The translations under genes were made by a program, and so were the position numbers. From an uncultured Pelagibacteraceae bacterium (GTDB taxonomy: Bacteria; Pseudomonadota; Alphaproteobacteria; Pelagibacterales; Pelagibacteraceae), in contig CACKBP010000007.1 of assembly GCA_902598315.1 (NCBI GenBank), positions 1 to 62,520 on the forward strand: a DNA stretch of 62,520 bases. The letters run 5' to 3'. Below are positions 1 through 62,520 of the stretch, one piece after another; the stretch's first letter is position 1, and every line of letters begins with the position of its first letter. Under the pieces are notes generated by a model. The model searched no databases. It saw nothing but the letters and a program-made list of their open reading frames with translations, and had not been told where the DNA came from.

Positions 1-506
1 TACTTACAAAATCTTTTGGCTACAATTTACTTAAAGGAAACAATCCATCATTTAAAGTAGAAGGAGATTATAAACATATTGAAGAAATAAAAAAATCTGA
101 AAATAAAAATATAAAATCTGACAATTATTATGAAATTAATTTAGATAACTTATTTAAAAAAAAAGCGATAAGTTTCATTTTGGAAGATCCATTTTCATAT
201 ATTAAATTTTATTTCATAAAAGTTATATCTTTCTTATTTATCGACTTTAACTCGACTTATCCTTATTATTACAATATTTTTCATTTATTGCCTAAAATTT
301 TACTTGCCTTGACAAGTTTTGTAGGAGCTGTACTGGCAATTAATAAGAAAGGTTTTTTTCAGTTTTTATCTTTGTATTTTTTTCTAAACATTTTTCTATT
401 CTCGATATTTTTTATTTTACCGAGATACAGCCTAATATTATTACCGATTCAACTTTTGTTAGTGATTGAATTTGCTAAATATTTAAAAAGAAAGTTGATC
501 AATTAA
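1..506 (+). CDS. Membrane glycosyltransferase, GT39/ArnT-like, C-terminal part (5' end outside window)
   Basis: The reading frame is open from base 3 to the stop at 504-506, so this is the last ~167 residues of a larger protein. The visible part has a hydrophilic stretch of about 55 residues followed by four hydrophobic segments, ending with an R-Y-S-L-I-L-L-P type helix and a basic tail. That pattern resembles the end of polytopic GT39-type transferases, which move sugars from polyprenyl phosphates outside the cytoplasmic membrane. This is family-level inference, because the catalytic loop lies outside the window. A TTG at 180 could be mistaken for a start, but the upstream frame stays open. 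The 3' end overlaps the convergent epimerase gene by 24 bases. Confidence 0.6.
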   Translation, partial: LTKSFGYNLLKGNNPSFKVEGDYKHIEEIKKSENKNIKSDNYYEINLDNLFKKKAISFILEDPFSYIKFYFIKVISFLFIDFNSTYPYYYNIFHLLPKILLALTSFVGAVLAINKKGFFQFLSLYFFLNIFLFSIFFILPRYSLILLPIQLLLVIEFAKYLKRKLIN

Positions 507-1535
507 TTCTTTTATTATTTTTTGTGTTGAATAGTGTTGTTTCCATCTAGGATAATGTTTCTTAAATTTACTCATACTGCTTATGTACCAAATATGATCT
601 CCAACCCTATTAGTTTTAATTATTTTTTTCTTAATTTTGATACCAGTAATTTTTTCGATAATACTTATAGCCTCTAAGATTGAGCAGTTAGAAAAACGAC
701 CTCCGCCAGTATTATATATCTCACCAAATTTTGGTTTTTTGAAAAACTCCCAAAAACAATTTACTAAATCATAACTATGAATATTATCTCTCACTTGCTT
801 ACCTTTATATCCAATCAAATTATATTTTTTAAATTTAATAGACTTTTTTACCAAGTAAGAGAGAAAACCATGAAGTTCTGCTGCAGAATGATTAGGACCT
901 GTGATGCAACCAGCTCTGAAGCATGCAGTTTTCAAACCTATATTCTTCCCATATTCTTGAACCACTAAATCAGCATATACTTTCGAAGCTCCAAAAAAAC
1001 TATGCGTGCAATTATCTAATGACATAGTTTCATCAATCCCTTTAAAATATTTATGGTTTTTTTTTAGTTCCCATCTTGTCTTGTTTTCAATTAATGGCAA
1101 AAAATTTGGATTGTCACCATAGACCTTATTAGTTGACATAAAAATAAATGGACTTTCAGGGCAGTAAATTTTTGTTAATTCTAATAAGTTTAAAGTACCT
1201 CTTGCATTAATATCAAAATCTATAAAAGGCTTATTTTTTGCCCAATCATGTGAGGGTTGTGCTGCACAATGTATAATCAAACTAATTTCTTTTTTATATT
1301 TCTTAAAAATTTTTTTGAGAGAATCGAAGTTTCTTATATCTACATTAAAGTGGACATAGTTCTTTAAATTTTTTTGTAATTTAGATTTTAACCATAAAGT
1401 ATCTCCATCTTTTCCGAAAAAGAATTTTCTTGCATTGTTGTCAATACCTAAAATCTCATAACCCTTTTTTGAAAAAAAAAGTGATGACTCTGATCCTACC
1501 AGCCCACAAGATCCAGTAATTAAAATTTTACTCAT
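483..1535 (-). CDS. NAD-dependent sugar epimerase/dehydratase, CDP-paratose 2-epimerase-like
   Basis: A 350-residue extended SDR enzyme, probably acting on a nucleotide sugar for surface polysaccharide. The N-terminal Rossmann motif GSCGLVG (residues 8-14) binds NAD. STNKVYGD (134-141) and GKQVRDNIH are typical of the CDP-paratose 2-epimerase branch. The usual YxxxK catalytic pair reads FGASK (181-185), so Phe replaces Tyr while Lys is kept. From memory, some members of this branch have the same FGASK sequence, so it need not be inactivating. The gene follows the second epimerase with a 4-base overlap, so the two form one transcription unit. Its 3' end overlaps the upstream GT39-like gene tail to tail. 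The substrate cannot be read from sequence. Confidence 0.85.
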   Translation of the reverse strand: MSKILITGSCGLVGSESSLFFSKKGYEILGIDNNARKFFFGKDGDTLWLKSKLQKNLKNYVHFNVDIRNFDSLKKIFKKYKKEISLIIHCAAQPSHDWAKNKPFIDFDINARGTLNLLELTKIYCPESPFIFMSTNKVYGDNPNFLPLIENKTRWELKKNHKYFKGIDETMSLDNCTHSFFGASKVYADLVVQEYGKNIGLKTACFRAGCITGPNHSAAELHGFLSYLVKKSIKFKKYNLIGYKGKQVRDNIHSYDLVNCFWEFFKKPKFGEIYNTGGGRFSNCSILEAISIIEKITGIKIKKKIIKTNRVGDHIWYISSMSKFKKHYPRWKQHYSTQKIIKELIDQLSF

Positions 1536-2563
1536 TTAAAATATTTCCAGACTTCTTTATTTTCTTTAATCCAAATATATATATCTTTTACAATTTGACT
1601 CATAGATCTTTTAGGCCTCCAATTATATAATCTGAAAGTTTTAGAATTGTCTGTCACATAAATCGGTATGTCAAAAGCTGATGTTTTGGAAATACTTTTA
1701 ATAGGTATAATATTATTAGTTTCCTCTCGACAAAGATTTGTTAAATTTCTAAGAGAGCTAAAGCTTTTTAACCCGCCCCCAATATTTAAAGTTTTATTAT
1801 TAATTTTATTTAATTTTTTAATTTGTATTAAAATTAGATCACAAACATCATTAATATGAATTACGTCTCGAATTTGGAAACCATTTCCACCAAAACCAAT
1901 ATAACTTAACTTTTTTTTTAAAAAATGTTTTGCGACCCACAGAGGTACAAATCCTTGATCTTGTTTACCAAATTGCCAAGGTCCTGAGATCACCCCAAAT
2001 CTATTAATCAAATATTTTTGATTAGTTTTATAAAAAAACTCTTTTATTAATTTTTCTGATGCTAGCTTAGTGAAACCATATAGAGAGCTTGGTTCAGAAG
2101 TTGGAAAATTTTCATTAACTCTGATAATTTTTTTTATTGGTTTTTTTAATATTAAATTATTTACTAGACCTCTTAAATAGTTTATCGAATATACTCGGCT
2201 GGATGATAAAAAAATCAAATTAGATTTATCTTTTAAACATTTTTTCAAAATATTATAAGTTCCAATTAGATTAGTATTTAAAACTCTATCCGGTTCTGTT
2301 TTTGAAACTTCAATTGCTGGTTCCGCGCAACAATCTATAATTAGATCGAATTTTATTTTTAAATTATTAATTTTTTTTGAATTAGATATGTCAATGTTAA
2401 AATTATTTATATTTATTTTTTTCAGTCTTCTTTGATTAATTTCTGAACCTCTTCTGATGAGGTTATCTAAACTGCTGATTTTAACGTTTTTTAGTTTTTT
2501 CTTAAGATAAAATCCAATATTTGAGCCAACAAAACCACATCCACCCGTAATTAGTATTTTCAT
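1532..2563 (-). CDS. NAD-dependent sugar epimerase/dehydratase (second of pair)
   Basis: A 343-residue extended SDR protein. GGCGFVGS near the N-terminus (G7, G10, G13) is the NAD-binding loop, and Y162-x3-K166 (YGFTK) is an intact catalytic pair. FQIRDVIHINDV and LNIGGG are typical of nucleotide-sugar epimerases of the CDP-paratose/UDP-glucose type. It is the first gene of a two-gene minus-strand unit, and its stop overlaps the start of the next epimerase by 4 bases. The pairing suggests consecutive steps on one nucleotide sugar, which is inference. It diverges from the GT2 gene at 2615 with 51 bases between starts. Confidence 0.85.
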   Translation of the reverse strand: MKILITGGCGFVGSNIGFYLKKKLKNVKISSLDNLIRRGSEINQRRLKKININNFNIDISNSKKINNLKIKFDLIIDCCAEPAIEVSKTEPDRVLNTNLIGTYNILKKCLKDKSNLIFLSSSRVYSINYLRGLVNNLILKKPIKKIIRVNENFPTSEPSSLYGFTKLASEKLIKEFFYKTNQKYLINRFGVISGPWQFGKQDQGFVPLWVAKHFLKKKLSYIGFGGNGFQIRDVIHINDVCDLILIQIKKLNKINNKTLNIGGGLKSFSSLRNLTNLCREETNNIIPIKSISKTSAFDIPIYVTDNSKTFRLYNWRPKRSMSQIVKDIYIWIKENKEVWKYFK

Positions 2564-2614
2564 AAACTATTAAATATCTTATTAATTCCAATAAAGAAAT
2601 AAACAATAAAAGTT

Positions 2615-3328
2615 ATGTTATCAATAATAATTCCAGCTAAGAATGAGTCAGATAATTTGGAAGATATTTTCAAGTATTTTTCAAATGGTTTAAGAGAAGT
2701 AAAATACGAAGTAATATTGATAAATGATTTTAGTACAGATGATACTTTAGAAAAAGCAAAAAATATTTTTCGAGACCATCAAAATTTTAAAATATTCAAC
2801 AATAACAAGATAGGATTGGGAGGAGCTATTAATTTAGGAATATCAAAAAGCAGTGGAACAAAGATTGCAATAATGATGGCTGATTTATCAGACGATATAA
2901 ACGATCTAAAAAAATATAATTCTATTATGGACGAAAAAAAAATTGATGCAGTTTTAGGGTCAAGATTTCAAAAAGAATCTTTAGTAAAAGACTACCCTCT
3001 GAAAAAGCTTTTCTTAAATAGGATATTTAATTTTTTCGTTAGCATTATTTTTTGGAATAAGTACAATGATTATACTAATGCTTTCAAAATTTATAAAAAA
3101 GAAGTATTGATGACTATGATGCCTTTTGTTTCAGAAAGTTTTAATATTTTTTTAGAGATACCTCTGAAGATAATAAGTAGGAGGTATTCTTTTGAAATAA
3201 TCGCTATAAATTGGTTTGGTAGAAAAAAAGGAGATGCTAAATTTAAAATTCAGGAACTTCAATCTAAATATCTTTTTACTTTAATATATTGTTTTTCTGA
3301 GAAGATACTTTTAAAAATTAAAAAATAA
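2615..3328 (+). CDS. Glycosyltransferase family 2 (polyprenyl-phosphate sugar transferase-like)
   Basis: A 237-residue GT-A fold protein. It begins MLSIIIPAKNES, has NDFSTDDT (37-44) in the nucleotide-binding region and ADLSDD near residue 90 as the metal-binding acidic motif. The layout resembles dolichyl/undecaprenyl-phosphate mannosyl- or glucosyltransferases, but there are no C-terminal membrane helices like those of GtrB or ArnC, so it may be a soluble or peripheral version. Its neighbours (GT39-like tail, two epimerases, uppP) fit assembly of a lipid-linked surface glycan. Donor and acceptor are unknown. Confidence 0.85.
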   Translation: MLSIIIPAKNESDNLEDIFKYFSNGLREVKYEVILINDFSTDDTLEKAKNIFRDHQNFKIFNNNKIGLGGAINLGISKSSGTKIAIMMADLSDDINDLKKYNSIMDEKKIDAVLGSRFQKESLVKDYPLKKLFLNRIFNFFVSIIFWNKYNDYTNAFKIYKKEVLMTMMPFVSESFNIFLEIPLKIISRRYSFEIIAINWFGRKKGDAKFKIQELQSKYLFTLIYCFSEKILLKIKK

Positions 3329-3335
3329 ATTAAAT

Positions 3336-3431
3336 ATGAAAAACTTATTTTCTATATCATTACAAAAGTCTGTAATTATTTTCTTTTTGATTGTATTAAT
3401 AATTCTTTTTTTATTGACTTTATTTTTATAA
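3336..3431 (+). CDS. Possible 31-residue membrane peptide
   Basis: A short frame starts with ATG 7 bases after the GT2 stop and ends 3 bases before the convergent uppP stop. It encodes a basic/polar N-terminus (MKNLFSISLQK) followed by about 20 uninterrupted hydrophobic residues, a clean single-span membrane helix. Hydrophobic short frames arise easily in AT-rich DNA, so this is only a candidate. Its tight fit between two genes and its position after a soluble polyprenyl-type GT2 are what make it worth listing. No homologue is recognised. Confidence 0.3.
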   Translation: MKNLFSISLQKSVIIFFLIVLIILFLLTLFL

Positions 3432-3434
3432 ATC

Positions 3435-4184
3435 TTATAGAAATAGTATTAAAGTTCCTAGAAGAATTCTATATATCACAAATATTTTTAGACTAAAATT
3501 TTTGACAAACTTTAAAAAATATTTGATTGTAATAAATGAAAAAGCGAAAGATAGAAAAATAGCTAATAAGTTTATAATTGAAAAATTTAAATCGTCAGAT
3601 TGTATAATATTATTTAAACCAAAAATAGAAACTGCACCAAGAGTAGGTATTGACATTAAAAAGGATATTCTAGCCGAGTCAAATCTTTTAAAATTCAAAA
3701 TACGTGCAGCAGTAATTGTTATTCCAGACCTGCTAACTCCTGGTATCAAAGAAAAAATTTGAAACAAACCAATAAATAGTGCTGTTTTATAATTAAAATT
3801 ATTTTCAATACTCTTTTCTAATTTAAATTTATCACTAAAATAAAGTAGAATTCCAAATAATAACGTTGTCCAACCGATTACCTTTATATTTCTAAGATTA
3901 TCTATTAAGTTCATTTGAACTAAAAAAAACCCAAATATCATCACTGGAATTGAAGAAACAAAGATTTTAAAAAAAAGTTTTTTGTTATCAATAAAGTTAA
4001 TAATATCTTTGCGAAAAAAAATGATTACTGCCAAAAAAGAGCCTATGTGCAAACTAACGTCGATTGATAGGCTTTTATTACTAAATTTTGAAAATTCAGA
4101 AAAAATAATCAAATGCGAAGAAGAGCTGACAGGCAAAAACTCGGTTACGCCTTGGATCAAAGATAAAATTATGATTTCATACAT
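3435..4184 (-). CDS. uppP: Undecaprenyl-diphosphate phosphatase
   Basis: A 249-residue polytopic membrane protein of the BacA/UppP family. It removes a phosphate from undecaprenyl diphosphate to regenerate the lipid carrier used for peptidoglycan and surface glycans. Two signature regions are visible: QGVTEFLPVSSSSHL (11-25, with Glu15 and the Ser run) and PGVSRSG (148-154, with Arg152). The length is slightly under the usual 260-275. It stands alone on the minus strand and diverges from gltD across 164 bases that contain an inverted repeat. The glycan genes to its left are plausible users of its product. Confidence 0.95.
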   Translation of the reverse strand: MYEIIILSLIQGVTEFLPVSSSSHLIIFSEFSKFSNKSLSIDVSLHIGSFLAVIIFFRKDIINFIDNKKLFFKIFVSSIPVMIFGFFLVQMNLIDNLRNIKVIGWTTLLFGILLYFSDKFKLEKSIENNFNYKTALFIGLFQIFSLIPGVSRSGITITAARILNFKRFDSARISFLMSIPTLGAVSIFGLNNIIQSDDLNFSIINLLAIFLSFAFSFITIKYFLKFVKNFSLKIFVIYRILLGTLILFL

Positions 4185-4221
4185 TGAAAAAAAATAAAAT
4201 TGAAGGTTGTTTTTTTGATGT

Positions 4222-4256
4222 CTTTTTTAAGTGCATAGCAGCTATGTAAAAAAAAG
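4222..4256. promoter_or_regulatory. Imperfect inverted repeat between divergent uppP and gltD
   Basis: An inverted repeat lies in the 164-base divergent spacer. The inner stem is CATAG-CAG-CTATG, extended by a T-rich left flank and an A-rich right flank (C4222 to G4256) that also pair with small mismatches. Neither gene ends here, so a transcription terminator is not expected. A regulator-binding site or a 5' leader hairpin for one of the two genes is possible. The rest of the spacer has TTGACC at 4297-4302, a candidate -35 box for gltD, with only a weak CAATAA 18 bases downstream. Confidence 0.35.
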
Positions 4257-4348
4257 CATTAATTTTAAAGGAAAAACAAAATATAAGTAAATGTTATTGA
4301 CCTTTAAAATCTTTAATTTTCAATAATATTTATCTAATTTCCCGAATT

Positions 4349-5794
4349 ATGAAAAAAAAAATGTTACAGTTTGTTGATTTAAAACAGGAAACTCCTGTCA
4401 AAAGAAGTACTGATAAAAGAAAAAGTGATTTTAATGAGATATATAATGAATTTATAACAGATAAAGCAAAAGAACAATCTAGCAGATGCTCACAATGTGG
4501 AGTCCCGTTCTGCCAAATCCATTGCCCACTAAGCAACAATATACCAGACTGGCTTAAGCTTACTGCTGAAGGAAGGTTAAAAGAGGCATATGAAATATCT
4601 CAAAGTACAAATAATATGCCCGAAGTCTGCGGAAGAATTTGTCCTCAGGATAGGTTATGTGAAGGTAATTGTGTTATTGAACAATCAGGACATGGCACTG
4701 TAACTATAGGATCGATTGAGAAATATATTAATGATACTGCTTGGGAAAAAGGTTGGGTAAAACCGTTAAAAATTAAGAAGGAGTTAAAACAATCAGTTGG
4801 AATTATAGGTGCAGGTCCCGCGGGTATGGCATGTGCAGAAGAATTAAGAAAATCTGGGTATCAAGTAACTATTTATGATAGGTATGATAGACCTGGTGGA
4901 CTTCTAATTTATGGCATACCAAACTTTAAACTTGAAAAATTTGTTGTTGAAAGAAGAACAAAACTTTTAAAAGATGGTGGTATTAAATTTGTTCAAAATT
5001 TTGAAGTCGGAAAAGATGAAACACTATACGAATTAAAAAAGAGACATGATGCAATTTTAATTGCTACAGGGGTTTATAAAGCTAGAGAGATCGATATACC
5101 CGGTCATAATCTTAAAAATATTTTTCCTGCCATGGATTTTCTTACTGCCTCTAATAGAAAAGGATTAGGTGATAAGGTAGAATTATTTGATAACGGAACG
5201 CTGAATGCGGAAGGAAAAGATGTTGTCGTGATTGGAGGAGGCGATACCGCGATGGACTGTGTAAGAACATCGGTGAGACAAAAAGCTAAATCAGTCAAAT
5301 GTTTATATCGAAGAGATAGAGAAAATATGCCAGGATCAGCTCGAGAAGTTGGTAATGCTATAGAGGAAGGTGTAGATTTTGTTTGGTTGACCAGTCCTAA
5401 AAAGTTTATTGGAAGTACAAAAGTTGAGGCTGTCGAGGTTAATAAAATGAAGCTTGGAGATCCAGACTCATCTGGAAGAAGAAGACCTGAGATACAAGTT
5501 GGATCGGAATATAAAGTCAAAGCAGATCTAGTAATTAAATCTTTAGGGTTTGACCCAGAAGATTTACCAAAATTATTCAATGCAAAAGAACTTGCAATTT
5601 CTCAATGGGGAACAATAAAAATAGATCTTAAAACTATGCAAACAAATTTAGAAGGAGTATTTGCTGCCGGCGATATTGTAAGAGGAGCCTCATTAGTTGT
5701 CTGGGCTATTAGAGATGGTAGGGATGCAGCAGCTCAAATTGAGAAGTTTTTAAAAATGAAAATAAATAAAAACAAATCATCAGAAGCAGCGTAA
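4349..5794 (+). CDS. gltD: Glutamate synthase (NADPH) small subunit
   Basis: A 481-residue flavoprotein that passes electrons from NADPH through FAD and Fe-S clusters to the large subunit, which makes glutamate from glutamine and 2-oxoglutarate. The N-terminal cysteines CSQCGVPFC-x3-C (Cys47, 50, 55, 59) and CGRIC-x5-C-x3-C (94, 98, 104, 108) ligate Fe-S clusters. GAGPAG (154-159) is the FAD fold, and IGGGDTAMDC near 296 binds NADPH. An in-frame second Met at codon 5 (4361) is an alternative start. gltB follows with no spacer, in the order gltD-gltB rather than the enterobacterial gltB-gltD. Confidence 0.96.
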   Translation: MKKKMLQFVDLKQETPVKRSTDKRKSDFNEIYNEFITDKAKEQSSRCSQCGVPFCQIHCPLSNNIPDWLKLTAEGRLKEAYEISQSTNNMPEVCGRICPQDRLCEGNCVIEQSGHGTVTIGSIEKYINDTAWEKGWVKPLKIKKELKQSVGIIGAGPAGMACAEELRKSGYQVTIYDRYDRPGGLLIYGIPNFKLEKFVVERRTKLLKDGGIKFVQNFEVGKDETLYELKKRHDAILIATGVYKAREIDIPGHNLKNIFPAMDFLTASNRKGLGDKVELFDNGTLNAEGKDVVVIGGGDTAMDCVRTSVRQKAKSVKCLYRRDRENMPGSAREVGNAIEEGVDFVWLTSPKKFIGSTKVEAVEVNKMKLGDPDSSGRRRPEIQVGSEYKVKADLVIKSLGFDPEDLPKLFNAKELAISQWGTIKIDLKTMQTNLEGVFAAGDIVRGASLVVWAIRDGRDAAAQIEKFLKMKINKNKSSEAA

Positions 5795-8700
5795 ATGAAT
5801 AGTTACAAAAAAAATAAAGTTCTTTTGGAAAAAACTTACAATTATAATTCTGAGATGGAGCACGATGCGTGCGGGGTAGGTTTAATTGCTTCAACAAATG
5901 GAAAAAAGTCCAGAAAAGTAGTTGAATATGGAATTGAAGCCTTAAAAGCGATTTGGCATCGGGGTGCTGTCGATGCTGATGGTAAATCAGGAGATGGAGC
6001 TGGTATACAAATTGAGATAGCTCCAGATTTTTTCAAGGAAAAAATTTTGAACACAGGTCACACTTTAGATGAAGAAAAAAGAATATGTGTTGGTATGGTT
6101 TTTCTGCCTAGAACTGATTATTCTGAACAAGAAAAATGCCGAGAGATTATAGAGTCTACTTTATTAGAAAGTGATTATTATATCTATGGATGGCGACAAG
6201 TCCCAATCAACCCAAGTGTACTTGGCAAAACTGCTGATCAAAGCCGGCCAGAAATTGCGCAGGTAATGTTTAAAAAGAATGAAAATTTAAAAACTAATGA
6301 TCTTGAGAGAGACCTTTTCGAAACTAGAAAAAAAATAGAAAAAATAGCAACAGAAAGTCAATTAAAAGACTTTTACATCTGCTCATTTAGCTCAAGATCT
6401 ATTGTTTACAAAGGAATGTTTTTAGCAGAAATGCTATCAGAGTTTTATCCTGATCTTAGTGATGAAAAGCTAACATCACGATTTGCTGTTTTCCACCAAA
6501 GATATTCAACTAATACTTTTCCAAGCTGGGATCTTGCGCAGCCTTTTAGAACATTAGCGCACAACGGAGAGATTAATACTTTAAAAGGAAATATAAATTG
6601 GATGAAAATTCATGAGCAAGACATGTCTAGCTCATTATTTAAAAATGTAAAAGACTTAAAGCCAGTTATCAGAAGTTCATCAGATTCTGGGGCTCTTGAT
6701 AATGTATTTGAGCTACTAGTTCATTCCGGCAAACTTGCTCCATTAATAAAATTGATGATGATACCAGATGCCTGGTCTAAAAGAAGTAAAACAGTTCCAA
6801 AAAATCATCAAGACTTATTTAATTTTTTAAATAGCACAATAGAACCTTGGGATGGACCAGCAGCAATATGTGCTACTGATGCAAAATGGGTTTTGGCGTC
6901 ATCAGATAGAAACGGACTAAGACCTCTAAGATATACAATAACCTCGGATGATTTATTCTTTGCGGGCTCTGAAACTGGAATGATAAAAATTTCCGAAGAA
7001 AAAATTATAGAGAAAGGAAAGTTAGGACCAGGACAAATTATTGCTATTGATTTAAAAAAAGGTAAATTATTTAAAGACAAGGCAATAAAAGATCTATTGG
7101 CTAAAGATTATAAAAAATATAATAAACAAATAATTGACTTAGAAAAGAAAATTTCTAACGAAAACGAGAAACCTAATTTTACTGGAGAAGATTTAAGGAA
7201 GAGACAGTATTTATCGGGATTAAGTATCGAAGATTTGGAGTTAATCCTTCATCCTATGGCTGAGGAAGGCAAAGAAGCCTCTGGTTCAATGGGAGATGAC
7301 ACACCTGTTGCTGTTTTGTCTAGTCATTTTAGACCAGTTTCGCATTATTTTAGACAAAATTTTAGTCAAGTAACAAATCCTCCGATTGACTCTTTAAGAG
7401 AAAATAAGGTGATGAGTTTGAAAACAAGATTTGGAAACCTTGGGAACATTTTAGATTTTGATAATTTAACTGAGGAAAATATTTATGTTTTGGATAGTCC
7501 TATTTTAACAAATTCTCAATTTAAGAAATTTAGAAAATTTTTTTCTAAGAAAACCAAAGTAATTGATTGCACATTTGATATTTCATCTTCTTTAAAAGAT
7601 AGAATAGAAGCAATTAGAGAAGAGGCTGAAACATCAGTAAGAGAGGGAAGCACATGTCTTATTTTATCTGATAAAAATATAAGTAATCAAAAAGCAACCA
7701 TCCCAAGTATTTTAGTAGTCGGGGCAGTGCACTCTTATTTAGTCAAGCAGGGCCTAAGAGGATATTGCTCATTAAACGTAGAATGTTCAGACGCTTTAGA
7801 CACACACTCTTTTGCTGTATTAATCGGTGTTGGTGCAACAACTGTAAATCCTTATCTAGCTATTGACAGCATATACCAAAGATTTGAAAAGAAATTATTT
7901 GGTAAATCTGATTTTGAAAGCTGCGTGATTAAATTTAAAAAATCTATAGATGCAGGTTTATTAAAAATAATGTCAAAGATGGGAATATCTGTGATCAGTT
8001 CATACAGAGGCGGATGCAATTTTGAAGCTGTAGGTTTAAGTAGGGCAATTGTCTCAGATTACTTTCCAGGAATGTCATCAAGAATATCTGGTATAGGCGT
8101 AATAGGTATTGAGAAAAAAATAAAAGAGCTTCATGCAAAATTTAATGCAAAAAATGTTTTTACTTTACCTATCGGAGGTCTTTACAGGTATAGAAAAAGC
8201 GGAGAAGATCATCAATATCAAGGTAAGTTAATACACTTACTTCAAAGCGCGGTAGGAAGTGGTTCTTATGAACAATACAAAAAGTATTCCTCAGGCATAC
8301 ACAATCTACCACCCATTAACATCAGGGATTTATTAGAATTTAAAAAGTTAAAAGAACCAATAAAAATTGAAGAAGTTGAACCACTTGAGGAAATTTTAAA
8401 AAGATTTGGAAGTGGAAGCATGTCACATGGAGCCTTATCAGCCGAGGCACATGAAACATTAGCTATGGGCATGAATAGAATTAAAGGAGCTTCTTGTAGT
8501 GGTGAGGGAGGAGAGGATGCAAAACGATTTAAAGTTCTGCCAAATGGCGATAGCGCAAATTCAAGAGTCAAGCAGATAGCCTCAGCAAGGTTTGGGGTTA
8601 CTGTGGATTACCTAAACAATGCAAACGAAATAGAAATTAAAATTGCTCAAGGTGCTAAGCCAGGTGAAGGTGGACAACTCCCGGGATTCAAGGTGACCGA

Positions 8701-10291
8701 AGAAATTGCAAGATTGAGACATTCAACGCCCGGTGTAACTTTAATTTCTCCTCCACCTCATCATGACATTTACTCAATCGAAGACTTAGCTCAATTAATT
8801 TATGATTTAAAACAAATAAATCCAAAAGCTAGAGTGGGAGTTAAGCTTGTTGCTTCAACTGGAATAGGTACAATTGCTGCAGGAGTAGCAAAAGCTAAAG
8901 CAGATATTATTTTAATATCTGGACACTCTGGCGGAACTGGAGCCAGCCCTCAAACAAGTATTAAGTATGCAGGTATACCATGGGAAATGGGTTTAACTGA
9001 AGCCAATCAGATCCTTACTTTAAATAATTTAAGACATAACGTTACTCTTAGAACCGACGGAGGATTAAAAACAGGTAGAGATGTAGTAATCGCTGCGATG
9101 ATGGGCGCAGAAGAATATGGAATGGGAACATCTTCTTTAGTCGCAATGGGATGTATAATGGTTAGACAGTGTCACTCTAATACATGTCCAGTAGGTGTTT
9201 GTAGCCAAGATCCGTCATTAAGAGAAAAGTTTACTGGTACACCCAAAAAAGTTGAAAATCTATTCAAATTTGTTGCAACTGAAGTAAGAGAAATTCTATC
9301 TTCATTAGGATTTAAATCTATTAATGAAATTATTGGTCGTACTGATTTATTATCTCAAGTAAACAAAGGTGCATCAAATTTAGATGATCTAGATTTAAAT
9401 CCTCTCTTAGTTCAAGCAGACCCAGGTGAAAATTTAAGATATTGCAAAGACAACCATATAAATAAAGTTCCTGAAACTTTAGATGAAAAAATATGGTCTG
9501 ACATTGAAGAAAAGATTAATACATCAAAGGAAAATAATTTTGAATATGAAATTGAGAATACATCTAGGTCTGTGGGAACTAGACTTTCACATCACGTTTA
9601 TAAAAAATTTGGTAATGGAAAACTAAATGACGAAACAATTAACATAAAATTAACCGGTTCAGCCGGTCAATCTTTAGGAGCTTTTCTGACAAAGGGAATA
9701 AGTCTAACAGTTGAGGGAGATTGTAACGATTATGTTGGAAAAGGTTTATCTGGGGGAAAAATAATTGTTAAAACTTCAAGTAAGAGTAGATTAATTGCAG
9801 ACCAAAACACAATTATAGGCAATACAGTTTTATATGGTGCTACATCCGGAACATTATACGCTTCTGGCCAAGCCGGTGAGAGATTTGCGGTAAGAAATTC
9901 AGGCAGTTTTGCAATTGTTGAAGGCTGTGGCGCTCACGGATGTGAATATATGACAGGAGGAAATGTAATAATATTGGGAGCGGTTGGAGATAATTTTGGT
10001 GCGGGTATGACTGGAGGAATGGCATTTGTTTATGATGAAAAAAATGAATTCGAAAATTTTGCAAATCCAGCATCAATTATTTGGCAGTCAGTTGAAACAG
10101 ATTATTGGAAAAAGTTCTTAAAAGAAAGTATTAAAGATTTTGAGTCTAAAACTTCTTCCCAAAAAGCAAAAAAAATACTTGAAAATTTTGAATATGAACT
10201 TAAAAATTTCAAGCAAGTGTGCCCAATAGAAATGCTTGATAAACTAGATAATCCAATTAGTTTAAAACCTCATGTTAAGAAGGCAGGTTAA
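5795..10291 (+). CDS. gltB: Glutamate synthase large subunit
   Basis: A 1498-residue amidotransferase-synthase in which glutamine-derived ammonia is channelled to an FMN site and added to 2-oxoglutarate. Cys26 in EHDACGVG is the class II glutaminase nucleophile, implying removal of a 25-residue propeptide. The central and FMN domains carry GSMSHGALS, GAKPGEGGQLPG and HSGGTGASP. CxxxxxCxxxxC in RQCHSNTCPVGVC holds the 3Fe-4S cluster. A C-terminal beta-helix with repeated glycines (GSAGQSLGAF onward) completes the usual arrangement. The length matches the family. It starts directly after the gltD stop and shares one base with the next gene, so it is cotranscribed. Confidence 0.97.
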   Translation: MNSYKKNKVLLEKTYNYNSEMEHDACGVGLIASTNGKKSRKVVEYGIEALKAIWHRGAVDADGKSGDGAGIQIEIAPDFFKEKILNTGHTLDEEKRICVGMVFLPRTDYSEQEKCREIIESTLLESDYYIYGWRQVPINPSVLGKTADQSRPEIAQVMFKKNENLKTNDLERDLFETRKKIEKIATESQLKDFYICSFSSRSIVYKGMFLAEMLSEFYPDLSDEKLTSRFAVFHQRYSTNTFPSWDLAQPFRTLAHNGEINTLKGNINWMKIHEQDMSSSLFKNVKDLKPVIRSSSDSGALDNVFELLVHSGKLAPLIKLMMIPDAWSKRSKTVPKNHQDLFNFLNSTIEPWDGPAAICATDAKWVLASSDRNGLRPLRYTITSDDLFFAGSETGMIKISEEKIIEKGKLGPGQIIAIDLKKGKLFKDKAIKDLLAKDYKKYNKQIIDLEKKISNENEKPNFTGEDLRKRQYLSGLSIEDLELILHPMAEEGKEASGSMGDDTPVAVLSSHFRPVSHYFRQNFSQVTNPPIDSLRENKVMSLKTRFGNLGNILDFDNLTEENIYVLDSPILTNSQFKKFRKFFSKKTKVIDCTFDISSSLKDRIEAIREEAETSVREGSTCLILSDKNISNQKATIPSILVVGAVHSYLVKQGLRGYCSLNVECSDALDTHSFAVLIGVGATTVNPYLAIDSIYQRFEKKLFGKSDFESCVIKFKKSIDAGLLKIMSKMGISVISSYRGGCNFEAVGLSRAIVSDYFPGMSSRISGIGVIGIEKKIKELHAKFNAKNVFTLPIGGLYRYRKSGEDHQYQGKLIHLLQSAVGSGSYEQYKKYSSGIHNLPPINIRDLLEFKKLKEPIKIEEVEPLEEILKRFGSGSMSHGALSAEAHETLAMGMNRIKGASCSGEGGEDAKRFKVLPNGDSANSRVKQIASARFGVTVDYLNNANEIEIKIAQGAKPGEGGQLPGFKVTEEIARLRHSTPGVTLISPPPHHDIYSIEDLAQLIYDLKQINPKARVGVKLVASTGIGTIAAGVAKAKADIILISGHSGGTGASPQTSIKYAGIPWEMGLTEANQILTLNNLRHNVTLRTDGGLKTGRDVVIAAMMGAEEYGMGTSSLVAMGCIMVRQCHSNTCPVGVCSQDPSLREKFTGTPKKVENLFKFVATEVREILSSLGFKSINEIIGRTDLLSQVNKGASNLDDLDLNPLLVQADPGENLRYCKDNHINKVPETLDEKIWSDIEEKINTSKENNFEYEIENTSRSVGTRLSHHVYKKFGNGKLNDETINIKLTGSAGQSLGAFLTKGISLTVEGDCNDYVGKGLSGGKIIVKTSSKSRLIADQNTIIGNTVLYGATSGTLYASGQAGERFAVRNSGSFAIVEGCGAHGCEYMTGGNVIILGAVGDNFGAGMTGGMAFVYDEKNEFENFANPASIIWQSVETDYWKKFLKESIKDFESKTSSQKAKKILENFEYELKNFKQVCPIEMLDKLDNPISLKPHVKKAG

Positions 10292-11169
10292 TGAGTAAAA
10301 TAAATATCTTTTGCTTTGGTTTTGGCCAAGTTGCAGAAGGTTTTATTAATAAATTAATTCAAGAAAAAAAAGATTTTGATTTAAGCATTACTTCTAGACA
10401 AGAAACTCATCAAATAGAATTAAACAATTTTAAAATAACATCATATCACTTTACTGATAATAAATTTGATAACTCTATAGATAAAAAATTAAAGGAAGCA
10501 AATTATATTTTAATTTCAATTCCACCAATAGAAGGCGAAGATATAGTTGCTAAATACTTAGATAAAAATCTACAAGGTATTACAAATTGTAAATGGATCA
10601 CTTATTTATCGGCTACAAGTGTATACGGAGACCATAAAGGTGAATGGGTAAATGAAAACAGTACTACTAAACCAACTTCTCCAAACGGGTCAAGCAGACT
10701 AGCAGCAGAAAATATTTGGAAAAAAATATCTAATAAACATAAATACCCGTTGCAAATTTTTAGATTAGCTGGAATATACTCTAAAGAGTTTAATATTTTA
10801 AAAAGATTACAAACAGGTAAATTACAAGTCGTAGATAAAAAAAATCATTTTTTTTCAAGGATTCATGTTGAGGACATAGCTAATATTTTATTCAAATCTC
10901 TTGATAATTTTAAAAATAATGAAATTTATAATATTTGTGATGATAAACCTGCCTCACAGAGTGATGTAGCAGCTTATGGCGCAAAATTACTCAATCTGAA
11001 AAATCCAAATACGGTAAAACTTGAAGAAGTCGAAAATGAAATGTTACGAAACTTTTATAAGGACTCTAAAAAAGTAGACAATAAAAAGATGAAAACCTTT
11101 TTTAAATATAATTTGAAATTTCCAACATATGTAGAGGGGTTAGATTATATCTTTAACAACAATCTCTAA
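10291..11169 (+). CDS. NAD(P)-binding SDR/epimerase-like protein, YeeZ type
   Basis: A 292-residue Rossmann protein. FGFGQVAEGF (residues 9-18) is a nucleotide-binding turn of the single-gene-epimerase/YeeZ kind, and SATSVYGDH (about 107-115) is the catalytic Ser strand, but no clear YxxxK follows (the region reads SSRLAAENIW). It may therefore bind a nucleotide without the standard SDR chemistry. It starts on the last base of the gltB stop (TAATG), so it belongs to the glutamate synthase unit, although no functional link is known. The 3' end overlaps the convergent hydrolase by 30 bases. Confidence 0.7.
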   Translation: MSKINIFCFGFGQVAEGFINKLIQEKKDFDLSITSRQETHQIELNNFKITSYHFTDNKFDNSIDKKLKEANYILISIPPIEGEDIVAKYLDKNLQGITNCKWITYLSATSVYGDHKGEWVNENSTTKPTSPNGSSRLAAENIWKKISNKHKYPLQIFRLAGIYSKEFNILKRLQTGKLQVVDKKNHFFSRIHVEDIANILFKSLDNFKNNEIYNICDDKPASQSDVAAYGAKLLNLKNPNTVKLEEVENEMLRNFYKDSKKVDNKKMKTFFKYNLKFPTYVEGLDYIFNNNL

Positions 11170-11895
11170 TTCTTTAACTATTCTTTTCAAAGGTCTTTGA
11201 TTAGATAAACTATGATCACCATTTTTTATAATTACTTTTTTCTTTTTGGCTTTTCTAAATATATTTAATACATAATTTGAATAAATAGTTGGGACAACTT
11301 CATCTCTTTGTCCATGTATCATTGTTACCCTAATATTTGCACTAATTTTTTTATTTAAAACCTTATTGTTTCTACCGTCTTTAATTAATTGTAAAGTAAT
11401 GGGGTATTCATACCCTCCATTCTTAATTAAAATTTTTCCTTTTTTAAGTAATTCTCTCTTTTTTTTTATTGGAAATTTCTTCCACATTAATCTTGTCAAA
11501 AATTCTGGAGCTGAACCTATTCCAATAAATCCTTTGATTTGAGATTCAAAATAACTAAATTGATTCAATGCTATCCAAGCTCCCATACTTGAACCAATTA
11601 AGATAAAATTATTTTTTTTTACAATTTTTTTTATTACGCTTTTAGTATCCTTTGACCATAAACTAATATTTCCTTTAGTAAAAATACCGGAAGATTTTCC
11701 ATGCCCAGAGTATTCTAAACTTAAAAAACCCAAATTGTTTTTTTTTGCAAATTTCAAAAGAGTTTGAGGTTTTTCACCTTCCATATCAGACATAAATCCT
11801 GGAAGAAAAATTATATATAGCTTCTTTCTAAAATAATTGACTATATACCTAAGTTTTTTCGTATTCGAAATTTTAAGATACCTAAATTTTTTCAT
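11140..11895 (-). CDS. Alpha/beta hydrolase
   Basis: A 251-residue serine hydrolase. FLPGF (30-34) is the oxyanion-hole strand, GSSMG (101-105, Ser103) is the nucleophile elbow, Asp198 lies in HGQRDEVVP, and His228 in NGDHSL completes the triad. The compact size and GHGKSSG loop resemble ABHD10-like esterases, so a small ester or thioester substrate is likely but unspecified. No signal peptide is seen, so it is probably cytoplasmic. It ends tail to tail inside the NAD-binding gene and diverges from the GT4 gene across a 36-base spacer that is largely a palindrome. Confidence 0.82.
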   Translation of the reverse strand: MKKFRYLKISNTKKLRYIVNYFRKKLYIIFLPGFMSDMEGEKPQTLLKFAKKNNLGFLSLEYSGHGKSSGIFTKGNISLWSKDTKSVIKKIVKKNNFILIGSSMGAWIALNQFSYFESQIKGFIGIGSAPEFLTRLMWKKFPIKKKRELLKKGKILIKNGGYEYPITLQLIKDGRNNKVLNKKISANIRVTMIHGQRDEVVPTIYSNYVLNIFRKAKKKKVIIKNGDHSLSNQRPLKRIVKELEIVVKDII

Positions 11896-11917
11896 ATAAC
11901 GATTAATTAATTGTTAT
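11896..11917. promoter_or_regulatory. 22-nt near-perfect palindrome in divergent spacer
   Basis: The spacer between the hydrolase start (11895, minus) and the GT4 start (11932, plus) is mostly a 22-base inverted repeat. Its 10-base core ATTAATTAAT is flanked by ATAAC on the left and GTTAT on the right, with one G/T mismatch at 11901/11912. Because it touches the hydrolase start codon and must cover both promoters, a shared operator is a reasonable guess. AT-rich palindromes also occur by chance. Confidence 0.35.
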
Positions 11918-11931
11918 TATATATAAATAAG

Positions 11932-13089
11932 ATGACTACTAAAATAAATGTTTTGCAAGTTATACCTAAACTTGGATATGGCGGCGCAGAGACCGGTTGT
12001 TACGATATTGCTCATTACTTAGCCGAGCAAGATTGCGGTTCTTTTATAGCAACATCTGGAGGTGAGCTTCTTAAATATATTAAAAAAAATAAAGTAAGAG
12101 TTTTTAAGATTCCAGTTCACTCAAAAAATCCAATATTTATTTTTCTTAATATAATATTATTATCTTTCTTAATTTTATTTAATAAGATTAATATTGTTCA
12201 TGCAAGAAGTAGAGCTCCAGCATGGTCATGTTACTTTGCATGCATATTAACAAATACTCACTTTGTTACAACCTTTCATGGCACTTATAATTTTAAAAGT
12301 AAATTAAAAAAATTTTACAATAGTATAATGCTAAGAGCTAAATTGACTATAGCAGGCTCAAATTTTATTTTTAGCCATATAAATGAAAATTACAGTGAGT
12401 ATCTTAATAAAAAAAAAAAATTAAGAGTAATCTTTAGAGGTATAAATATTGATTACTTTAATCAAAAAAATATTTCAATTTTAAAACAAGAAAGATTAAA
12501 AAAAGAATGGGGTATTGAACCAAATAAATTTATCTTTCTTTTGCCTGGGAGATTGACTTACTGGAAAGGTCAAGAAAAATTTATAGAGTCATTAAACATT
12601 TTAATAGAAGATTATAGTTTTACAAATTTTCAGGCAATACTACTAGGATCTGATCAAGGCAGAAAGGTTTATACTAAAAAACTACTAAGTTTGATTGAAA
12701 GATATAGTTTGACAAAAAAGATAAAATTTATTCCTCATTGTAAAGAAATGCCCTTAGCATACTCTCTTGCTGATGTAGTTGTATCTGCCTCAACCGAGCC
12801 AGAAGCTTTTGGAAGAGTATCTGTAGAGTCTCAAGCAATGGGCAAACCGATAATAGCCAGTAATTTAGGCGGTTCAAAAGAAACAGTTTTAAATAAAAAA
12901 ACAGGTTTTTTATATAAACATGATGATCCTAGAGAACTTGCTAAAAATTTAAATACTGTTATTCAATTATCTCAAGAAGAGTTGAAATTAATTGGAAACG
13001 AGGGTAGAAAAAACGTAACTAAGAAATTTGATGTTGACGTAATGTGTGACTCAAATCTAAGAGAATATAAAAAATTGTTTAAAAATTAA
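11932..13089 (+). CDS. Glycosyltransferase family 4 (GT-B)
   Basis: A retaining glycosyltransferase of 385 residues when started at the ATG at 11932. The frame extends upstream to a TTG at 11911, but those codons run into the palindrome and lack family similarity. The N-terminal GGAET turn, PGRLTYWKGQEKFIESL in the middle and EAFGRVSVESQAMGKPIIASNLGG near the C-terminus (the E-x7-E donor-sugar motif) are diagnostic for GT4. It probably builds LPS or another surface glycan. thrS starts on the last base of its stop codon, tying a glycan gene to the head of a translation operon. Confidence 0.88.
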   Translation: MTTKINVLQVIPKLGYGGAETGCYDIAHYLAEQDCGSFIATSGGELLKYIKKNKVRVFKIPVHSKNPIFIFLNIILLSFLILFNKINIVHARSRAPAWSCYFACILTNTHFVTTFHGTYNFKSKLKKFYNSIMLRAKLTIAGSNFIFSHINENYSEYLNKKKKLRVIFRGINIDYFNQKNISILKQERLKKEWGIEPNKFIFLLPGRLTYWKGQEKFIESLNILIEDYSFTNFQAILLGSDQGRKVYTKKLLSLIERYSLTKKIKFIPHCKEMPLAYSLADVVVSASTEPEAFGRVSVESQAMGKPIIASNLGGSKETVLNKKTGFLYKHDDPRELAKNLNTVIQLSQEELKLIGNEGRKNVTKKFDVDVMCDSNLREYKKLFKN

Positions 13090-15008
13090 TGCCAGAGATA
13101 CAATTATTAAACGGTAAGAAAATTCCTTTTACAAAATCAATTAATGGTTTTGAGCTAACAAAAAAAATTAGTAAGTCATTAGAAAAGTCAGCATTAATCA
13201 TGGAAGTTAACGGGGAGCTCAAAGATTTAAGTCACCAAATTACAACCAATGCAAAAGTCAAAATTATTACACCAAAAGATAAAGAGGGTTTAGAAGTAAT
13301 TAGACATGACGCAGCTCATATAATGGCAATGGCTGTCCAAGAATTATTCCCTGGGACACAAGTCACTATCGGGCCAGTTATTGAAAACGGATTTTACTAT
13401 GACTTTGCGAGAAAAGATCCTTTTACAAGCGAGGACTTGAAGAAAATTGAAAAAAAAATGTCGGAGATAATTGATAAAGATGTCAAGACAAGGAGAGAAG
13501 TTTGGGAGCGCGAACAAGCTATAAGCCATTTTAAAAAAATTGGGGAAAAATATAAAGCCGAAATTATCGAGAGTATACCTAAGGGAGAGGAGCTTTCTGT
13601 CTATCATCATGGAGATACTTGGCACGACTTATGCAGAGGCCCTCATTTAGCTTCTTCAAGTAAAATTGGTAAAGCTTTTAAACTCACAAAAGTATCAGGG
13701 GCTTATTGGAGAGGCGATTCAAAAAATGAGATGTTACAGAGAATTTATGGAACTTGCTGGAGCTCAAAGAAAGACCTCGAGGATTATCTTAATCGTTTAG
13801 CTGAGGCAGAAAAAAGAGATCATAGAAAACTTGGTAAAGAAATGGATTTATTTCATTTTAGAGAAGAAAGTCCAGGATCGGTATTCTGGCACGAGAAAGG
13901 TTGGTTGTTATTTCAAAGACTTGTAGAATTTATGAGAATGAAGCAAAGGTTAGCAGGATATAAAGAAATTAATACTCCTGAACTTTTAGATAAAACTCTA
14001 TGGGAAAAATCTGGACACTGGGAAAAATTTGGTGAGCATATGTTTATTTCTGAAACACCAGATGAAAAAACTTTTGCAGTAAAACCAATGAATTGTCCAG
14101 GTTGTGTTCAAGTTTTCAATCAAGGGTTAAAAAGTTACAGAGACCTACCATTGAAGCTATCTGAATTTGGTAAAGTTCACAGATATGAACCTTCAGGGGC
14201 ATTGCATGGACTACTGAGGGTTAGAGCTTTCACCCAAGATGATGCACACATTTTTTGTACAGAGGATCAAATTACAGAAGAGTCCTTATCAGTAACAAAT
14301 TTAATTTTAGAAATATATAAAGATTTGGGTTTTAAAAATGTAATTTTAAAATATTCGGATAGACCAGAAAAAAGAGTTGGCGATGACAATATTTGGGATA
14401 AATCAGAAGCAGCACTTTTGGCAGCGATAAAAAAATCTAAATTAGAATATAGCATAAACAAAGGTGAGGGAGCATTCTATGGACCAAAAATTGAATTTGT
14501 TTTAAGAGATGCTATTGGAAGAGACTGGCAATGCGGAACTTTACAAGTAGATTTAAATTTACCCGAAAGATTAGGTGCATCATACGTATCTAAAGATGGA
14601 ACTAAAAGAGTTCCTGTAATGTTACATAGAGCTCTATTTGGATCTTTAGAGAGATTTATAGGAATTTTAATTGAAAACTACGCAGGCAAGTTACCTTTTT
14701 GGCTATCTCCTGCGCAAGCAGTAGTATGTCCAATCTCAGAAGATAACAATAAATATGTTAAAAAGTTATTTGAAGATTTGTTTAAAGAAGGTATAAAATG
14801 CGAAATGGATTTAAGGAATGAAAAAATAAATTATAAAATAAGAGAACACTCACTTGCAAAAATACCGTTTATTATTGTATGCGGTAAAAAAGAGGTAGCA
14901 GATAATACAGTCACTGTCAGAAAGCTTGGTTCAGAAAAACAAGAAGTTATGAAAAGAGATACATTAATAAAAAATATGTTAGACTTAAATAAGTTGCCAT
15001 TAAATTAA
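13089..15008 (+). CDS. thrS: Threonyl-tRNA synthetase
   Basis: A full-length 639-residue class II synthetase. The first ~60 residues form the TGS domain. The editing domain follows with HDAAHIMAMAVQELFPG. The catalytic core contains NCPGC (a zinc ligand region), motif 2 around HRYEPSGALHGLLRVRAF and motif 3 at HRALFGSLERF. An anticodon-binding domain closes the protein. It is first in a run of translation genes (thrS, infC, rpmI, rplT, pheS, pheT, lepA), the same order of functions seen in many proteobacteria. It overlaps the GT4 gene by one base and abuts infC. Confidence 0.98.
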   Translation: MPEIQLLNGKKIPFTKSINGFELTKKISKSLEKSALIMEVNGELKDLSHQITTNAKVKIITPKDKEGLEVIRHDAAHIMAMAVQELFPGTQVTIGPVIENGFYYDFARKDPFTSEDLKKIEKKMSEIIDKDVKTRREVWEREQAISHFKKIGEKYKAEIIESIPKGEELSVYHHGDTWHDLCRGPHLASSSKIGKAFKLTKVSGAYWRGDSKNEMLQRIYGTCWSSKKDLEDYLNRLAEAEKRDHRKLGKEMDLFHFREESPGSVFWHEKGWLLFQRLVEFMRMKQRLAGYKEINTPELLDKTLWEKSGHWEKFGEHMFISETPDEKTFAVKPMNCPGCVQVFNQGLKSYRDLPLKLSEFGKVHRYEPSGALHGLLRVRAFTQDDAHIFCTEDQITEESLSVTNLILEIYKDLGFKNVILKYSDRPEKRVGDDNIWDKSEAALLAAIKKSKLEYSINKGEGAFYGPKIEFVLRDAIGRDWQCGTLQVDLNLPERLGASYVSKDGTKRVPVMLHRALFGSLERFIGILIENYAGKLPFWLSPAQAVVCPISEDNNKYVKKLFEDLFKEGIKCEMDLRNEKINYKIREHSLAKIPFIIVCGKKEVADNTVTVRKLGSEKQEVMKRDTLIKNMLDLNKLPLN

Positions 15009-15554
15009 GTGCCAAACTCAAAGCCAAATTATTTCCAAAGAAGAACTAAACCTCAAGGTCCTAGAGCTAATGAGCGCATACGTGCATTGGATGTTCAAGT
15101 TATCGGAAGCGATGGATCAAACCTTGGCGCGATGCCTCTAAATAAAGCGATTGAACTTGCTAAGAATGAAGACCTAGATTTAATCGAGATATCCCCAAAC
15201 GCGAATCCGCCCGTTTGTAAAATAATGGATATGGGCAAATATAAATACGACTTGCAAAAAAAAGCTAATCAAGCAAAAAAAAAACAAAAGATAGTATCAT
15301 TAAAAGAAATTAAGTTGAGACCAGGAACGGAGACACATGATTATAATTTTAAGATAAAAAATGCAAAAAAATTTATAAACAAGGGAGATAAAGTTAAATT
15401 TACTGTAAAATTCAAAGGTAGAGAAATGCAACATACGGAACTTGGTAAAGATTTAATGAATAAAATAATTGAAGAAACAAAAGATATTGCTAAAGTTGAA
15501 AGCCAACCTAAATTTGAAGGCAAACAGATGGTAATGATAATTCAACCCATTTAA
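15009..15554 (+). CDS. infC: Translation initiation factor IF-3
   Basis: A 181-residue IF-3 that keeps 30S subunits free and checks start-codon pairing. The N-terminal domain (RANERIRALDVQVIG, LDLIEISPNANPPVCKIMDMGKYKY) and the basic C-terminal domain (LKEIKLRPGTETHDYNFK) are intact. The start is GTG, directly following the thrS stop. Many bacteria use AUU here for IF-3 autoregulation, whereas GTG is an ordinary alternative start, so that particular control is not evident. Confidence 0.97.
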   Translation: MPNSKPNYFQRRTKPQGPRANERIRALDVQVIGSDGSNLGAMPLNKAIELAKNEDLDLIEISPNANPPVCKIMDMGKYKYDLQKKANQAKKKQKIVSLKEIKLRPGTETHDYNFKIKNAKKFINKGDKVKFTVKFKGREMQHTELGKDLMNKIIEETKDIAKVESQPKFEGKQMVMIIQPI

Positions 15555-15570
15555 ATCACAAATAATAGCG

Positions 15571-15592
15571 CCTTGCGTAGACAAAGCAATGG
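15571..15592 (+). promoter_or_regulatory. Possible leader hairpin upstream of rpmI-rplT
   Basis: In the 58-base infC-rpmI gap, CCTTGC (15571-15576) can pair with GCAA-T-GG (15586-15592) around a 9-base loop, with one bulged base. It is GC-richer than its surroundings and lies about 20 bases before the rpmI start, where ribosomal protein leaders that bind L20 occur in other bacteria. The stem is short, so this is only a candidate. Confidence 0.25.
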
Positions 15593-15612
15593 ATATATAA
15601 GACCGAATATTT

Positions 15613-15819
15613 ATGCCTAAATTAAAAACTAAAAGCTCTGCAAAAAAAAGGTTCAGATTTACTGCATCTGGTAAAATTAAAATGCCTCAAGCAGGCAAAC
15701 GACATGGTATGATCAAAAGATCGAATTCACAAATAAGAAAGCAAAGAGGCACAACGATTATGACAAAGCAAGACACCAAAATTGTTAAATCGTATATGCC
15801 ATATAACTTAAGAGGATAA
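15613..15819 (+). CDS. rpmI: 50S ribosomal protein L35
   Basis: A 68-residue, strongly basic protein with the family hallmarks [14 protein letters not shown] at the start, KAGKRHGM-like [12 protein letters not shown] in the middle and a C-terminal MPYNLRG. It is full length and sits between infC and rplT as in most bacteria, with one base before rplT. Confidence 0.97.
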
Positions 15820-15820
15820 T

Positions 15821-16177
15821 ATGGCTAGAACAAAACGTGGGGTAATAAGTAAAGCTAAACACAAAAAAATTTTAAAGACAGTTAAAGGCCAATACGGTAG
15901 GAGAAAAAATACTATAAGAATTGCTCGTCAAGCCATGGAAAAAGCAATGCAATATGCTTACCGTGATAGAAAAAACAAAAAAAGAGAATTTAGATCCTTA
16001 TGGATCCAAAGAATCAACGCTGGAGTTAGGGCTGAAGGTTTAACTTACTCAAAGTTTATTAACGGTCTAGCTAAATCTAAAATAAAATTAGACAGAAAAG
16101 TTTTGGCTGAATTGGCTTATAATAATCCAGAAGTCTTTAAATCTGTGGTTAAAAAGGTTCAATCCTCCCTTAGTTAA
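15821..16177 (+). CDS. rplT: 50S ribosomal protein L20
   Basis: A 118-residue assembly protein of the large subunit. The basic N-terminal extension ([35 protein letters not shown]) and the globular part ([23 protein letters not shown]) are both typical. In other bacteria L20 represses its own operon by binding the leader. A weak hairpin upstream of rpmI would be the place to look here. A 49-base gap separates it from pheS, with no terminator visible. Confidence 0.98.
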
Positions 16178-16226
16178 AAGGGTCTTTGATTTAACACAAA
16201 CTTTAATATAAAAAATCAATTACCCG

Positions 16227-17294
16227 ATGAGTGATTTAGATAAAATAAATTCTATTTTTAATGCTAAGATTGATTCTGTAAAAACTAAGGAAGATTTACA
16301 AAATATTAAAACAGAGTTTTTTGGAAAAAACGGTCAAATAACAAGACAATTTAAAACTTTAGGCTCTTTAGATCCTGCGAATAGAAAAGAGTTTGCATCA
16401 AATTTAAATAAAATTAAAGACGATCTAGCTAATCAAATTGATCAAAAAGATTTAGAACTCAGTAATATAGAAATAAATGAAAAATTAAAAAATGAAAAAG
16501 TAGATGTAACTTTACCAATCCGACCTTACCAACAAGGAAAAATACATCCAGTATCTCAAGTGATAGATGAAATTTCCTCTATTTTTTCTGAAATTGGTTT
16601 TTCAGTAGCAGAGGGACCTGATGTTGAGACAGAGTATAATAATTTTACGGCCTTAAATACACCTGAAGACCATCCTGCTAGAGATATGCATGATACATTT
16701 TATTTAGAAAAAAACAAAAAATTACTTTTAAGAACGCACACTTCTCCTGTTCAAATTCGAACAATGTTAAGTGGAAAGCCGCCGTTTAAAATCATAGTGC
16801 CTGGCAGAACTTACAGATGCGACAGTGACCAAACTCATGCTCCAATGTTTCATCAGCTCGAGGGACTTCATATAGATAAGGATATTAGCATGGGTCATTT
16901 AAAAGGTTGCTTAGATTATTTTATTAAAGAATTTTTTGAAGTTAAAAATGTTAAAATGAGATTTAGGCCTAGTCACTTTCCATTTACCGAACCATCAGCT
17001 GAAGTAGATATTGGTTACAAAATTGTAAATGAGAAAATTATAATAGGAGATGGAGATAAATGGTTAGAGATTTTAGGTTGCGGGATGGTTCATCCAAATG
17101 TTTTGAAAAATGCAAAAGTAGATCCAAAAAAATATCAAGGGTTTGCTTTCGGGATGGGTATAGATCGATTAGCAATGTTAAAATACGGCATTAACGATCT
17201 AAGAGCTTTTTTTGAAACAGATTATAGATGGTTAAGCCATTTTGGTTTTGATCCTTTAGATGTTCCTACAAATTATAGAGGTTTAAGTAAATGA
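16227..17294 (+). CDS. pheS: Phenylalanyl-tRNA synthetase alpha subunit
   Basis: A 355-residue catalytic subunit of the (alpha beta)2 enzyme. The N-terminal coiled coil (about 1-90) binds tRNA-Phe. Motif 2 surrounds [35 protein letters not shown] lies in the phenylalanine site, and motif 3 is [18 protein letters not shown]. It is complete and overlaps pheT by four bases (ATGA). Its substrate tRNA, encoded at 54214, is structurally unusual in this genome, although the anticodon GAA is normal. Confidence 0.98.
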
Positions 17295-19696
17295 TAATAA
17301 CTTTACCATGGCTAAAAGAGCATTTAAAAACCAATGCTAATGAAAAAGAGATTATTGAAAAACTTACTAATATTGGATTGGAAGTGGAGTCTGTAAAAGA
17401 AAATTTAGATGAACTTGGTAAGTTTAAAATAGCAAAAATTATTAAAGCAGAGAAACACCCTAATGCAGATAAATTAAAAGTTTGTGACGTTAACATTGGC
17501 GGCAAAGAAAATTTTAAAGTAGTGTGTGGAGCGCCAAATGCAAGAGATGGCTTAATTACAATTTATGCGCAACCCGGCGCAATTATTCCTAAAACTAAAT
17601 TTGAATTAAAAATAGCTAAAATTAGAGGTGTTGAGTCGATAGGTATGCTGTGTTCCGAAAGTGAGCTGAACTTATCGAAAGAAAGTGACGGGATAATAGA
17701 ATTAAAAGTTAAAGAAAAAGAAATAGGAAAAAGTTATTTTAAAAGTAAAACAGCAAAAATAATTGATATCGCAGTCACACCAAATAGACCTGACTGCTTA
17801 GGCATCAGAGGTATCGCAAGAGATTTATCCTCTACCGGAATCGGAAAATTAACATCTTTAAAAAAGAAAAAAATTACTCAAAGCTCCAAACACAAAATTA
17901 AAGTATCAATAGCTAAAGACAAACATCAAGGATGTCTTGCTTTTGGAAGTTGTTATATAAAAAATATAGAAAATAAAGAAAGTCCAGAATGGTTAAAAAA
18001 TAAGCTTCTCTCATTGGGTTTAAAACCAATTTCAGCTGTTGTTGATATTACTAATTATGTAATGTTCGATCTAAATCGTCCTTTACATGCGTATGATGCA
18101 AATAAAATAGACAAAGAGATTATCGTAAGAGACTCAAAAGAGGGTGAAGAATTTGAGGCTTTAGACAATAAAAAATATAAACTCAAAAAAAAAGGAATGT
18201 GCGTTATTGCTGATAAGTCTAGTATTCTTGGTCTCGGCGGTATCATTGGTGGCACGAAAACTTCAACTGAGTTTGATACCAAAAATATTTTACTTGAATC
18301 TGCTTATTTTCTTCCTTCATCAATAAGGAAAACTTCACGAGAATTAATTATTGATACAGATGCAAAATATAGATTTGAAAGAGGTATAGACCCAAAGTCT
18401 ATAACAGAGGGGCTAGAAGTTGCAACGGAGTTGATATTAAGCATATGCGGAGGTCAAGCTAGTAAATTCATAATTACAGGAAAAAATTCTCCAAAACAAA
18501 AGATTATTAAATTTAATATAAACAATTTTGAAAATTTAATTGGAATTCCGATATCTATCAACGAAGCACAAAAAATTTTAGCATCATTAGGTTTTAATTG
18601 TAAAAAAGGAAAAAAAGATCTTAAGGTCGAAATTCCTTCATGGAGACCCGATGTAAATCAAGATGTTGATTTAATTGAAGAGCTTATAAGAATAAAAGGT
18701 TTCAATAATATTAAATTAGTTTCCCCGGAAAGAAAAAGAGAAAATGAAACCCTAAATTTTAAACAAAAATTATTTCACTTATCCCAAAGATCTCTTGCGT
18801 CCAAAGGATATCTCGAAGCAGTAACTTGGTCATTCACTGACTCTGAAATTGATAAACAATTTTCCAAAGGTGAAAAAGAAGTTACAATTTTTAATCCCAT
18901 TTCATCTGATCTAGATGTTTTAAGGAGATCAATCTTTTCAAATCTAGCGATTTATCTGAAAAAAAATCAAGATAGAGGTTATGAAGATGTTTCATTGTTT
19001 GAAATAGGACCAGTATTTTTTGGAAAAAATCCTGGAGAGCAACAGATCGTAGTTGGTGCCTTGAAGTCTGGAAAAGTAGGAAGAAAAAGCTGGATTGAAA
19101 AAGAAAGAGCTGTTGACGTATTCGATATTAAAAGTGATGTTATAAAAACTTTAATTGAACTAGGATTACTTGAGCAAGATCTATTTATAAGCGACAATAC
19201 TAAACAATGTTACCACCCAGGTAGATCTGGATCTATAACTTTAAAATCTGAAAAAGGTCCTCACTTAGCTTTTTTTGGAGAGATACATCCTGCTATAACA
19301 AAAAAAATTGATTTTAAAGAGCCGAATATTTATGGTTTTGAAATTTTTTTAAAGAATATACCAGAGCCTAATAAGAAAATCCGTCAAACAAAGAAAAGTT
19401 TTCAACCATCAGATTTTCAAAAATCTCAAAGAGATTTTGCTTTTGTAATTGATAAAATTTTTAAAATAGGATTACTAGAGAAGATTATCAAAGAAATTGA
19501 CCCTTTAATTATTCAAGAAGTAATCACTTTTGATGTTTACGAAGGAGAAAATATTCCAAAAGATAAAAAATCAGTTGCAATTAATGTTACTTTACAATCT
19601 AAAAACAAAACCTTAAATGAAGAAGACTTAGATCAAATCAGTAAAAGAATCATAGATACAGTCAAAGCTAAAACGGGTGCTACAATTAGGTCCTAA
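17291..19696 (+). CDS. pheT: Phenylalanyl-tRNA synthetase beta subunit
   Basis: An 801-residue subunit with all expected parts. There is an EMAP/tRNA-binding domain near residues 40-150 ([19 protein letters not shown]), and a B3/B4 editing region containing [20 protein letters not shown]5 domain follows around 400-470, then a degenerate synthetase core, and a C-terminal ferredoxin-fold anticodon-binding domain ([16 protein letters not shown]). It overlaps pheS by four bases and lepA by one, so the three are translated in series. Confidence 0.98.
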
Positions 19697-21504
19697 TGTC
19701 AGAGATAAAAAGAATACGTAATTTTTCCATAATTGCGCATATTGATCATGGAAAATCCACTATTGCAGACAGAATAATTCATAAGTGCGGTGGCTTAACT
19801 GACCGTGAAATGAAACAACAAGTTTTAGACTCGATGGATATAGAAAGAGAGCGCGGCATCACAATAAAAGCTCAAACTGTAAAACTAAATTACAAAGCGA
19901 AGGATGGCCAAAGTTATAAATTAAATATAATTGATACACCAGGACATGTAGATTTTGGTTATGAAGTAAGCAGGTCTTTATCTGCATGTGAGGGATCACT
20001 TCTAGTTGTCGATAGTACTCAGGGAGTGGAAGCACAAACACTCGCTAACGTATATCAAGCATTGGATATAAACCATGAAATAATACCCATTTTAAATAAA
20101 ATAGATTTACCAGCTTCTGACATAGAAAAGACTAAAAAAGAAATCGAAGATGTTGTGGGTATCGAAACAACAAATGCAATTTCTTGCTCAGGTAAAACTG
20201 GGGAAGGAATAGACGATATTTTAGAGGCAATAATAAATAAGTTACCAGCACCAAAAGGAGCATCAAATCAAAAACTAAAATGTTTACTAGTGGATAGTTG
20301 GTACGACAGTTATTTAGGTGTTGTTATTTTAGTTCGTGTAATAAATGGCAAACTAAAAAAAGGTATGAAGATTAAGTTAATGTCTAATGACCAAGAGCAT
20401 TTAATTGAAAAAGTAGGTGTCTTCACTCCTAAACCAAATGATATCGATGAGCTCAACTCAGGGGAAATTGGCTTCATAATTACTGGAATAAAATCACTAT
20501 CAGAAACAAAAGTTGGCGATACGATATGTGACGCAAATGATCCAATTAATGATCCCCTGCCAGGTTTTAAGCCGAGCAAGCCAGTAGTTTTTTGCGGTCT
20601 ATTTCCGGTGGATAGTTCTGAGTATCAAAAATTAAAAGATGGCCTTGCTAAACTTAAATTAAATGATGCTAGTTTTTCTTATGAGCCTGAGTCTTCAAGC
20701 GCATTAGGTCTCGGATTCAGATGTGGTTTTCTTGGGCTTCTACATCTTGAGATAATAACAGAGAGATTAGAAAGAGAATTCGATGTTAATCTGATCACAA
20801 CAACACCCGGAGTAATTTATAAAGTACACACTTCAAAAGGTAAAATCCTTGATTTACAAAATCCATCAAATATGCCTGATCCATCACAAATAGAAAAAAT
20901 TGAAGAACCTTGGATTAAGTCTACTGTAATAACTCCTGACGAATATTTAGGATCAATTATAAAAATTTGCCAAGATAAAAGAGGAGTTCAAACAAATCTT
21001 TCTTATTCAGGAAATAGAGCAGTACTTTCTTATGATTTACCTTTAAATGAAGTAGTTTTTGACTTTAATGATAGGCTTAAATCTGTTTCAAGTGGTTATG
21101 CCAGTTTTGACTATGAAATATCTGACTACAGGGAGGGAGATCTTGTAAAGTTAGGAATACTTGTTAATTCAGAGCCAGTTGATGCTTTAGCAATGATTAT
21201 TCATAAAGATTTTGCTCAAAAGACCGGCAGACAAGTTTGTGAAAAATTAAAAGATTTAATTCCAAGACATAATTTTATGATACCAGTTCAAGCAGCTATA
21301 GGAGGAAAAATTGTTGCAAGGGAGTCAATAAAAGGATTCAAAAAGGATGTACTTACTAAAATCCACGGTGGAGGAGCGACTGATCGAAAAAGAAAACTTC
21401 TTGAGAAGCAAAAAAGAGGAAAAGCGAGGTCTAAACAATTTGGTAAAGTAGAAATACCTCAGGAAGCATTTATTGGAGTTTTAAAAATTAATAAAGAAAC
21501 CTAA
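19696..21504 (+). CDS. lepA: Elongation factor 4 (LepA, ribosomal GTPase)
   Basis: A 602-residue translational GTPase that binds ribosomes and aids initiation and back-translocation. The P-loop AHIDHGKST lies at residues 14-22, DTPGHVDF is G3 and NKIDLP is G4. The C-terminal LepA-specific region contains [17 protein letters not shown]. Length and domain order match the family. It overlaps pheT and the following glycosyltransferase by one base each. Confidence 0.98.
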
Positions 21505-22526
21505 TGAAAAAAAAATTATTTATTTTTTCAAATGAGAGTATCTTTACTCAAGATGAAAAGTATTTTTGCGATAATATTGACCTTAAATCGAGTCCCGAAG
21601 GTTTAAATAAAAAATTTGAAGTAAACCTCTTTGGTAGAAAGTCTACCAAGAAAAGGGCACATGAGATAAGACTAAAAAAAATAAAAATTTTTTCAAATAT
21701 CTTTTCATATTTGTCTGAAGTAGTAAAATCAACAAAGATAGAAAATACGAAATACTTAGTGATTTCAATTTCTCCATATACTTTTTTAATTTGTATATTT
21801 CTAAAAGCTTTTGGAAAAACACCAATTGTTTATTTAAGAAGTGATGGGTATGGCGAGTACAATGCTATTCTTGGTAGTTTAGGTAAATTGATTTACCATC
21901 TAATGTTTAGCCTCACTTCCTTAATTTCAAATTTAATAAGTTGTAGAAATTACATATTAAAAGGAAAGAAAGGTAAAGTAATCTACCCATCCCAACTAGA
22001 TTCTGTCTGGTTTAAAAAACCGAAAATTCAAGATATTAATAATTTTAAATTATTGTATGTTGGTAGAATAAGAGTAGAAAAAGGAATTTTTTCTTTAGCA
22101 AGCTTAATAAAAAATAAACGAGATATTTATTTAACTATTGTTGGAGCTGAAAAAAATACATCGTATAAAATTAATCAAAGTAATATTAATATACAGCTAA
22201 CTCAAAGCAATAAAGCAAAACTAATCAAGTATTATGATGATCACAATATATTTATATTACCTTCATTTACTGAGGGACATCCAATGGTTTTACTAGAAGC
22301 TCTAGCAAGACGGAGACCAGTAGTTGTTTTTGATGATATCGCACATGTTATAGGCGATAAAAAAGGTATCTTTGTTGCAAAAAGAAATTTTTTGAATTTC
22401 TTTGGGATACTAAACCATATCAAGAAAAATTATAAAAAAATCCAAAAAGATTTGATGAAAAATAAACTTCCTACAAATAAAGAATTTATTGAGGAGTTTG
22501 TTAAAGCAATTGAAGATTATAACTAG
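21504..22526 (+). CDS. Glycosyltransferase family 4-like protein
   Basis: A 340-residue GT-B protein. [20 protein letters not shown] opens the C-terminal donor-binding domain, and [22 protein letters not shown] carries the E-x7-E signature with the glycine and proline typical of GT4. The N-terminal acceptor domain is diverged, so acceptor and product are unknown. It starts on the last base of the lepA stop and its own TAG stop provides the first base of tRNA-Ser. It is the second GT4 gene bracketing this translation operon. Confidence 0.8.
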
Positions 22527-22615
22527 GAGAGGTGGCCGAGTGGTTGAAGGCGCACGCTTGGAAAGCGTGTAAACGGGTAACCGTTTCGAGGGTTCGAATC
22601 CCTCTCTCTCCGCCA
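22526..22615 (+). tRNA. tRNA-Ser (anticodon GGA)
   Basis: A 90-nt tRNA with encoded CCA (22613-22615). GGAGAGG pairs with TCTCTCC in the acceptor stem, ending in a G-T pair with discriminator G. The anticodon stem CACGC/GCGTG encloses TTGGAAA, giving anticodon GGA at 22560-22562 for UCC/UCU. A long variable arm (AAACGG with CCGTTT) and a TTCGAAT T-loop confirm a class II serine tRNA. Its first G is the last base of the upstream TAG stop codon. Confidence 0.97.
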
Positions 22616-22683
22616 ATCATTATCCACATACAACTATAAAGAGTCTTAATTTTTATGTAAGAATCAATTAATTTACTTATAGG

Positions 22684-22717
22684 GGCAGTGGAGGGAGACT
22701 GAAGCTGCCTTTTTTTT
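22684..22717 (+). terminator. Rho-independent terminator after tRNA-Ser
   Basis: GGCAG (22684-22688) pairs with CTGCC (22705-22709) across a purine-rich 16-base loop (GGAGGGAGACTGAAG region), followed by eight T (22710-22717). It ends the plus-strand translation/tRNA unit 4 bases before the convergent methyltransferase stop. It is the only convincing intrinsic terminator in the window. The 68 bases between the tRNA and the stem show no frame or other structure. Confidence 0.7.
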
Positions 22718-22721
22718 AGTT

Positions 22722-23837
22722 TTATTTCTCTGCTTTAAGAATAATATTCATAATTTTCATAGAAGGGTCATACGCATCAACAATAATATTTACATTTTTA
22801 AATCCGACTTTTTTCAATAAGTAAGCCAAGCTGTTAGATGAATGTCTTATAAACCCATCTTTTTCACTAATTCTAGCATTTAGATATTTGTCATTCTTAA
22901 TACCTTGTGTTTCTATTATTAAAGTTTCTTTTGTAATCTTAAAAAGATTTTCTAGAGCTAAATATGGATTTTTTAAATGGTACAAAACGCCAAAACAAAA
23001 AACAAAATCGAATTTTTCGTCTTTTAAATTATAGATATTCTCGAATTCAAATTTAAAATTTTTCCTATTTTCAAAACCATATTCTTTGATCAAAAATTCT
23101 TGAGTTTCTTTTATATTTTTTCTTTTTCTGCTTGTAATTTGTGCTGGCCTAAAGTGTTCTGGAAAATAGTCATACTCTTTATCTTCGTCAATATTTAAAC
23201 CTTTAGCAAATTTTGCATCTTTATTTATGGCATCAAAAACGGCATATCCCTCCTCCGACCCTACATCTAAAAAAGTTTTATTTCTTAAATTTGGAATGAA
23301 TTTTAATCTGTTTGCAACATCACCGCCATCTCCAATAGTTTTACCTCCCGACGGCAAAATAAAAGATCCATTAAAGTTAAACGATCTATGGCCAGATCCT
23401 ATATTAGCAATTTTAAAACCATCTTTAAAATAAAAAAATCTATCAGGGTAATTTTGTAAAGCCATTTTTTTCTGATAACTTTCTAAAAATTTTTTTGAGG
23501 CAATTTCAGTCTGGTAAAGATCATCCCCGTCATATGCAATATCGCATTTATCCTCTTTAATTAGAGACATTAATTTTTTAAATTTTATTTCAGGATATTT
23601 TTTAATTAGTTTATTTTTAGAGATCAAAAAAAAATCAAAACCTATTTTTTTATTATTGAAATTTTTTTGGTTTAATTTTGAGATTTTGCTTTTTTTTATT
23701 TTTTCAAAAGAATAATCTAAACCAATTGGTATGAAAAATATTTTTTGAGTATGTGATTTATATAGTTTTCTAACAATCTTATTTAATAAGGGAATATATG
23801 AGATCAATTTTTTTATGAATAAAAATTTATTATTCAT
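22722..23837 (-). CDS. Class I SAM-dependent methyltransferase, CmoB/DUF1698-like core
   Basis: A 371-residue protein. The C-terminal ~200 residues form a Rossmann methyltransferase: [16 protein letters not shown] is the SAM-binding glycine loop, and [23 protein letters not shown] matches the motif of CmoB-type and other DUF1698 enzymes. The first ~150 residues are lysine-rich and not recognised, so tRNA modification by analogy with CmoB is only one option, and a glycan or small-molecule substrate is equally possible. It overlaps the NlpC/P60 gene by 4 bases and is the last gene of that unit. Confidence 0.7.
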
Positions 23838-24574
23838 ATTTTTTTTATCCCTATTACGTCTAGATTGGCTGTAGATTTAATTTTTCGAATTGTATCATTT
23901 ACATTCATTAAAATCGTCTTCTTTGCTGGTCCATACGCATGAATTAGTTTTTTTTTTGATAAAATAATTGCAACATGGCCTTTCCAAAAAATTAAATTAT
24001 TCTTTTTTATTTTATTAAGTTTAACATTTTTTTTAAAAAATTTTACTTGGTCTTTAGCATCCCTAGGGCAATACTTATTATTAAAATTTAAGAATATCTG
24101 CACTAGGCCAGAACAGTCTATTCCTTTGAATGACTTTCCACCCCACTTATATTTAATATTTCTAAAAATATTAACTTTTTTAAAAATATCTCTTTCATGG
24201 AATGTAATAGGCTTTACATTTTTTTTTAAAATCCAACCTTTTGAAAACTTGTAGAAGTTATTCTTAATATCTAAAATTTTTATCTTTGACCCAAAAGTCA
24301 ACTCGTAAATTTTTTTATTTTTATTAGAAAATTTATAAACGTTAGCTTTTAGAACATCAATTTTATGGCTAGCTTTTAAGAAATCGGAGAATTTACTATT
24401 TTTCAAATAGCCGCAGTAACCATCTTCCTTAATTTTAATTTTAAGCCAATTCCTATTTTTTTTTATTATTGAAAAGCTTTCTCCAAAAATTATTTGTGTC
24501 ACTACTTCTGATTCATAAGAGGGTTTTTTATAAAGATTTATAATCGATTGATTGTTAGTAAAATATTTAGTCAT
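23834..24574 (-). CDS. NlpC/P60 peptidase with SH3-like N-terminal domains, probable muropeptide endopeptidase
   Basis: A 246-residue cysteine peptidase. Residues 1-60 and about 70-125 look like two short bacterial SH3 domains. The NlpC/P60 domain follows, with Cys154 in GIDCSGL, His200 in KGHVAII and His212 in LIHAYG as the catalytic set. This order matches YkfC-type gamma-D-glutamyl-diamino acid endopeptidases, which cut recycled wall peptides. There is no signal peptide, consistent with cytoplasmic action. The 8-base overlap with an AmpG-like permease gene supports a role in peptidoglycan recycling, which is inference from context. Confidence 0.82.
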   Translation of the reverse strand: MTKYFTNNQSIINLYKKPSYESEVVTQIIFGESFSIIKKNRNWLKIKIKEDGYCGYLKNSKFSDFLKASHKIDVLKANVYKFSNKNKKIYELTFGSKIKILDIKNNFYKFSKGWILKKNVKPITFHERDIFKKVNIFRNIKYKWGGKSFKGIDCSGLVQIFLNFNNKYCPRDAKDQVKFFKKNVKLNKIKKNNLIFWKGHVAIILSKKKLIHAYGPAKKTILMNVNDTIRKIKSTANLDVIGIKKI

Positions 24575-25940
24575 TTAATTTTAATTTATCTTTTATAATA
24601 TAAAGAAATATAAGAGATGGTATGACCATCAACGCTGTTATAACAAAAAATATTCCCCAATCACCGTTTAACCAATCTACTAGAGCCCCTGAGGAGGCAG
24701 CCAAAGTAGTTCTTCCGGCAGTTCCAATCGAAGAAAGTAAAGCATATTGGGTGGCAGTGTAAGTTCTATCTACCAGCATTGAAATGAAAGCTACAAACGC
24801 TACTGTTGCAAAGGCAGCCGCCATATCATCGAATATTACTGCAATCGCGAATAATATTTCTGATTTTCCTGACCAGGCTAGTATTGAAAATAATACGTTG
24901 GTAGATGCCATTAATATCCCAGATAAAAACATAGCTTTGATTACCCCAGAGCGAATTGCGATTAAACCACCTATTAAAGTGAAAATTACAGTTGTAATCC
25001 AACCAAGACCTTTAGAATAAAGAGCGATATCTGTCTTAGTAAAACCAATTTCTTTATAAAAGATTACAGACATTCTCCCCAAAAAAGCCTCGCCAATCTT
25101 AAAAAGAAACACAAAGCCTAAAATAGCAATCGCTATATTGAAGCTATTTTTCTTAAAAAAACTTGTAACCGGGTTAATCACAGTGCCAGTTAACCATACT
25201 ATAATTTTTGTTAATATATTTGAGGAACCTAATTTATTCTCAATTATTTTATCATTTTGTCTTTGAATATCTCTTCTATTAATTGATTGAGATTCATCCA
25301 CAAATAAAAGACCTATATTACAAGTGATAATGATTACTCCTAAGATTAAAAATGTTAATTGCCAATAATTTTCAAAACCTAATTTTTGAAAAAATTCAGC
25401 AGCACTAAGAGCTAAAACACCCCCTAATTTATAACCTGTCCACCACCCGACTACTGCCATTGCAGCTCCAGCTTGCATTGACTTGCCCTCTTTTTCACCA
25501 ATCTGCTCAATTCTCAAAGCATCAACAGTAATATCTTGAGTTGCAGACGCAATCGCTATAATAAGACCAATCCCGACAACTAACGTTAGATTATTATTTG
25601 GGTTTATTAAACTCCAACAGACTAAACTTATTAAAATTATAGTCTGCATTGTTACTATCCAACCTCGTCTATGACCAATTTTTGTAGTCAACCAAGGAAT
25701 TCTTATTCTATCAACCAGAGGAGCCCATAAATAATTAAAAGCATATACGGCAAATATTAAACCTGCCCATCCTATTGTACTTCTGCTTAACCCATCTTCT
25801 TTTAACCAAAGACTTAAACTACTTCCTATTATTACCCAGGGAAAACCGCTAATAGCTCCAAGCAATAAAATCTTAGACATTCTTTTATCAAAATAAACTT
25901 TAAAAGAGTCTGATAATGATTGCTTTTTATGAATATCCAT
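24567..25940 (-). CDS. ampG: AmpG-like muropeptide permease (MFS transporter)
   Basis: A 457-residue polytopic MFS protein. FDKRMSKILLLGAISGFPW at the start, GLSRSTIGWAGLIFAVYAFNYLWAPLVDR and GHRRGW in the 2-3 loop, and SATQDITVDALRIE in TM4 are characteristic of AmpG, which imports anhydromuropeptides released during wall turnover. It lies directly upstream of the NlpC/P60 peptidase with an 8-base overlap, so import and cleavage look coupled. No ampD, nagZ or ldcA is in view. trkH lies 3 bases upstream in the same direction. Confidence 0.88.
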   Translation of the reverse strand: MDIHKKQSLSDSFKVYFDKRMSKILLLGAISGFPWVIIGSSLSLWLKEDGLSRSTIGWAGLIFAVYAFNYLWAPLVDRIRIPWLTTKIGHRRGWIVTMQTIILISLVCWSLINPNNNLTLVVGIGLIIAIASATQDITVDALRIEQIGEKEGKSMQAGAAMAVVGWWTGYKLGGVLALSAAEFFQKLGFENYWQLTFLILGVIIITCNIGLLFVDESQSINRRDIQRQNDKIIENKLGSSNILTKIIVWLTGTVINPVTSFFKKNSFNIAIAILGFVFLFKIGEAFLGRMSVIFYKEIGFTKTDIALYSKGLGWITTVIFTLIGGLIAIRSGVIKAMFLSGILMASTNVLFSILAWSGKSEILFAIAVIFDDMAAAFATVAFVAFISMLVDRTYTATQYALLSSIGTAGRTTLAASSGALVDWLNGDWGIFFVITALMVIPSLIFLYIIKDKLKLND

Positions 25941-25943
25941 TAT

Positions 25944-27392
25944 TTAGTTTCTCCAAAATGACGGAAAGAATAGAACAAGTACTGCAAATAGCTCTAATCT
26001 TCCGAGTAACATCCCCGCTGATAAAATCCATTTTGATAAATCTGGAATATCTTTATAATTTCCATTTGGCCCTATTATGTCTCCTAAACCAGGTCCTACA
26101 TTGGAGATTGCACTAGCTGCTCCAGAAATTGAAGTTATAAAATCTAATCCACTAATTGAGAGAAGCATAGCTATTATCAAAAAGATAAATAAAAAAGTAA
26201 AAATGAAAATAATTACTGAATTGATAAAACTGTCTGAAATTTTCTGATTATTATATTTGGTAATAATAACGCTATTAGGAGAAATTAGTTTCTTTATCTG
26301 ATTTTTTAAAAATAAAAGCAACATTTGCAACCTAAATATTTTTATTCCACATGCCGTAGAGCCTGCGCAGCCGCCTATGAACATTAGTAGTAAAAAGAAT
26401 ATAAGTGAAAATTTTCCCCATAATCCAAAATCATCAGTTACATACCCTGTCCCTGATAGAATCGAAATAACGTTGAATGAGGAAATTCTTATTTTATCGA
26501 ACAAATTTCCCTCGTAGTTTATGAACAATAAATAAAGAAACATTACTATTATTGAAAAAAATAATAAATAAATTAGACCTTTAATTTGAACATCTTGAAA
26601 AAAAACCTTTCTATTTCCTTGGGCAAATTTTAAATAGGAAATAAAAGGTATACTACCCAATATAATAAACATACTTGCAACTATTTCTATGTTGGAATTT
26701 TTAAAAAAACCAATAGAGTCATTATGAGTAGAAAAACCACCAGTAGCTATTGTGGTCATTGAGTGACTAATACTATCAAAGATTGTCATACCAAAAATCC
26801 AATAAAAAAAACCACATAGAAATGTCAATATTATATAAGTAGAAATAATTATTGTAGCGACCTCAAAAGTACGTGGTAAAATTTTCTCAGTGCCGTCTGG
26901 ACCTTCCATCTTAAATAGCTGCATCCCCCCAACTTTTAATAAGGGCAAAATAGTAATTGCCATCACCACTATGCCGATTCCACCTAGCCATTGCATTATG
27001 GCTCTCCATAACAAAATACTTTTAGGACTGTTATCTAAGTCAGATATGATAGTTGCTCCTGTCGTGGTAATACCTGACATACTTTCAAAGAATGCTTCGC
27101 TAAAACTAAAATCTTCAGCAGATAATAAGAAAGGCAAACTCCCAAAAATTGCCACCATAATCCATGCTAAAGATGAAAATAAAAATGTCTGCCTTAAGTT
27201 TAACTTAAATTCTCGCTCAAGATTAGCTAAAATAAAAAGAATCCCAATAAAAATTGTGACAAATGATGAAGAAATAAAACTATGGCTGCCCTCATTCAAA
27301 ATTATTTGAAGAGTATAAGGAGCCAGCATTGCCACTCCTAAAACGATCAATAATATACCTATTAAAAAAAATACAGTTTTGTTTGTAGCCAT
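25944..27392 (-). CDS. trkH: Trk-type potassium uptake channel subunit
   Basis: A 482-residue integral membrane protein of the SKT superfamily. The four pore loops are readable: SGITTTGAT, TIATGGFST, ILSGTGYVT and ISNVGPGLG, each with the conserved selectivity-filter glycine. It forms the K+ pathway and normally works with the cytosolic NAD-binding regulator TrkA, which is not encoded in this window. The length matches TrkH/TrkG. It is the first gene of the minus-strand run and diverges from lysS over 92 bases. Confidence 0.94.
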   Translation of the reverse strand: MATNKTVFFLIGILLIVLGVAMLAPYTLQIILNEGSHSFISSSFVTIFIGILFILANLEREFKLNLRQTFLFSSLAWIMVAIFGSLPFLLSAEDFSFSEAFFESMSGITTTGATIISDLDNSPKSILLWRAIMQWLGGIGIVVMAITILPLLKVGGMQLFKMEGPDGTEKILPRTFEVATIIISTYIILTFLCGFFYWIFGMTIFDSISHSMTTIATGGFSTHNDSIGFFKNSNIEIVASMFIILGSIPFISYLKFAQGNRKVFFQDVQIKGLIYLLFFSIIVMFLYLLFINYEGNLFDKIRISSFNVISILSGTGYVTDDFGLWGKFSLIFFLLLMFIGGCAGSTACGIKIFRLQMLLLFLKNQIKKLISPNSVIITKYNNQKISDSFINSVIIFIFTFLFIFLIIAMLLSISGLDFITSISGAASAISNVGPGLGDIIGPNGNYKDIPDLSKWILSAGMLLGRLELFAVLVLFFPSFWRN

Positions 27393-27484
27393 TGGGTTGA
27401 GATTATTTAAATAGATCTAAAATTCAACTTAATATCATATAATTATAACTGTATTTTGCGTATAAAATTTAATAAACCATAGTT

Positions 27485-29047
27485 ATGCTTGATAACAAGA
27501 TAATACAATCAACTTCATCTTGGCCTTTTGTTGAAGTACGTAAAGTTTTAAAAGATAGAAAAGAGATTATCAAGAAAAAGCAAAAAATTACTTTTCAAAC
27601 CGGATATGGTCCAAGTGGGCTACCACACATCGGAACTTTTGGTGAGGTAGCAAGAACATCTATGATGATTAATGCTTTAAATCATATTCAGAAAATTAAT
27701 CATGAATTAATTACTTTCTCTGATGATATGGATGGCTTAAGAAAAGTTCCTGATAATATTCCAAATGATGAAGTTTTGAAAAAAAATATAGGAAAACCAC
27801 TTACTTCAATTCCAGATCCATTCCAAAAATTTAATAGTTTTGGAGAACATAATAACGAAATGCTTAAAGAGTTTTTAAATAAATTTAAATTTAATTTTAA
27901 ATTTAAAAGCTCAACCGAAAACTATAAAAAAGGAATTTTTAATGATTCACTCATGAGAGTTTTGGAAAAGTATGATGATATAATGAATATAATTTTACCA
28001 ACTTTAAGAGAGGAAAGAAGAAAATCTTACTGTCCATTTTTACCTATTTGCCCCAAAACAGGAAAGGTTCTTGAGATACCTTTGGTCAGTATGAATAAAA
28101 AAACAGGTAAAGTTGTATTTAATAATGATAATGAAAAAATAGAAACAGATATTTTAAATGGAAATTGTAAATTACAGTGGAAAGTTGATTGGGCAATGCG
28201 ATGGTTTACTTTCGACGTTGATTTTGAAATGTATGGTAAGGATTTGACAGAAAGCGCAATTTTGTCAAATAAAATTTGCCATGTTCTAGGGAAAACTCCA
28301 CCTAATGGATTTGCATATGAATTATTTTTAGATGAAAAAGGAGAAAAAATTTCAAAATCAAAAGGTAATGGAATATCAATTGAACAATGGTTAAGATATG
28401 CTTCTCCTGAAAGTTTATCTTTGTACATGTATCCTAATCCTAAAAGAGCAAAAAAACTCTATTCTGAAGTTGTTCCTAAGACAGTCGATGATTATCTTAA
28501 TTTATTAGAAAAATTTCCCACACAAGAATTAAAAGAAAAGATATTAAATCCTGTATGGCATATTCATAATGGCAATCCACCAGAGGAAAAAATTGTTATG
28601 CCTTTTTCTATGTTATTAAATTTAGTTGGTTCAAGTAATGCGGATAACAAAAAAATACTTTGGAAGTTTATTAATAGGTTTCATAAAGAAATTACTCCCT
28701 CAAAAAATAAAATATTTGATAGCCTTACAGAATATGCAATAAATTATTTCAAAGATAAAGTAGAGCCAAATAAAAATTTTAAAAAACCAAATTCAGATGA
28801 AAAAAAAGCTTTAGAAAAATTAATAACAAGATTAAAACAAATTGATCAAAATTTAAAGCCAGAGGATATTCAAACCCACGTTTATACGGTTGGTAAAGAA
28901 AATGGGTATGAAAAGAATTTAAGAGATTGGTTTAAACTTATTTATCAAGTCGTTTTTGGGGAAGAAAATGGACCAAGAATGGGTTTTTTTATAAGTTTTT
29001 TTGGACTTAAAGAAACAATTCAATTAATAAATGAAAAAATAAAATAA
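27485..29047 (+). CDS. lysS: Lysyl-tRNA synthetase, class I (archaeal type)
   Basis: A 520-residue class I enzyme, unrelated to the class II LysRS of most bacteria. The HIGH-equivalent PHIGT is at 47-51 and the KMSKS-equivalent KISKS at 288-292. SYCPFLPICPKTGK and ASPESLSLYMYPNPKRAKKL are typical of LysRS-I. This form is known in archaea, spirochaetes and many alphaproteobacteria including Rickettsia and SAR11. The 92-base upstream spacer contains TATAAT at 27438-27443 and TATAAA at 27461-27466 as candidate -10 boxes. pyrD starts 4 bases after its stop. Confidence 0.96.
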   Translation: MLDNKIIQSTSSWPFVEVRKVLKDRKEIIKKKQKITFQTGYGPSGLPHIGTFGEVARTSMMINALNHIQKINHELITFSDDMDGLRKVPDNIPNDEVLKKNIGKPLTSIPDPFQKFNSFGEHNNEMLKEFLNKFKFNFKFKSSTENYKKGIFNDSLMRVLEKYDDIMNIILPTLREERRKSYCPFLPICPKTGKVLEIPLVSMNKKTGKVVFNNDNEKIETDILNGNCKLQWKVDWAMRWFTFDVDFEMYGKDLTESAILSNKICHVLGKTPPNGFAYELFLDEKGEKISKSKGNGISIEQWLRYASPESLSLYMYPNPKRAKKLYSEVVPKTVDDYLNLLEKFPTQELKEKILNPVWHIHNGNPPEEKIVMPFSMLLNLVGSSNADNKKILWKFINRFHKEITPSKNKIFDSLTEYAINYFKDKVEPNKNFKKPNSDEKKALEKLITRLKQIDQNLKPEDIQTHVYTVGKENGYEKNLRDWFKLIYQVVFGEENGPRMGFFISFFGLKETIQLINEKIK

Positions 29048-29051
29048 TAAA

Positions 29052-30098
29052 ATGTTTTCAATTTTTAAACCTTATATATTTTCTTTAGACCCAGAGGTAG
29101 CACACGATTTAGCAATTAAGTCATTAAAACTAAACTTTTTACCAAAAAGTATTTTTAGTGTGGAGGATGAGGAGTTTTTGAAAACCACATTATTAAATAG
29201 AAAATTACCTAATCCAATAGGGTTAGCAGCAGGATTTGACAAAAGCGCAGAAGTTTATAATTCCTTATTTAAGCTTGGGTTTGGATTCGTTGAAGTGGGT
29301 ACAATTACACCAAAAAGGCAATTAGGCAATCCTAAACCAAGAGTTTTTAGGTTAGAAAAAGATCAAGCATTAATAAATAGACTTGGTTTTAATAATCACG
29401 GCTCAGAAATTGTTTTAAAAAGAATAGCTAATGACATTCCAAGTGGATTTTTAGGAATAAATATTGGTCCGAACAAAGACACAAAGAATAAAGAAGAAGA
29501 TTATTATTATTGTTTATCTAAACTTTCGAAGCATGCTGGTTACATAACAATAAATATTTCATCTCCTAATACTCAAGGGCTTAGAAATTTTCATGAAAAA
29601 AAAGAATTAGAAAAGCTATTAAATGGAATAAATAAAATTAGAAAAGATAATAATATCGAAAAAGAAATTGTAATTAAACTTTCTCCAGATATTAATTCCA
29701 GTGAAGTAAGTAGTATTTTAGATTTAATAATCAAGTTTAAAATAGGCGGCATTATAGTTAGCAACACTACAGAAACCAATCGAGAGAGTTTATCTGATAC
29801 AAAAAAAAATGAACAAGGTGGGTTGTCAGGCCAACCTTTAAAAGATCTTTCTACTAATTTAATAAAAAAATTTTATAAGGAGACAAAAGGAAAAATACAA
29901 ATTATTGGAGTTGGAGGTGTTGACTCAGGACAATCAGCTTTTGAGAAAATTATTGCAGGCGCAAATGCGGTTCAATTATATACGGGGATGGTATTTAAAG
30001 GACCAGGAGTAGTTAAAGATATGAAAAAGGAGCTAATTTCAATTTTAAAAAAAGAAAATCTAAAAAATGTAAGCGAAGCTGTAGGAATTAACTCTTGA
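29052..30098 (+). CDS. pyrD: Dihydroorotate dehydrogenase (quinone), class 2
   Basis: A 348-residue membrane-associated flavoenzyme that oxidises dihydroorotate to orotate and passes electrons to quinone. The N-terminal helical segment (FKPYIFSLDPEVAHDLAIKSLKL) is the class 2 membrane-binding extension. NPIGLAAGFDKSAEVYN and NISSPNTQGLR (with the catalytic Ser) bind FMN and substrate, and GVGGVDSGQSAFEKIIAGANAVQLYTG binds the FMN phosphate. It follows lysS closely and probably shares its transcript. Confidence 0.96.
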   Translation: MFSIFKPYIFSLDPEVAHDLAIKSLKLNFLPKSIFSVEDEEFLKTTLLNRKLPNPIGLAAGFDKSAEVYNSLFKLGFGFVEVGTITPKRQLGNPKPRVFRLEKDQALINRLGFNNHGSEIVLKRIANDIPSGFLGINIGPNKDTKNKEEDYYYCLSKLSKHAGYITINISSPNTQGLRNFHEKKELEKLLNGINKIRKDNNIEKEIVIKLSPDINSSEVSSILDLIIKFKIGGIIVSNTTETNRESLSDTKKNEQGGLSGQPLKDLSTNLIKKFYKETKGKIQIIGVGGVDSGQSAFEKIIAGANAVQLYTGMVFKGPGVVKDMKKELISILKKENLKNVSEAVGINS

Positions 30099-30136
30099 CC
30101 GTTCTTAATGCTCAACATATATAACGAAGATAAATT

Positions 30137-30415
30137 ATGTCAAAAAGATGTGAATTAACAGGTATATCCCCTCTTAAAGGTCATAACGTGAGCCATGCTA
30201 AGAATAAAACTAAGAGAAGGTTCTTGCCAAATTTAAAAAAAGTTACCTTTAAAAGCGATATACTCAAAAAAAATATAAAATTAAATGTGGCTAATGCTGC
30301 TTTAAGAACAGTTGATTTTAAAGGAGGTCTTGATAAATTCCTATTAGCCTCAAAAAACAAAAAATTATCAAAAAGAGTAAAAAAAATTAAAGCGTCTATT
30401 TCAGCAAAAGTATAA
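30137..30415 (+). CDS. rpmB: 50S ribosomal protein L28
   Basis: A 92-residue basic protein. MSKRCELTGISPLKGHNVSHAKNKTKRRF is the L28 N-terminal signature, and VANAALRTVDFKGGLDKFL matches the C-terminal half. rpmG is not adjacent, unlike in many bacteria. It is one base from the transporter gene downstream. Confidence 0.96.
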   Translation: MSKRCELTGISPLKGHNVSHAKNKTKRRFLPNLKKVTFKSDILKKNIKLNVANAALRTVDFKGGLDKFLLASKNKKLSKRVKKIKASISAKV

Positions 30416-30416
30416 T

Positions 30417-30992
30417 ATGAATTTGTATTACAAACTGTCCTTATTAATGGGTATCGTTGTAGTAATTTCAAATTTTTTAGTACAATTCCCTATTCACCAT
30501 TTTGGTCTTAATGAAATTTTAACTTACGGAGCGTTTAGTTATCCTATAACCTTTTTTATAACTGATTTAGCTAATAGGGCTTATGGGAAAGTAATTGCAA
30601 GAAAAGTAGTCTACTTTGGTTTTGTAATAGGAGTTCTTCTTACATTAATTGTATCAACAAATTTTTCAGATTTAATCTCAATAAGAATCGCGATTGGATC
30701 TGGAGTTGCTTTTTTTATTGCACAAAACTTAGATGTTCAAATATTCGATCGTTTGCGGAAAAAGAGCTGGTATATTGCACCACTTACCTCATCTTTAGTT
30801 GGATCTATCACAGACACTTTTTTATTTTTTTCAATTGCTTTTTATGCAACAGGGGTTCCATGGCTTACCTTAGCATTCGGAGATCTAGCTGTTAAATTTT
30901 TAGTGACAATAGTCATGTTAATACCATTTAAACTCTTACTTAAAAAAATTAGAGATTTGAATGAAAATTCAATTTCTAAAATTAACCCTTAA
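30417..30992 (+). CDS. Queuosine-precursor-type transporter (VUT/YhhQ family)
   Basis: A 191-residue membrane protein with about six hydrophobic segments. [20 protein letters not shown] in the second segment, [21 protein letters not shown] and [17 protein letters not shown] are the signatures of the vitamin uptake transporter/YhhQ family, whose characterised members import 7-cyano- or 7-deazaguanine precursors of queuosine. Import of a precursor would suit a reduced genome, but specificity is inferred only from the family. Its TAA stop and that of the convergent cobT-like gene are interleaved in one TTAA. Confidence 0.88.
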
Positions 30993-32803
30993 TGGATTGT
31001 ATTCTTATCTTTGTCCACAAATAAATCAGTGAGTTGATTTATCATCACATCTCCTAAGTCTTGCACATCAGCAATTTTTACCGCTCTATTGTAATATCTT
31101 GTAACGTCATGACCTATTCCGATAGCTAGAAGTTCTATATTAGATTTGTTTTCTATCCATTTAACTGTTTTTTTTAAGTCATTCTCTAGATAGTCACTAG
31201 TATTAGTTGACAGAGTAGAATCATCAACTGGAGCTCCATCAGAAATAACCATCAATATTTTTCTGTCCTCCTTTCTTTTGTTCATTTTGTTAAAAGACCA
31301 TTTAAGTGCCTCTCCATCTATATTTTCTTTCAGCAAACCCTCTTTTAACATAAGCCCTATATTATTTTTAGCTTGTCTCCAGGGTGTATCTGCAGACTTG
31401 TAAATAATATGTCTTAAGTCATTAAGTCTACCAGGTAAATTAGGCTTATCATTTTTCATCCATTTTTCTCTTGAAGATCCACCTTTCCAATGTTTGGTTG
31501 TAAATCCCAATATTTCTACTTTAACCATACATCTTTCTAACGTCCTGGATAAGATATCAGCACAAATTGCTGCCACTGAAATTGGCTTTCCTCGCATTGA
31601 ACCTGAATTATCTATTAATATAGTAACCAAGGTATCTTTAAACTCAATTTCTTTTTCTTTTTTAAATGAAAGAGAATTAAATGGATCCATAATTATTCGT
31701 GGAAGTTTTGAGGTATCTAGTAAACCTTCTTCTAAATCAAAGTCCCAAGATCTATTTTGTTTAGCTAACAATTTTCTTTGCAATTTATTAGCTAATTTAG
31801 ATATAAAATTCTTAAGTTGCAACAATTGTTGGTCTAAGTTTTTTCTTAATCTAATCATTTCTTCTAAATTTTCTAATTCCTCAGCTTTTACAACTTCATC
31901 AAATTCTTCAGTATACGTCTTGTATTGATTATTATTGAAATTTTTTAAGCCTCTTTTTTTAAAGTCGGGTCTTGAGTTATCGCTTACTTCTACTTCTTCT
32001 TCAGCGGTATTTGACTCTTTTGCCTCATTTTCAAGGTCTGGAATACCAGCGTCAATAGACATCTCCTCATTTCTCTCATCTTTTTGTTTAGATTTATGTT
32101 CATTATTTTGAGGTTTTGATTGTTTATCATCATTTTTACTTTCATCTTCTCTTTTTTCTTCTTCATTAAAGTTTTCATCTAAACTCATTTTTGAAATCAA
32201 TTTAGAGACAAGCGAGTTAAAATTCTCTTGATCTAAAGTTAAATCTTTTAATTTTGGTATTTTATCTTTAAATTGATCATTTAGGTCTTTTTTGTAGAAT
32301 TTAAATTTTTTTTCTAATTCATTATCACTTTTAAAGTTTAAAAATTTAATTCTAAGGTAGTTTTCAAACGACTCTACAATTTTATCTTCACTATTTTTTA
32401 AATCTAATCCAGAAACTCTCTTAATGTAGAATTTTTCTATATTTTTTTTTACTCCTTTAAAATAACTTGTGCCAATTTTCTCACATCTTATTTTTTCTGA
32501 GATTTTATATAATTTTTTAGAAATATTACCATCGGGCTCATACTTTTTTAGTATTTTTTTATCTGAAAATCTTATTCTTAATGACTTAGAGTCTGCTATT
32601 GCCCTAATATCTTCATAATTAGATTTATCTCTGTTTCTCTCTAAATCTGGTAATTTAATTGAATAATTTGAAGATTTTGAATTTTGATTACCAAAGAGCA
32701 CCTCAATTTTTTCAGAATTAGATAACGATCTTACAGTCGAGCTGATTGCTGCTTTAAAATCTTCTAACTTTTCTTTTTTACTTTCCACTTTATAAAGTGA
32801 CAT
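30989..32803 (-). CDS. cobT: CobT-like VWA protein (cobaltochelatase-subunit family)
   Basis: A 604-residue protein. After ~210 residues of unassigned helical sequence comes a highly acidic, low-complexity linker (about 213-280), then a helical segment and a von Willebrand A domain with the MIDAS motif DNSGS at 398-402 and [12 protein letters not shown] further on. In B12 makers, CobT and CobS form an AAA+/VWA complex that loads cobalt with CobN. No CobN or other corrin gene is in view, and SAR11 organisms are known to need external B12-pathway products, so another client is likely. It overlaps cobS by 14 bases. Confidence 0.87.
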
Positions 32804-33767
32804 TTATTGATGATTCAGGAAGGTCTTCGCCAAAGCATCGTTGGTAATATTCTGATATTATTTTTTTTTCTAATTCGTCACATTTATTTAAAAAAGTTAA
32901 CCTAAATGTATATCCTTTATCTTTAAAAATCTCTGTATTTTCAGCCCAATGCAAAACTGTTCTAGGGCTCATGAGCGTTGAAATATCTCCGTTTATGAAG
33001 CCTTTTCTTGTAAGGTCTGCGACTTTGATCATATTTGAGACTAATTCTTTTCCATCCTTACTGTTGAAATTTTTATTTTTAGCCAGAATGATTTCCAACT
33101 CTTTTTCAAATGAGAGATAATTTAATGTTGAAACGATATTCCATCTATCCATTTGACCTTGGTTTATTTGCTGAGTACCATGATATAAACCTGTAGTATC
33201 ACCTAAACCAACAGTATTTGTGGTAGCAAAAATTCTAAAAAAATCATGCTGTTTTAAGACTTTATTCTTATCTAATAAGGTAAAGTTACCCTCGTTTTCT
33301 AAAACTCTTTGTATTACAAACATTACATCTGGTCTCCCTGCATCATATTCATCAAATACTAGTGCCACAGGATTTTGTATAGACCATGGAAGTATACCCT
33401 CCTTAAATTCAGTTATTTGTTTACCATCTTTCAATACAATCGCGTCTTTACCAATTAAATCAATTCTGCTGATATGGCTGTCTAGATTAACTCTTATGCA
33501 AGGCCAGTTTAGTCTAGCTGCAACTTGCTCTATATGAGTAGATTTTCCAGTGCCATGGTAACCTTGTATTAATACTCTTTTATTGAAGGAGAAACCTGCG
33601 AGAATTGCAAGAGTTGTATCTTTGTCAAATTTATAATCTGGATCTATTTTTGGCACGTAATCATTTTTTTTCGAAAAAGCTCCTACCTTCATGTCGCTGT
33701 CAAATCCAAAAGTTTGCTTGACAGATAATTTTATGTCAGTTTTTTGCAAAAGAGGTTCTGTATTCAT
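32790..33767 (-). CDS. cobS: CobS-like AAA+ ATPase (cobaltochelatase-subunit family)
   Basis: A 325-residue MoxR-clade AAA+ ATPase. Walker [10 protein letters not shown] is at 69-77, Walker B LVFDE at 136-140, and sensor 1 lies in [11 protein letters not shown]. The N-terminal [22 protein letters not shown] is typical of CobS in alphaproteobacteria. With CobT it should form a hexameric motor that remodels a metal-insertion or other partner. The gene is flanked and overlapped by a DnaJ-domain gene upstream (4 bases) and cobT downstream (14 bases). Confidence 0.9.
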
Positions 33768-34279
33768 TTTTTTCCTAAAGTTTTTTTAAGTTGGCTATAT
33801 GCCAGTGTTATTTTTTTTAATTTGTCTTCAAATTTTTTACTGCCTTGGTTTTTATCAGGATGATATTTTTTTACAAGCTCTTTAAATTTTGATTGAATTT
33901 TTTCCCATTTTACGTCTTCATTTAGCTCCATAGCCTGCAGAGCATCCCTGTCAGTTTGTGAAATTTTAGCTTTCTTAAAATCTTTGTAGTTTGAAGTTTT
34001 AAATATATTAAGTTTGTCATCTAATGCATTATTCCAAAGTATATTAAAAAAATTTTCAGAAGAGCCAAAGTTTTTTGTACTTTTATGCCATGTTAAGTCA
34101 GATTTTATAAAATACTCAATTTCTTGGTCTGTCATATTTTCAAAATAATTCCAATTTTTATTAAAGATTTTAATATGTTCAAGACAAAGTAATCTATATT
34201 TTTTGCTATTATCCCTTTCAATTGGGGCCTTGTAGAGGCCTGGTTTTTTGCAGTTATCCCAATCACAAATTATTTTCAT
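33764..34279 (-). CDS. DnaJ-domain protein with N-terminal Cys/His cluster
   Basis: A 171-residue protein whose last ~55 residues form a J domain with the invariant HPD at 140-142 (VKKYHPDKNQG), able to stimulate Hsp70 ATPase. The N-terminus has C5-x4-C10 and C32-x2-H35, a possible zinc-binding arrangement. The middle resembles the alphaproteobacterial DnaJ-like proteins encoded next to cobS-cobT. It is the first gene of the DnaJ-CobS-CobT unit and lies 30 bases from the divergent bolA. It is probably a client adaptor for the AAA+/VWA machine, which is inference. Confidence 0.85.
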   Translation of the reverse strand: MKIICDWDNCKKPGLYKAPIERDNSKKYRLLCLEHIKIFNKNWNYFENMTDQEIEYFIKSDLTWHKSTKNFGSSENFFNILWNNALDDKLNIFKTSNYKDFKKAKISQTDRDALQAMELNEDVKWEKIQSKFKELVKKYHPDKNQGSKKFEDKLKKITLAYSQLKKTLGKK

Positions 34280-34309
34280 AAATTTAATCTATATAGTAAA
34301 ATTTAAATA

Positions 34310-34564
34310 ATGGATAATTATTTTAAAAAAATTGAAAATAAATTAAAGAAAGAAATAAGTATTGAAAAAATCAAAATAATTGATAATTCTTATAAACATA
34401 GAGGTCATAAATTCTTTAGCCCTGATAAGTTACATTTACATATTAAAATTGAGTCATTGTACTTAAAATCTTTGTCAAGAGTAAAAGCACATAAACTAGT
34501 TATGAAAATATTAGACCAAGATTTAAAATTTAAAATCCATGCCCTAGAAATTAGTATTGACTAA
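34310..34564 (+). CDS. BolA family protein
   Basis: An 84-residue protein with the BolA fold pattern: an N-terminal helix, then HRGHKFFSPDKLHLHIKIES and a conserved basic helix SLSRVKAHKLVMKIL ending in FKIHALEISI. BolA proteins pair with monothiol glutaredoxins in Fe-S cluster handling and signalling. The histidine in IHALEI is the usual cluster ligand. Its neighbourhood beside the DnaJ-CobS-CobT unit is common in alphaproteobacteria. The 3' end overlaps the convergent aroB by 14 bases. Confidence 0.9.
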   Translation: MDNYFKKIENKLKKEISIEKIKIIDNSYKHRGHKFFSPDKLHLHIKIESLYLKSLSRVKAHKLVMKILDQDLKFKIHALEISID

Positions 34565-35663
34565 TTTTACGACTTAACATTTTAATTTCATTTGTTGAAA
34601 TTTTATTTTTATTTGGCATTGTAGTTCTACCAATATCTTTAAGTAAAATAAAATTTATTTTTTTATCATTATTCTTTTTATCATTGCTCAAAAATGGAAT
34701 AAGATTTTTTATGTTCTTTTGATTTGAGTATTTTTTTACAGTGTATTTTAAATTATTCTCTTTATAGATTTCTTCAATAATTCTCAAAACTTTATAGCTA
34801 CAAATTTTTTTTATATGGGATAGCCTAACTGCTAAAATAATTCCTGATAACACAGCCTCTCCATGACTAACTTTTTTTGAATAATTATTTTTTGCTTCTA
34901 TTGCATGCGCAAAAGTATGTCCGAAGTTAAGCAACATTCTTAAACCTTTTTCAGACACGTCTTTATCGACAAAATATTTTTTAATTTTACAACTTTTTTT
35001 AATTGCATAAATTAATTCTGCCTGTTTTTTTGATAAAATTTTTTTTGAATTTTTTTTTAACCAATAAAAAAATTTTTTATCTTTTATAATTGAGTGTTTC
35101 AATATTTCAGCATAACCACATACCATTTCCTTTTTAGGCAGTGAGTTTAAAAAGGACGTATCGCTGATTACTAATTTTGGTTGATAAAATGAACCAACAA
35201 GATTTTTACCAAAAACAGTATTAACTCCTGTTTTGCCACCAATTGACGAGTCAACTTGTGCAAGTAAAGTTGTGGGAACGTTAATAAAATCTATACCTCT
35301 TTTAAATATACTTGCAATAAAACCTACTAAATCTCCCGTGATACCACCGCCAACACTAATAATTAAATCTGATCGATTAAAATTAAGTTTTAAAAGCTTA
35401 TCTAAATAAAAACTAACTGTTTTAACAGATTTAGTTTTTTCACTAGCATCAAATTTTAAAAAAGAAATTTCATAACCTTTAAGTTTATTTTTAAAGATCG
35501 TCCTAAATTTTTTTGGTACATTTTTGTCTATGAAGACTCCAATTTTTTTAACTTTAGGAAAGCTATGTTTTAATTTTATTGGCAAAATTTTCAATACATC
35601 GTTACCAATAAATATTGAGTAATTATAATTTTTACTTCTTAATTTAATTTCTTGAGTTTTCAT
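34551..35663 (-). CDS. aroB: 3-Dehydroquinate synthase
   Basis: A 370-residue NAD- and metal-dependent enzyme, second step of the shikimate pathway. GGGITGDLVGFIASIFKRGIDFINVPTTLLAQVDSSIGGKTGVN is the NAD/substrate region, and LNFGHTFAHAIE carries zinc-binding histidines. Length is normal. The start overlaps the aroK end by 20 bases, so aroK-aroB form a unit as in most proteobacteria. The 3' end overlaps bolA tail to tail. Confidence 0.96.
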   Translation of the reverse strand: MKTQEIKLRSKNYNYSIFIGNDVLKILPIKLKHSFPKVKKIGVFIDKNVPKKFRTIFKNKLKGYEISFLKFDASEKTKSVKTVSFYLDKLLKLNFNRSDLIISVGGGITGDLVGFIASIFKRGIDFINVPTTLLAQVDSSIGGKTGVNTVFGKNLVGSFYQPKLVISDTSFLNSLPKKEMVCGYAEILKHSIIKDKKFFYWLKKNSKKILSKKQAELIYAIKKSCKIKKYFVDKDVSEKGLRMLLNFGHTFAHAIEAKNNYSKKVSHGEAVLSGIILAVRLSHIKKICSYKVLRIIEEIYKENNLKYTVKKYSNQKNIKNLIPFLSNDKKNNDKKINFILLKDIGRTTMPNKNKISTNEIKMLSRKISQY

Positions 35664-36159
35664 AAAGTCTTATTATTTTTTTAACAACAATTTCTTGTTT
35701 TAAAAAATTACATTTAATTTTGTAATCTGCTTCATTATAAGTTTTCTTTCTTTTTAAGTAAATTTTATAGATTTCCTCATCAAGGTTTTTTCTGAATAAT
35801 AAAGGTCTTTTTCGTGATCTTCTCAACCTTTTGATTAATTCTACCAAACTTACGTCTAGCCAAAAACTGATACACGTGTTTTTGACCGCTTTCCTAATCG
35901 CATTATTGAGGAAGGCTCCTCCGCCTAAAGATATAACCGAATTATGTTTATTTAATTCTCTTAAGCTTATATCATTTTCCAATTTCCTAAAGTACGTTTC
36001 ATTCTTTTTTTTAAAGATTTGATTTATAGAACATCCCTCTTTTAATTCTATAATTTTGTCTATATCAACAAATGTAAATGAAAGCTTTTTTGCAAGCTTT
36101 TTTCCGATTGTTGACTTACCAACTCCCATCATTCCAGTTAAAACAAGGTTTTTACTCAT
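35644..36159 (-). CDS. aroK: Shikimate kinase
   Basis: A 171-residue P-loop kinase that phosphorylates shikimate. GMMGVGKST (9-17) is the Walker A loop, VDIDKIIE holds the shikimate-binding Asp, GGGAFLNN is the Walker B-like glycine stretch, and RKRPLL is in the lid. It heads the aroK-aroB unit. The 73 bases upstream, shared with a divergent small membrane protein, show no clear promoter match. Confidence 0.95.
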   Translation of the reverse strand: MSKNLVLTGMMGVGKSTIGKKLAKKLSFTFVDIDKIIELKEGCSINQIFKKKNETYFRKLENDISLRELNKHNSVISLGGGAFLNNAIRKAVKNTCISFWLDVSLVELIKRLRRSRKRPLLFRKNLDEEIYKIYLKRKKTYNEADYKIKCNFLKQEIVVKKIIRLYENSRN

Positions 36160-36232
36160 TAAATTTTCTTATTTTGAAATTGATTTTTCATAATTATGTC
36201 TTATTTTTTGAGTTTAAATTAAATCAAAAAGT

Positions 36233-36412
36233 ATGCAACTTAAATACAACAGACAACCAAGCCTAGGAAGTTCCTTACTTAAAACACTTATTAAGCTTTT
36301 AATCGTATGTGTAATTTTCATTGTCTCAATTTTTTTAATTGAAAAAATAAAATTTCCAAGTCCAGAAAAAAATTACGAAATTGACATTACAAATGATATT
36401 AAAAAACTCTAG
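36233..36412 (+). CDS. 59-residue single-span membrane protein
   Basis: The frame starts at ATG 36233 and ends with TAG at 36410-36412. A basic N-terminus (MQLKYNRQPSLGSSLLKTLIKLL) is followed by one helix of about 17 hydrophobic residues and a charged C-terminus (EKIKFPSPEKNYEIDITNDIKKL), predicting N-in, C-out topology with a periplasmic tail. It overlaps the start of the large exported protein by 20 bases, which suggests translational coupling. The family is not recognised, but the charge pattern, spacing and overlap favour a real gene. Confidence 0.65.
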   Translation: MQLKYNRQPSLGSSLLKTLIKLLIVCVIFIVSIFLIEKIKFPSPEKNYEIDITNDIKKL

Positions 36413-38132
36413 CAGTATTTTAAGCTCATTAATTTTTTTGATTTTAATAACCTCTGTTTTTGGAGATGAAAAAATTGATATTTGGAAAAATAAAAAAAAT
36501 AATAATAACTTAAAGAATGAACAAATCCAAAAACCTGATACAAAAAAAATTGATAATTTAGATAAAAAACTTTCTATTTCACCTACAAAGTCTATTGAAA
36601 TCGAAAATAGTACAATAGATGCCTCAGATAAAAACCAAGTATTCGGAATATACGATCCAGAGGATTTTAATTTTAATTTAAATATGTGGTCAGCAACAAA
36701 GGCTGAGGATGTTAGGGCAAGTTTAAAAAGAATTAAAAAAATAAAACTATCGGAGACATCTAATGAAATTTTCGAAAATGTTTTGTTATCTTTTTCATTT
36801 CCTCCTGAAGGCATGAAAGATAAAGAATTCGTTAATCTTAAAATGAATTGGCTAATTGAGAATAATCGGCCTGAACTGATTGAAAGCTTTTTAAAACAAA
36901 ACAATGAATTTAACGGCAAAAGTAGAGCCGTGCAATTTTTAGTTGACAGTAATATTTCACGTGCAGATATTAAAAAAGGTTGTGAAAAAATTCGTTTTAT
37001 TGACAGCACTATAAAAGATGCTTATTTGGAAAAATTCAAAATTTATTGTTTAGTTTTTGATAATAAAAACTCACAAGCCCAACTTCTATTAGATCTACTC
37101 AGGGAACAAAAACAATCTGATAAATTTTTTGATGATAAAATAAATTATCTACTAGGTATCTCAAAGCAAACATCAAATAAAATAAATGATAAAAATCTAT
37201 TAAATTTTTATCTTTCAAGCATAACTATAAAAGACTTTACATATACTCCTACAAAAAAAACAAAAAAAGAGATATGGAGATATCTTAACGCTGCAAATTT
37301 AATTAAACTAGAGGATATTAATGATAAAGAGAGAATTAAAGAATTAGAAACTGCTGCCCATCTTGGGCAAGTTGATGAAAATATTATATTTGATATATAT
37401 AAACAAATTCCTTTTAACCTTAACACCTTGATAAATGCAAACAACGTGTATCAAACTCTTGACCAAACTGACGCAAGATCACTTGTTTACCAAAAATTTT
37501 TACTCTCAGACAGTTTAGACGCTAAAGTGGAATATCTTTTTTTATTGGAAGAATTATTTAAAAAAGATAACTTACAAAATGCTTACACGAAAATTTTTAT
37601 TAATAATCTTAAAGATATAGGACTAGATAATATTCCAGAAAAATATAAAGAAATTACAGAAAATAAAATAAAAAAAAATGAAAATAAAAATCTTGGTAAA
37701 GTCAAATACAATGATAAAATTTTGCATCAATCAAAAATCATCAAGTTTTACTTAGAAAACGAAGAACAGAAAAAGGTCCAAAAAGATATAGATAAAATTT
37801 TTAGAAAAATAAGTAAAAATAGAAAATATTTTTACTCAGCAAAAGATTTGGCATTGATTAATTCTTTAATTAAAGATGGTTTCAAAATTCCCGAAAACTT
37901 AGATCTACAGGATTTATCTGCTAAATATGATGTACCACAAAACTTATTAAGTCTAATTAAAAATAAACAAAATGCTTTTTTAGTTTTGAAAATTGTTGAG
38001 ATTATTGGTGAAGATGAGCCTCATGAATTGGATCCTGAGAGTATCTACTTTATTACAAGACTTCTTAATGAAATGAACTTGATAAAAATTCGAAATAAAG
38101 TTTTAATTTCTGCACTACCCCAAAGAGTATAA
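36393..38132 (+). CDS. Large exported protein of unknown function
   Basis: 579 residues when started at ATG 36393. A TTG four codons upstream is less likely. Residues 1-24 form a Sec signal peptide (MILKNSSSILSSLIFLILITSVFG). The rest is almost entirely helical and charged, with repeated helix-turn-helix spacing like TPR/SEL1-type solenoids, but no named domain is recognised. It appears to belong to an uncharacterised family of exported helical proteins in alphaproteobacteria, an impression from pattern only. It is coupled to the 59-residue membrane protein upstream and followed by def. Confidence 0.75.
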   Translation: MILKNSSSILSSLIFLILITSVFGDEKIDIWKNKKNNNNLKNEQIQKPDTKKIDNLDKKLSISPTKSIEIENSTIDASDKNQVFGIYDPEDFNFNLNMWSATKAEDVRASLKRIKKIKLSETSNEIFENVLLSFSFPPEGMKDKEFVNLKMNWLIENNRPELIESFLKQNNEFNGKSRAVQFLVDSNISRADIKKGCEKIRFIDSTIKDAYLEKFKIYCLVFDNKNSQAQLLLDLLREQKQSDKFFDDKINYLLGISKQTSNKINDKNLLNFYLSSITIKDFTYTPTKKTKKEIWRYLNAANLIKLEDINDKERIKELETAAHLGQVDENIIFDIYKQIPFNLNTLINANNVYQTLDQTDARSLVYQKFLLSDSLDAKVEYLFLLEELFKKDNLQNAYTKIFINNLKDIGLDNIPEKYKEITENKIKKNENKNLGKVKYNDKILHQSKIIKFYLENEEQKKVQKDIDKIFRKISKNRKYFYSAKDLALINSLIKDGFKIPENLDLQDLSAKYDVPQNLLSLIKNKQNAFLVLKIVEIIGEDEPHELDPESIYFITRLLNEMNLIKIRNKVLISALPQRV

Positions 38133-38155
38133 TTAGAATATAATATTCTAATTAT
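38129..38155. promoter_or_regulatory. Perfect 27-nt palindrome spanning the def start codon
   Basis: A 13-base arm (ATAATTAGAATAT) is repeated in perfect inverted orientation around a single central A at 38142. It covers the TAA stop of the exported-protein gene (38130-38132) and the first two bases of the def ATG (38154). A consensus TATAAT lies at 38139-38144, about 10 bases before def. As DNA it could be an operator over a promoter. As RNA, a hairpin would hide the def start codon. Confidence 0.55.
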
Positions 38156-38675
38156 GCCTAAAAGAGAGATAATAATCGAACCAGATCCAATACTTAGAAA
38201 AAAGAGTGATGATATCGAAAATGTCAATGATCAGATTAGAAAATTACTAGATGACATGCTTGAGACTATGTATGCAGCACCAGGAATTGGATTAGCTGCA
38301 GTTCAAGTTGGATTATTGAAGAGAATAATAGTAATAGATATTTCAAAAGAAGAAAAAAAAAATCCTTTATTTTTAATAAATCCAAAAATTATCTTTAAAT
38401 CTAAGAAAATGTCTATTTACGAAGAAGGATGTTTGTCTATTCCTGGTCATTTTGCAGAAATAGAAAGACCAGCAGAATGCCACATTGATTATATAGACTA
38501 CAATGGAAAAAAGAAATTTTTAAAAGCTAATGGCATTTTATCTACTTGTATTCAACATGAAGTTGATCATTTAGATGGTAAATTATTTATTGATTATTTA
38601 TCAAAATTAAAAAAAGATATAATAATTAAAAAACTCTTAAAACATAAGAAAGAGACAAAAAAAGTTATTCTTTGA
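38154..38675 (+). CDS. def: Peptide deformylase
   Basis: A 173-residue metallohydrolase that removes the N-formyl group from nascent proteins. All three motifs are present: GIGLAAVQ (44-51), EGCLSIPG with metal ligand Cys93, and QHEVDHLDG with His135, Glu136 and His139. fmt follows after one base, so the enzymes that add and remove the formyl group are made together. The start codon is embedded in a perfect palindrome with a TATAAT, leaving little or no 5' leader. Confidence 0.97.
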   Translation: MPKREIIIEPDPILRKKSDDIENVNDQIRKLLDDMLETMYAAPGIGLAAVQVGLLKRIIVIDISKEEKKNPLFLINPKIIFKSKKMSIYEEGCLSIPGHFAEIERPAECHIDYIDYNGKKKFLKANGILSTCIQHEVDHLDGKLFIDYLSKLKKDIIIKKLLKHKKETKKVIL

Positions 38676-38676
38676 A

Positions 38677-39597
38677 ATGGCATTAAATATAATTTTCATG
38701 GGTACACCCAAATTTTGCCTTCCAATTTTAAATGCAATAAAAAAATCTGAACATAATATTATTGGGATATACACCCAGCCTCCTAAAAAAAAGGACCGAG
38801 GGCAAAAAATTGATTTAACACCTGTGCATAAATTTGCAATTGAAAATAGCATTAATATTAGACACCCTGAAAATCTAGATACAAACGAAGAAATAAATTT
38901 TTTTAAAAAAAAAAAACCTGATGTTATTTTAGTTGTAGCTTACGGTAAAATAATACCATCTAAATTATTAGAAATTGAGAATACTTTATTCTTAAATATT
39001 CATGCCTCATTATTACCTAAGTGGAGAGGAGCTGCTCCAATACAAAGGTCTATTATGAATCTTGATAGAGAAACAGGTGTATCAATAATGAAAATAATTC
39101 CAAAATTAGATGCCGGTCCTGTTATGATGAAATCAAAAGTTAAAATTTCAAAAGACACTAATTTTGAAGACTTAACCTTGCAATTATCAGAGATAAGTTC
39201 AAAATTAATTTTGCAATCACTAGATCGCGTTGAAAAAGGAAGTGTGAAATTCGATAAACAGGATGAGTCAAAGATTTCATACGCAAAAAAAATTACAAAA
39301 AAAGAGACAAAAATTATTTGGAGCCAGAAAGCTAAATTTATAATCGCGAAGATCAATGCATTAAGTCCAACTCCTGGTGCCTGGTTTTCGCTAAAAGGCT
39401 CAAGGATTAAAGTTATTAAGGCTGTCGAGGTTAAAGGATCTGGTAATCCTGGTGAAATAATTGACAGTAAATTTGTTATAGCATGTTCAGAAAATGCCAT
39501 TCAAATTTTAGAGCTTCAAAAAGCAGGCAAAAGAAAAATGATAATTTCAGAATATTTAAAAGGAAATACTTTAAATGTAGGTTTTAATGTACAGTGA
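38677..39597 (+). CDS. fmt: Methionyl-tRNA formyltransferase
   Basis: A 306-residue enzyme that formylates Met-tRNAfMet using 10-formyl-THF. The catalytic core has Asn107 and His109 in NIHASLLPKWRGAAPIQ and Asp145 in LDAGPVM. The C-terminal OB-like domain that grips tRNA starts near INALSPTPGAWF. Order def-fmt-truA is seen in several proteobacteria. Its end overlaps truA by 11 bases. Confidence 0.97.
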   Translation: MALNIIFMGTPKFCLPILNAIKKSEHNIIGIYTQPPKKKDRGQKIDLTPVHKFAIENSINIRHPENLDTNEEINFFKKKKPDVILVVAYGKIIPSKLLEIENTLFLNIHASLLPKWRGAAPIQRSIMNLDRETGVSIMKIIPKLDAGPVMMKSKVKISKDTNFEDLTLQLSEISSKLILQSLDRVEKGSVKFDKQDESKISYAKKITKKETKIIWSQKAKFIIAKINALSPTPGAWFSLKGSRIKVIKAVEVKGSGNPGEIIDSKFVIACSENAIQILELQKAGKRKMIISEYLKGNTLNVGFNVQ

Positions 39598-40339
39598 CAT
39601 CTTTAATTACTTAATTAAAATTGAATACGATGGTACCAAATTTGTAGGATGGCAATATCAAAAGAATGGTAAGTCGATTCAGGAGACTATAGAAAAAGTA
39701 CTTTCTAAAATATTAAAAGAAAATATTAAGATAATAGGATCTGGTAGAACTGATAAAGGTGTTCATGCTATTGGACAATATGCTAATTTTAAACTTGATA
39801 AAAAAATATATAATAAAAAAAAATTTTTAAATGCTCTAAATTTTTTTTTAAATAGAGACTTGATTTCAATCATTGATTTAAAAAAAAAAAAAATTTCTTT
39901 TAACTCGAGATATGATGCAAAAGAAAGAATTTATGAATACAGAATTATTAACAGAGAGGGAGGTTTATCATTAAATAAAAATAAAGCATGGCATATTAAA
40001 CGTAAAATGGATTTAGCAATTTTAAAAAAAGGAGCAAAATCGCTAATAGGCAATCATGATTTCTCTACTTTTAGAGCCTCTTCGTGTTCAGCAAAATCAC
40101 CTGTTAAAAAAATGAATACAGTGCAAATAATCAAAAAAGGAAAAGAAATCTCAATAGTTTTTAAATCAAAATCTTTTTTACAAAATCAAGTAAGATCAAT
40201 GGTCGGTTGTTTAGTATATTTGTCATGTGGTAAATGGGACTTAAAGTATTTTGATAATGTTTTTAAATCTAAGAAAAGATCAAAGTGTGCACCGCCAGCA
40301 CCTGCATGTGGTTTATATCTAAAAAATGTTAGGTATTAA
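39587..40339 (+). CDS. truA: tRNA pseudouridine(38-40) synthase A
   Basis: A 250-residue pseudouridine synthase that acts in the anticodon stem-loop. Asp56 in GSGRTDKGVHA is the catalytic residue. IEYDGTKFVGWQYQ at the start and SFLQNQVRSMVGCLV near the C-terminus are family signatures. The start overlaps fmt by 11 bases. The stop codon is interleaved with that of the convergent GT2 gene in one TTAA (40336-40339). Confidence 0.96.
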   Translation: MYSDIFNYLIKIEYDGTKFVGWQYQKNGKSIQETIEKVLSKILKENIKIIGSGRTDKGVHAIGQYANFKLDKKIYNKKKFLNALNFFLNRDLISIIDLKKKKISFNSRYDAKERIYEYRIINREGGLSLNKNKAWHIKRKMDLAILKKGAKSLIGNHDFSTFRASSCSAKSPVKKMNTVQIIKKGKEISIVFKSKSFLQNQVRSMVGCLVYLSCGKWDLKYFDNVFKSKKRSKCAPPAPACGLYLKNVRY

Positions 40340-41100
40340 TTGATATTTTTTAATCCATATCTCTTTAATGAGTTAAGCGAAATACATATTAAAGAGAAAA
40401 AATTTTGTAAAAAATTTAATTTGTTGAAATCTTTATTAATCTTCCAAATCCAATAAATGTTTAGCAAATTATTACTTTGCAAAGAATTGTTCCTTATTCT
40501 ATATTTTACCAAAAAATCGTCTAAACAATAAGCATTGTAATTTTTAAGAATTTTACACTTAAAAAAATAATCTTCACAAATTTTAGAATTAGTAAATTCT
40601 GCGCCATTAATTATATTTCTTTTTAGCATCATTGAACTAGTACATATACTTGTGTTATGAATAAAATCTTTAAAATTATATTCTTTAGGCGGTGCAATAT
40701 ATTTAAATTTTTTCCCAAAAGTCTCATAATTTGTATATGTAAAAAAATAGTTATTACCCTCCATAAATCTTATCTGAGTTTCTAATTTATCTTTTTTCCA
40801 TATGTCATCAGAGTCAATAAATGCCAAATAAGGTGACTTAGACTTTTTAATTCCCAAATTTCTACAGTATCCTGCTCCTTTATTTCTTTTAAGCCAATAA
40901 ACTTTAATTTTTTTATTTTTAGAAAATTTTTTCAAAATTTTTATAGTTTTTTTATCAGAGCAGTCGTCAACTATTATCAAGTTCCAATTTTTATATGTTT
41001 GGTTGATTACACTTCTTATAGTTTCATTAATAAATTCTGAACTATTATAATTGGGTAATATTATATCTACTTTAATTTTTTTTTCTTTTTTATTCGCCAT
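40336..41100 (-). CDS. Glycosyltransferase family 2
   Basis: A 254-residue GT-A protein of the common surface-glycan type. KVDIILPNYNSSEFINETIRSVINQTYKNWNLIIVDDCSDKKT is the nucleotide-sugar site, and LAFIDSDDIWKKDKL contains the DxD metal motif. Donor and acceptor are unknown. It overlaps the SET-domain gene upstream by 34 bases, an unusually long same-strand overlap, and lies at the end of the dapD-dapE run, away from other glycan genes. Confidence 0.88.
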   Translation of the reverse strand: MANKKEKKIKVDIILPNYNSSEFINETIRSVINQTYKNWNLIIVDDCSDKKTIKILKKFSKNKKIKVYWLKRNKGAGYCRNLGIKKSKSPYLAFIDSDDIWKKDKLETQIRFMEGNNYFFTYTNYETFGKKFKYIAPPKEYNFKDFIHNTSICTSSMMLKRNIINGAEFTNSKICEDYFFKCKILKNYNAYCLDDFLVKYRIRNNSLQSNNLLNIYWIWKINKDFNKLNFLQNFFSLICISLNSLKRYGLKNIN

Positions 41101-41522
41101 CTTGAACCTTCACGTATAATATATCCTACACATTTTTTTGATCCACATTTGCATGGGTATTTTGCATAATCTTCATCAAATCCAAAACCATAATCATAAG
41201 AAAGTTCTTCCCCCTTTTTTATATTTTTCATAGCAAATACCCATATCTTAAAACCTCTACCAAAAACTTCACAATTAGGATCGCAAGAGTGATTTATTAA
41301 TCTAGCTGTATTAAATTTATAATCTCCATCAAGATCGTATCTTTTATTTATATTAAAAAGGTAAATCGCATTTTCATTTTCAAATTTAGGGTCATTATCA
41401 CTTTTTTTAACTGAAATAACTTTTCCCTTGTATTCTATTATTTTCGTGCCTTTTTTAATGTCAAGGTTTGCATATAATCCTCTCTTATCTATTTTGGATT
41501 TTTTAATTCTGTACAATCTCAC
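41067..41522 (-). CDS. SET-domain protein (lysine methyltransferase fold)
   Basis: A 151-residue protein that is essentially a minimal SET domain with post-SET. RGLYANLDIKKGTKIIEYKGKVI opens the fold. NHSCDPNC (77-84) and ELSYDYG (106-112) are the SAM/substrate motifs, and C124-x-C126-x4-C131 with Cys80 can bind a structural zinc. In eukaryotes SET enzymes methylate histones. Bacterial copies have few known targets, with ribosomal or DNA-binding proteins possible. It shares 4 bases with dapE and 34 with GT2. The activity is inferred from intact motifs, and the target is unknown. Confidence 0.88.
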   Translation of the reverse strand: MRLYRIKKSKIDKRGLYANLDIKKGTKIIEYKGKVISVKKSDNDPKFENENAIYLFNINKRYDLDGDYKFNTARLINHSCDPNCEVFGRGFKIWVFAMKNIKKGEELSYDYGFGFDEDYAKYPCKCGSKKCVGYIIREGSRWRIKKKKKLK

Positions 41523-42676
41523 CTAAAATATTCTATTAATATATTTTGATATATTTTTGTAAGTTTCCTTAAATCTGTTAAAGAAACACATTCGTCCACT
41601 CTATGCATAGTTTTATTAACCAATCCAAATTCAAGACATGGAGAGATTTTTTTGATAAATCTTGCATCTGATGTACCTCCAGTTGTAGATAACTTTGGAT
41701 TTATTTTTGTTATTTTCTTAATAATTTTTTTTGCCATAAATATTGTCTTTTCTGGCTTTGTTAAAAAAGCCTCTCCGTTTACCATATAATCAATTTTATA
41801 ATTACATTTATTTTTTTTACTGATTTTTCTTACAATCAAGTTTACTTTTTTCTTTAAAGAACTAGATGTATGTAAATTGTTATATCTAATGTTGAATTGA
41901 GCTTTTGCTCTAGCAGGAATTACATTATGAGCCTTATTATCTACATTTATTGAAGTAAATTCTAAATTAGATGGTTGAAAATTTTTATTACCTTTATCTA
42001 GTTTATTTTCTTTAAGTTTTTTGCATATAGCAATCAAGGTATTTATGGGATTATTTGATAAATGAGGATATGCTATATGTCCCTGTGTACCTGTGATTTC
42101 AATTTTTCCTGATAGACTTCCTCTTCTTCCAATTTTTATCATTTCCCCAAGTCTATTTGGATTGGTTGGTTCTCCTACAATACAAAAATCAATTTTCTCT
42201 CTTTTTTTTCTTAAGTATTCTACAACTTTTTTTGTTCCATTTATTGCATAACCTTCTTCATCACCCGTAATTAAAAAACTAATTGATCCATTAAATTTTT
42301 TTTCTTTTCGCAAATATTGACTCACAGCTGCTACAAAGCATGCTATCGAGCTTTTCATATCGTTAGCACCTCTTCCGATTAAATAATTTTTTTTGATTGA
42401 AGGTTTAAAGGGATTTATAGTCCAGTCTTTTATATTGCCAGGTGGCACCACGTCAGTATGTCCCGCGTAGCAAAGGTTTGGACTTTTTTTACCTATTCTA
42501 GCATATAGATTTTTTATTGGTTTACTTTTTTTGTCTCTGAATTCTAGTATTTTACAATTAAAGCCTAATTTTTTTAATTTTTTACTAAGGAATTTAATTG
42601 CCCCAGCGTCTTCTGGTGTAATGCTTGGAAATCTTATTAATTCTTTAGATAATTGTAATTCGTTAATTATAGTCAT
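41519..42676 (-). CDS. dapE: Succinyl-diaminopimelate desuccinylase
   Basis: A 385-residue di-zinc M20 amidohydrolase in the lysine/meso-DAP pathway. His73 and Asp75 in GHTDVVPPG, Asp105 in GRGANDMKSS and the Glu pair at 139-140 in TGDEEGYA are metal or catalytic residues. A lid domain (GRRGSLSGKIEITG onward) is present. It shares one base with dapD, so the succinylase branch genes are cotranscribed. Confidence 0.96.
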   Translation of the reverse strand: MTIINELQLSKELIRFPSITPEDAGAIKFLSKKLKKLGFNCKILEFRDKKSKPIKNLYARIGKKSPNLCYAGHTDVVPPGNIKDWTINPFKPSIKKNYLIGRGANDMKSSIACFVAAVSQYLRKEKKFNGSISFLITGDEEGYAINGTKKVVEYLRKKREKIDFCIVGEPTNPNRLGEMIKIGRRGSLSGKIEITGTQGHIAYPHLSNNPINTLIAICKKLKENKLDKGNKNFQPSNLEFTSINVDNKAHNVIPARAKAQFNIRYNNLHTSSSLKKKVNLIVRKISKKNKCNYKIDYMVNGEAFLTKPEKTIFMAKKIIKKITKINPKLSTTGGTSDARFIKKISPCLEFGLVNKTMHRVDECVSLTDLRKLTKIYQNILIEYFR

Positions 42677-43503
42677 TATTCTCTTAATAAGTCGTTTATA
42701 GAGGTCTTGCTTCTAGTTTTTTCATCAACTTTTTTAACTATTACTGCACAATACAACGAAGGTCCATTAGGATTTGATTTGTTAGGTAAGCTACCAGGAA
42801 CCACAACTGAATATGCAGGAACTTTTCCGTAATGTATTTCTCCAGAACTTCTATCTACTATCTTAGTAGATGCGCCAATATAAACTCCCATTGATAATAC
42901 AGCACCTTCTTCTACCAAAACTCCTTCAGCAATTTCAGATCGAGCACCAATAAAACAATTATCTTCAATTATTACTGGACCAGCTTGAAGTGGTTCTAGC
43001 ACACCCCCAATACCTGCACCACCAGAAATATGACAATTTTTTCCAACTTGAGCACATGAGCCAACTGATGCCCAAGTATCAATCATTGTACCTTCATCAA
43101 CGTAGGCTCCGAGATTTACAAAGCTAGGCATTAAAACTACATTTTTAGCAATATATGCTCCTTTTCTAACGACCCCATTAGGAACATGACGATATCCTGC
43201 TTTTTTCCAATCTTTCTCTTTCCATTTAACTGTTTTTCCAGGAACTTTATCATACCAGGTAGTGTAAGGACCTTTCATCATTTCCATTTTATTTATTCTA
43301 AAGCTCAACAAAATAGCTTTTTTAATCCACTGATTTACAACCCAACTTTTGTTTATTTTATTAGCTACTCTAATTTTTCCGCTATCAACTAAATTGATAG
43401 TTTCATTAATAGCCTTTATTAATTTTTTATTAGATTTTGGACCTACATTTTCCTTTTTTTCAAAACTTTCGTTTATTATTTTTTCTAACTTATGGTAACT
43501 CAT
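42676..43503 (-). CDS. dapD: Tetrahydrodipicolinate N-succinyltransferase
   Basis: A 275-residue left-handed beta-helix acyltransferase that adds succinyl from succinyl-CoA to tetrahydrodipicolinate. The helical N-terminal domain is followed by hexapeptide repeats ([36 protein letters not shown] as separate turns) and the tail [17 protein letters not shown] typical of DapD. It overlaps the HAD phosphatase by 14 bases upstream and dapE by one downstream. Confidence 0.96.
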
Positions 43504-44155
43504 TAATCTCCTTTAAAAATTTTGCCAAGTTATCAGTCTTATAATTAATGAAATCCTCATCTGAATATTTTGCTGCCCATGGTTCATCATTTTTAATCCA
43601 AACAGTTTTCATACCTAATTCGTAAGCTGGCTTTAAATTTCTTGCAATATCTTCAAAGAATATACAATATTGTGGCTCAATTTTGTAATTTTCTACCAAT
43701 TTTTTGTAAGGTTGTTTCGAAGGCTTTGGAATAAATTCACAATCTCTAATATCAAATATTCCATCAAAAAGCTTATCTATTCCAATTCTTTTCGTTACAT
43801 TAAGAGCATGAGCTCTAGAGCCATTAGTAAAAATTATTTTTTTTCCATCTAATTTTTTAATTTCATCTTCTAAATCTTTATCTTTATCTAAAAAACTAAG
43901 ATCTACGTCATGAACAAACTCTAAAAATTCATCAGCATCAATTTTATGGTTTTTTATCATACCGTTTAAGGTTGTATTATATTCTTGAAAATAGTTTTTT
44001 TGAATTTTCCTAGCTTCTTCAAGATCAACGTTTAATTTTTCAGAGATAAATTTTGACATTTTTTTATCTACTTGATCAAAAACTTTAGTAGCTCCATCGT
44101 AAAGAGTGTTATCTAAGTCAAATAACCAAAATTTTATATTTGTTAAGTCTTTCAT
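43490..44155 (-). CDS. HAD-family phosphatase, pyrimidine 5'-nucleotidase (SDT1-like)
   Basis: A 221-residue HAD hydrolase. DLDNTLYDG (Asp13 and Asp15 nearby) is motif [11 protein letters not shown] is motif II, the Lys of [10 protein letters not shown] is motif III, and [22 protein letters not shown] is motif IV. The LFDLDNTLY start and [10 protein letters not shown] belong to the pyrimidine 5'-nucleotidase/SDT1 branch, usual in alphaproteobacteria near argB or dapD. The exact substrate is uncertain. It overlaps the argB stop by 4 bases. Confidence 0.85.
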
Positions 44156-45022
44156 TCTCTTATTAATGTTCCAGATCCCTTATCAGAAAAAATTTCATGT
44201 AAAACTGAGTGCGGTTTTCTTCCATCAAGAATTACAACACCTCTTACTCCATTTTGCACGGCATCAACACAATTTTCTATTTTCGGTATCATACCACCTT
44301 GAACAACCTTCCATTTAATTAAATTTTCAAGATCGAAAGGTTTGATTTCTGATATTAATTTTTTCTGATCATCATACACACCTTCTACATTTGTCATTAG
44401 TATCAGCCTTCTTGATTTCAGTTTTTTTTGCAATTGCACTTGCTGCGGTATCACCATTAATATTATATGTTTGATTTTGTTTACCCAGACCTAAAGGAGC
44501 TATAATTGGAATTTTATTTTGATTTAAAGCATTTTGAATTAAATTATCATTTATTTTATTTGGCCTTCCAACAAATCCAAGCTCTTTTCTCTCTGGTTCA
44601 ACTTCTATCACGTTGTCAGTCTTAGTATGAAAAGAAGCTGCTTCTGAGCCTAATTTCTTTAGAGAAATTGCAATATCTTTGTTAAAATCAATCAAAACCT
44701 CTTCAACAGTATCAATTATATTTTTATCAGTAACTCTTAGGCCATTAATAAATTTAGATACAATCTTTTTCCTATCCAGCTCTCTTTTGATCCTTGGACC
44801 ACCACCGTGTACTACAATAATAGATAAACCCAATTTATTAATAACATTTATATCGGATATAAAATTATTGAAGACATTTCTATCTATAAGAACATTTCCC
44901 CCATACTTGATTACAATTTTTTCTTTTTTGTATTTTTTTATATATTTTTGTACTGTATTAATATCAGGAGCTTTGTCAGGCCAAAATTTTTTTATCTCCT
45001 CTAGAGAAATATTCTTCGACAT
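44152..45022 (-). pseudogene. argB: N-acetylglutamate kinase, reading frame interrupted at an A8 tract
   Basis: The second enzyme of arginine synthesis. About 200 residues (MSKNISLEEI to NINGDTAASAIAKK, with the VVHGGG phosphate loop) are read in one frame and the last 89 (LKSRRLILMTNVEGVYDD to GTLIRE) in another. The two parts join exactly at a run of eight A in the mRNA (T run at 44422-44429). Seven A would give one normal ~289-residue protein. Everything else is intact, so it is either a one-base sequencing error, a recent mutation, or a site rescued by polymerase or ribosome slippage. The gene abuts yidC upstream. Confidence 0.9.
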
Positions 45023-46705
45023 TTAGTTTGTTTTTACAGTAGTTTTTTTTACAATTACATACTGTTGAGCAATCGTTAGAATATTGTTAATCGTCCAATA
45101 AACGACTAGTCCAGAAGGAAAAGATGCAAGTATAATTGTTAAGAATAGAGGAAAGAAAGCAAAGATTTTAGCTTGAATTGGATCTGCAGGGGCAGGATTT
45201 AACTTTTGCTGGACCCACATAGACACTCCCATTAAAATTGGCCAAATTCCAATTATCATAAATCCAGGAGGATCCCATGGAATTAACCCAAATAAATTAA
45301 ATAGCGTTGTTGGATCTTGCGCTGATAAATCTTTTATCCATCCAAAAAAAGGCTGGTGCCTCATCTCTAGAGAAATAAAAAGCATCTTATATATTGCAAA
45401 GAAGAATGGTATTTGAATTAGAACTGGCAAACATCCAGATGCAGGGTTGATTTTTTCTTTTCTATATAGAGCCATCATTTCTTGTTGTAGTTTTACTTTG
45501 TCATCTTTATGTAGCTCTTTTAGCCTCATCATTTCTGGCTGGACTGCTTTCATTTTAGCCATTGATCTAAAAGAAAAGTTGGCTAATGGGAAAAAAATAA
45601 GTCTTATTGCTATAGTCAGTAAAACAATAGCTGTTCCAAAGTTGCCTGATATTTTAAATAAATAATCTATTACAAAAAATAAAGGTTTAGTGAAAAAATA
45701 GAACCATCCCCAATCAATTACTAAATCAAACTTATTAATATTTTGGTTAGCAGCATATCCATCAATTGTGTCAACCTCTTTGGCAGCAACAAACAATCTT
45801 AGTTCATTTATACCAGTAGAAGATTTATTGATAGTTGTGGGCTTGTTGATTATATAATTAGCTTTATATCCATTCTCATACAAAAAAGTAGATTTAAAGT
45901 TTTTACCTGTCTCTGGAACAAAAGCAGTCATCCAATATTTATCTGTAATTCCAAGCCAACCTTCATTAGATTCTCTAACAATTTTTTTTTCTTTTACATC
46001 ATCATAATCATCCTCTTTTAACTCATCATCAAATACTCCTATAAAACCTTCATGCTGAATATAAAAGTTTTGAATATCTTCTGGAATTTTATTTCTTGTC
46101 ATTTGAGCATATGGATACAAATCAATTGAGGAGCTAGAATTATTCCTTACTTGTTGTGATATTTTGAATAAATATTTGTTGTCTAATTCAATTTTTTTTT
46201 CAAAAATTACACCATTTTTATTATTCCATTGTAAAATAATTGGAGAATTATCGCTTAAAGTATTATTGCCTTTAATTGTCCACTCCGAATCTTTGGTTGG
46301 CACCTTTATTTTATTTCCTATACTTGTCCAACCTGTTTCGATGTAAAAGCCATTTTCAGTGTCGGAAGGGTTTAAAAAAATAATATTTTTTTCACCTTCG
46401 ACTTTTTGTTTATGCCTTTTAAAAGATATATCATCTATTAAAGCACCTTTTAAATTAATTGAGCCTATTACACTCTCATTTTCAATTTTAATTCTTTTAC
46501 TTTTATTAATAGATTCTTCTCTGGTAAGTTTTTTTACAATTTGCGGCTGAACAATCGTTGGCGCAATAGAGTTTTGATCGCTCTTTTGTTCAACTTTCTG
46601 ATTTATTTGTTGCTCAGAAGATTTTTTGGGAGTTTCAAAAAAAGCTCCCCAAAAAAGTAATACAGACATTGAAAGGGCAATCGCTACAAAAATATTTCTA
46701 TCCAT
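45023..46705 (-). CDS. yidC: Membrane protein insertase YidC
   Basis: A 560-residue insertase when started at ATG 46705, which is preceded by the Shine-Dalgarno-like GAGGAAAG (46711-46718). The frame is open to 46741, but the extra KKKRKAK residues are not part of Yid[25 protein letters not shown] is TM1, a large periplasmic domain follows, and the conserved core begins around [32 protein letters not shown], with [19 protein letters not shown]. It inserts membrane proteins with or without SecYEG. It overlaps yidD by 8 bases. Confidence 0.96.
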
Positions 46706-46952
46706 TTTTGCTTTCCTCTTTTTCTTTTGAAATTGGAACAAAGTCTAAACCATGACTACCACCCAGTTTTTTAAAAGGATGACATTTTAAAATTCTTTTA
46801 GACCCAAGCTTAAATCCTTTGATGAAACCTTGTGAAGCAAGTGCTTCAATAAAATATTCTGAGCAAGTTGGTAAAAATCTACATCTATTGCCTAAGAATG
46901 GAGAAATAAAATACTGATAAATCTTAATAATTAAAATTAATATTTTTGTCAT
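46698..46952 (-). CDS. yidD: Membrane protein insertion efficiency factor YidD
   Basis: An 84-residue protein with an N-terminal amphipathic helix ([29 protein letters not shown]), two cysteines in CRFLPTC and [15 protein letters not shown], all YidD signatures. It supports YidC-dependent insertion at the inner face of the membrane. The gene sits between rnpA and yidC in the classical order, one base after rnpA. Confidence 0.95.
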
Positions 46953-46953
46953 T

Positions 46954-47304
46954 CTATCCTATTAATTTACTAAAGCTTTGTTTCATTGATAGCAAAAGCT
47001 CATCATGTTTTTGAATATAAGCATTAGACTTTCCGAAAACTATATAAGTGTAATCCTTATTAATTGCACCTCTTTTTTTTAATAATTTTTGAACAATTGC
47101 TTTTAATTTTCTTCTTATTTTGTTTCTTTTTACAGCATTTCCAATTTTTTTTTTCATTACAAAACTTATTAACAAATTGGATTTATACTTTGGTTCGAAA
47201 AAATTTTTTGTAGCAAAAATAGAATAATAATTTGTATTGAGTTTTTTTCCCTTAAGAACTTTTTTAAATTGGCCGCTTTTTTTTAAACTTTCAAGCTTAA
47301 CCAT
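46954..47304 (-). CDS. rnpA: Ribonuclease P protein component
   Basis: A 116-residue basic protein that assists the RNase P RNA in 5' maturation of tRNAs. [24 protein letters not shown] contains the conserved RNR-like helix for RNA binding, and the N-terminal [15 protein letters not shown] is typical. Gene order rpmH-rnpA-yidD-yidC is the canonical one near many bacterial origins, but no dnaA or DnaA-box cluster is seen here. Confidence 0.94.
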
Positions 47305-47308
47305 TAAT

Positions 47309-47443
47309 TTAGGTTGAAAGAGTCTTTCTTCCCTTAGCTCTTCTGCGAGCGATAAGTTGTCTTCCTGTTTTAGTAGCCATTCTTGCCCTAAAACCGTGTC
47401 TTCTTTTTCTTACTAAATTGCTTGGTTGATAAGTTCTTTTCAT
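47309..47443 (-). CDS. rpmH: 50S ribosomal protein L34
   Basis: A 44-residue protein read from ATG 47443 to TAA 47309-47311. It contains [19 protein letters not shown], then [21 protein letters not shown], the nearly invariant L34 sequence. It heads the minus-strand run rpmH-rnpA-yidD-yidC-argB. The 50-base spacer to the divergent VTT gene must hold both promoters. Confidence 0.98.
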
Positions 47444-47493
47444 AAATATTTTAAGGTATATATTTTAAATGCCGTCTATTGTACAGGTAAATA

Positions 47494-48216
47494 ATGAGTA
47501 AAAATTTAAAATTTTTTTTGGGTATTTGTTACTTGCTAATACTTTTCGCATTTTTGTTTTTTATTTTTAATAGTATTCAAATTAATAAATTAGATGATTT
47601 TTCGTATTATAAAGATCTTCAATCAGAATTAAATATCTATATAAGCTCTAATGTAATTATAAACTTATTTTTCTTTTTTATTTTTGGAATATTTTGGGTT
47701 GTGCTGCTTGGTTTTGGTTCACCGATCCTAATCATATCAGGAATATTATTTGGTAAATGGCTTGGTACATTTATATCAGTAATTTCATTTTCCCTTGGAG
47801 CTTTAATTTTATATTCAATAGGTAATTTTTTTTTTAGAGATTTATTAAAATCTATTCTTGAGGCAAAATTCAAGAAATATATTGTTTTATTTCAAAAAAA
47901 TGAATTTTATTATTTTTTTATTTATAGATTTGTCGGTGGACTAGGTGTTCCATTCGGATTGCAGAACTTAATTCCAGTTTTATTCGGCATGAAAAAAACT
48001 AACTATTTTTTTGCTAGTTTTTTTGGTTTCATTCCTAGTTTCTTCATAACCAATACAATAGGGGCTGGATTAAATTCTTATGTACTTAATGCAGAAAGCT
48101 TCAGTCTATTAAATTTGATTTCAACTCCAGGAATTTATTTGCCTATTTTGGCTTTCATTGGGCTAATGATTTTTTCCATAATTTTAAAAAAGAAATTTTT
48201 TGATGAAGCAAATTAA
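47494..48216 (+). CDS. VTT/DedA-type membrane protein (TVP38/TMEM64 family)
   Basis: A 240-residue polytopic membrane protein. GFGSPILIISGILFGKWLGTFISVISFSLGALILYSIG and YRFVGGLGVPFGLQNLIPVLFGM form the two conserved re-entrant VTT segments. Related proteins scramble or transport lipids, including the undecaprenyl-phosphate translocases of the DedA group, so a lipid role is plausible but unproven. The end overlaps the DUF255 gene. Confidence 0.85.
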   Translation: MSKNLKFFLGICYLLILFAFLFFIFNSIQINKLDDFSYYKDLQSELNIYISSNVIINLFFFFIFGIFWVVLLGFGSPILIISGILFGKWLGTFISVISFSLGALILYSIGNFFFRDLLKSILEAKFKKYIVLFQKNEFYYFFIYRFVGGLGVPFGLQNLIPVLFGMKKTNYFFASFFGFIPSFFITNTIGAGLNSYVLNAESFSLLNLISTPGIYLPILAFIGLMIFSIILKKKFFDEAN

Positions 48217-49942
48217 TAAAAATGTTTTATCTAATGATTTGAGTCCCTATCTTAAGCAACACAAGGATAATCCTGTTAACTGGCAAACATGGTGCAAAGA
48301 AACTTTAGACTTTGCTAAGAAAACAAAAAAACCTATTTTATTAAGCATTGGGTATGCAAGTTGCCATTGGTGTCACGTGATGGCTCATGAAAGTTTTGAA
48401 GATAAAGAAACAGCAAGCAAGATGAATGAATTGTTTATTAATATAAAGGTTGATAGAGAGGAAAGACCTGATTTAGATTTCATTTTTCAAAGCTCATTTC
48501 AATTATTCAATCGGACAAGTGGTGGATGGCCCTTAACAATGTTTTTAGATGAAAATGGTATACCCTTCATGGGAGGAACTTATTTTCCTAAAGAAGCGAA
48601 ACATGGACTTCCTTCATTTAAAGAAGTCCTTCAGAAAGTATCTGACGCTTACAAGGAACAAAGAGAAAATATAATTAAACAGAGAAATTTAATTATAAAA
48701 AATTTAGATCTCGTAAAAAATTCTGTTTTAAATCAAGACTTAGAACCAATTTTAGATACAACTATTAATCAATTAGACCCTTTAAAAGGAGGCTATAAAG
48801 GTTCTCCAAAGTTTCCTTTATTTAATTTATATGAAACCTTAATTTATTTTTATAATAAATTTGGAAATAAAAAATATTTAGAACCTGTTGAGTTAATTAT
48901 CAATCAGCTTTGCACTAAAGGCATTTACGATCATGTCGAAGGAGGTATAGCCCGATATACGGTCGATGAAAACTGGATAATACCTCATTTTGAGAAGATG
49001 CTTTATGATAATACTCAGTTTATTTTATTATTATCAAAATATTGTAAACTAAACTCTGACAAATATTATTCGGATAAATTACAACAAACTATAGATTTTT
49101 TAAAAAAAAACTTTTTGAATAAAGAGGGTTTTTTAGGTTCAGCATTTGATGCTGATAGTGACGGTGAAGAGGGAAAATATTATGTTTTCAAATATGAGGA
49201 AATAAAAGAAATAGAAAATATTGAAAAATATTTTGACATTAAACCTGAAGGAAACTGGGAAAATAAAATTATATTGATTGAAAAAGAGAAACCAAATGAT
49301 GAAATACTTAAAAAACTTTTAAAGATCAGATCAAAGAAAAATAAGCCATTCTTTGATGATAAAACTCAACTAGATTTAAACTGTTTATGGATAAGCGCGC
49401 TGATAGCTGCGAATGAAATTTTACCTAATCAAGGATACTTAAAATTAGCCGAAGATTTCTTTTCAAAAATTAACAAAAAATACATCGAAAATAACATTTA
49501 TCATAGTTACTCAAAAAATACTGTTTTTATAGAAGATTATGCTTTTTTAATTCAAGCAATTAATGACCTTTCAGAAATAACTATGAATTTCAAATATAAA
49601 GAAATTGCAAGAAAATTAACTCAAGAGGCATTAAGTAAATTTTATTTAAAAGACAAAAATATTTTTCAAAAAAATCCAATAGATAATAATGATATTTTTT
49701 TTAAACCAGTTGATATTGGCGACAATACAATACCTAATGGAAACGCTATAATGCTAATAAATTTTGTTAGACAAGGCATGATGAAAGAAGCTCAAAAATT
49801 ATCTGATAGTTTAAATGGCTACCTAAATATATACAAAAATAATATGATGTCAGCTGTTAGAGCTATAGATTTTTTTAATAATGTAAAAGAGGGAAAAAAT
49901 TGTGATGAAAAAGGTTGTAAAATAGATGTTAAAAAAAATTAA
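48203..49942 (+). CDS. DUF255 thioredoxin-like protein (YyaL/SPATA20 family)
   Basis: A 579-residue protein if started at ATG 48203. The preceding TTG at 48200 is in frame. The N-terminal thioredoxin-like domain has CHWC (Cys54 and Cys57) within SIGYASCHWCHVMAHESFED. The rest is an (alpha/alpha)6 barrel like that of N-acylglucosamine 2-epimerases (GGIARYTVDENWIIPHFEKMLYDN; LGSAFDADSDGEEGKYYVF). Biochemical function is not established for the family. It overlaps the VTT gene by 14 bases and the next small gene by 17. Confidence 0.9.
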   Translation: MKQINKNVLSNDLSPYLKQHKDNPVNWQTWCKETLDFAKKTKKPILLSIGYASCHWCHVMAHESFEDKETASKMNELFINIKVDREERPDLDFIFQSSFQLFNRTSGGWPLTMFLDENGIPFMGGTYFPKEAKHGLPSFKEVLQKVSDAYKEQRENIIKQRNLIIKNLDLVKNSVLNQDLEPILDTTINQLDPLKGGYKGSPKFPLFNLYETLIYFYNKFGNKKYLEPVELIINQLCTKGIYDHVEGGIARYTVDENWIIPHFEKMLYDNTQFILLLSKYCKLNSDKYYSDKLQQTIDFLKKNFLNKEGFLGSAFDADSDGEEGKYYVFKYEEIKEIENIEKYFDIKPEGNWENKIILIEKEKPNDEILKKLLKIRSKKNKPFFDDKTQLDLNCLWISALIAANEILPNQGYLKLAEDFFSKINKKYIENNIYHSYSKNTVFIEDYAFLIQAINDLSEITMNFKYKEIARKLTQEALSKFYLKDKNIFQKNPIDNNDIFFKPVDIGDNTIPNGNAIMLINFVRQGMMKEAQKLSDSLNGYLNIYKNNMMSAVRAIDFFNNVKEGKNCDEKGCKIDVKKN

Positions 49943-50111
49943 TTGGGTAATCTGGTTAGCATTAGTAATTTTATGGAATTATGGATTTCCACAAGCTACG
50001 CCTTTTCAAGATGTTGCAGTTGCCGTATTTTTGTCTATTTTGTTTATAATTATTCAAATGCTACAATCAAGATACTTGCAAAAAAGGAACTCTGGAAGTA
50101 AGTTCAATTAA
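49926..50111 (+). CDS. 61-residue membrane protein of unknown function
   Basis: Two hydrophobic segments (INWVIWLALVILWNYGF and VAVAVFLSILFIIIQML) joined by a short PQATPFQD loop, ending in a basic tail. It predicts a small two-helix inner-membrane protein. It overlaps the DUF255 gene by 17 bases and its stop is 17 bases before the next small gene, whose ribosome binding site lies in between. No family recognised; the arrangement and tryptophan content support a real gene. Confidence 0.7.
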   Translation: MLKKINWVIWLALVILWNYGFPQATPFQDVAVAVFLSILFIIIQMLQSRYLQKRNSGSKFN

Positions 50112-50114
50112 ATG

Positions 50115-50120
50115 AAGGAG
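50115..50120 (+). promoter_or_regulatory. Strong Shine-Dalgarno AAGGAG for the 64-residue gene
   Basis: AAGGAG lies 8 bases before ATG 50129. Most starts in this window have little or no Shine-Dalgarno match, so a full one suggests high translation of the small basic protein downstream. Confidence 0.7.
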
Positions 50121-50128
50121 CTCTTATT

Positions 50129-50323
50129 ATGGGAATTCACTACGACTATAAATCTACACGTGGCGACAAAGCGATGAAAAAAGAGGCCAAAAGAAAAGCG
50201 CGAATTGAACAAAGAAGAGCAAAAAGATCAAGCGTAAGTCCTAAGGATAATGACAAAGAAGTAATGCATGATATCAACAAACCAATTACTCTTGAAGATT
50301 TAACAAATCCAGATAAAAATTAA
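50129..50323 (+). CDS. 64-residue basic protein of unknown function
   Basis: A small hydrophilic protein with a Gly-rich start (MGIHYDYKSTRGDKAM), a strongly basic helix (KKEAKRKARIEQRRAKRSS) and an acidic C-terminus ending PITLEDLTNPDKN. The basic helix suggests nucleic acid or ribosome contact, which is inference. It has the clearest Shine-Dalgarno in the region. The next frame starts 7 bases after its stop. No named family is recognised. Confidence 0.75.
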   Translation: MGIHYDYKSTRGDKAMKKEAKRKARIEQRRAKRSSVSPKDNDKEVMHDINKPITLEDLTNPDKN

Positions 50324-50330
50324 GAAAAAG

Positions 50331-50456
50331 ATGAAATCTTTTGATAAAAAAGATTTATTATTCAAAAAACGCGAGTCTGCCTTAAAAAAAAATTTAAAAA
50401 AAAGAAAAAAATATAAGATAATTACAAAAAGTAAAAATGTCAGTTCTATCAGATAA
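50331..50456 (+). CDS. 41-residue lysine-rich small protein upstream of dcd
   Basis: The frame starts at ATG 50331 and ends at TAA 50454-50456, overlapping the dcd start by 20 bases. The core [19 protein letters not shown] resembles a small protein in other alphaproteobacteria of the form RRxALRENLRRRKAQxR, found near murA or hisD. That recollection is the main support and should be tested. A short basic helix of this type could bind RNA. Confidence 0.55.
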
Positions 50457-50991
50457 GTGGATAAAAAAGTTTGCTAAGACAAAAGGCATGATTAAGCCTT
50501 TTATTGATAAACAAATAAGAAAAGGGAAAATTTCTTTCGGGCTTTCATCTTATGGTTATGATGCAAGAGTATCAAATGAGTTCAAAATTTTTACGAATGT
50601 AAATTCAGGGGTAGTTGATCCTAAAGTTTTTAAAAAGGAAAGTTTTGTTACTAAAATCGGAAAAGAATGTATCATTCCACCTAACTCTTTTGCTTTAGCA
50701 AGAACAATTGAATATTTTAAAATTCCTGACGACGTATTAGTAATTTGTTTAGGCAAATCTACCTATGCAAGATGTGGTATAATTGTAAATGTAACTCCAT
50801 TAGAGCCTGGTTGGGAAGGCCACGTGACCCTCGAATTTTCAAATACTACCCCTCTACCAGCAAAAATATATGCGAATGAGGGTGTAGCTCAATTTATATT
50901 TTTGAGAGGAAATGAAAAGCCAAGCATTACTTATGCTAAGCGAAAAGGTAAGTACATGAAACAAAAAGGTGTTACTCTCCCAAAGGTATAG
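50437..50991 (+). CDS. dcd: dCTP deaminase
   Basis: A 184-residue trimeric enzyme of the dUTPase fold that converts dCTP to dUTP on the way to d[76 protein letters not shown] is the conserved core, with the catalytic Glu in [10 protein letters not shown]. The length is standard. It lies 9 bases upstream of murA. Confidence 0.96.
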
Positions 50992-51000
50992 ATTTTTTTA

Positions 51001-52257
51001 ATGCAGAAACTTTTGATTAGTGGAAAGAGAAAACTCAAGGGAACAATTTCACTATCTGGATCTAAAAATGCTACTCTGCCGATTTTAGCAGCTTCCATCT
51101 TAGCAAATAAAGTAAAACTCAACAACATACCGCTTGTTAAAGATATTTTTACAATGGCCGAACTGCTTAGGTATATAGGGCTTAAAGTAAAAATAAAAAA
51201 TTTCAAAAGATTAATTGAATTGGAAAATAATGAAAAAAAAATTAATACTTTAGCTCCTTACAAGTTAGTAAAAACTATGCGTGCTGGTGTTTTAGTTTTA
51301 GGACCTCTCCTTGCTAAATATAGAAAAGCAAAAGTATCTTTACCAGGGGGATGCGCAATAGGGACAAGACCAGTAGATTTACATTTATTCGCTTTAAAAA
51401 AACTTGGAGCTAAAATTAAGATTAAAGATGGATATATAATTGCAGAAGCAAGAAAAGGATTACGTGGAGCTCAAATAAAATTTCCTTCTATTTCAGTAGG
51501 AGCTACAGAAAATGCTTTACTTGCAGCTTTCGGAGCTAAGGGAAAAACAATATTATCTAATTGCGCAACCGAGCCAGAAATTTTAGATTTAATTATGTTT
51601 TTGAGAAAAATGGGTTGCAAAATAGAAAATTTTGGAAGAAAAATTATCGTAAGGGGAAACACTAAATCAAAAAATTTTATAAATCACAAAGTTATCTCAG
51701 ATAGAATAGAGGGAGGCACATACTTAGTTGCAGCCGTTCTTGCAGGAGAAAAAATAACAATTAATAAGATTGATACAAATATTTTTAAAAATGAATTAGC
51801 TATTTTAAAGAAAATGGGAGCAAGAATTGTTATTTCTAAAAATTCAGTGTTAATTATGAAAAGTAAAAATCTAAAAAAGATCAGTATTTCTACAAAGCCT
51901 TATCCAGGATTTCCAACAGACTTACAGGCCCAATTTATGGTATTAATGACTCAATCCAAAGGAGTATCAAAAATTAAAGAAAATATTTTTGAAAATAGAT
52001 TCATGCATGTTCCTGAACTTAGAAGAATGGGAGCTAAGATTGAAATAAAGAATCAAACAGCTTCAATCTTAGGACCAACAAAGCTGACAGGCGCAGAGGT
52101 TATGGCCACAGACCTAAGAGCTTCTGTTAGTTTAGTATTAGCGGGTTTAATTGCGGATAATAGAACAATTATAAATAGAATTTATCATTTAGATAGAGGA
52201 TATGAGTTTTTAGAGAGTAAATTAAAAAAGTGTAAAGCAAAAATAAAGAGAATATGA
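51001..52257 (+). CDS. murA: UDP-N-acetylglucosamine 1-carboxyvinyltransferase
   Basis: A 418-residue enzyme for the first committed step of peptidoglycan synthesis, adding enolpyruvate to UDP-GlcNAc. Lys22-Asn23 in SGSKNATLPILAA bind substrate, and Cys118 in LPGGCAIGTRPVDLH is the fosfomycin-reactive catalytic cysteine. DRIEGGTYLVAA and FPTDLQAQ are also conserved. It overlaps the DUF2948 gene by 4 bases. An active wall pathway agrees with uppP, dapD/E and the AmpG/NlpC unit. Confidence 0.97.
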   Translation: MQKLLISGKRKLKGTISLSGSKNATLPILAASILANKVKLNNIPLVKDIFTMAELLRYIGLKVKIKNFKRLIELENNEKKINTLAPYKLVKTMRAGVLVLGPLLAKYRKAKVSLPGGCAIGTRPVDLHLFALKKLGAKIKIKDGYIIAEARKGLRGAQIKFPSISVGATENALLAAFGAKGKTILSNCATEPEILDLIMFLRKMGCKIENFGRKIIVRGNTKSKNFINHKVISDRIEGGTYLVAAVLAGEKITINKIDTNIFKNELAILKKMGARIVISKNSVLIMKSKNLKKISISTKPYPGFPTDLQAQFMVLMTQSKGVSKIKENIFENRFMHVPELRRMGAKIEIKNQTASILGPTKLTGAEVMATDLRASVSLVLAGLIADNRTIINRIYHLDRGYEFLESKLKKCKAKIKRI

Positions 52258-52697
52258 GTATGAAAAATCTAAAATTAATTGCCAGAACAGAAGAAGATCT
52301 TAGGGTTGTTTCTGCTCACTTACAAGATTCTATTGCAGTACCTGGAGATATCGCAAATTTAGAAAAAAATAAAATTTTCCTTATGCAACTTAATAGATTT
52401 ATGTGGGAAGATGTAGAAAAAGGTGTTTTTAGAAAAAATAAAAGAATTAGAACAGTGCTTAAATTTGAAAATGTAATAAAAGTGTACTCAAAAAATATTA
52501 ATCAAGTAAATAAGGATAAATTTTTAGATTTTCTAACTATTGAAACTAACAAAATGCCTGATAATAACTATGAGATGAAGATAGTTTTTGCAGGAGATTC
52601 TATAGTAAGAATAATATCTGAGGTTATAGAAGTAACTTTGGATGATCAAGGGGAGCCTTGGGATACAAAAAATATGCCAAAGCACAAGTTAATATAA
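52254..52697 (+). CDS. DUF2948 family protein
   Basis: A 147-residue protein. LKLIARTEEDLRVVSAHLQDSIAVPGDI and FLMQLNRFMWED are the family signature. DUF2948 is largely confined to alphaproteobacteria and usually lies between murA and hisD, as here. Function is unknown. It overlaps murA by 4 bases and shares one base with hisD (TAATG). Confidence 0.9.
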   Translation: MSMKNLKLIARTEEDLRVVSAHLQDSIAVPGDIANLEKNKIFLMQLNRFMWEDVEKGVFRKNKRIRTVLKFENVIKVYSKNINQVNKDKFLDFLTIETNKMPDNNYEMKIVFAGDSIVRIISEVIEVTLDDQGEPWDTKNMPKHKLI

Positions 52698-53998
52698 TGT
52701 TAAGATATTTTAATGGAAATAAAAAAAGTTCTCTTAGAGATTTATTAGAATTCTTGGAAAAAAGAAAACTTAAACAGAGCGTTCAATCGAGAAAAATAAA
52801 ATATATTATACAAGATGTTAAAAATACAGGAGATGAAGCAGTAATTAAGTATGAAAAAAAGTTTTCTAAATTAAAATATGTTCCAAAAAAGATTAAGTTC
52901 ACGAAATCAGAAATAAATAAGATTTCAAAAAAAATTGATAAAGCATTAAAGAAATCAATTGATATTGCATACGTAAGAATTAAAAAATTTCATTCTAAGC
53001 AAAAACACTCATCTTTTAATTATAAAGATAAATATAAAAATCAACTTTCTTATAAATATTCAGCTATTGATAACGTTGGAGTATATGTTCCCGGGGGAAC
53101 AGCTAATTACCCAAGCACGGTTTTAATGAATTGCATCCCTGCGATTGTTGCTGGTGTGAAAAATATTTACTTAACTACACCTGCTTTTAGCACTTCAATT
53201 AATCCGGCAGTAATTTATGCTGCTAAAAAATGTGGAGTAAAAGAGATCTATAAAACTGGTGGCGCTCATTCAATAGCAGCGCTAACATATGGAACAAGAA
53301 CATTTAAAAAAGTTGATAAGATTGTTGGCCCAGGTAATGCTTTTGTAGCAGCTGCAAAAAAAGAGGTTTTTGGCGAAGTCGGAATAGATTTAGTAGCTGG
53401 TCCTTCTGAAGTAAGTATAGTAGCAGATAAATTTTCAAATCCAAATTGGATTGCGGCTGATCTTCTTGCACAAGCAGAGCACGACGTTTTTGCACAGTCA
53501 ATTCTGATAACCAATAACAAAGATTTAATTAAGTCTGTAAATTTAAATTTAGAGTCTCAATTGATTAAGCTACCAAAAAAAAATATAGCTTCAAAGAGCA
53601 TTAAAAATTATGGACTTGCAATTTATGTAAATTCTAAAAAAAGATTGTTAGATACAATAAATCTAATTGCACCTGAACACTTAGAGATATGCTTAAATAA
53701 TTACAGAGATATAATAAAAAAAATAAGAAACGCTGGATCAATATTTATAGGAAAATATTCACCCGAAGCAATCGGAGATTATATTGCGGGGCCTAACCAT
53801 GTTCTACCCACATCTGGAGCAGCAAAGTTTTCGTCTGGTTTATCAGTAAGTGATTTCTTAAAGCGTCATTCACTTATAAAAATTACTAAATCAGGTATTG
53901 AAAGATTAGGACCATCAGTTATAAACTTGGCTAAACATGAAAATTTATATGGTCATGCTGAATCGGTTAAAATTAGATTAAACAGAAAAGGCACTTAA
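52697..53998 (+). CDS. hisD: Histidinol dehydrogenase
   Basis: 433 residues when started at ATG 52697, the one-base overlap with the preceding stop. The frame is open to 52658, but that extension lies inside DUF2948. It oxidises histidinol to histidine in two NAD-dependent steps. VPGGTANYPSTVLMN, YKTGGAHSIAALTYGT, GPGNAFVAAAKKEVFG and AEHDVFAQSI (zinc and catalytic His) are all present, as is GPNHVLPTSGAAKFSSGLSV. No other his gene is in view, so the pathway is scattered. Confidence 0.97.
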   Translation: MLRYFNGNKKSSLRDLLEFLEKRKLKQSVQSRKIKYIIQDVKNTGDEAVIKYEKKFSKLKYVPKKIKFTKSEINKISKKIDKALKKSIDIAYVRIKKFHSKQKHSSFNYKDKYKNQLSYKYSAIDNVGVYVPGGTANYPSTVLMNCIPAIVAGVKNIYLTTPAFSTSINPAVIYAAKKCGVKEIYKTGGAHSIAALTYGTRTFKKVDKIVGPGNAFVAAAKKEVFGEVGIDLVAGPSEVSIVADKFSNPNWIAADLLAQAEHDVFAQSILITNNKDLIKSVNLNLESQLIKLPKKNIASKSIKNYGLAIYVNSKKRLLDTINLIAPEHLEICLNNYRDIIKKIRNAGSIFIGKYSPEAIGDYIAGPNHVLPTSGAAKFSSGLSVSDFLKRHSLIKITKSGIERLGPSVINLAKHENLYGHAESVKIRLNRKGT

Positions 53999-54214
53999 TT
54001 GGCAAAACAAGAGACTTTAGAATTTAAAGGAAAGGTTACCGAATTATTACCTAATGCAATGTTTAGAGTAAAATTAGAGAATAATCATGAAATTTTAGCT
54101 CACACTGCTGGAAAGCTTAGAAAAAATAGAATAAGAGTTTTAGCAGGAGACAACGTAATGGTTGAAATGACACCATATGATTTAACTAAAGGTAGAATAA
54201 CTTTTAGATTTTAG
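53999..54214 (+). CDS. infA: Translation initiation factor IF-1
   Basis: A 71-residue OB-fold protein starting at TTG immediately after the hisD stop. [47 protein letters not shown] and the end [11 protein letters not shown] are canonical. IF-1 fills the ribosomal A site during initiation. Its TAG stop ends on the G that is base 1 of tRNA-Phe. hisD-infA-tRNA therefore look like one transcript, and tRNA processing would trim the infA mRNA right at its stop codon. Confidence 0.97.
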
Positions 54215-54288
54215 GCCTTGTAGCTCAGTAGTAGAGCAGTACCCTGAAAAGGTATGTGTCGTAAGTGCGATTCTTACCAAGGCCACCA
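54214..54288 (+). tRNA. tRNA-Phe (anticodon GAA), with atypical D- and T-loops
   Basis: A 75-nt tRNA with encoded CCA. The acceptor GGCCTTG/CAAGGCC is perfect. The anticodon stem GTACC/GGTAT encloses CTGAAAA, giving GAA at 54246-54248. The variable loop GTGTC is typical of tRNA-Phe. Two features are odd. The D-loop AGTAGTA (54227-54233) has 7 bases and only one of the G18-G19 pair. The T-loop is TGCGATT (54266-54272), with G at position 55 instead of the near-universal U. The 5' base is the last base of the infA TAG stop. Confidence 0.93.
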
Positions 54289-54341
54289 TCAAGCGATTTA
54301 TGCACATCGATATTTAAAAATTTATTTGCTAATAATCAAAT

Positions 54342-55739
54342 ATGAATAAAAGTGTTGGGCTTTTTTGGTTAAAAGACGATTTCAGATTAAAAAAAAATCA
54401 AGCATTAGCTTATGCTTCGAAAAACCATTATAAAGTTCTAGCATTTTATTTATACAAAAATAAAAAATTTGAAAGTCAAGAAGCACAACAGTGGTGGATA
54501 GCAAAATCATTAGAAGAATTTAAGAAAAAACTTGATTTTTATAACATCAATCTCGAAATCATTAAGATAAACAGCTATAAATCTTTTTTTGATGAACTTT
54601 TTAATAGAAAAGATTTTTCAATATACTGGAATAAAACGTATGAACCAGATTATTTAAAATTTGATAATTATTTGTCCACTAATTTTTCTAATCGTAATAT
54701 AAATTTTAAAATTTTTAAAGGTAATATACTTAATGAAATTGATGAGGTAAAAAAAAACGATGGAACTCCCTTTAAAGTTTTTACCCCTTATTGGAGAAAT
54801 GCTGAAAAAATATTTTTAGAAAAAATTCCACCAAATGATAAACCTATTTCAAAATGTGAAAAAAAATTTTCCTTTTTTAAGAATTTAATTAAAGCAGAAA
54901 ATATTTTACCAAAAAAAGATTGGATAAAAAAATTTTCAGAATTTTGGCTACCAAGTGAGGACAGGGCTCTAAAAATACTAAAGAGTTTTATTAAAGATAG
55001 AATTGAAAATTATTCTGATGCACGAAATTTTCCTAACATTTTAGGAACATCAAAATTATCACCATATATTAAACATGGTCAAATTCATGTTGAAACAATT
55101 TGGGAAGAATGTATCAAAATTAAAAAAAAAAGTGTTAGCAAATATTTAGCTGAAATTGGTTGGAGAGAATTTAACCATGCATTAATAAATAATTTTCCTC
55201 ATATGTTAAAAAATAATTATTCCAAAAAATTTGATAAATTTCCTTGGGAAAAAAATTTAAATTTTTTATCTGCATGGAAAAAAGGTTTAACAGGGTACCC
55301 AATAGTAGATGCAGGTATGAGAGAACTTTATACTACAGGCTGGATGCATAACAGAGTCAGAATGATTGTAGGATCTTTCTTAGTAAAACATTTATTAATT
55401 AACTGGAAGGAAGGTGAAAAATATTTTAAAAATTGTCTTCTTGATTATAATGAAGCTAATAATATATCAGGATGGCAATGGGTTGCAGGATGTGGAGCTG
55501 ATGCAGCTCCTTACTTCAGAATATTCAATCCTATTCTTCAGGGAGAAAAATTTGATAAAGATGGTGAATATGTAAAACATTGGGTTCCAGAGTTAAAAAA
55601 GGTCCCAAAAAAATTTATTCACAAACCCTGGGAATTTAAGGATGAAAAAATTTTGAAAATAGGAAAAGAATATCCATTCCCAGTAGTTATCCACGAAAAG
55701 GCGAGAGAAAAAGCTCTAAAAGCTTTTAAGAAAATTTAG
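54342..55739 (+). CDS. phrB: Deoxyribodipyrimidine photolyase / cryptochrome family
   Basis: A 465-residue FAD protein that repairs cyclobutane dimers with light energy, sensible for a surface-ocean organism. The N-terminal alpha/beta antenna domain begins GLFWLKDDFRLKKNQAL. The C-terminal FAD domain has WREFNHALINNFPHML, GLTGYPIVDAGMRELYTTGWMHNRVRMIVGSFLVKHLLINW and GWQWVAGCGADAAPYFRIFNP. Class I photolyase is more likely than cryptochrome but not certain. The stop is 2 bases from the convergent secA stop. Confidence 0.93.
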   Translation: MNKSVGLFWLKDDFRLKKNQALAYASKNHYKVLAFYLYKNKKFESQEAQQWWIAKSLEEFKKKLDFYNINLEIIKINSYKSFFDELFNRKDFSIYWNKTYEPDYLKFDNYLSTNFSNRNINFKIFKGNILNEIDEVKKNDGTPFKVFTPYWRNAEKIFLEKIPPNDKPISKCEKKFSFFKNLIKAENILPKKDWIKKFSEFWLPSEDRALKILKSFIKDRIENYSDARNFPNILGTSKLSPYIKHGQIHVETIWEECIKIKKKSVSKYLAEIGWREFNHALINNFPHMLKNNYSKKFDKFPWEKNLNFLSAWKKGLTGYPIVDAGMRELYTTGWMHNRVRMIVGSFLVKHLLINWKEGEKYFKNCLLDYNEANNISGWQWVAGCGADAAPYFRIFNPILQGEKFDKDGEYVKHWVPELKKVPKKFIHKPWEFKDEKILKIGKEYPFPVVIHEKAREKALKAFKKI

Positions 55740-55740
55740 G

Positions 55741-58314
55741 TTAAATATTTCCATGACAATGTTTAAACTTTTTCCCTGAACCACAAGGACATTTTTCGTT
55801 TCTTCCAACTTTTTTAAAATTTTGAACTTCATCTTTATTATTCTTTAAGTTTTCGTTTTTTTTAGTATTTGATGAACTGTTAGACACTACAATATTTAAA
55901 TTTAATAAAAGTTTAACTGCATCACTCTTTATTTTTGAGAGCAAGCCTTCGAAAAGATAGAAAGCCTCCTTCTTAAATTCCGAGAGTGGATCTTTTTGTC
56001 CATATTGTCTTAATCCAATCACTTGTCTTAACTGTTCAAGATATTGCAGGTGCGATCTCCAAGAAAAATCAATAATTTGTAGTAAAATTTTCTTTTCTAA
56101 ATTGTCATTTTCCAAACTACCTAAAATATCAACTCTATCTTTTTTTCTTTTTGCAAATAGATCTTTAAGACTTTCTAAAAAACTTTTCTCTCCCAAATTT
56201 GCAATCTCAACCAATTTTTTGTCATTTAGAGAATTTCCAGTAATATTTTTGATTTCAATTAAAAATTTTTCATCATTAGATTTTTGATAATTGGTCAATG
56301 CTTTGCTTAAACTTTTAATTATTTCATCGAAGAAATTATTTAGAATTTCACCCACGTTATTTTCCTTTAAAATGTTCAATCTTTGAGCAAATATAACTTG
56401 TCGTTGGTCATTCATAACATCATCAAATTTAATTAGGGTTTTTCTTATATCAAAGTTTCTACTTTCAACTTTTTTTTGAGCTCTTTCTATAGCTTTATTT
56501 ATCCAAGGATGATCAATAGACTCATTTTCCTTCAGTCCAAGTTTTTTTAGCATACCGTCAATTGAGTCACCTCCAAATATTCTCATTAACTCGTCCTGTA
56601 AACTTATAAAAAACACTGTGGATCCTGGATCACCTTGTCTTCCTGATCTTCCACGAAGTTGATTATCGATTCTTCTACTTTCGTGTCTCTCTGTACCGAT
56701 GATAGCTAAACCACCTAGTTCTTTTACTTTAATTTCATTTCTTTTAAATTCCTCTAAATCATTAATTTTTCCTGTATCGTTAAAATCTTTATTTCCGCCT
56801 AATTTTATATCAGTTCCTCTGCCAGCCATATTTGTTGCAATAGTGACTGCTGAAATTTTTCCTGCCTCTGCAATAATTTTTGCCTCTTGCTCATGATGTT
56901 TAGCGTTTAAAACATTATGTTTAACTTTTTTTTCGTCTAAGAGATTTGATATTTGCTCAGATTTTTCAATACTTGTAGTGCCGACTAAAACTGGTTGACC
57001 TTTTTTGTTACAATCAATTATTTTTTCTGTAATGGCATTGTATTTTTCTTTTTCAGTTCTAAAAATTTTGTCATTAATATCTTTTCTAAGCATTTTTTTG
57101 TTTGTAGGTATTGAAACAACATTTAATTTATAGATATCATAGAACTCCTCAGACTCGGTCATAGCAGTACCAGTCATGCCTGATAATTTTTTATAAAGCC
57201 TAAAATAATTTTGATAAGTTATAGATGCAAGAGTTTGATTTTCTTCCTCAATTTTAACGTTCTCTTTTGCCTCGATAGCTTGATGTAAACCATCTGAAAA
57301 TCTCCTTCCGGTCAACACTCTTCCGGTGAACTCATCAATTATTTTAACCTGGCCATCTTTTACAATATAATCTTTATCTTTTTTAAAAATCAAATTTGCT
57401 TTTAAAGCTTGATTAGTATGATGGACAAGATCTAAATTAGCTGGATCATAAAAGTTTTCATTTTTTAAAACATTTTTTTGCGATCCTAATTTTTCTATTT
57501 TATCAACACCAGAGTCCGTTAATATTACATTTTTATTTTTTTCATCTAACTCATAATCATTGTTTTTTAAATATTTTACGAAATCATTTGAAGTAGAGTA
57601 AAGTGTTGTTTTATCTTCTAGCCTGCCAGATATAATTAGTGGAGTTCTAGACTCATCAATTAAGATGCTATCAACTTCATCTACAATGCAGAAGTGGTGA
57701 TCTCTTTGGACCATATCGCTTATTTCGTATTTCATATTATCCCTTAAGTAATCAAAACCAAGCTCATTGTTTGTTCCGTAAGTTATATCAGAAGCATAAT
57801 TTTTTTTTCTTTCAGCATCTTCTAAATCATTAGTTATACATCCAATAGATATATCTAAATATTTAAAAACTTTACCCATCCATTCGGAGTCTCTTTTAGC
57901 TAGGTAATCATTAACAGTAACAATATGGACACCTTTTCCTAAAAGTGAGTTGAGGTAAGCTGGCAAAGTAGATACTAAAGTTTTACCCTCGCCAGTTTTC
58001 ATTTCGGCAATTTTGCCTTTATGAAGAATTAAACCTCCAGCTAGTTGAACATCGTAGTGTCTTTCACCCAATGTCCTTTTTGCGGCTTCCCGAACTAAGG
58101 CGAAAGCCTCTGGAATTATTTCCTCTAATTTTTGAGAACCATTTTGAACATTTTTTTTGAAAGAAGCAGTTTTTTGTTTAATTTCACTTTCACTCCAGGT
58201 CTCAATTTCACGTTCTTTGTTATTAATGGCTAAAATTAAATTTTGTATTTTATCTAATTCTTGTTGATTAGAGCTTTTAAATATTTTACTAAAAGTTCTT
58301 GTAAATAAATTCAT
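55741..58314 (-). CDS. secA: Protein translocase ATPase SecA
   Basis: An 857-residue motor for Sec-dependent export. Walker A GEGKT is at 108-112 (MKTGEGKTLV) and Walker B VDEVDSILID near 210. TNMAGRGTDI and GRSGRQGDPGS are helicase-type motifs. The C-terminal zinc motif is CPCGSGKKFKHCH, used to bind SecB and lipids. It would handle clients such as the exported protein at 36393. It is monocistronic and diverges from argJ over 44 bases. Confidence 0.98.
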   Translation of the reverse strand: MNLFTRTFSKIFKSSNQQELDKIQNLILAINNKEREIETWSESEIKQKTASFKKNVQNGSQKLEEIIPEAFALVREAAKRTLGERHYDVQLAGGLILHKGKIAEMKTGEGKTLVSTLPAYLNSLLGKGVHIVTVNDYLAKRDSEWMGKVFKYLDISIGCITNDLEDAERKKNYASDITYGTNNELGFDYLRDNMKYEISDMVQRDHHFCIVDEVDSILIDESRTPLIISGRLEDKTTLYSTSNDFVKYLKNNDYELDEKNKNVILTDSGVDKIEKLGSQKNVLKNENFYDPANLDLVHHTNQALKANLIFKKDKDYIVKDGQVKIIDEFTGRVLTGRRFSDGLHQAIEAKENVKIEEENQTLASITYQNYFRLYKKLSGMTGTAMTESEEFYDIYKLNVVSIPTNKKMLRKDINDKIFRTEKEKYNAITEKIIDCNKKGQPVLVGTTSIEKSEQISNLLDEKKVKHNVLNAKHHEQEAKIIAEAGKISAVTIATNMAGRGTDIKLGGNKDFNDTGKINDLEEFKRNEIKVKELGGLAIIGTERHESRRIDNQLRGRSGRQGDPGSTVFFISLQDELMRIFGGDSIDGMLKKLGLKENESIDHPWINKAIERAQKKVESRNFDIRKTLIKFDDVMNDQRQVIFAQRLNILKENNVGEILNNFFDEIIKSLSKALTNYQKSNDEKFLIEIKNITGNSLNDKKLVEIANLGEKSFLESLKDLFAKRKKDRVDILGSLENDNLEKKILLQIIDFSWRSHLQYLEQLRQVIGLRQYGQKDPLSEFKKEAFYLFEGLLSKIKSDAVKLLLNLNIVVSNSSSNTKKNENLKNNKDEVQNFKKVGRNEKCPCGSGKKFKHCHGNI

Positions 58315-58334
58315 TATACTTCTATATATGTATT

Positions 58335-58340
58335 TATAAT
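58335..58340 (+). promoter_or_regulatory. Candidate -10 box for argJ
   Basis: TATAAT occurs 18 bases before the argJ ATG in the 44-base secA-argJ spacer. No convincing -35 hexamer is placed 16-18 bases upstream. A start near 58347 would leave a leader of about a dozen bases. AT-rich context weakens the call. Confidence 0.3.
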
Positions 58341-58358
58341 TTAAATTAAACAGTAATT

Positions 58359-59663
58359 ATGACAATAAATATTAAAAATTTCCTTAAAGATAAATCTAAA
58401 CTATCTAAAATGGGAGAGTTTCAAAGTTTAAAACAAATCGAAGGTCTTGAGATGTCAGCTACCTCAGCTGATTTATATGGAGATGGCAGAGATGATCTTG
58501 CTCTGTTTTATTTTACAAAGGGAGCTAATTATGCATCATTAACGACTAGTAATAGTATAACTTCAGAATTTATCCCTTGGAATAATAACTCGCACAAAAA
58601 AATTATAAAAGGTTTAATGGTAAATACAAAAAATGCAAATACGTTTACCGGTAAGCAAGGAAAGGAGGGTATTGACACTTTAGCAAAAAATTTATCTAGA
58701 ATTTTAACTATTAAAGAGTCTAAAAGTCAAAAAGGCACTAACGAGACTGTTAAAATAAAGGATTTAATTTTTGCCTCTACAGGAGTAATTGGCGAAGAAT
58801 TTCCAACAGAAAAAATTAAAGATAGACTAACAGATTTAGTTGATAAACTAAGGAAAGATCACAACAAAATGTATTGGCTCAAAGTGGCTTCATCTATAAT
58901 GACTACTGATACAAAACCTAAAGTTGCCTACGAGGAAATTATTGTTGGAGATGAACTAATTAGAATCTGTGGCATTGCAAAAGGATCAGGTATGATTGCA
59001 CCTAATTTGGCAACTATGCTTTCTTTTATATTCACAAATGCAGATATAAATTCGAACTTGTTAAAAACTTTGTTAAAAAGAGCCGTAGCAAATTCTTTTA
59101 ATGCAATTTCTGTAGATAGCGATCAGTCAACTAATGATATGGTTTCAATATTTTCTACCAGATTTTTAAAAATTGGCCAGAATTTATCGTTAAACGATAA
59201 AGTGATACAAAAATTTGAATTAGCTCTAAAAAAATTATGTCTTAATTTAGCAAAACAAATTGTAGTTGATGGCGAGGGAGCAAAAAAATTTCTTACTATT
59301 AACGTTATTAATGCTAAATCTTTAGGAAGTGCAAAAAATATTGCTTTCTCTGTTGCAAATTCTCCATTAGTAAAAACTGCTGTAGCAGGAGAGGATCCTA
59401 ACTGGGGAAGAATAGTAATGGGGATAGGAAAATCAGGAGAAATAGTAGATCAAAAAAAATTGAAAGTAAAAATTGGCAATTTTATTGTAGCAGAAAATGG
59501 AAAGGTATCCGAAAGTTATAATGAAGAAAAATTAAAAGAGTACATGCAATGGGACTCGATAGAAATCGAAATTAATCTAAAACAAGGTAACGATGCCTTT
59601 AAATGCTTTACATGTGATTTTACGCATGATTACATTGATATTAATGCAGATTATAGAAATTAA
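58359..59663 (+). CDS. argJ: Glutamate N-acetyltransferase / amino-acid acetyltransferase (ArgJ)
   Basis: A 434-residue self-cleaving Ntn-type enzyme that recycles the acetyl group from N-acetylornithine to glutamate. Thr219 in KGSGMIAPNLATM is the autocleavage site and nucleophile of the beta chain. VNTKNANTFTG and VANSPLVKTAVAGEDPNWGR are conserved. Together with argB at 44152 it shows that arginine synthesis is encoded, which makes the argB frameshift stand out. It abuts the DUF1178 gene with no spacer. Confidence 0.95.
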   Translation: MTINIKNFLKDKSKLSKMGEFQSLKQIEGLEMSATSADLYGDGRDDLALFYFTKGANYASLTTSNSITSEFIPWNNNSHKKIIKGLMVNTKNANTFTGKQGKEGIDTLAKNLSRILTIKESKSQKGTNETVKIKDLIFASTGVIGEEFPTEKIKDRLTDLVDKLRKDHNKMYWLKVASSIMTTDTKPKVAYEEIIVGDELIRICGIAKGSGMIAPNLATMLSFIFTNADINSNLLKTLLKRAVANSFNAISVDSDQSTNDMVSIFSTRFLKIGQNLSLNDKVIQKFELALKKLCLNLAKQIVVDGEGAKKFLTINVINAKSLGSAKNIAFSVANSPLVKTAVAGEDPNWGRIVMGIGKSGEIVDQKKLKVKIGNFIVAENGKVSESYNEEKLKEYMQWDSIEIEINLKQGNDAFKCFTCDFTHDYIDINADYRN

Positions 59664-60083
59664 ATGATTAAATATATTTTAAAATGTGAACACAATCATG
59701 AATTTGAAAGCTGGTTTTCAAATTCTAATGAATTTGAAAAGCTAAAAAAAAAGAAGTTATTAGAGTGTATTTATTGTTCTTCAAAAATAATTACTAAATC
59801 AATTATGGCTCCAAGCGTATCACTAAGTAAAAATAATAAAATGAAAAAATTAAACGAGAACATTCTCAAAGAAAAAAAATATCTCATGTCAATAAGAAAG
59901 TATGTCGAAGAAAACTTTGAGTATGTTGGTGAAAATTTTAGTAAAAAAGTAAGAGAAATTTATTATGATAAGAGAAATAAAAAAACCATATATGGAAAAA
60001 CCACATTAAAAGAGAGGCAAGAATTGGCCGAAGAAGGTATAGATTTATTAAGTATACCCTGGGTAGATAATAAAGATAATTAA
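59664..60083 (+). CDS. DUF1178 family protein
   Basis: A 139-residue protein. MIKYILKCEHNHEFESWFSNSNEFEKL with C-x-H pairs and CIYCSS forms a zinc-ribbon-like N-terminus, and IYYDKRNKKTIYGKTTLKERQELAEEGIDLLSIPW is the typical C-terminal signature. The family is widespread in alphaproteobacteria and uncharacterised. It directly follows argJ. Its TAA stop is interleaved with that of the convergent ubiG in TTAA (60080-60083). Confidence 0.9.
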   Translation: MIKYILKCEHNHEFESWFSNSNEFEKLKKKKLLECIYCSSKIITKSIMAPSVSLSKNNKMKKLNENILKEKKYLMSIRKYVEENFEYVGENFSKKVREIYYDKRNKKTIYGKTTLKERQELAEEGIDLLSIPWVDNKDN

Positions 60084-60805
60084 AGTTTAGAGCTACAAAT
60101 AATATAATTAACAGACAAATTATCTGATCTTTTCCATTTGCCTAAAATTGGATTAAATTCCATTCCTTTTAAATCTACAGTTTTAAATTCTTTTTCATTT
60201 AACAATTTTTCAAGTTCCTCAGGCTTTATAAACTTATTCCAGTCATGCGTCCCAATTGGAAGCCATCTTAAAATATACTCGGCACCAATTATAGCTTTTA
60301 CATATGATACAAAAGTTCTGTTAAGTGTTGCTGTAAACATAAGACCTTTTTTTTTAATTAATTTACTACATGATTCCAAATAAAGATTTAAATTGTCCAC
60401 GTGTTCTACGATCTCTAAATTTAAAATGACATCAAATTCGTTCGAATTTTCCAAATGTTCAGGTGATTTATTTATATAATCTATATTAAGATTACTCCTT
60501 TCCGCGTGATTTTTTGCGATTTTAATATTTTTTTCTGATGCATCTATCCCTGTGACTTTAGCTCCTAAACGAGCCATAGGTTCACTAATAAGACCGCCAC
60601 CACATCCAATATCAAGTACTTTTATTCCCTCTAAAAAGTTATTTTTATTACTTTTTATTTTAAAATGATTTTTGATTTTTTCATTTATGTACTCTATCCT
60701 TATTGGATTAAACATATGTAAAGGTTTAAACTTTCCTTTTACATCCCACCATTCATCAGCGAGCTTTGAAAACTTTTGAATTTCCTGTTTATTTATAGTA
60801 GTCAT
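60080..60805 (-). CDS. ubiG: Ubiquinone biosynthesis O-methyltransferase
   Basis: A 241-residue class I methyltransferase that carries out both O-methylations in ubiquinone synthesis. KFSKLADEWWDVKGKFKPLHMFNPIRIEYI is the diagnostic UbiG N-terminus. VLDIGCGGGLISEPMARLGAKVTGIDAS binds SAM, and LNLEIVEHVDNLNLYLESC, TLNRTFVSYVKAIIGAEYILRWLPIGTHDWNKFI are conserved. It is monocistronic, diverging from lysC over 58 bases. Confidence 0.96.
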   Translation of the reverse strand: MTTINKQEIQKFSKLADEWWDVKGKFKPLHMFNPIRIEYINEKIKNHFKIKSNKNNFLEGIKVLDIGCGGGLISEPMARLGAKVTGIDASEKNIKIAKNHAERSNLNIDYINKSPEHLENSNEFDVILNLEIVEHVDNLNLYLESCSKLIKKKGLMFTATLNRTFVSYVKAIIGAEYILRWLPIGTHDWNKFIKPEELEKLLNEKEFKTVDLKGMEFNPILGKWKRSDNLSVNYIICSSKL

Positions 60806-60847
60806 TTAAATAATTTTTTTTTAAAATACATTAAAATCATATTTTAT

Positions 60848-60853
60848 TATAAT
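60848..60853 (+). promoter_or_regulatory. Candidate -10 box for lysC, nearly leaderless
   Basis: TATAAT lies 10 bases before the lysC ATG (60864). If transcription starts about 7 bases after it, the mRNA would have a leader of only 3-4 bases. No clear -35 box is seen, and the spacer is almost pure A/T, so the match could be chance. Confidence 0.35.
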
Positions 60854-60863
60854 AAATTCTAAA

Positions 60864-62072
60864 ATGACAAAAAAAGTACTTAAATTTGGGGGAACATCTG
60901 TTGGAACAATTGAAAGAATCCAGCATGTGGCAAGAATTGTCAAAAAGGAATACGAGGCTGGCAATCAGATCATAACGGTTGTTTCAGCAATGTCAGGCAA
61001 AACAAATGAGTTAATTAACTTATCAAGAGAAATATCAAAAAACTTTAGCAAAAGAGAGTTAGACGTTTTGTTATCTTCTGGAGAACAGGTAACAAGTTCT
61101 CTGTTAGCAGGTGCTTTAATTGAAATGAATATAAAAGCTAAAACTTTTTTAAATTGGCAAATTCCAATTTTGACCGAGGGTGATCATAATAATTCTAGAA
61201 TAATTAATTCTAGTACTGAAAAGATTAATAAATTTTTAGATCAAGGTGTAGTTGTAATTCCCGGATTTCAAGGTATTTCAAAGAATGGCGATATAACAAC
61301 TATTGGTCGGGGTGGTTCTGATGCGACTGCTGTTGCAATGGCAAAAATATTTAATGCTGACTCATGTGAAATTTATACTGATGTTGACGGAGTTTTCTCT
61401 ACTGATCCAAACAAGATTCCTGTTGCAAAAAAAATTGATCAAATATCATATGATGAAATGCTTGAGCTTTCCTCGCTAGGTGCAAAAGTTATGCAACCCT
61501 CAGCAGTTCAAACAGCAATGATGTATGATGTTCCACTTGAGGTTAAATCAACTTTTACCGACAGAAGAGGTACAAAAATATTTGATAAACAAAATATAGA
61601 TTATACTAAAAGTGTAACAGGCGTAGCCTATTCCAAAGATGACGCAAAAATTACTTTAATCGGAGTTGAAGATAAACCAGGAGTTGCTGCAAATATATTT
61701 GAACCTTTAAATAAAGTTCAAATAAATGTTGACATGGTTATACAGAGTGTAGCAGCTAATAATAAGACTACTGATATTACATTTACAATTAAAAGGGGTG
61801 ATCTCTTAAAAACTCTTGAAATATTAAATAATAATAAAAAAATCAAATACAAAAATATCATTCATAATGATAAAGTAGCTAAAGTATCAATAGTAGGGGC
61901 AGGGATGGTTTCAACACCAGGAGTAACGTATAAAATGTTCCAAGGTTTAGCAGAAATAAATGTAAATATTTTAGCTATTTCTACATCTGAAATAAAATTA
62001 TCTGTTATAATTAAGGAGGAAAATATCTTAAATGCTGTTAAAAAATTACACACAATTTTTGATCTAGATTAA
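60864..62072 (+). CDS. lysC: Aspartate kinase
   Basis: A 402-residue enzyme committing aspartate to lysine, threonine and methionine. KFGGTSVG at the N-terminus and [26 protein letters not shown] are the kinase motifs. Two ACT domains at the C-terminus ([36 protein letters not shown]) indicate feedback control by lysine and/or threonine. It feeds dapD and dapE encoded about 18 kb away. ispG starts one base after its stop. Confidence 0.97.
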
Positions 62073-62073
62073 A

Positions 62074-62520
62074 ATGGAGATAAGACCACATAGAATAATT
62101 AACAGAAGGAAAACAAAAAAAATAAGCGTAGGAAAAGTTTCTGTTGGAGGCAATTCAAAGATAAGCGTTCAATCGATGACTAATACTTTAACATCTGATG
62201 TAAATTCTACAATTAAACAAATTCATAATTTGGAAAACGCTGGTGCAGATATTGTAAGAGTTTCCTGTCCTGATGAGAGTTCTACAAAAGCTTTAAAAGA
62301 TATTGTTAAAAATGTGAACGTGCCGATTGTTGCCGATATTCATTTTCACTATAGAAGAGCAATAGAGGCAGCAAAAATGGGGGCTAACTGTTTAAGAATT
62401 AATCCTGGAAATATTGGATCAAGTGATAGGGTAATAGAGGTGATTAAAGCTGCTAAAGATTACAATTGTTCTATTAGAATAGGAGTAAATGCAGGATCAT
62501 TAGATAAAACATTATTAGAT
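62074..62520 (+). CDS. ispG: 4-hydroxy-3-methylbut-2-enyl diphosphate synthase, N-terminal part (3' end outside window)
   Basis: The frame starts at ATG 62074 and is open for 149 codons to the window edge. [83 protein letters not shown] and [11 protein letters not shown] are the TIM-barrel half of IspG (GcpE), a 4Fe-4S enzyme of the non-mevalonate isoprenoid pathway. The C-terminal cluster-binding cysteines lie beyond the window. Isoprenoids made here supply undecaprenyl and ubiquinone chains used by uppP and ubiG products. Confidence 0.96.

Follow-up and report, generated by a model that had tools for sequence, protein, structure and literature searches.

In the insect endosymbionts Buchnera and Blochmannia, homopolymer frameshifts may be corrected by transcriptional slippage, and for some genes this has been shown. 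The excerpt of that report describes eight genes with such frameshifts in one endosymbiont (PMC3017870). E. coli RNA polymerase produced 10% deletion-type rescue on poly(T8) and none on the poly(A) runs covered in the excerpt of PMC6260861, in which about eight A is the lower detection limit of slippage by this polymerase. In E. coli transcription, deletions outnumbered insertions by 921 to 72 (PMC5574713, excerpt). Homopolymer runs are indel hot spots, and tolerated frameshift indels are described in the 8A repeat of a laboratory-evolved gene (PMC3812077, excerpt). Deinococcus IS elements suggest productive slippage even on eight A, and the same excerpt considers AT-rich genomes that do not avoid nine A or T unlikely to slip there (PMC1088944). 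A benchmark of a single-cell workflow gave 3.0 indels per 100 kb, a rate that would permit about 2 in 62.5 kb (PMC8443664, excerpt). A search of open-licence papers for Pelagibacter transcriptional slippage or SAR11 homopolymer frameshifts did not bring up the argB case described below.

The window, which is the whole stretch of 62,520 nucleotides analysed here, is part of a SAR11 genome with 18 contigs, 939,115 bases in total and a completeness of 82.99%. Its argB gene, for N-acetylglutamate kinase, is broken at a run of eight A. Read literally, the split gene would suggest arginine auxotrophy or recoding in SAR11 and, if true, rescue would extend slippage from insect endosymbionts to highly abundant ocean bacteria. 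We take the SAR11 host to be free-living and streamlined, unlike Buchnera and Blochmannia. The locus is like the cases in these endosymbionts in that a single poly(A) indel interrupts an otherwise intact and constrained gene of an AT-rich genome. However, according to the excerpt of PMC3017870, eight genes are affected in one genome there and some of the frameshifts are common to species, whereas the argB break is one in about 187 testable places and is unshared, and its tract is only eight bases long, a length that is not avoided in coding sequence. As a single private one-base indel in what is probably a single-cell assembly, the break also resembles the indel errors in the excerpt of PMC8443664, although the rate in the window's genome and its relatives is lower than that benchmark. 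A third likeness is to the spontaneous frameshifts caused by replication slippage on poly(A), since 46 of 90 distinct relatives have A7 at this site, but unlike an ordinary slippage mutation it would inactivate a conserved single-copy gene of a pathway that is otherwise mostly kept. We favour an ordinary homopolymer indel of an already-known kind, and among these an artefact.

The argB locus and its two reading frames

The argB gene lies on the minus strand, where it runs from 45022 to 44152 and is read in two frames. The switch takes place at a T8 run of the plus strand (44422-44429), which is A8 in the coding strand. The features are as follows.

44372..45022, minus strand: upstream argB ORF of 216 amino acids, with about 200 ArgB residues followed by 16 out-of-frame residues and TGA (ORF list, profile match)
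44422..44429, minus strand: A8 tract, site of the frame change in argB (window sequence, tblastn)
44152..44457, minus strand: downstream argB ORF of 101 amino acids from an internal ATG, of which about the last 89 are ArgB (ORF list, profile match, tblastn)
44152..44155, minus strand: ATGA, the normal argB stop overlapping the start of the next gene (sequence, ORFs, families)
58359..59663, plus strand: argJ, intact, of the same pathway as argB

The NCBIfam profile for ArgB, TIGR00761, has 231 positions, of which the upstream ORF covers 2-169 and the downstream ORF 163-231. Singly, the ORFs score 138.6 and 58.4 bits, respectively, and miss the cut-off of 151.3 bits, and the two taken together match the whole profile. 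Searches by tblastn with the ArgB parts placed residues 1-198 and the last 89 residues in different frames that adjoin at the tract, and the 289-residue ArgB of five out of five syntenic relatives aligned as 1-205 and 197-289 in two frames. The split is real in the assembled sequence. The ORFs, the profile ranges and the junction agree with the earlier note, which had placed a split at this A8 tract, and the complementary profile matches bear out its view that both parts are well conserved. Since runs of at least eight A or T are very frequent in the window, the tract itself is unremarkable and only the broken frame is notable.

Translation in the broken frame stops at 44372, about 217 bases before the normal end of argB. 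The next gene encodes a HAD phosphatase similar to TIGR01993 and is followed by dapD and dapE, as identified by family profiles. A real frameshift could disturb the overlapping genes downstream too. The ORF on the other side of argB is presumably yidC. A second copy of argB elsewhere in the assembly was considered and rejected, as a search of the genome's contigs found none.

Relatives, assembly quality and constraint

Two sets of loci were compared. The first, L002-L030, comes from the 29 anonymous relatives that ranked best among 50 matching genomes, the window's own included, of 61 searched; the second consists of the best 80 of 218 named loci found. The sets overlap, and their 109 loci represent 90 distinct argB sequences. 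All 109 have an uninterrupted argB in a single frame. Among 169 genomes of the genus, argB was matched in 144 and gave no match in 25. The gene was uninterrupted in 137 of the 144, cut by contig ends in five (G177, G003, G009, G088 and G092), represented only by a weak paralog in one (G026), and internally broken in one, the window's own. Within this collection of one genome per species, the frameshift was shared by none of the 109 other loci and by none of the 137 genomes of the genus with an argB clear of contig ends, and is therefore private to the window's genome among those examined. Privacy alone is no proof of an artefact, as none of the compared relatives belongs to the same species; the highest DNA identity to the window's genome was 87%. 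At the position of the tract, the 90 distinct relatives carry A7 (46), A6 (32), A8 in frame (2) or shorter runs (10), and in the two with A8 the frame is kept with ATT as the next codon. The comparison of tract length in close relatives, which the earlier note had put forward as a check, went against a conserved recoding site, with every relative that has an argB across the tract in frame. As a separate observation, contig C20 of G009 carries the same partial argB twice and in opposite orientations, at 2-451 (plus) and 10567-11016 (minus), an arrangement that looks like an inverted amplification chimera.

Frameshifts were counted by comparing 462.5 kb of the window's genome reciprocally with five relatives (1.15 Mb). 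In the window's genome 198 proteins were matched and about 187 places were testable, and argB was the only convincing internal frameshift among them. About 526 places in the five relatives yielded no convincing comparable break. Six flagged cases, all at gene starts, had stops 8-11% into the match or changed frame once the first 25-44 residues had passed. They were set aside as start-site effects, five of them on position alone; the sixth, C2:49142-49567 of the window's genome against G002, was inspected in sequence, and its remainder has a start of its own, MSGYV. Flagged cases at gene ends in other comparisons were treated likewise, and C6:5-817 of the window's genome, which lies at a contig start, shows stops at 7-8% and has 56% identity to the relative, was discounted as distant. 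Stops within 6% of either end of a match were not counted, so breaks near gene ends would be missed. As argB alone was convincingly broken inside, the break stands out in these assemblies, and one such frameshift in about 187 places does not support a generally poor assembly.

The names of the nearest relatives point to a single-cell assembly for the window's genome. Among the best 80 of the 218 named loci, 77 bear AG- or AH- isolate names, which we take to denote single-cell genomes, and two are called SAG-MED; some titles among the nearest named loci begin with "MAG:". These nearest named loci belong to Pelagibacteraceae, which places the organism in SAR11. Since the roughly 526 places in relatives and 187 in the window's genome yielded just the argB break as a convincing case, such assemblies seem to have an error rate well below the benchmark in the excerpt of PMC8443664.

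Changes on the gene's own branch were counted against a reference made of those L002 codons that are also the majority codon in the ten closest loci; these ten rows include duplicates (L002 and L075 have equal values, as do L004 and L076). There were 46 synonymous and 15 non-synonymous changes in the upstream 198 codons, and 15 and 1, respectively, in the downstream 89, in keeping with the earlier note's statement that the gene has no other damage. Of the sites in the downstream part, about 209 are non-synonymous and 58 are synonymous, so several-fold more non-synonymous than synonymous changes would be expected without constraint. The counts indicate purifying selection on the downstream part for nearly the whole branch. 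Since this part was constrained until recently, the indel would be young, artefactual or rescued; the pattern is compatible with a very young mutation, a rescued frameshift and an error, and does not discriminate among them. The C-terminal 89 residues of ArgB are also more conserved than the first 198 in pairwise comparisons (dN 0.005-0.017 versus 0.033-0.067).

The genes argG, argC, argF and argJ scored above their family cut-offs and have no internal stops, the TGA listed for argC being its own stop codon; argJ is intact, as the earlier note had said. A profile search of the window's assembly gave no match to argH. Of 41 genomes searched, 34 have this gene at scores over the cut-off of its family, and the window's genome is among the seven that do not. 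When 7 kb of G034 DNA around argH was used as the query, only 24-1723 matched the window's genome (G000), on contig C10 up to 27109. The matching region of G034 ends about 1 kb before argH, and C10 itself ends at 27137, 28 bases past the end of the match. The absence of argH is explicable because C10 stops before the place where the gene is expected. Probably argH lies in an assembly gap, and its loss along with its neighbours is not favoured over this. Loss of the arginine pathway is unsupported.

Poly(A) runs and the origin of the break

As an indirect test of proneness to slippage, A runs in ORFs were compared with 60 synonymous-codon shuffles per genome in the window's genome (409 ORFs), G034 (384 of 385, one with an unknown base being dropped) and G002 (398). 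Exact A8 runs were over-represented in all three, with 391 observed versus 321 expected in the window's genome (1.22-fold), 406 versus 327 in G034 (1.24-fold) and 377 versus 329 in G002 (1.14-fold). The A10 value of the window's genome (0.77 of expectation) and the A11 value of G034 (0.53) were low, and the other A10 and A11 values were 0.90-1.03. Only runs of at least 12 A were clearly depleted in all three genomes (0.47, 0.40 and 0.44, respectively). In the stretches of these three SAR11 genomes, coding sequence thus tolerates A runs of up to about 9-11, with clear avoidance from 12 upwards.

These values bear on the possibility that a real A8 frameshift is tolerated, with RNA polymerase or the ribosome skipping one A and some full-length ArgB being made as in Buchnera and Blochmannia, which we regard as quite unlikely. 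It is highly doubtful that this free-living SAR11 bacterium, with a true A8 frameshift in its sole argB, makes enough full-length ArgB by loss of an A or a +1 slip. Rescue needs the loss of one A. Its ribosomal variant would be a +1 slip of tRNA-Lys on AAA-A, which is possible in principle; a programmed -1 ribosomal frameshift was rejected, as the -1 frame reads AAC TGA, a stop, directly past the tract. A single indel inside a poly(A/T) tract with the rest of the gene intact was found here, as would be looked for in a rescued gene; the genome is AT-rich with many A runs, the downstream part is under strong constraint, argB is single copy in the assembly and the pathway is mostly intact. Against this, the frameshift occurs in no examined relative, and the tract length is not depleted from coding sequence. 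A strongly slippery A8 should be avoided in genes; it is not avoided, and strong slippage on it would corrupt many messages, as 278 of the 409 ORFs of the window's genome hold A8 or longer. The lack of deletion rescue on poly(A) in the excerpt of PMC6260861, together with the over-representation of A8, also weakens the rescue by poly(A) slippage that the earlier note had raised. Nevertheless, the detection limit near eight A in that excerpt, and those of PMC3812077 on the 8A repeat, PMC5574713 on the excess of deletions and PMC3017870 on the endosymbiont genes, leave room for rescue at a low level, and the excerpt of PMC1088944 on Deinococcus points the same way. A recoding reading of argB is possible but not favoured.

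We consider it rather probable that the break is a one-base homopolymer insertion due to an amplification or assembly slip and not a functional recoding site. One surplus A would have entered the tract during single-cell DNA amplification or read assembly, that is, in the laboratory and not in the cell. The break, its privacy among the examined genomes, the intact remainder of the gene and the lack of another argB in the assembly are observed. The frame is kept in all 109 other loci and in the 137 genus genomes with an uncut gene, a homopolymer of seven, as found here in 46 of the 90 distinct relatives, is the usual setting for indel errors, argG, argC, argF and argJ are intact, and the 1 non-synonymous versus 15 synonymous downstream changes are as expected for a gene intact in the cell. 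As counterpoints, the error rate counted in such assemblies seems lower than that in the excerpt of PMC8443664, and the assembly type is itself deduced. Recent replication slippage in the sampled cell or strain could instead have inactivated argB without efficient rescue, causing arginine auxotrophy and possibly polar effects downstream, an account that we judge unlikely, if less so than rescue. The A7 run of many relatives and the hot-spot behaviour of homopolymers (PMC3812077, excerpt) agree with it, as does the failure to find argH in the assembly; that argB is the one convincing case among the roughly 187 places suits a single event better than poor assembly, and a null mutation would be young, given the constraint downstream. 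However, the pathway is otherwise kept (argG, argC, argF and argJ), the end of C10 at 27137 can explain the absence of argH, the assembly has no second ArgB, and a free-living cell would rarely be expected to carry a null mutation in a conserved gene. That the two ORFs are two working polypeptides of a split kinase, the second starting at the ATG at 44457, is hardly credible: the conservation of both parts and the ATG of the second speak for it, but argB is unsplit in all examined relatives and the second ORF opens with 10-12 residues that come from ArgB DNA read out of frame. The error that the earlier note had named as the main alternative, in sequencing or assembly, remains the leading explanation, with amplification added; the degrees of confidence given for these readings are judgements and not computed values. 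Since the break is a private one-base event among the examined genomes, neither auxotrophy nor recoding should be inferred from the assembly alone.

The avoidance of runs of at least 12 A suggests the length at which claims of slippage become plausible in SAR11. The window holds three in-frame runs of this kind, each inside an ORF: an A14 at 39880-39893 and A12 runs at 38905-38916 and 12409-12420, in ORFs that we take to be truA, fmt and a glycosyltransferase, respectively. They are better candidate sites for slippage than argB because runs of this length are depleted about twofold in the three SAR11 genomes.
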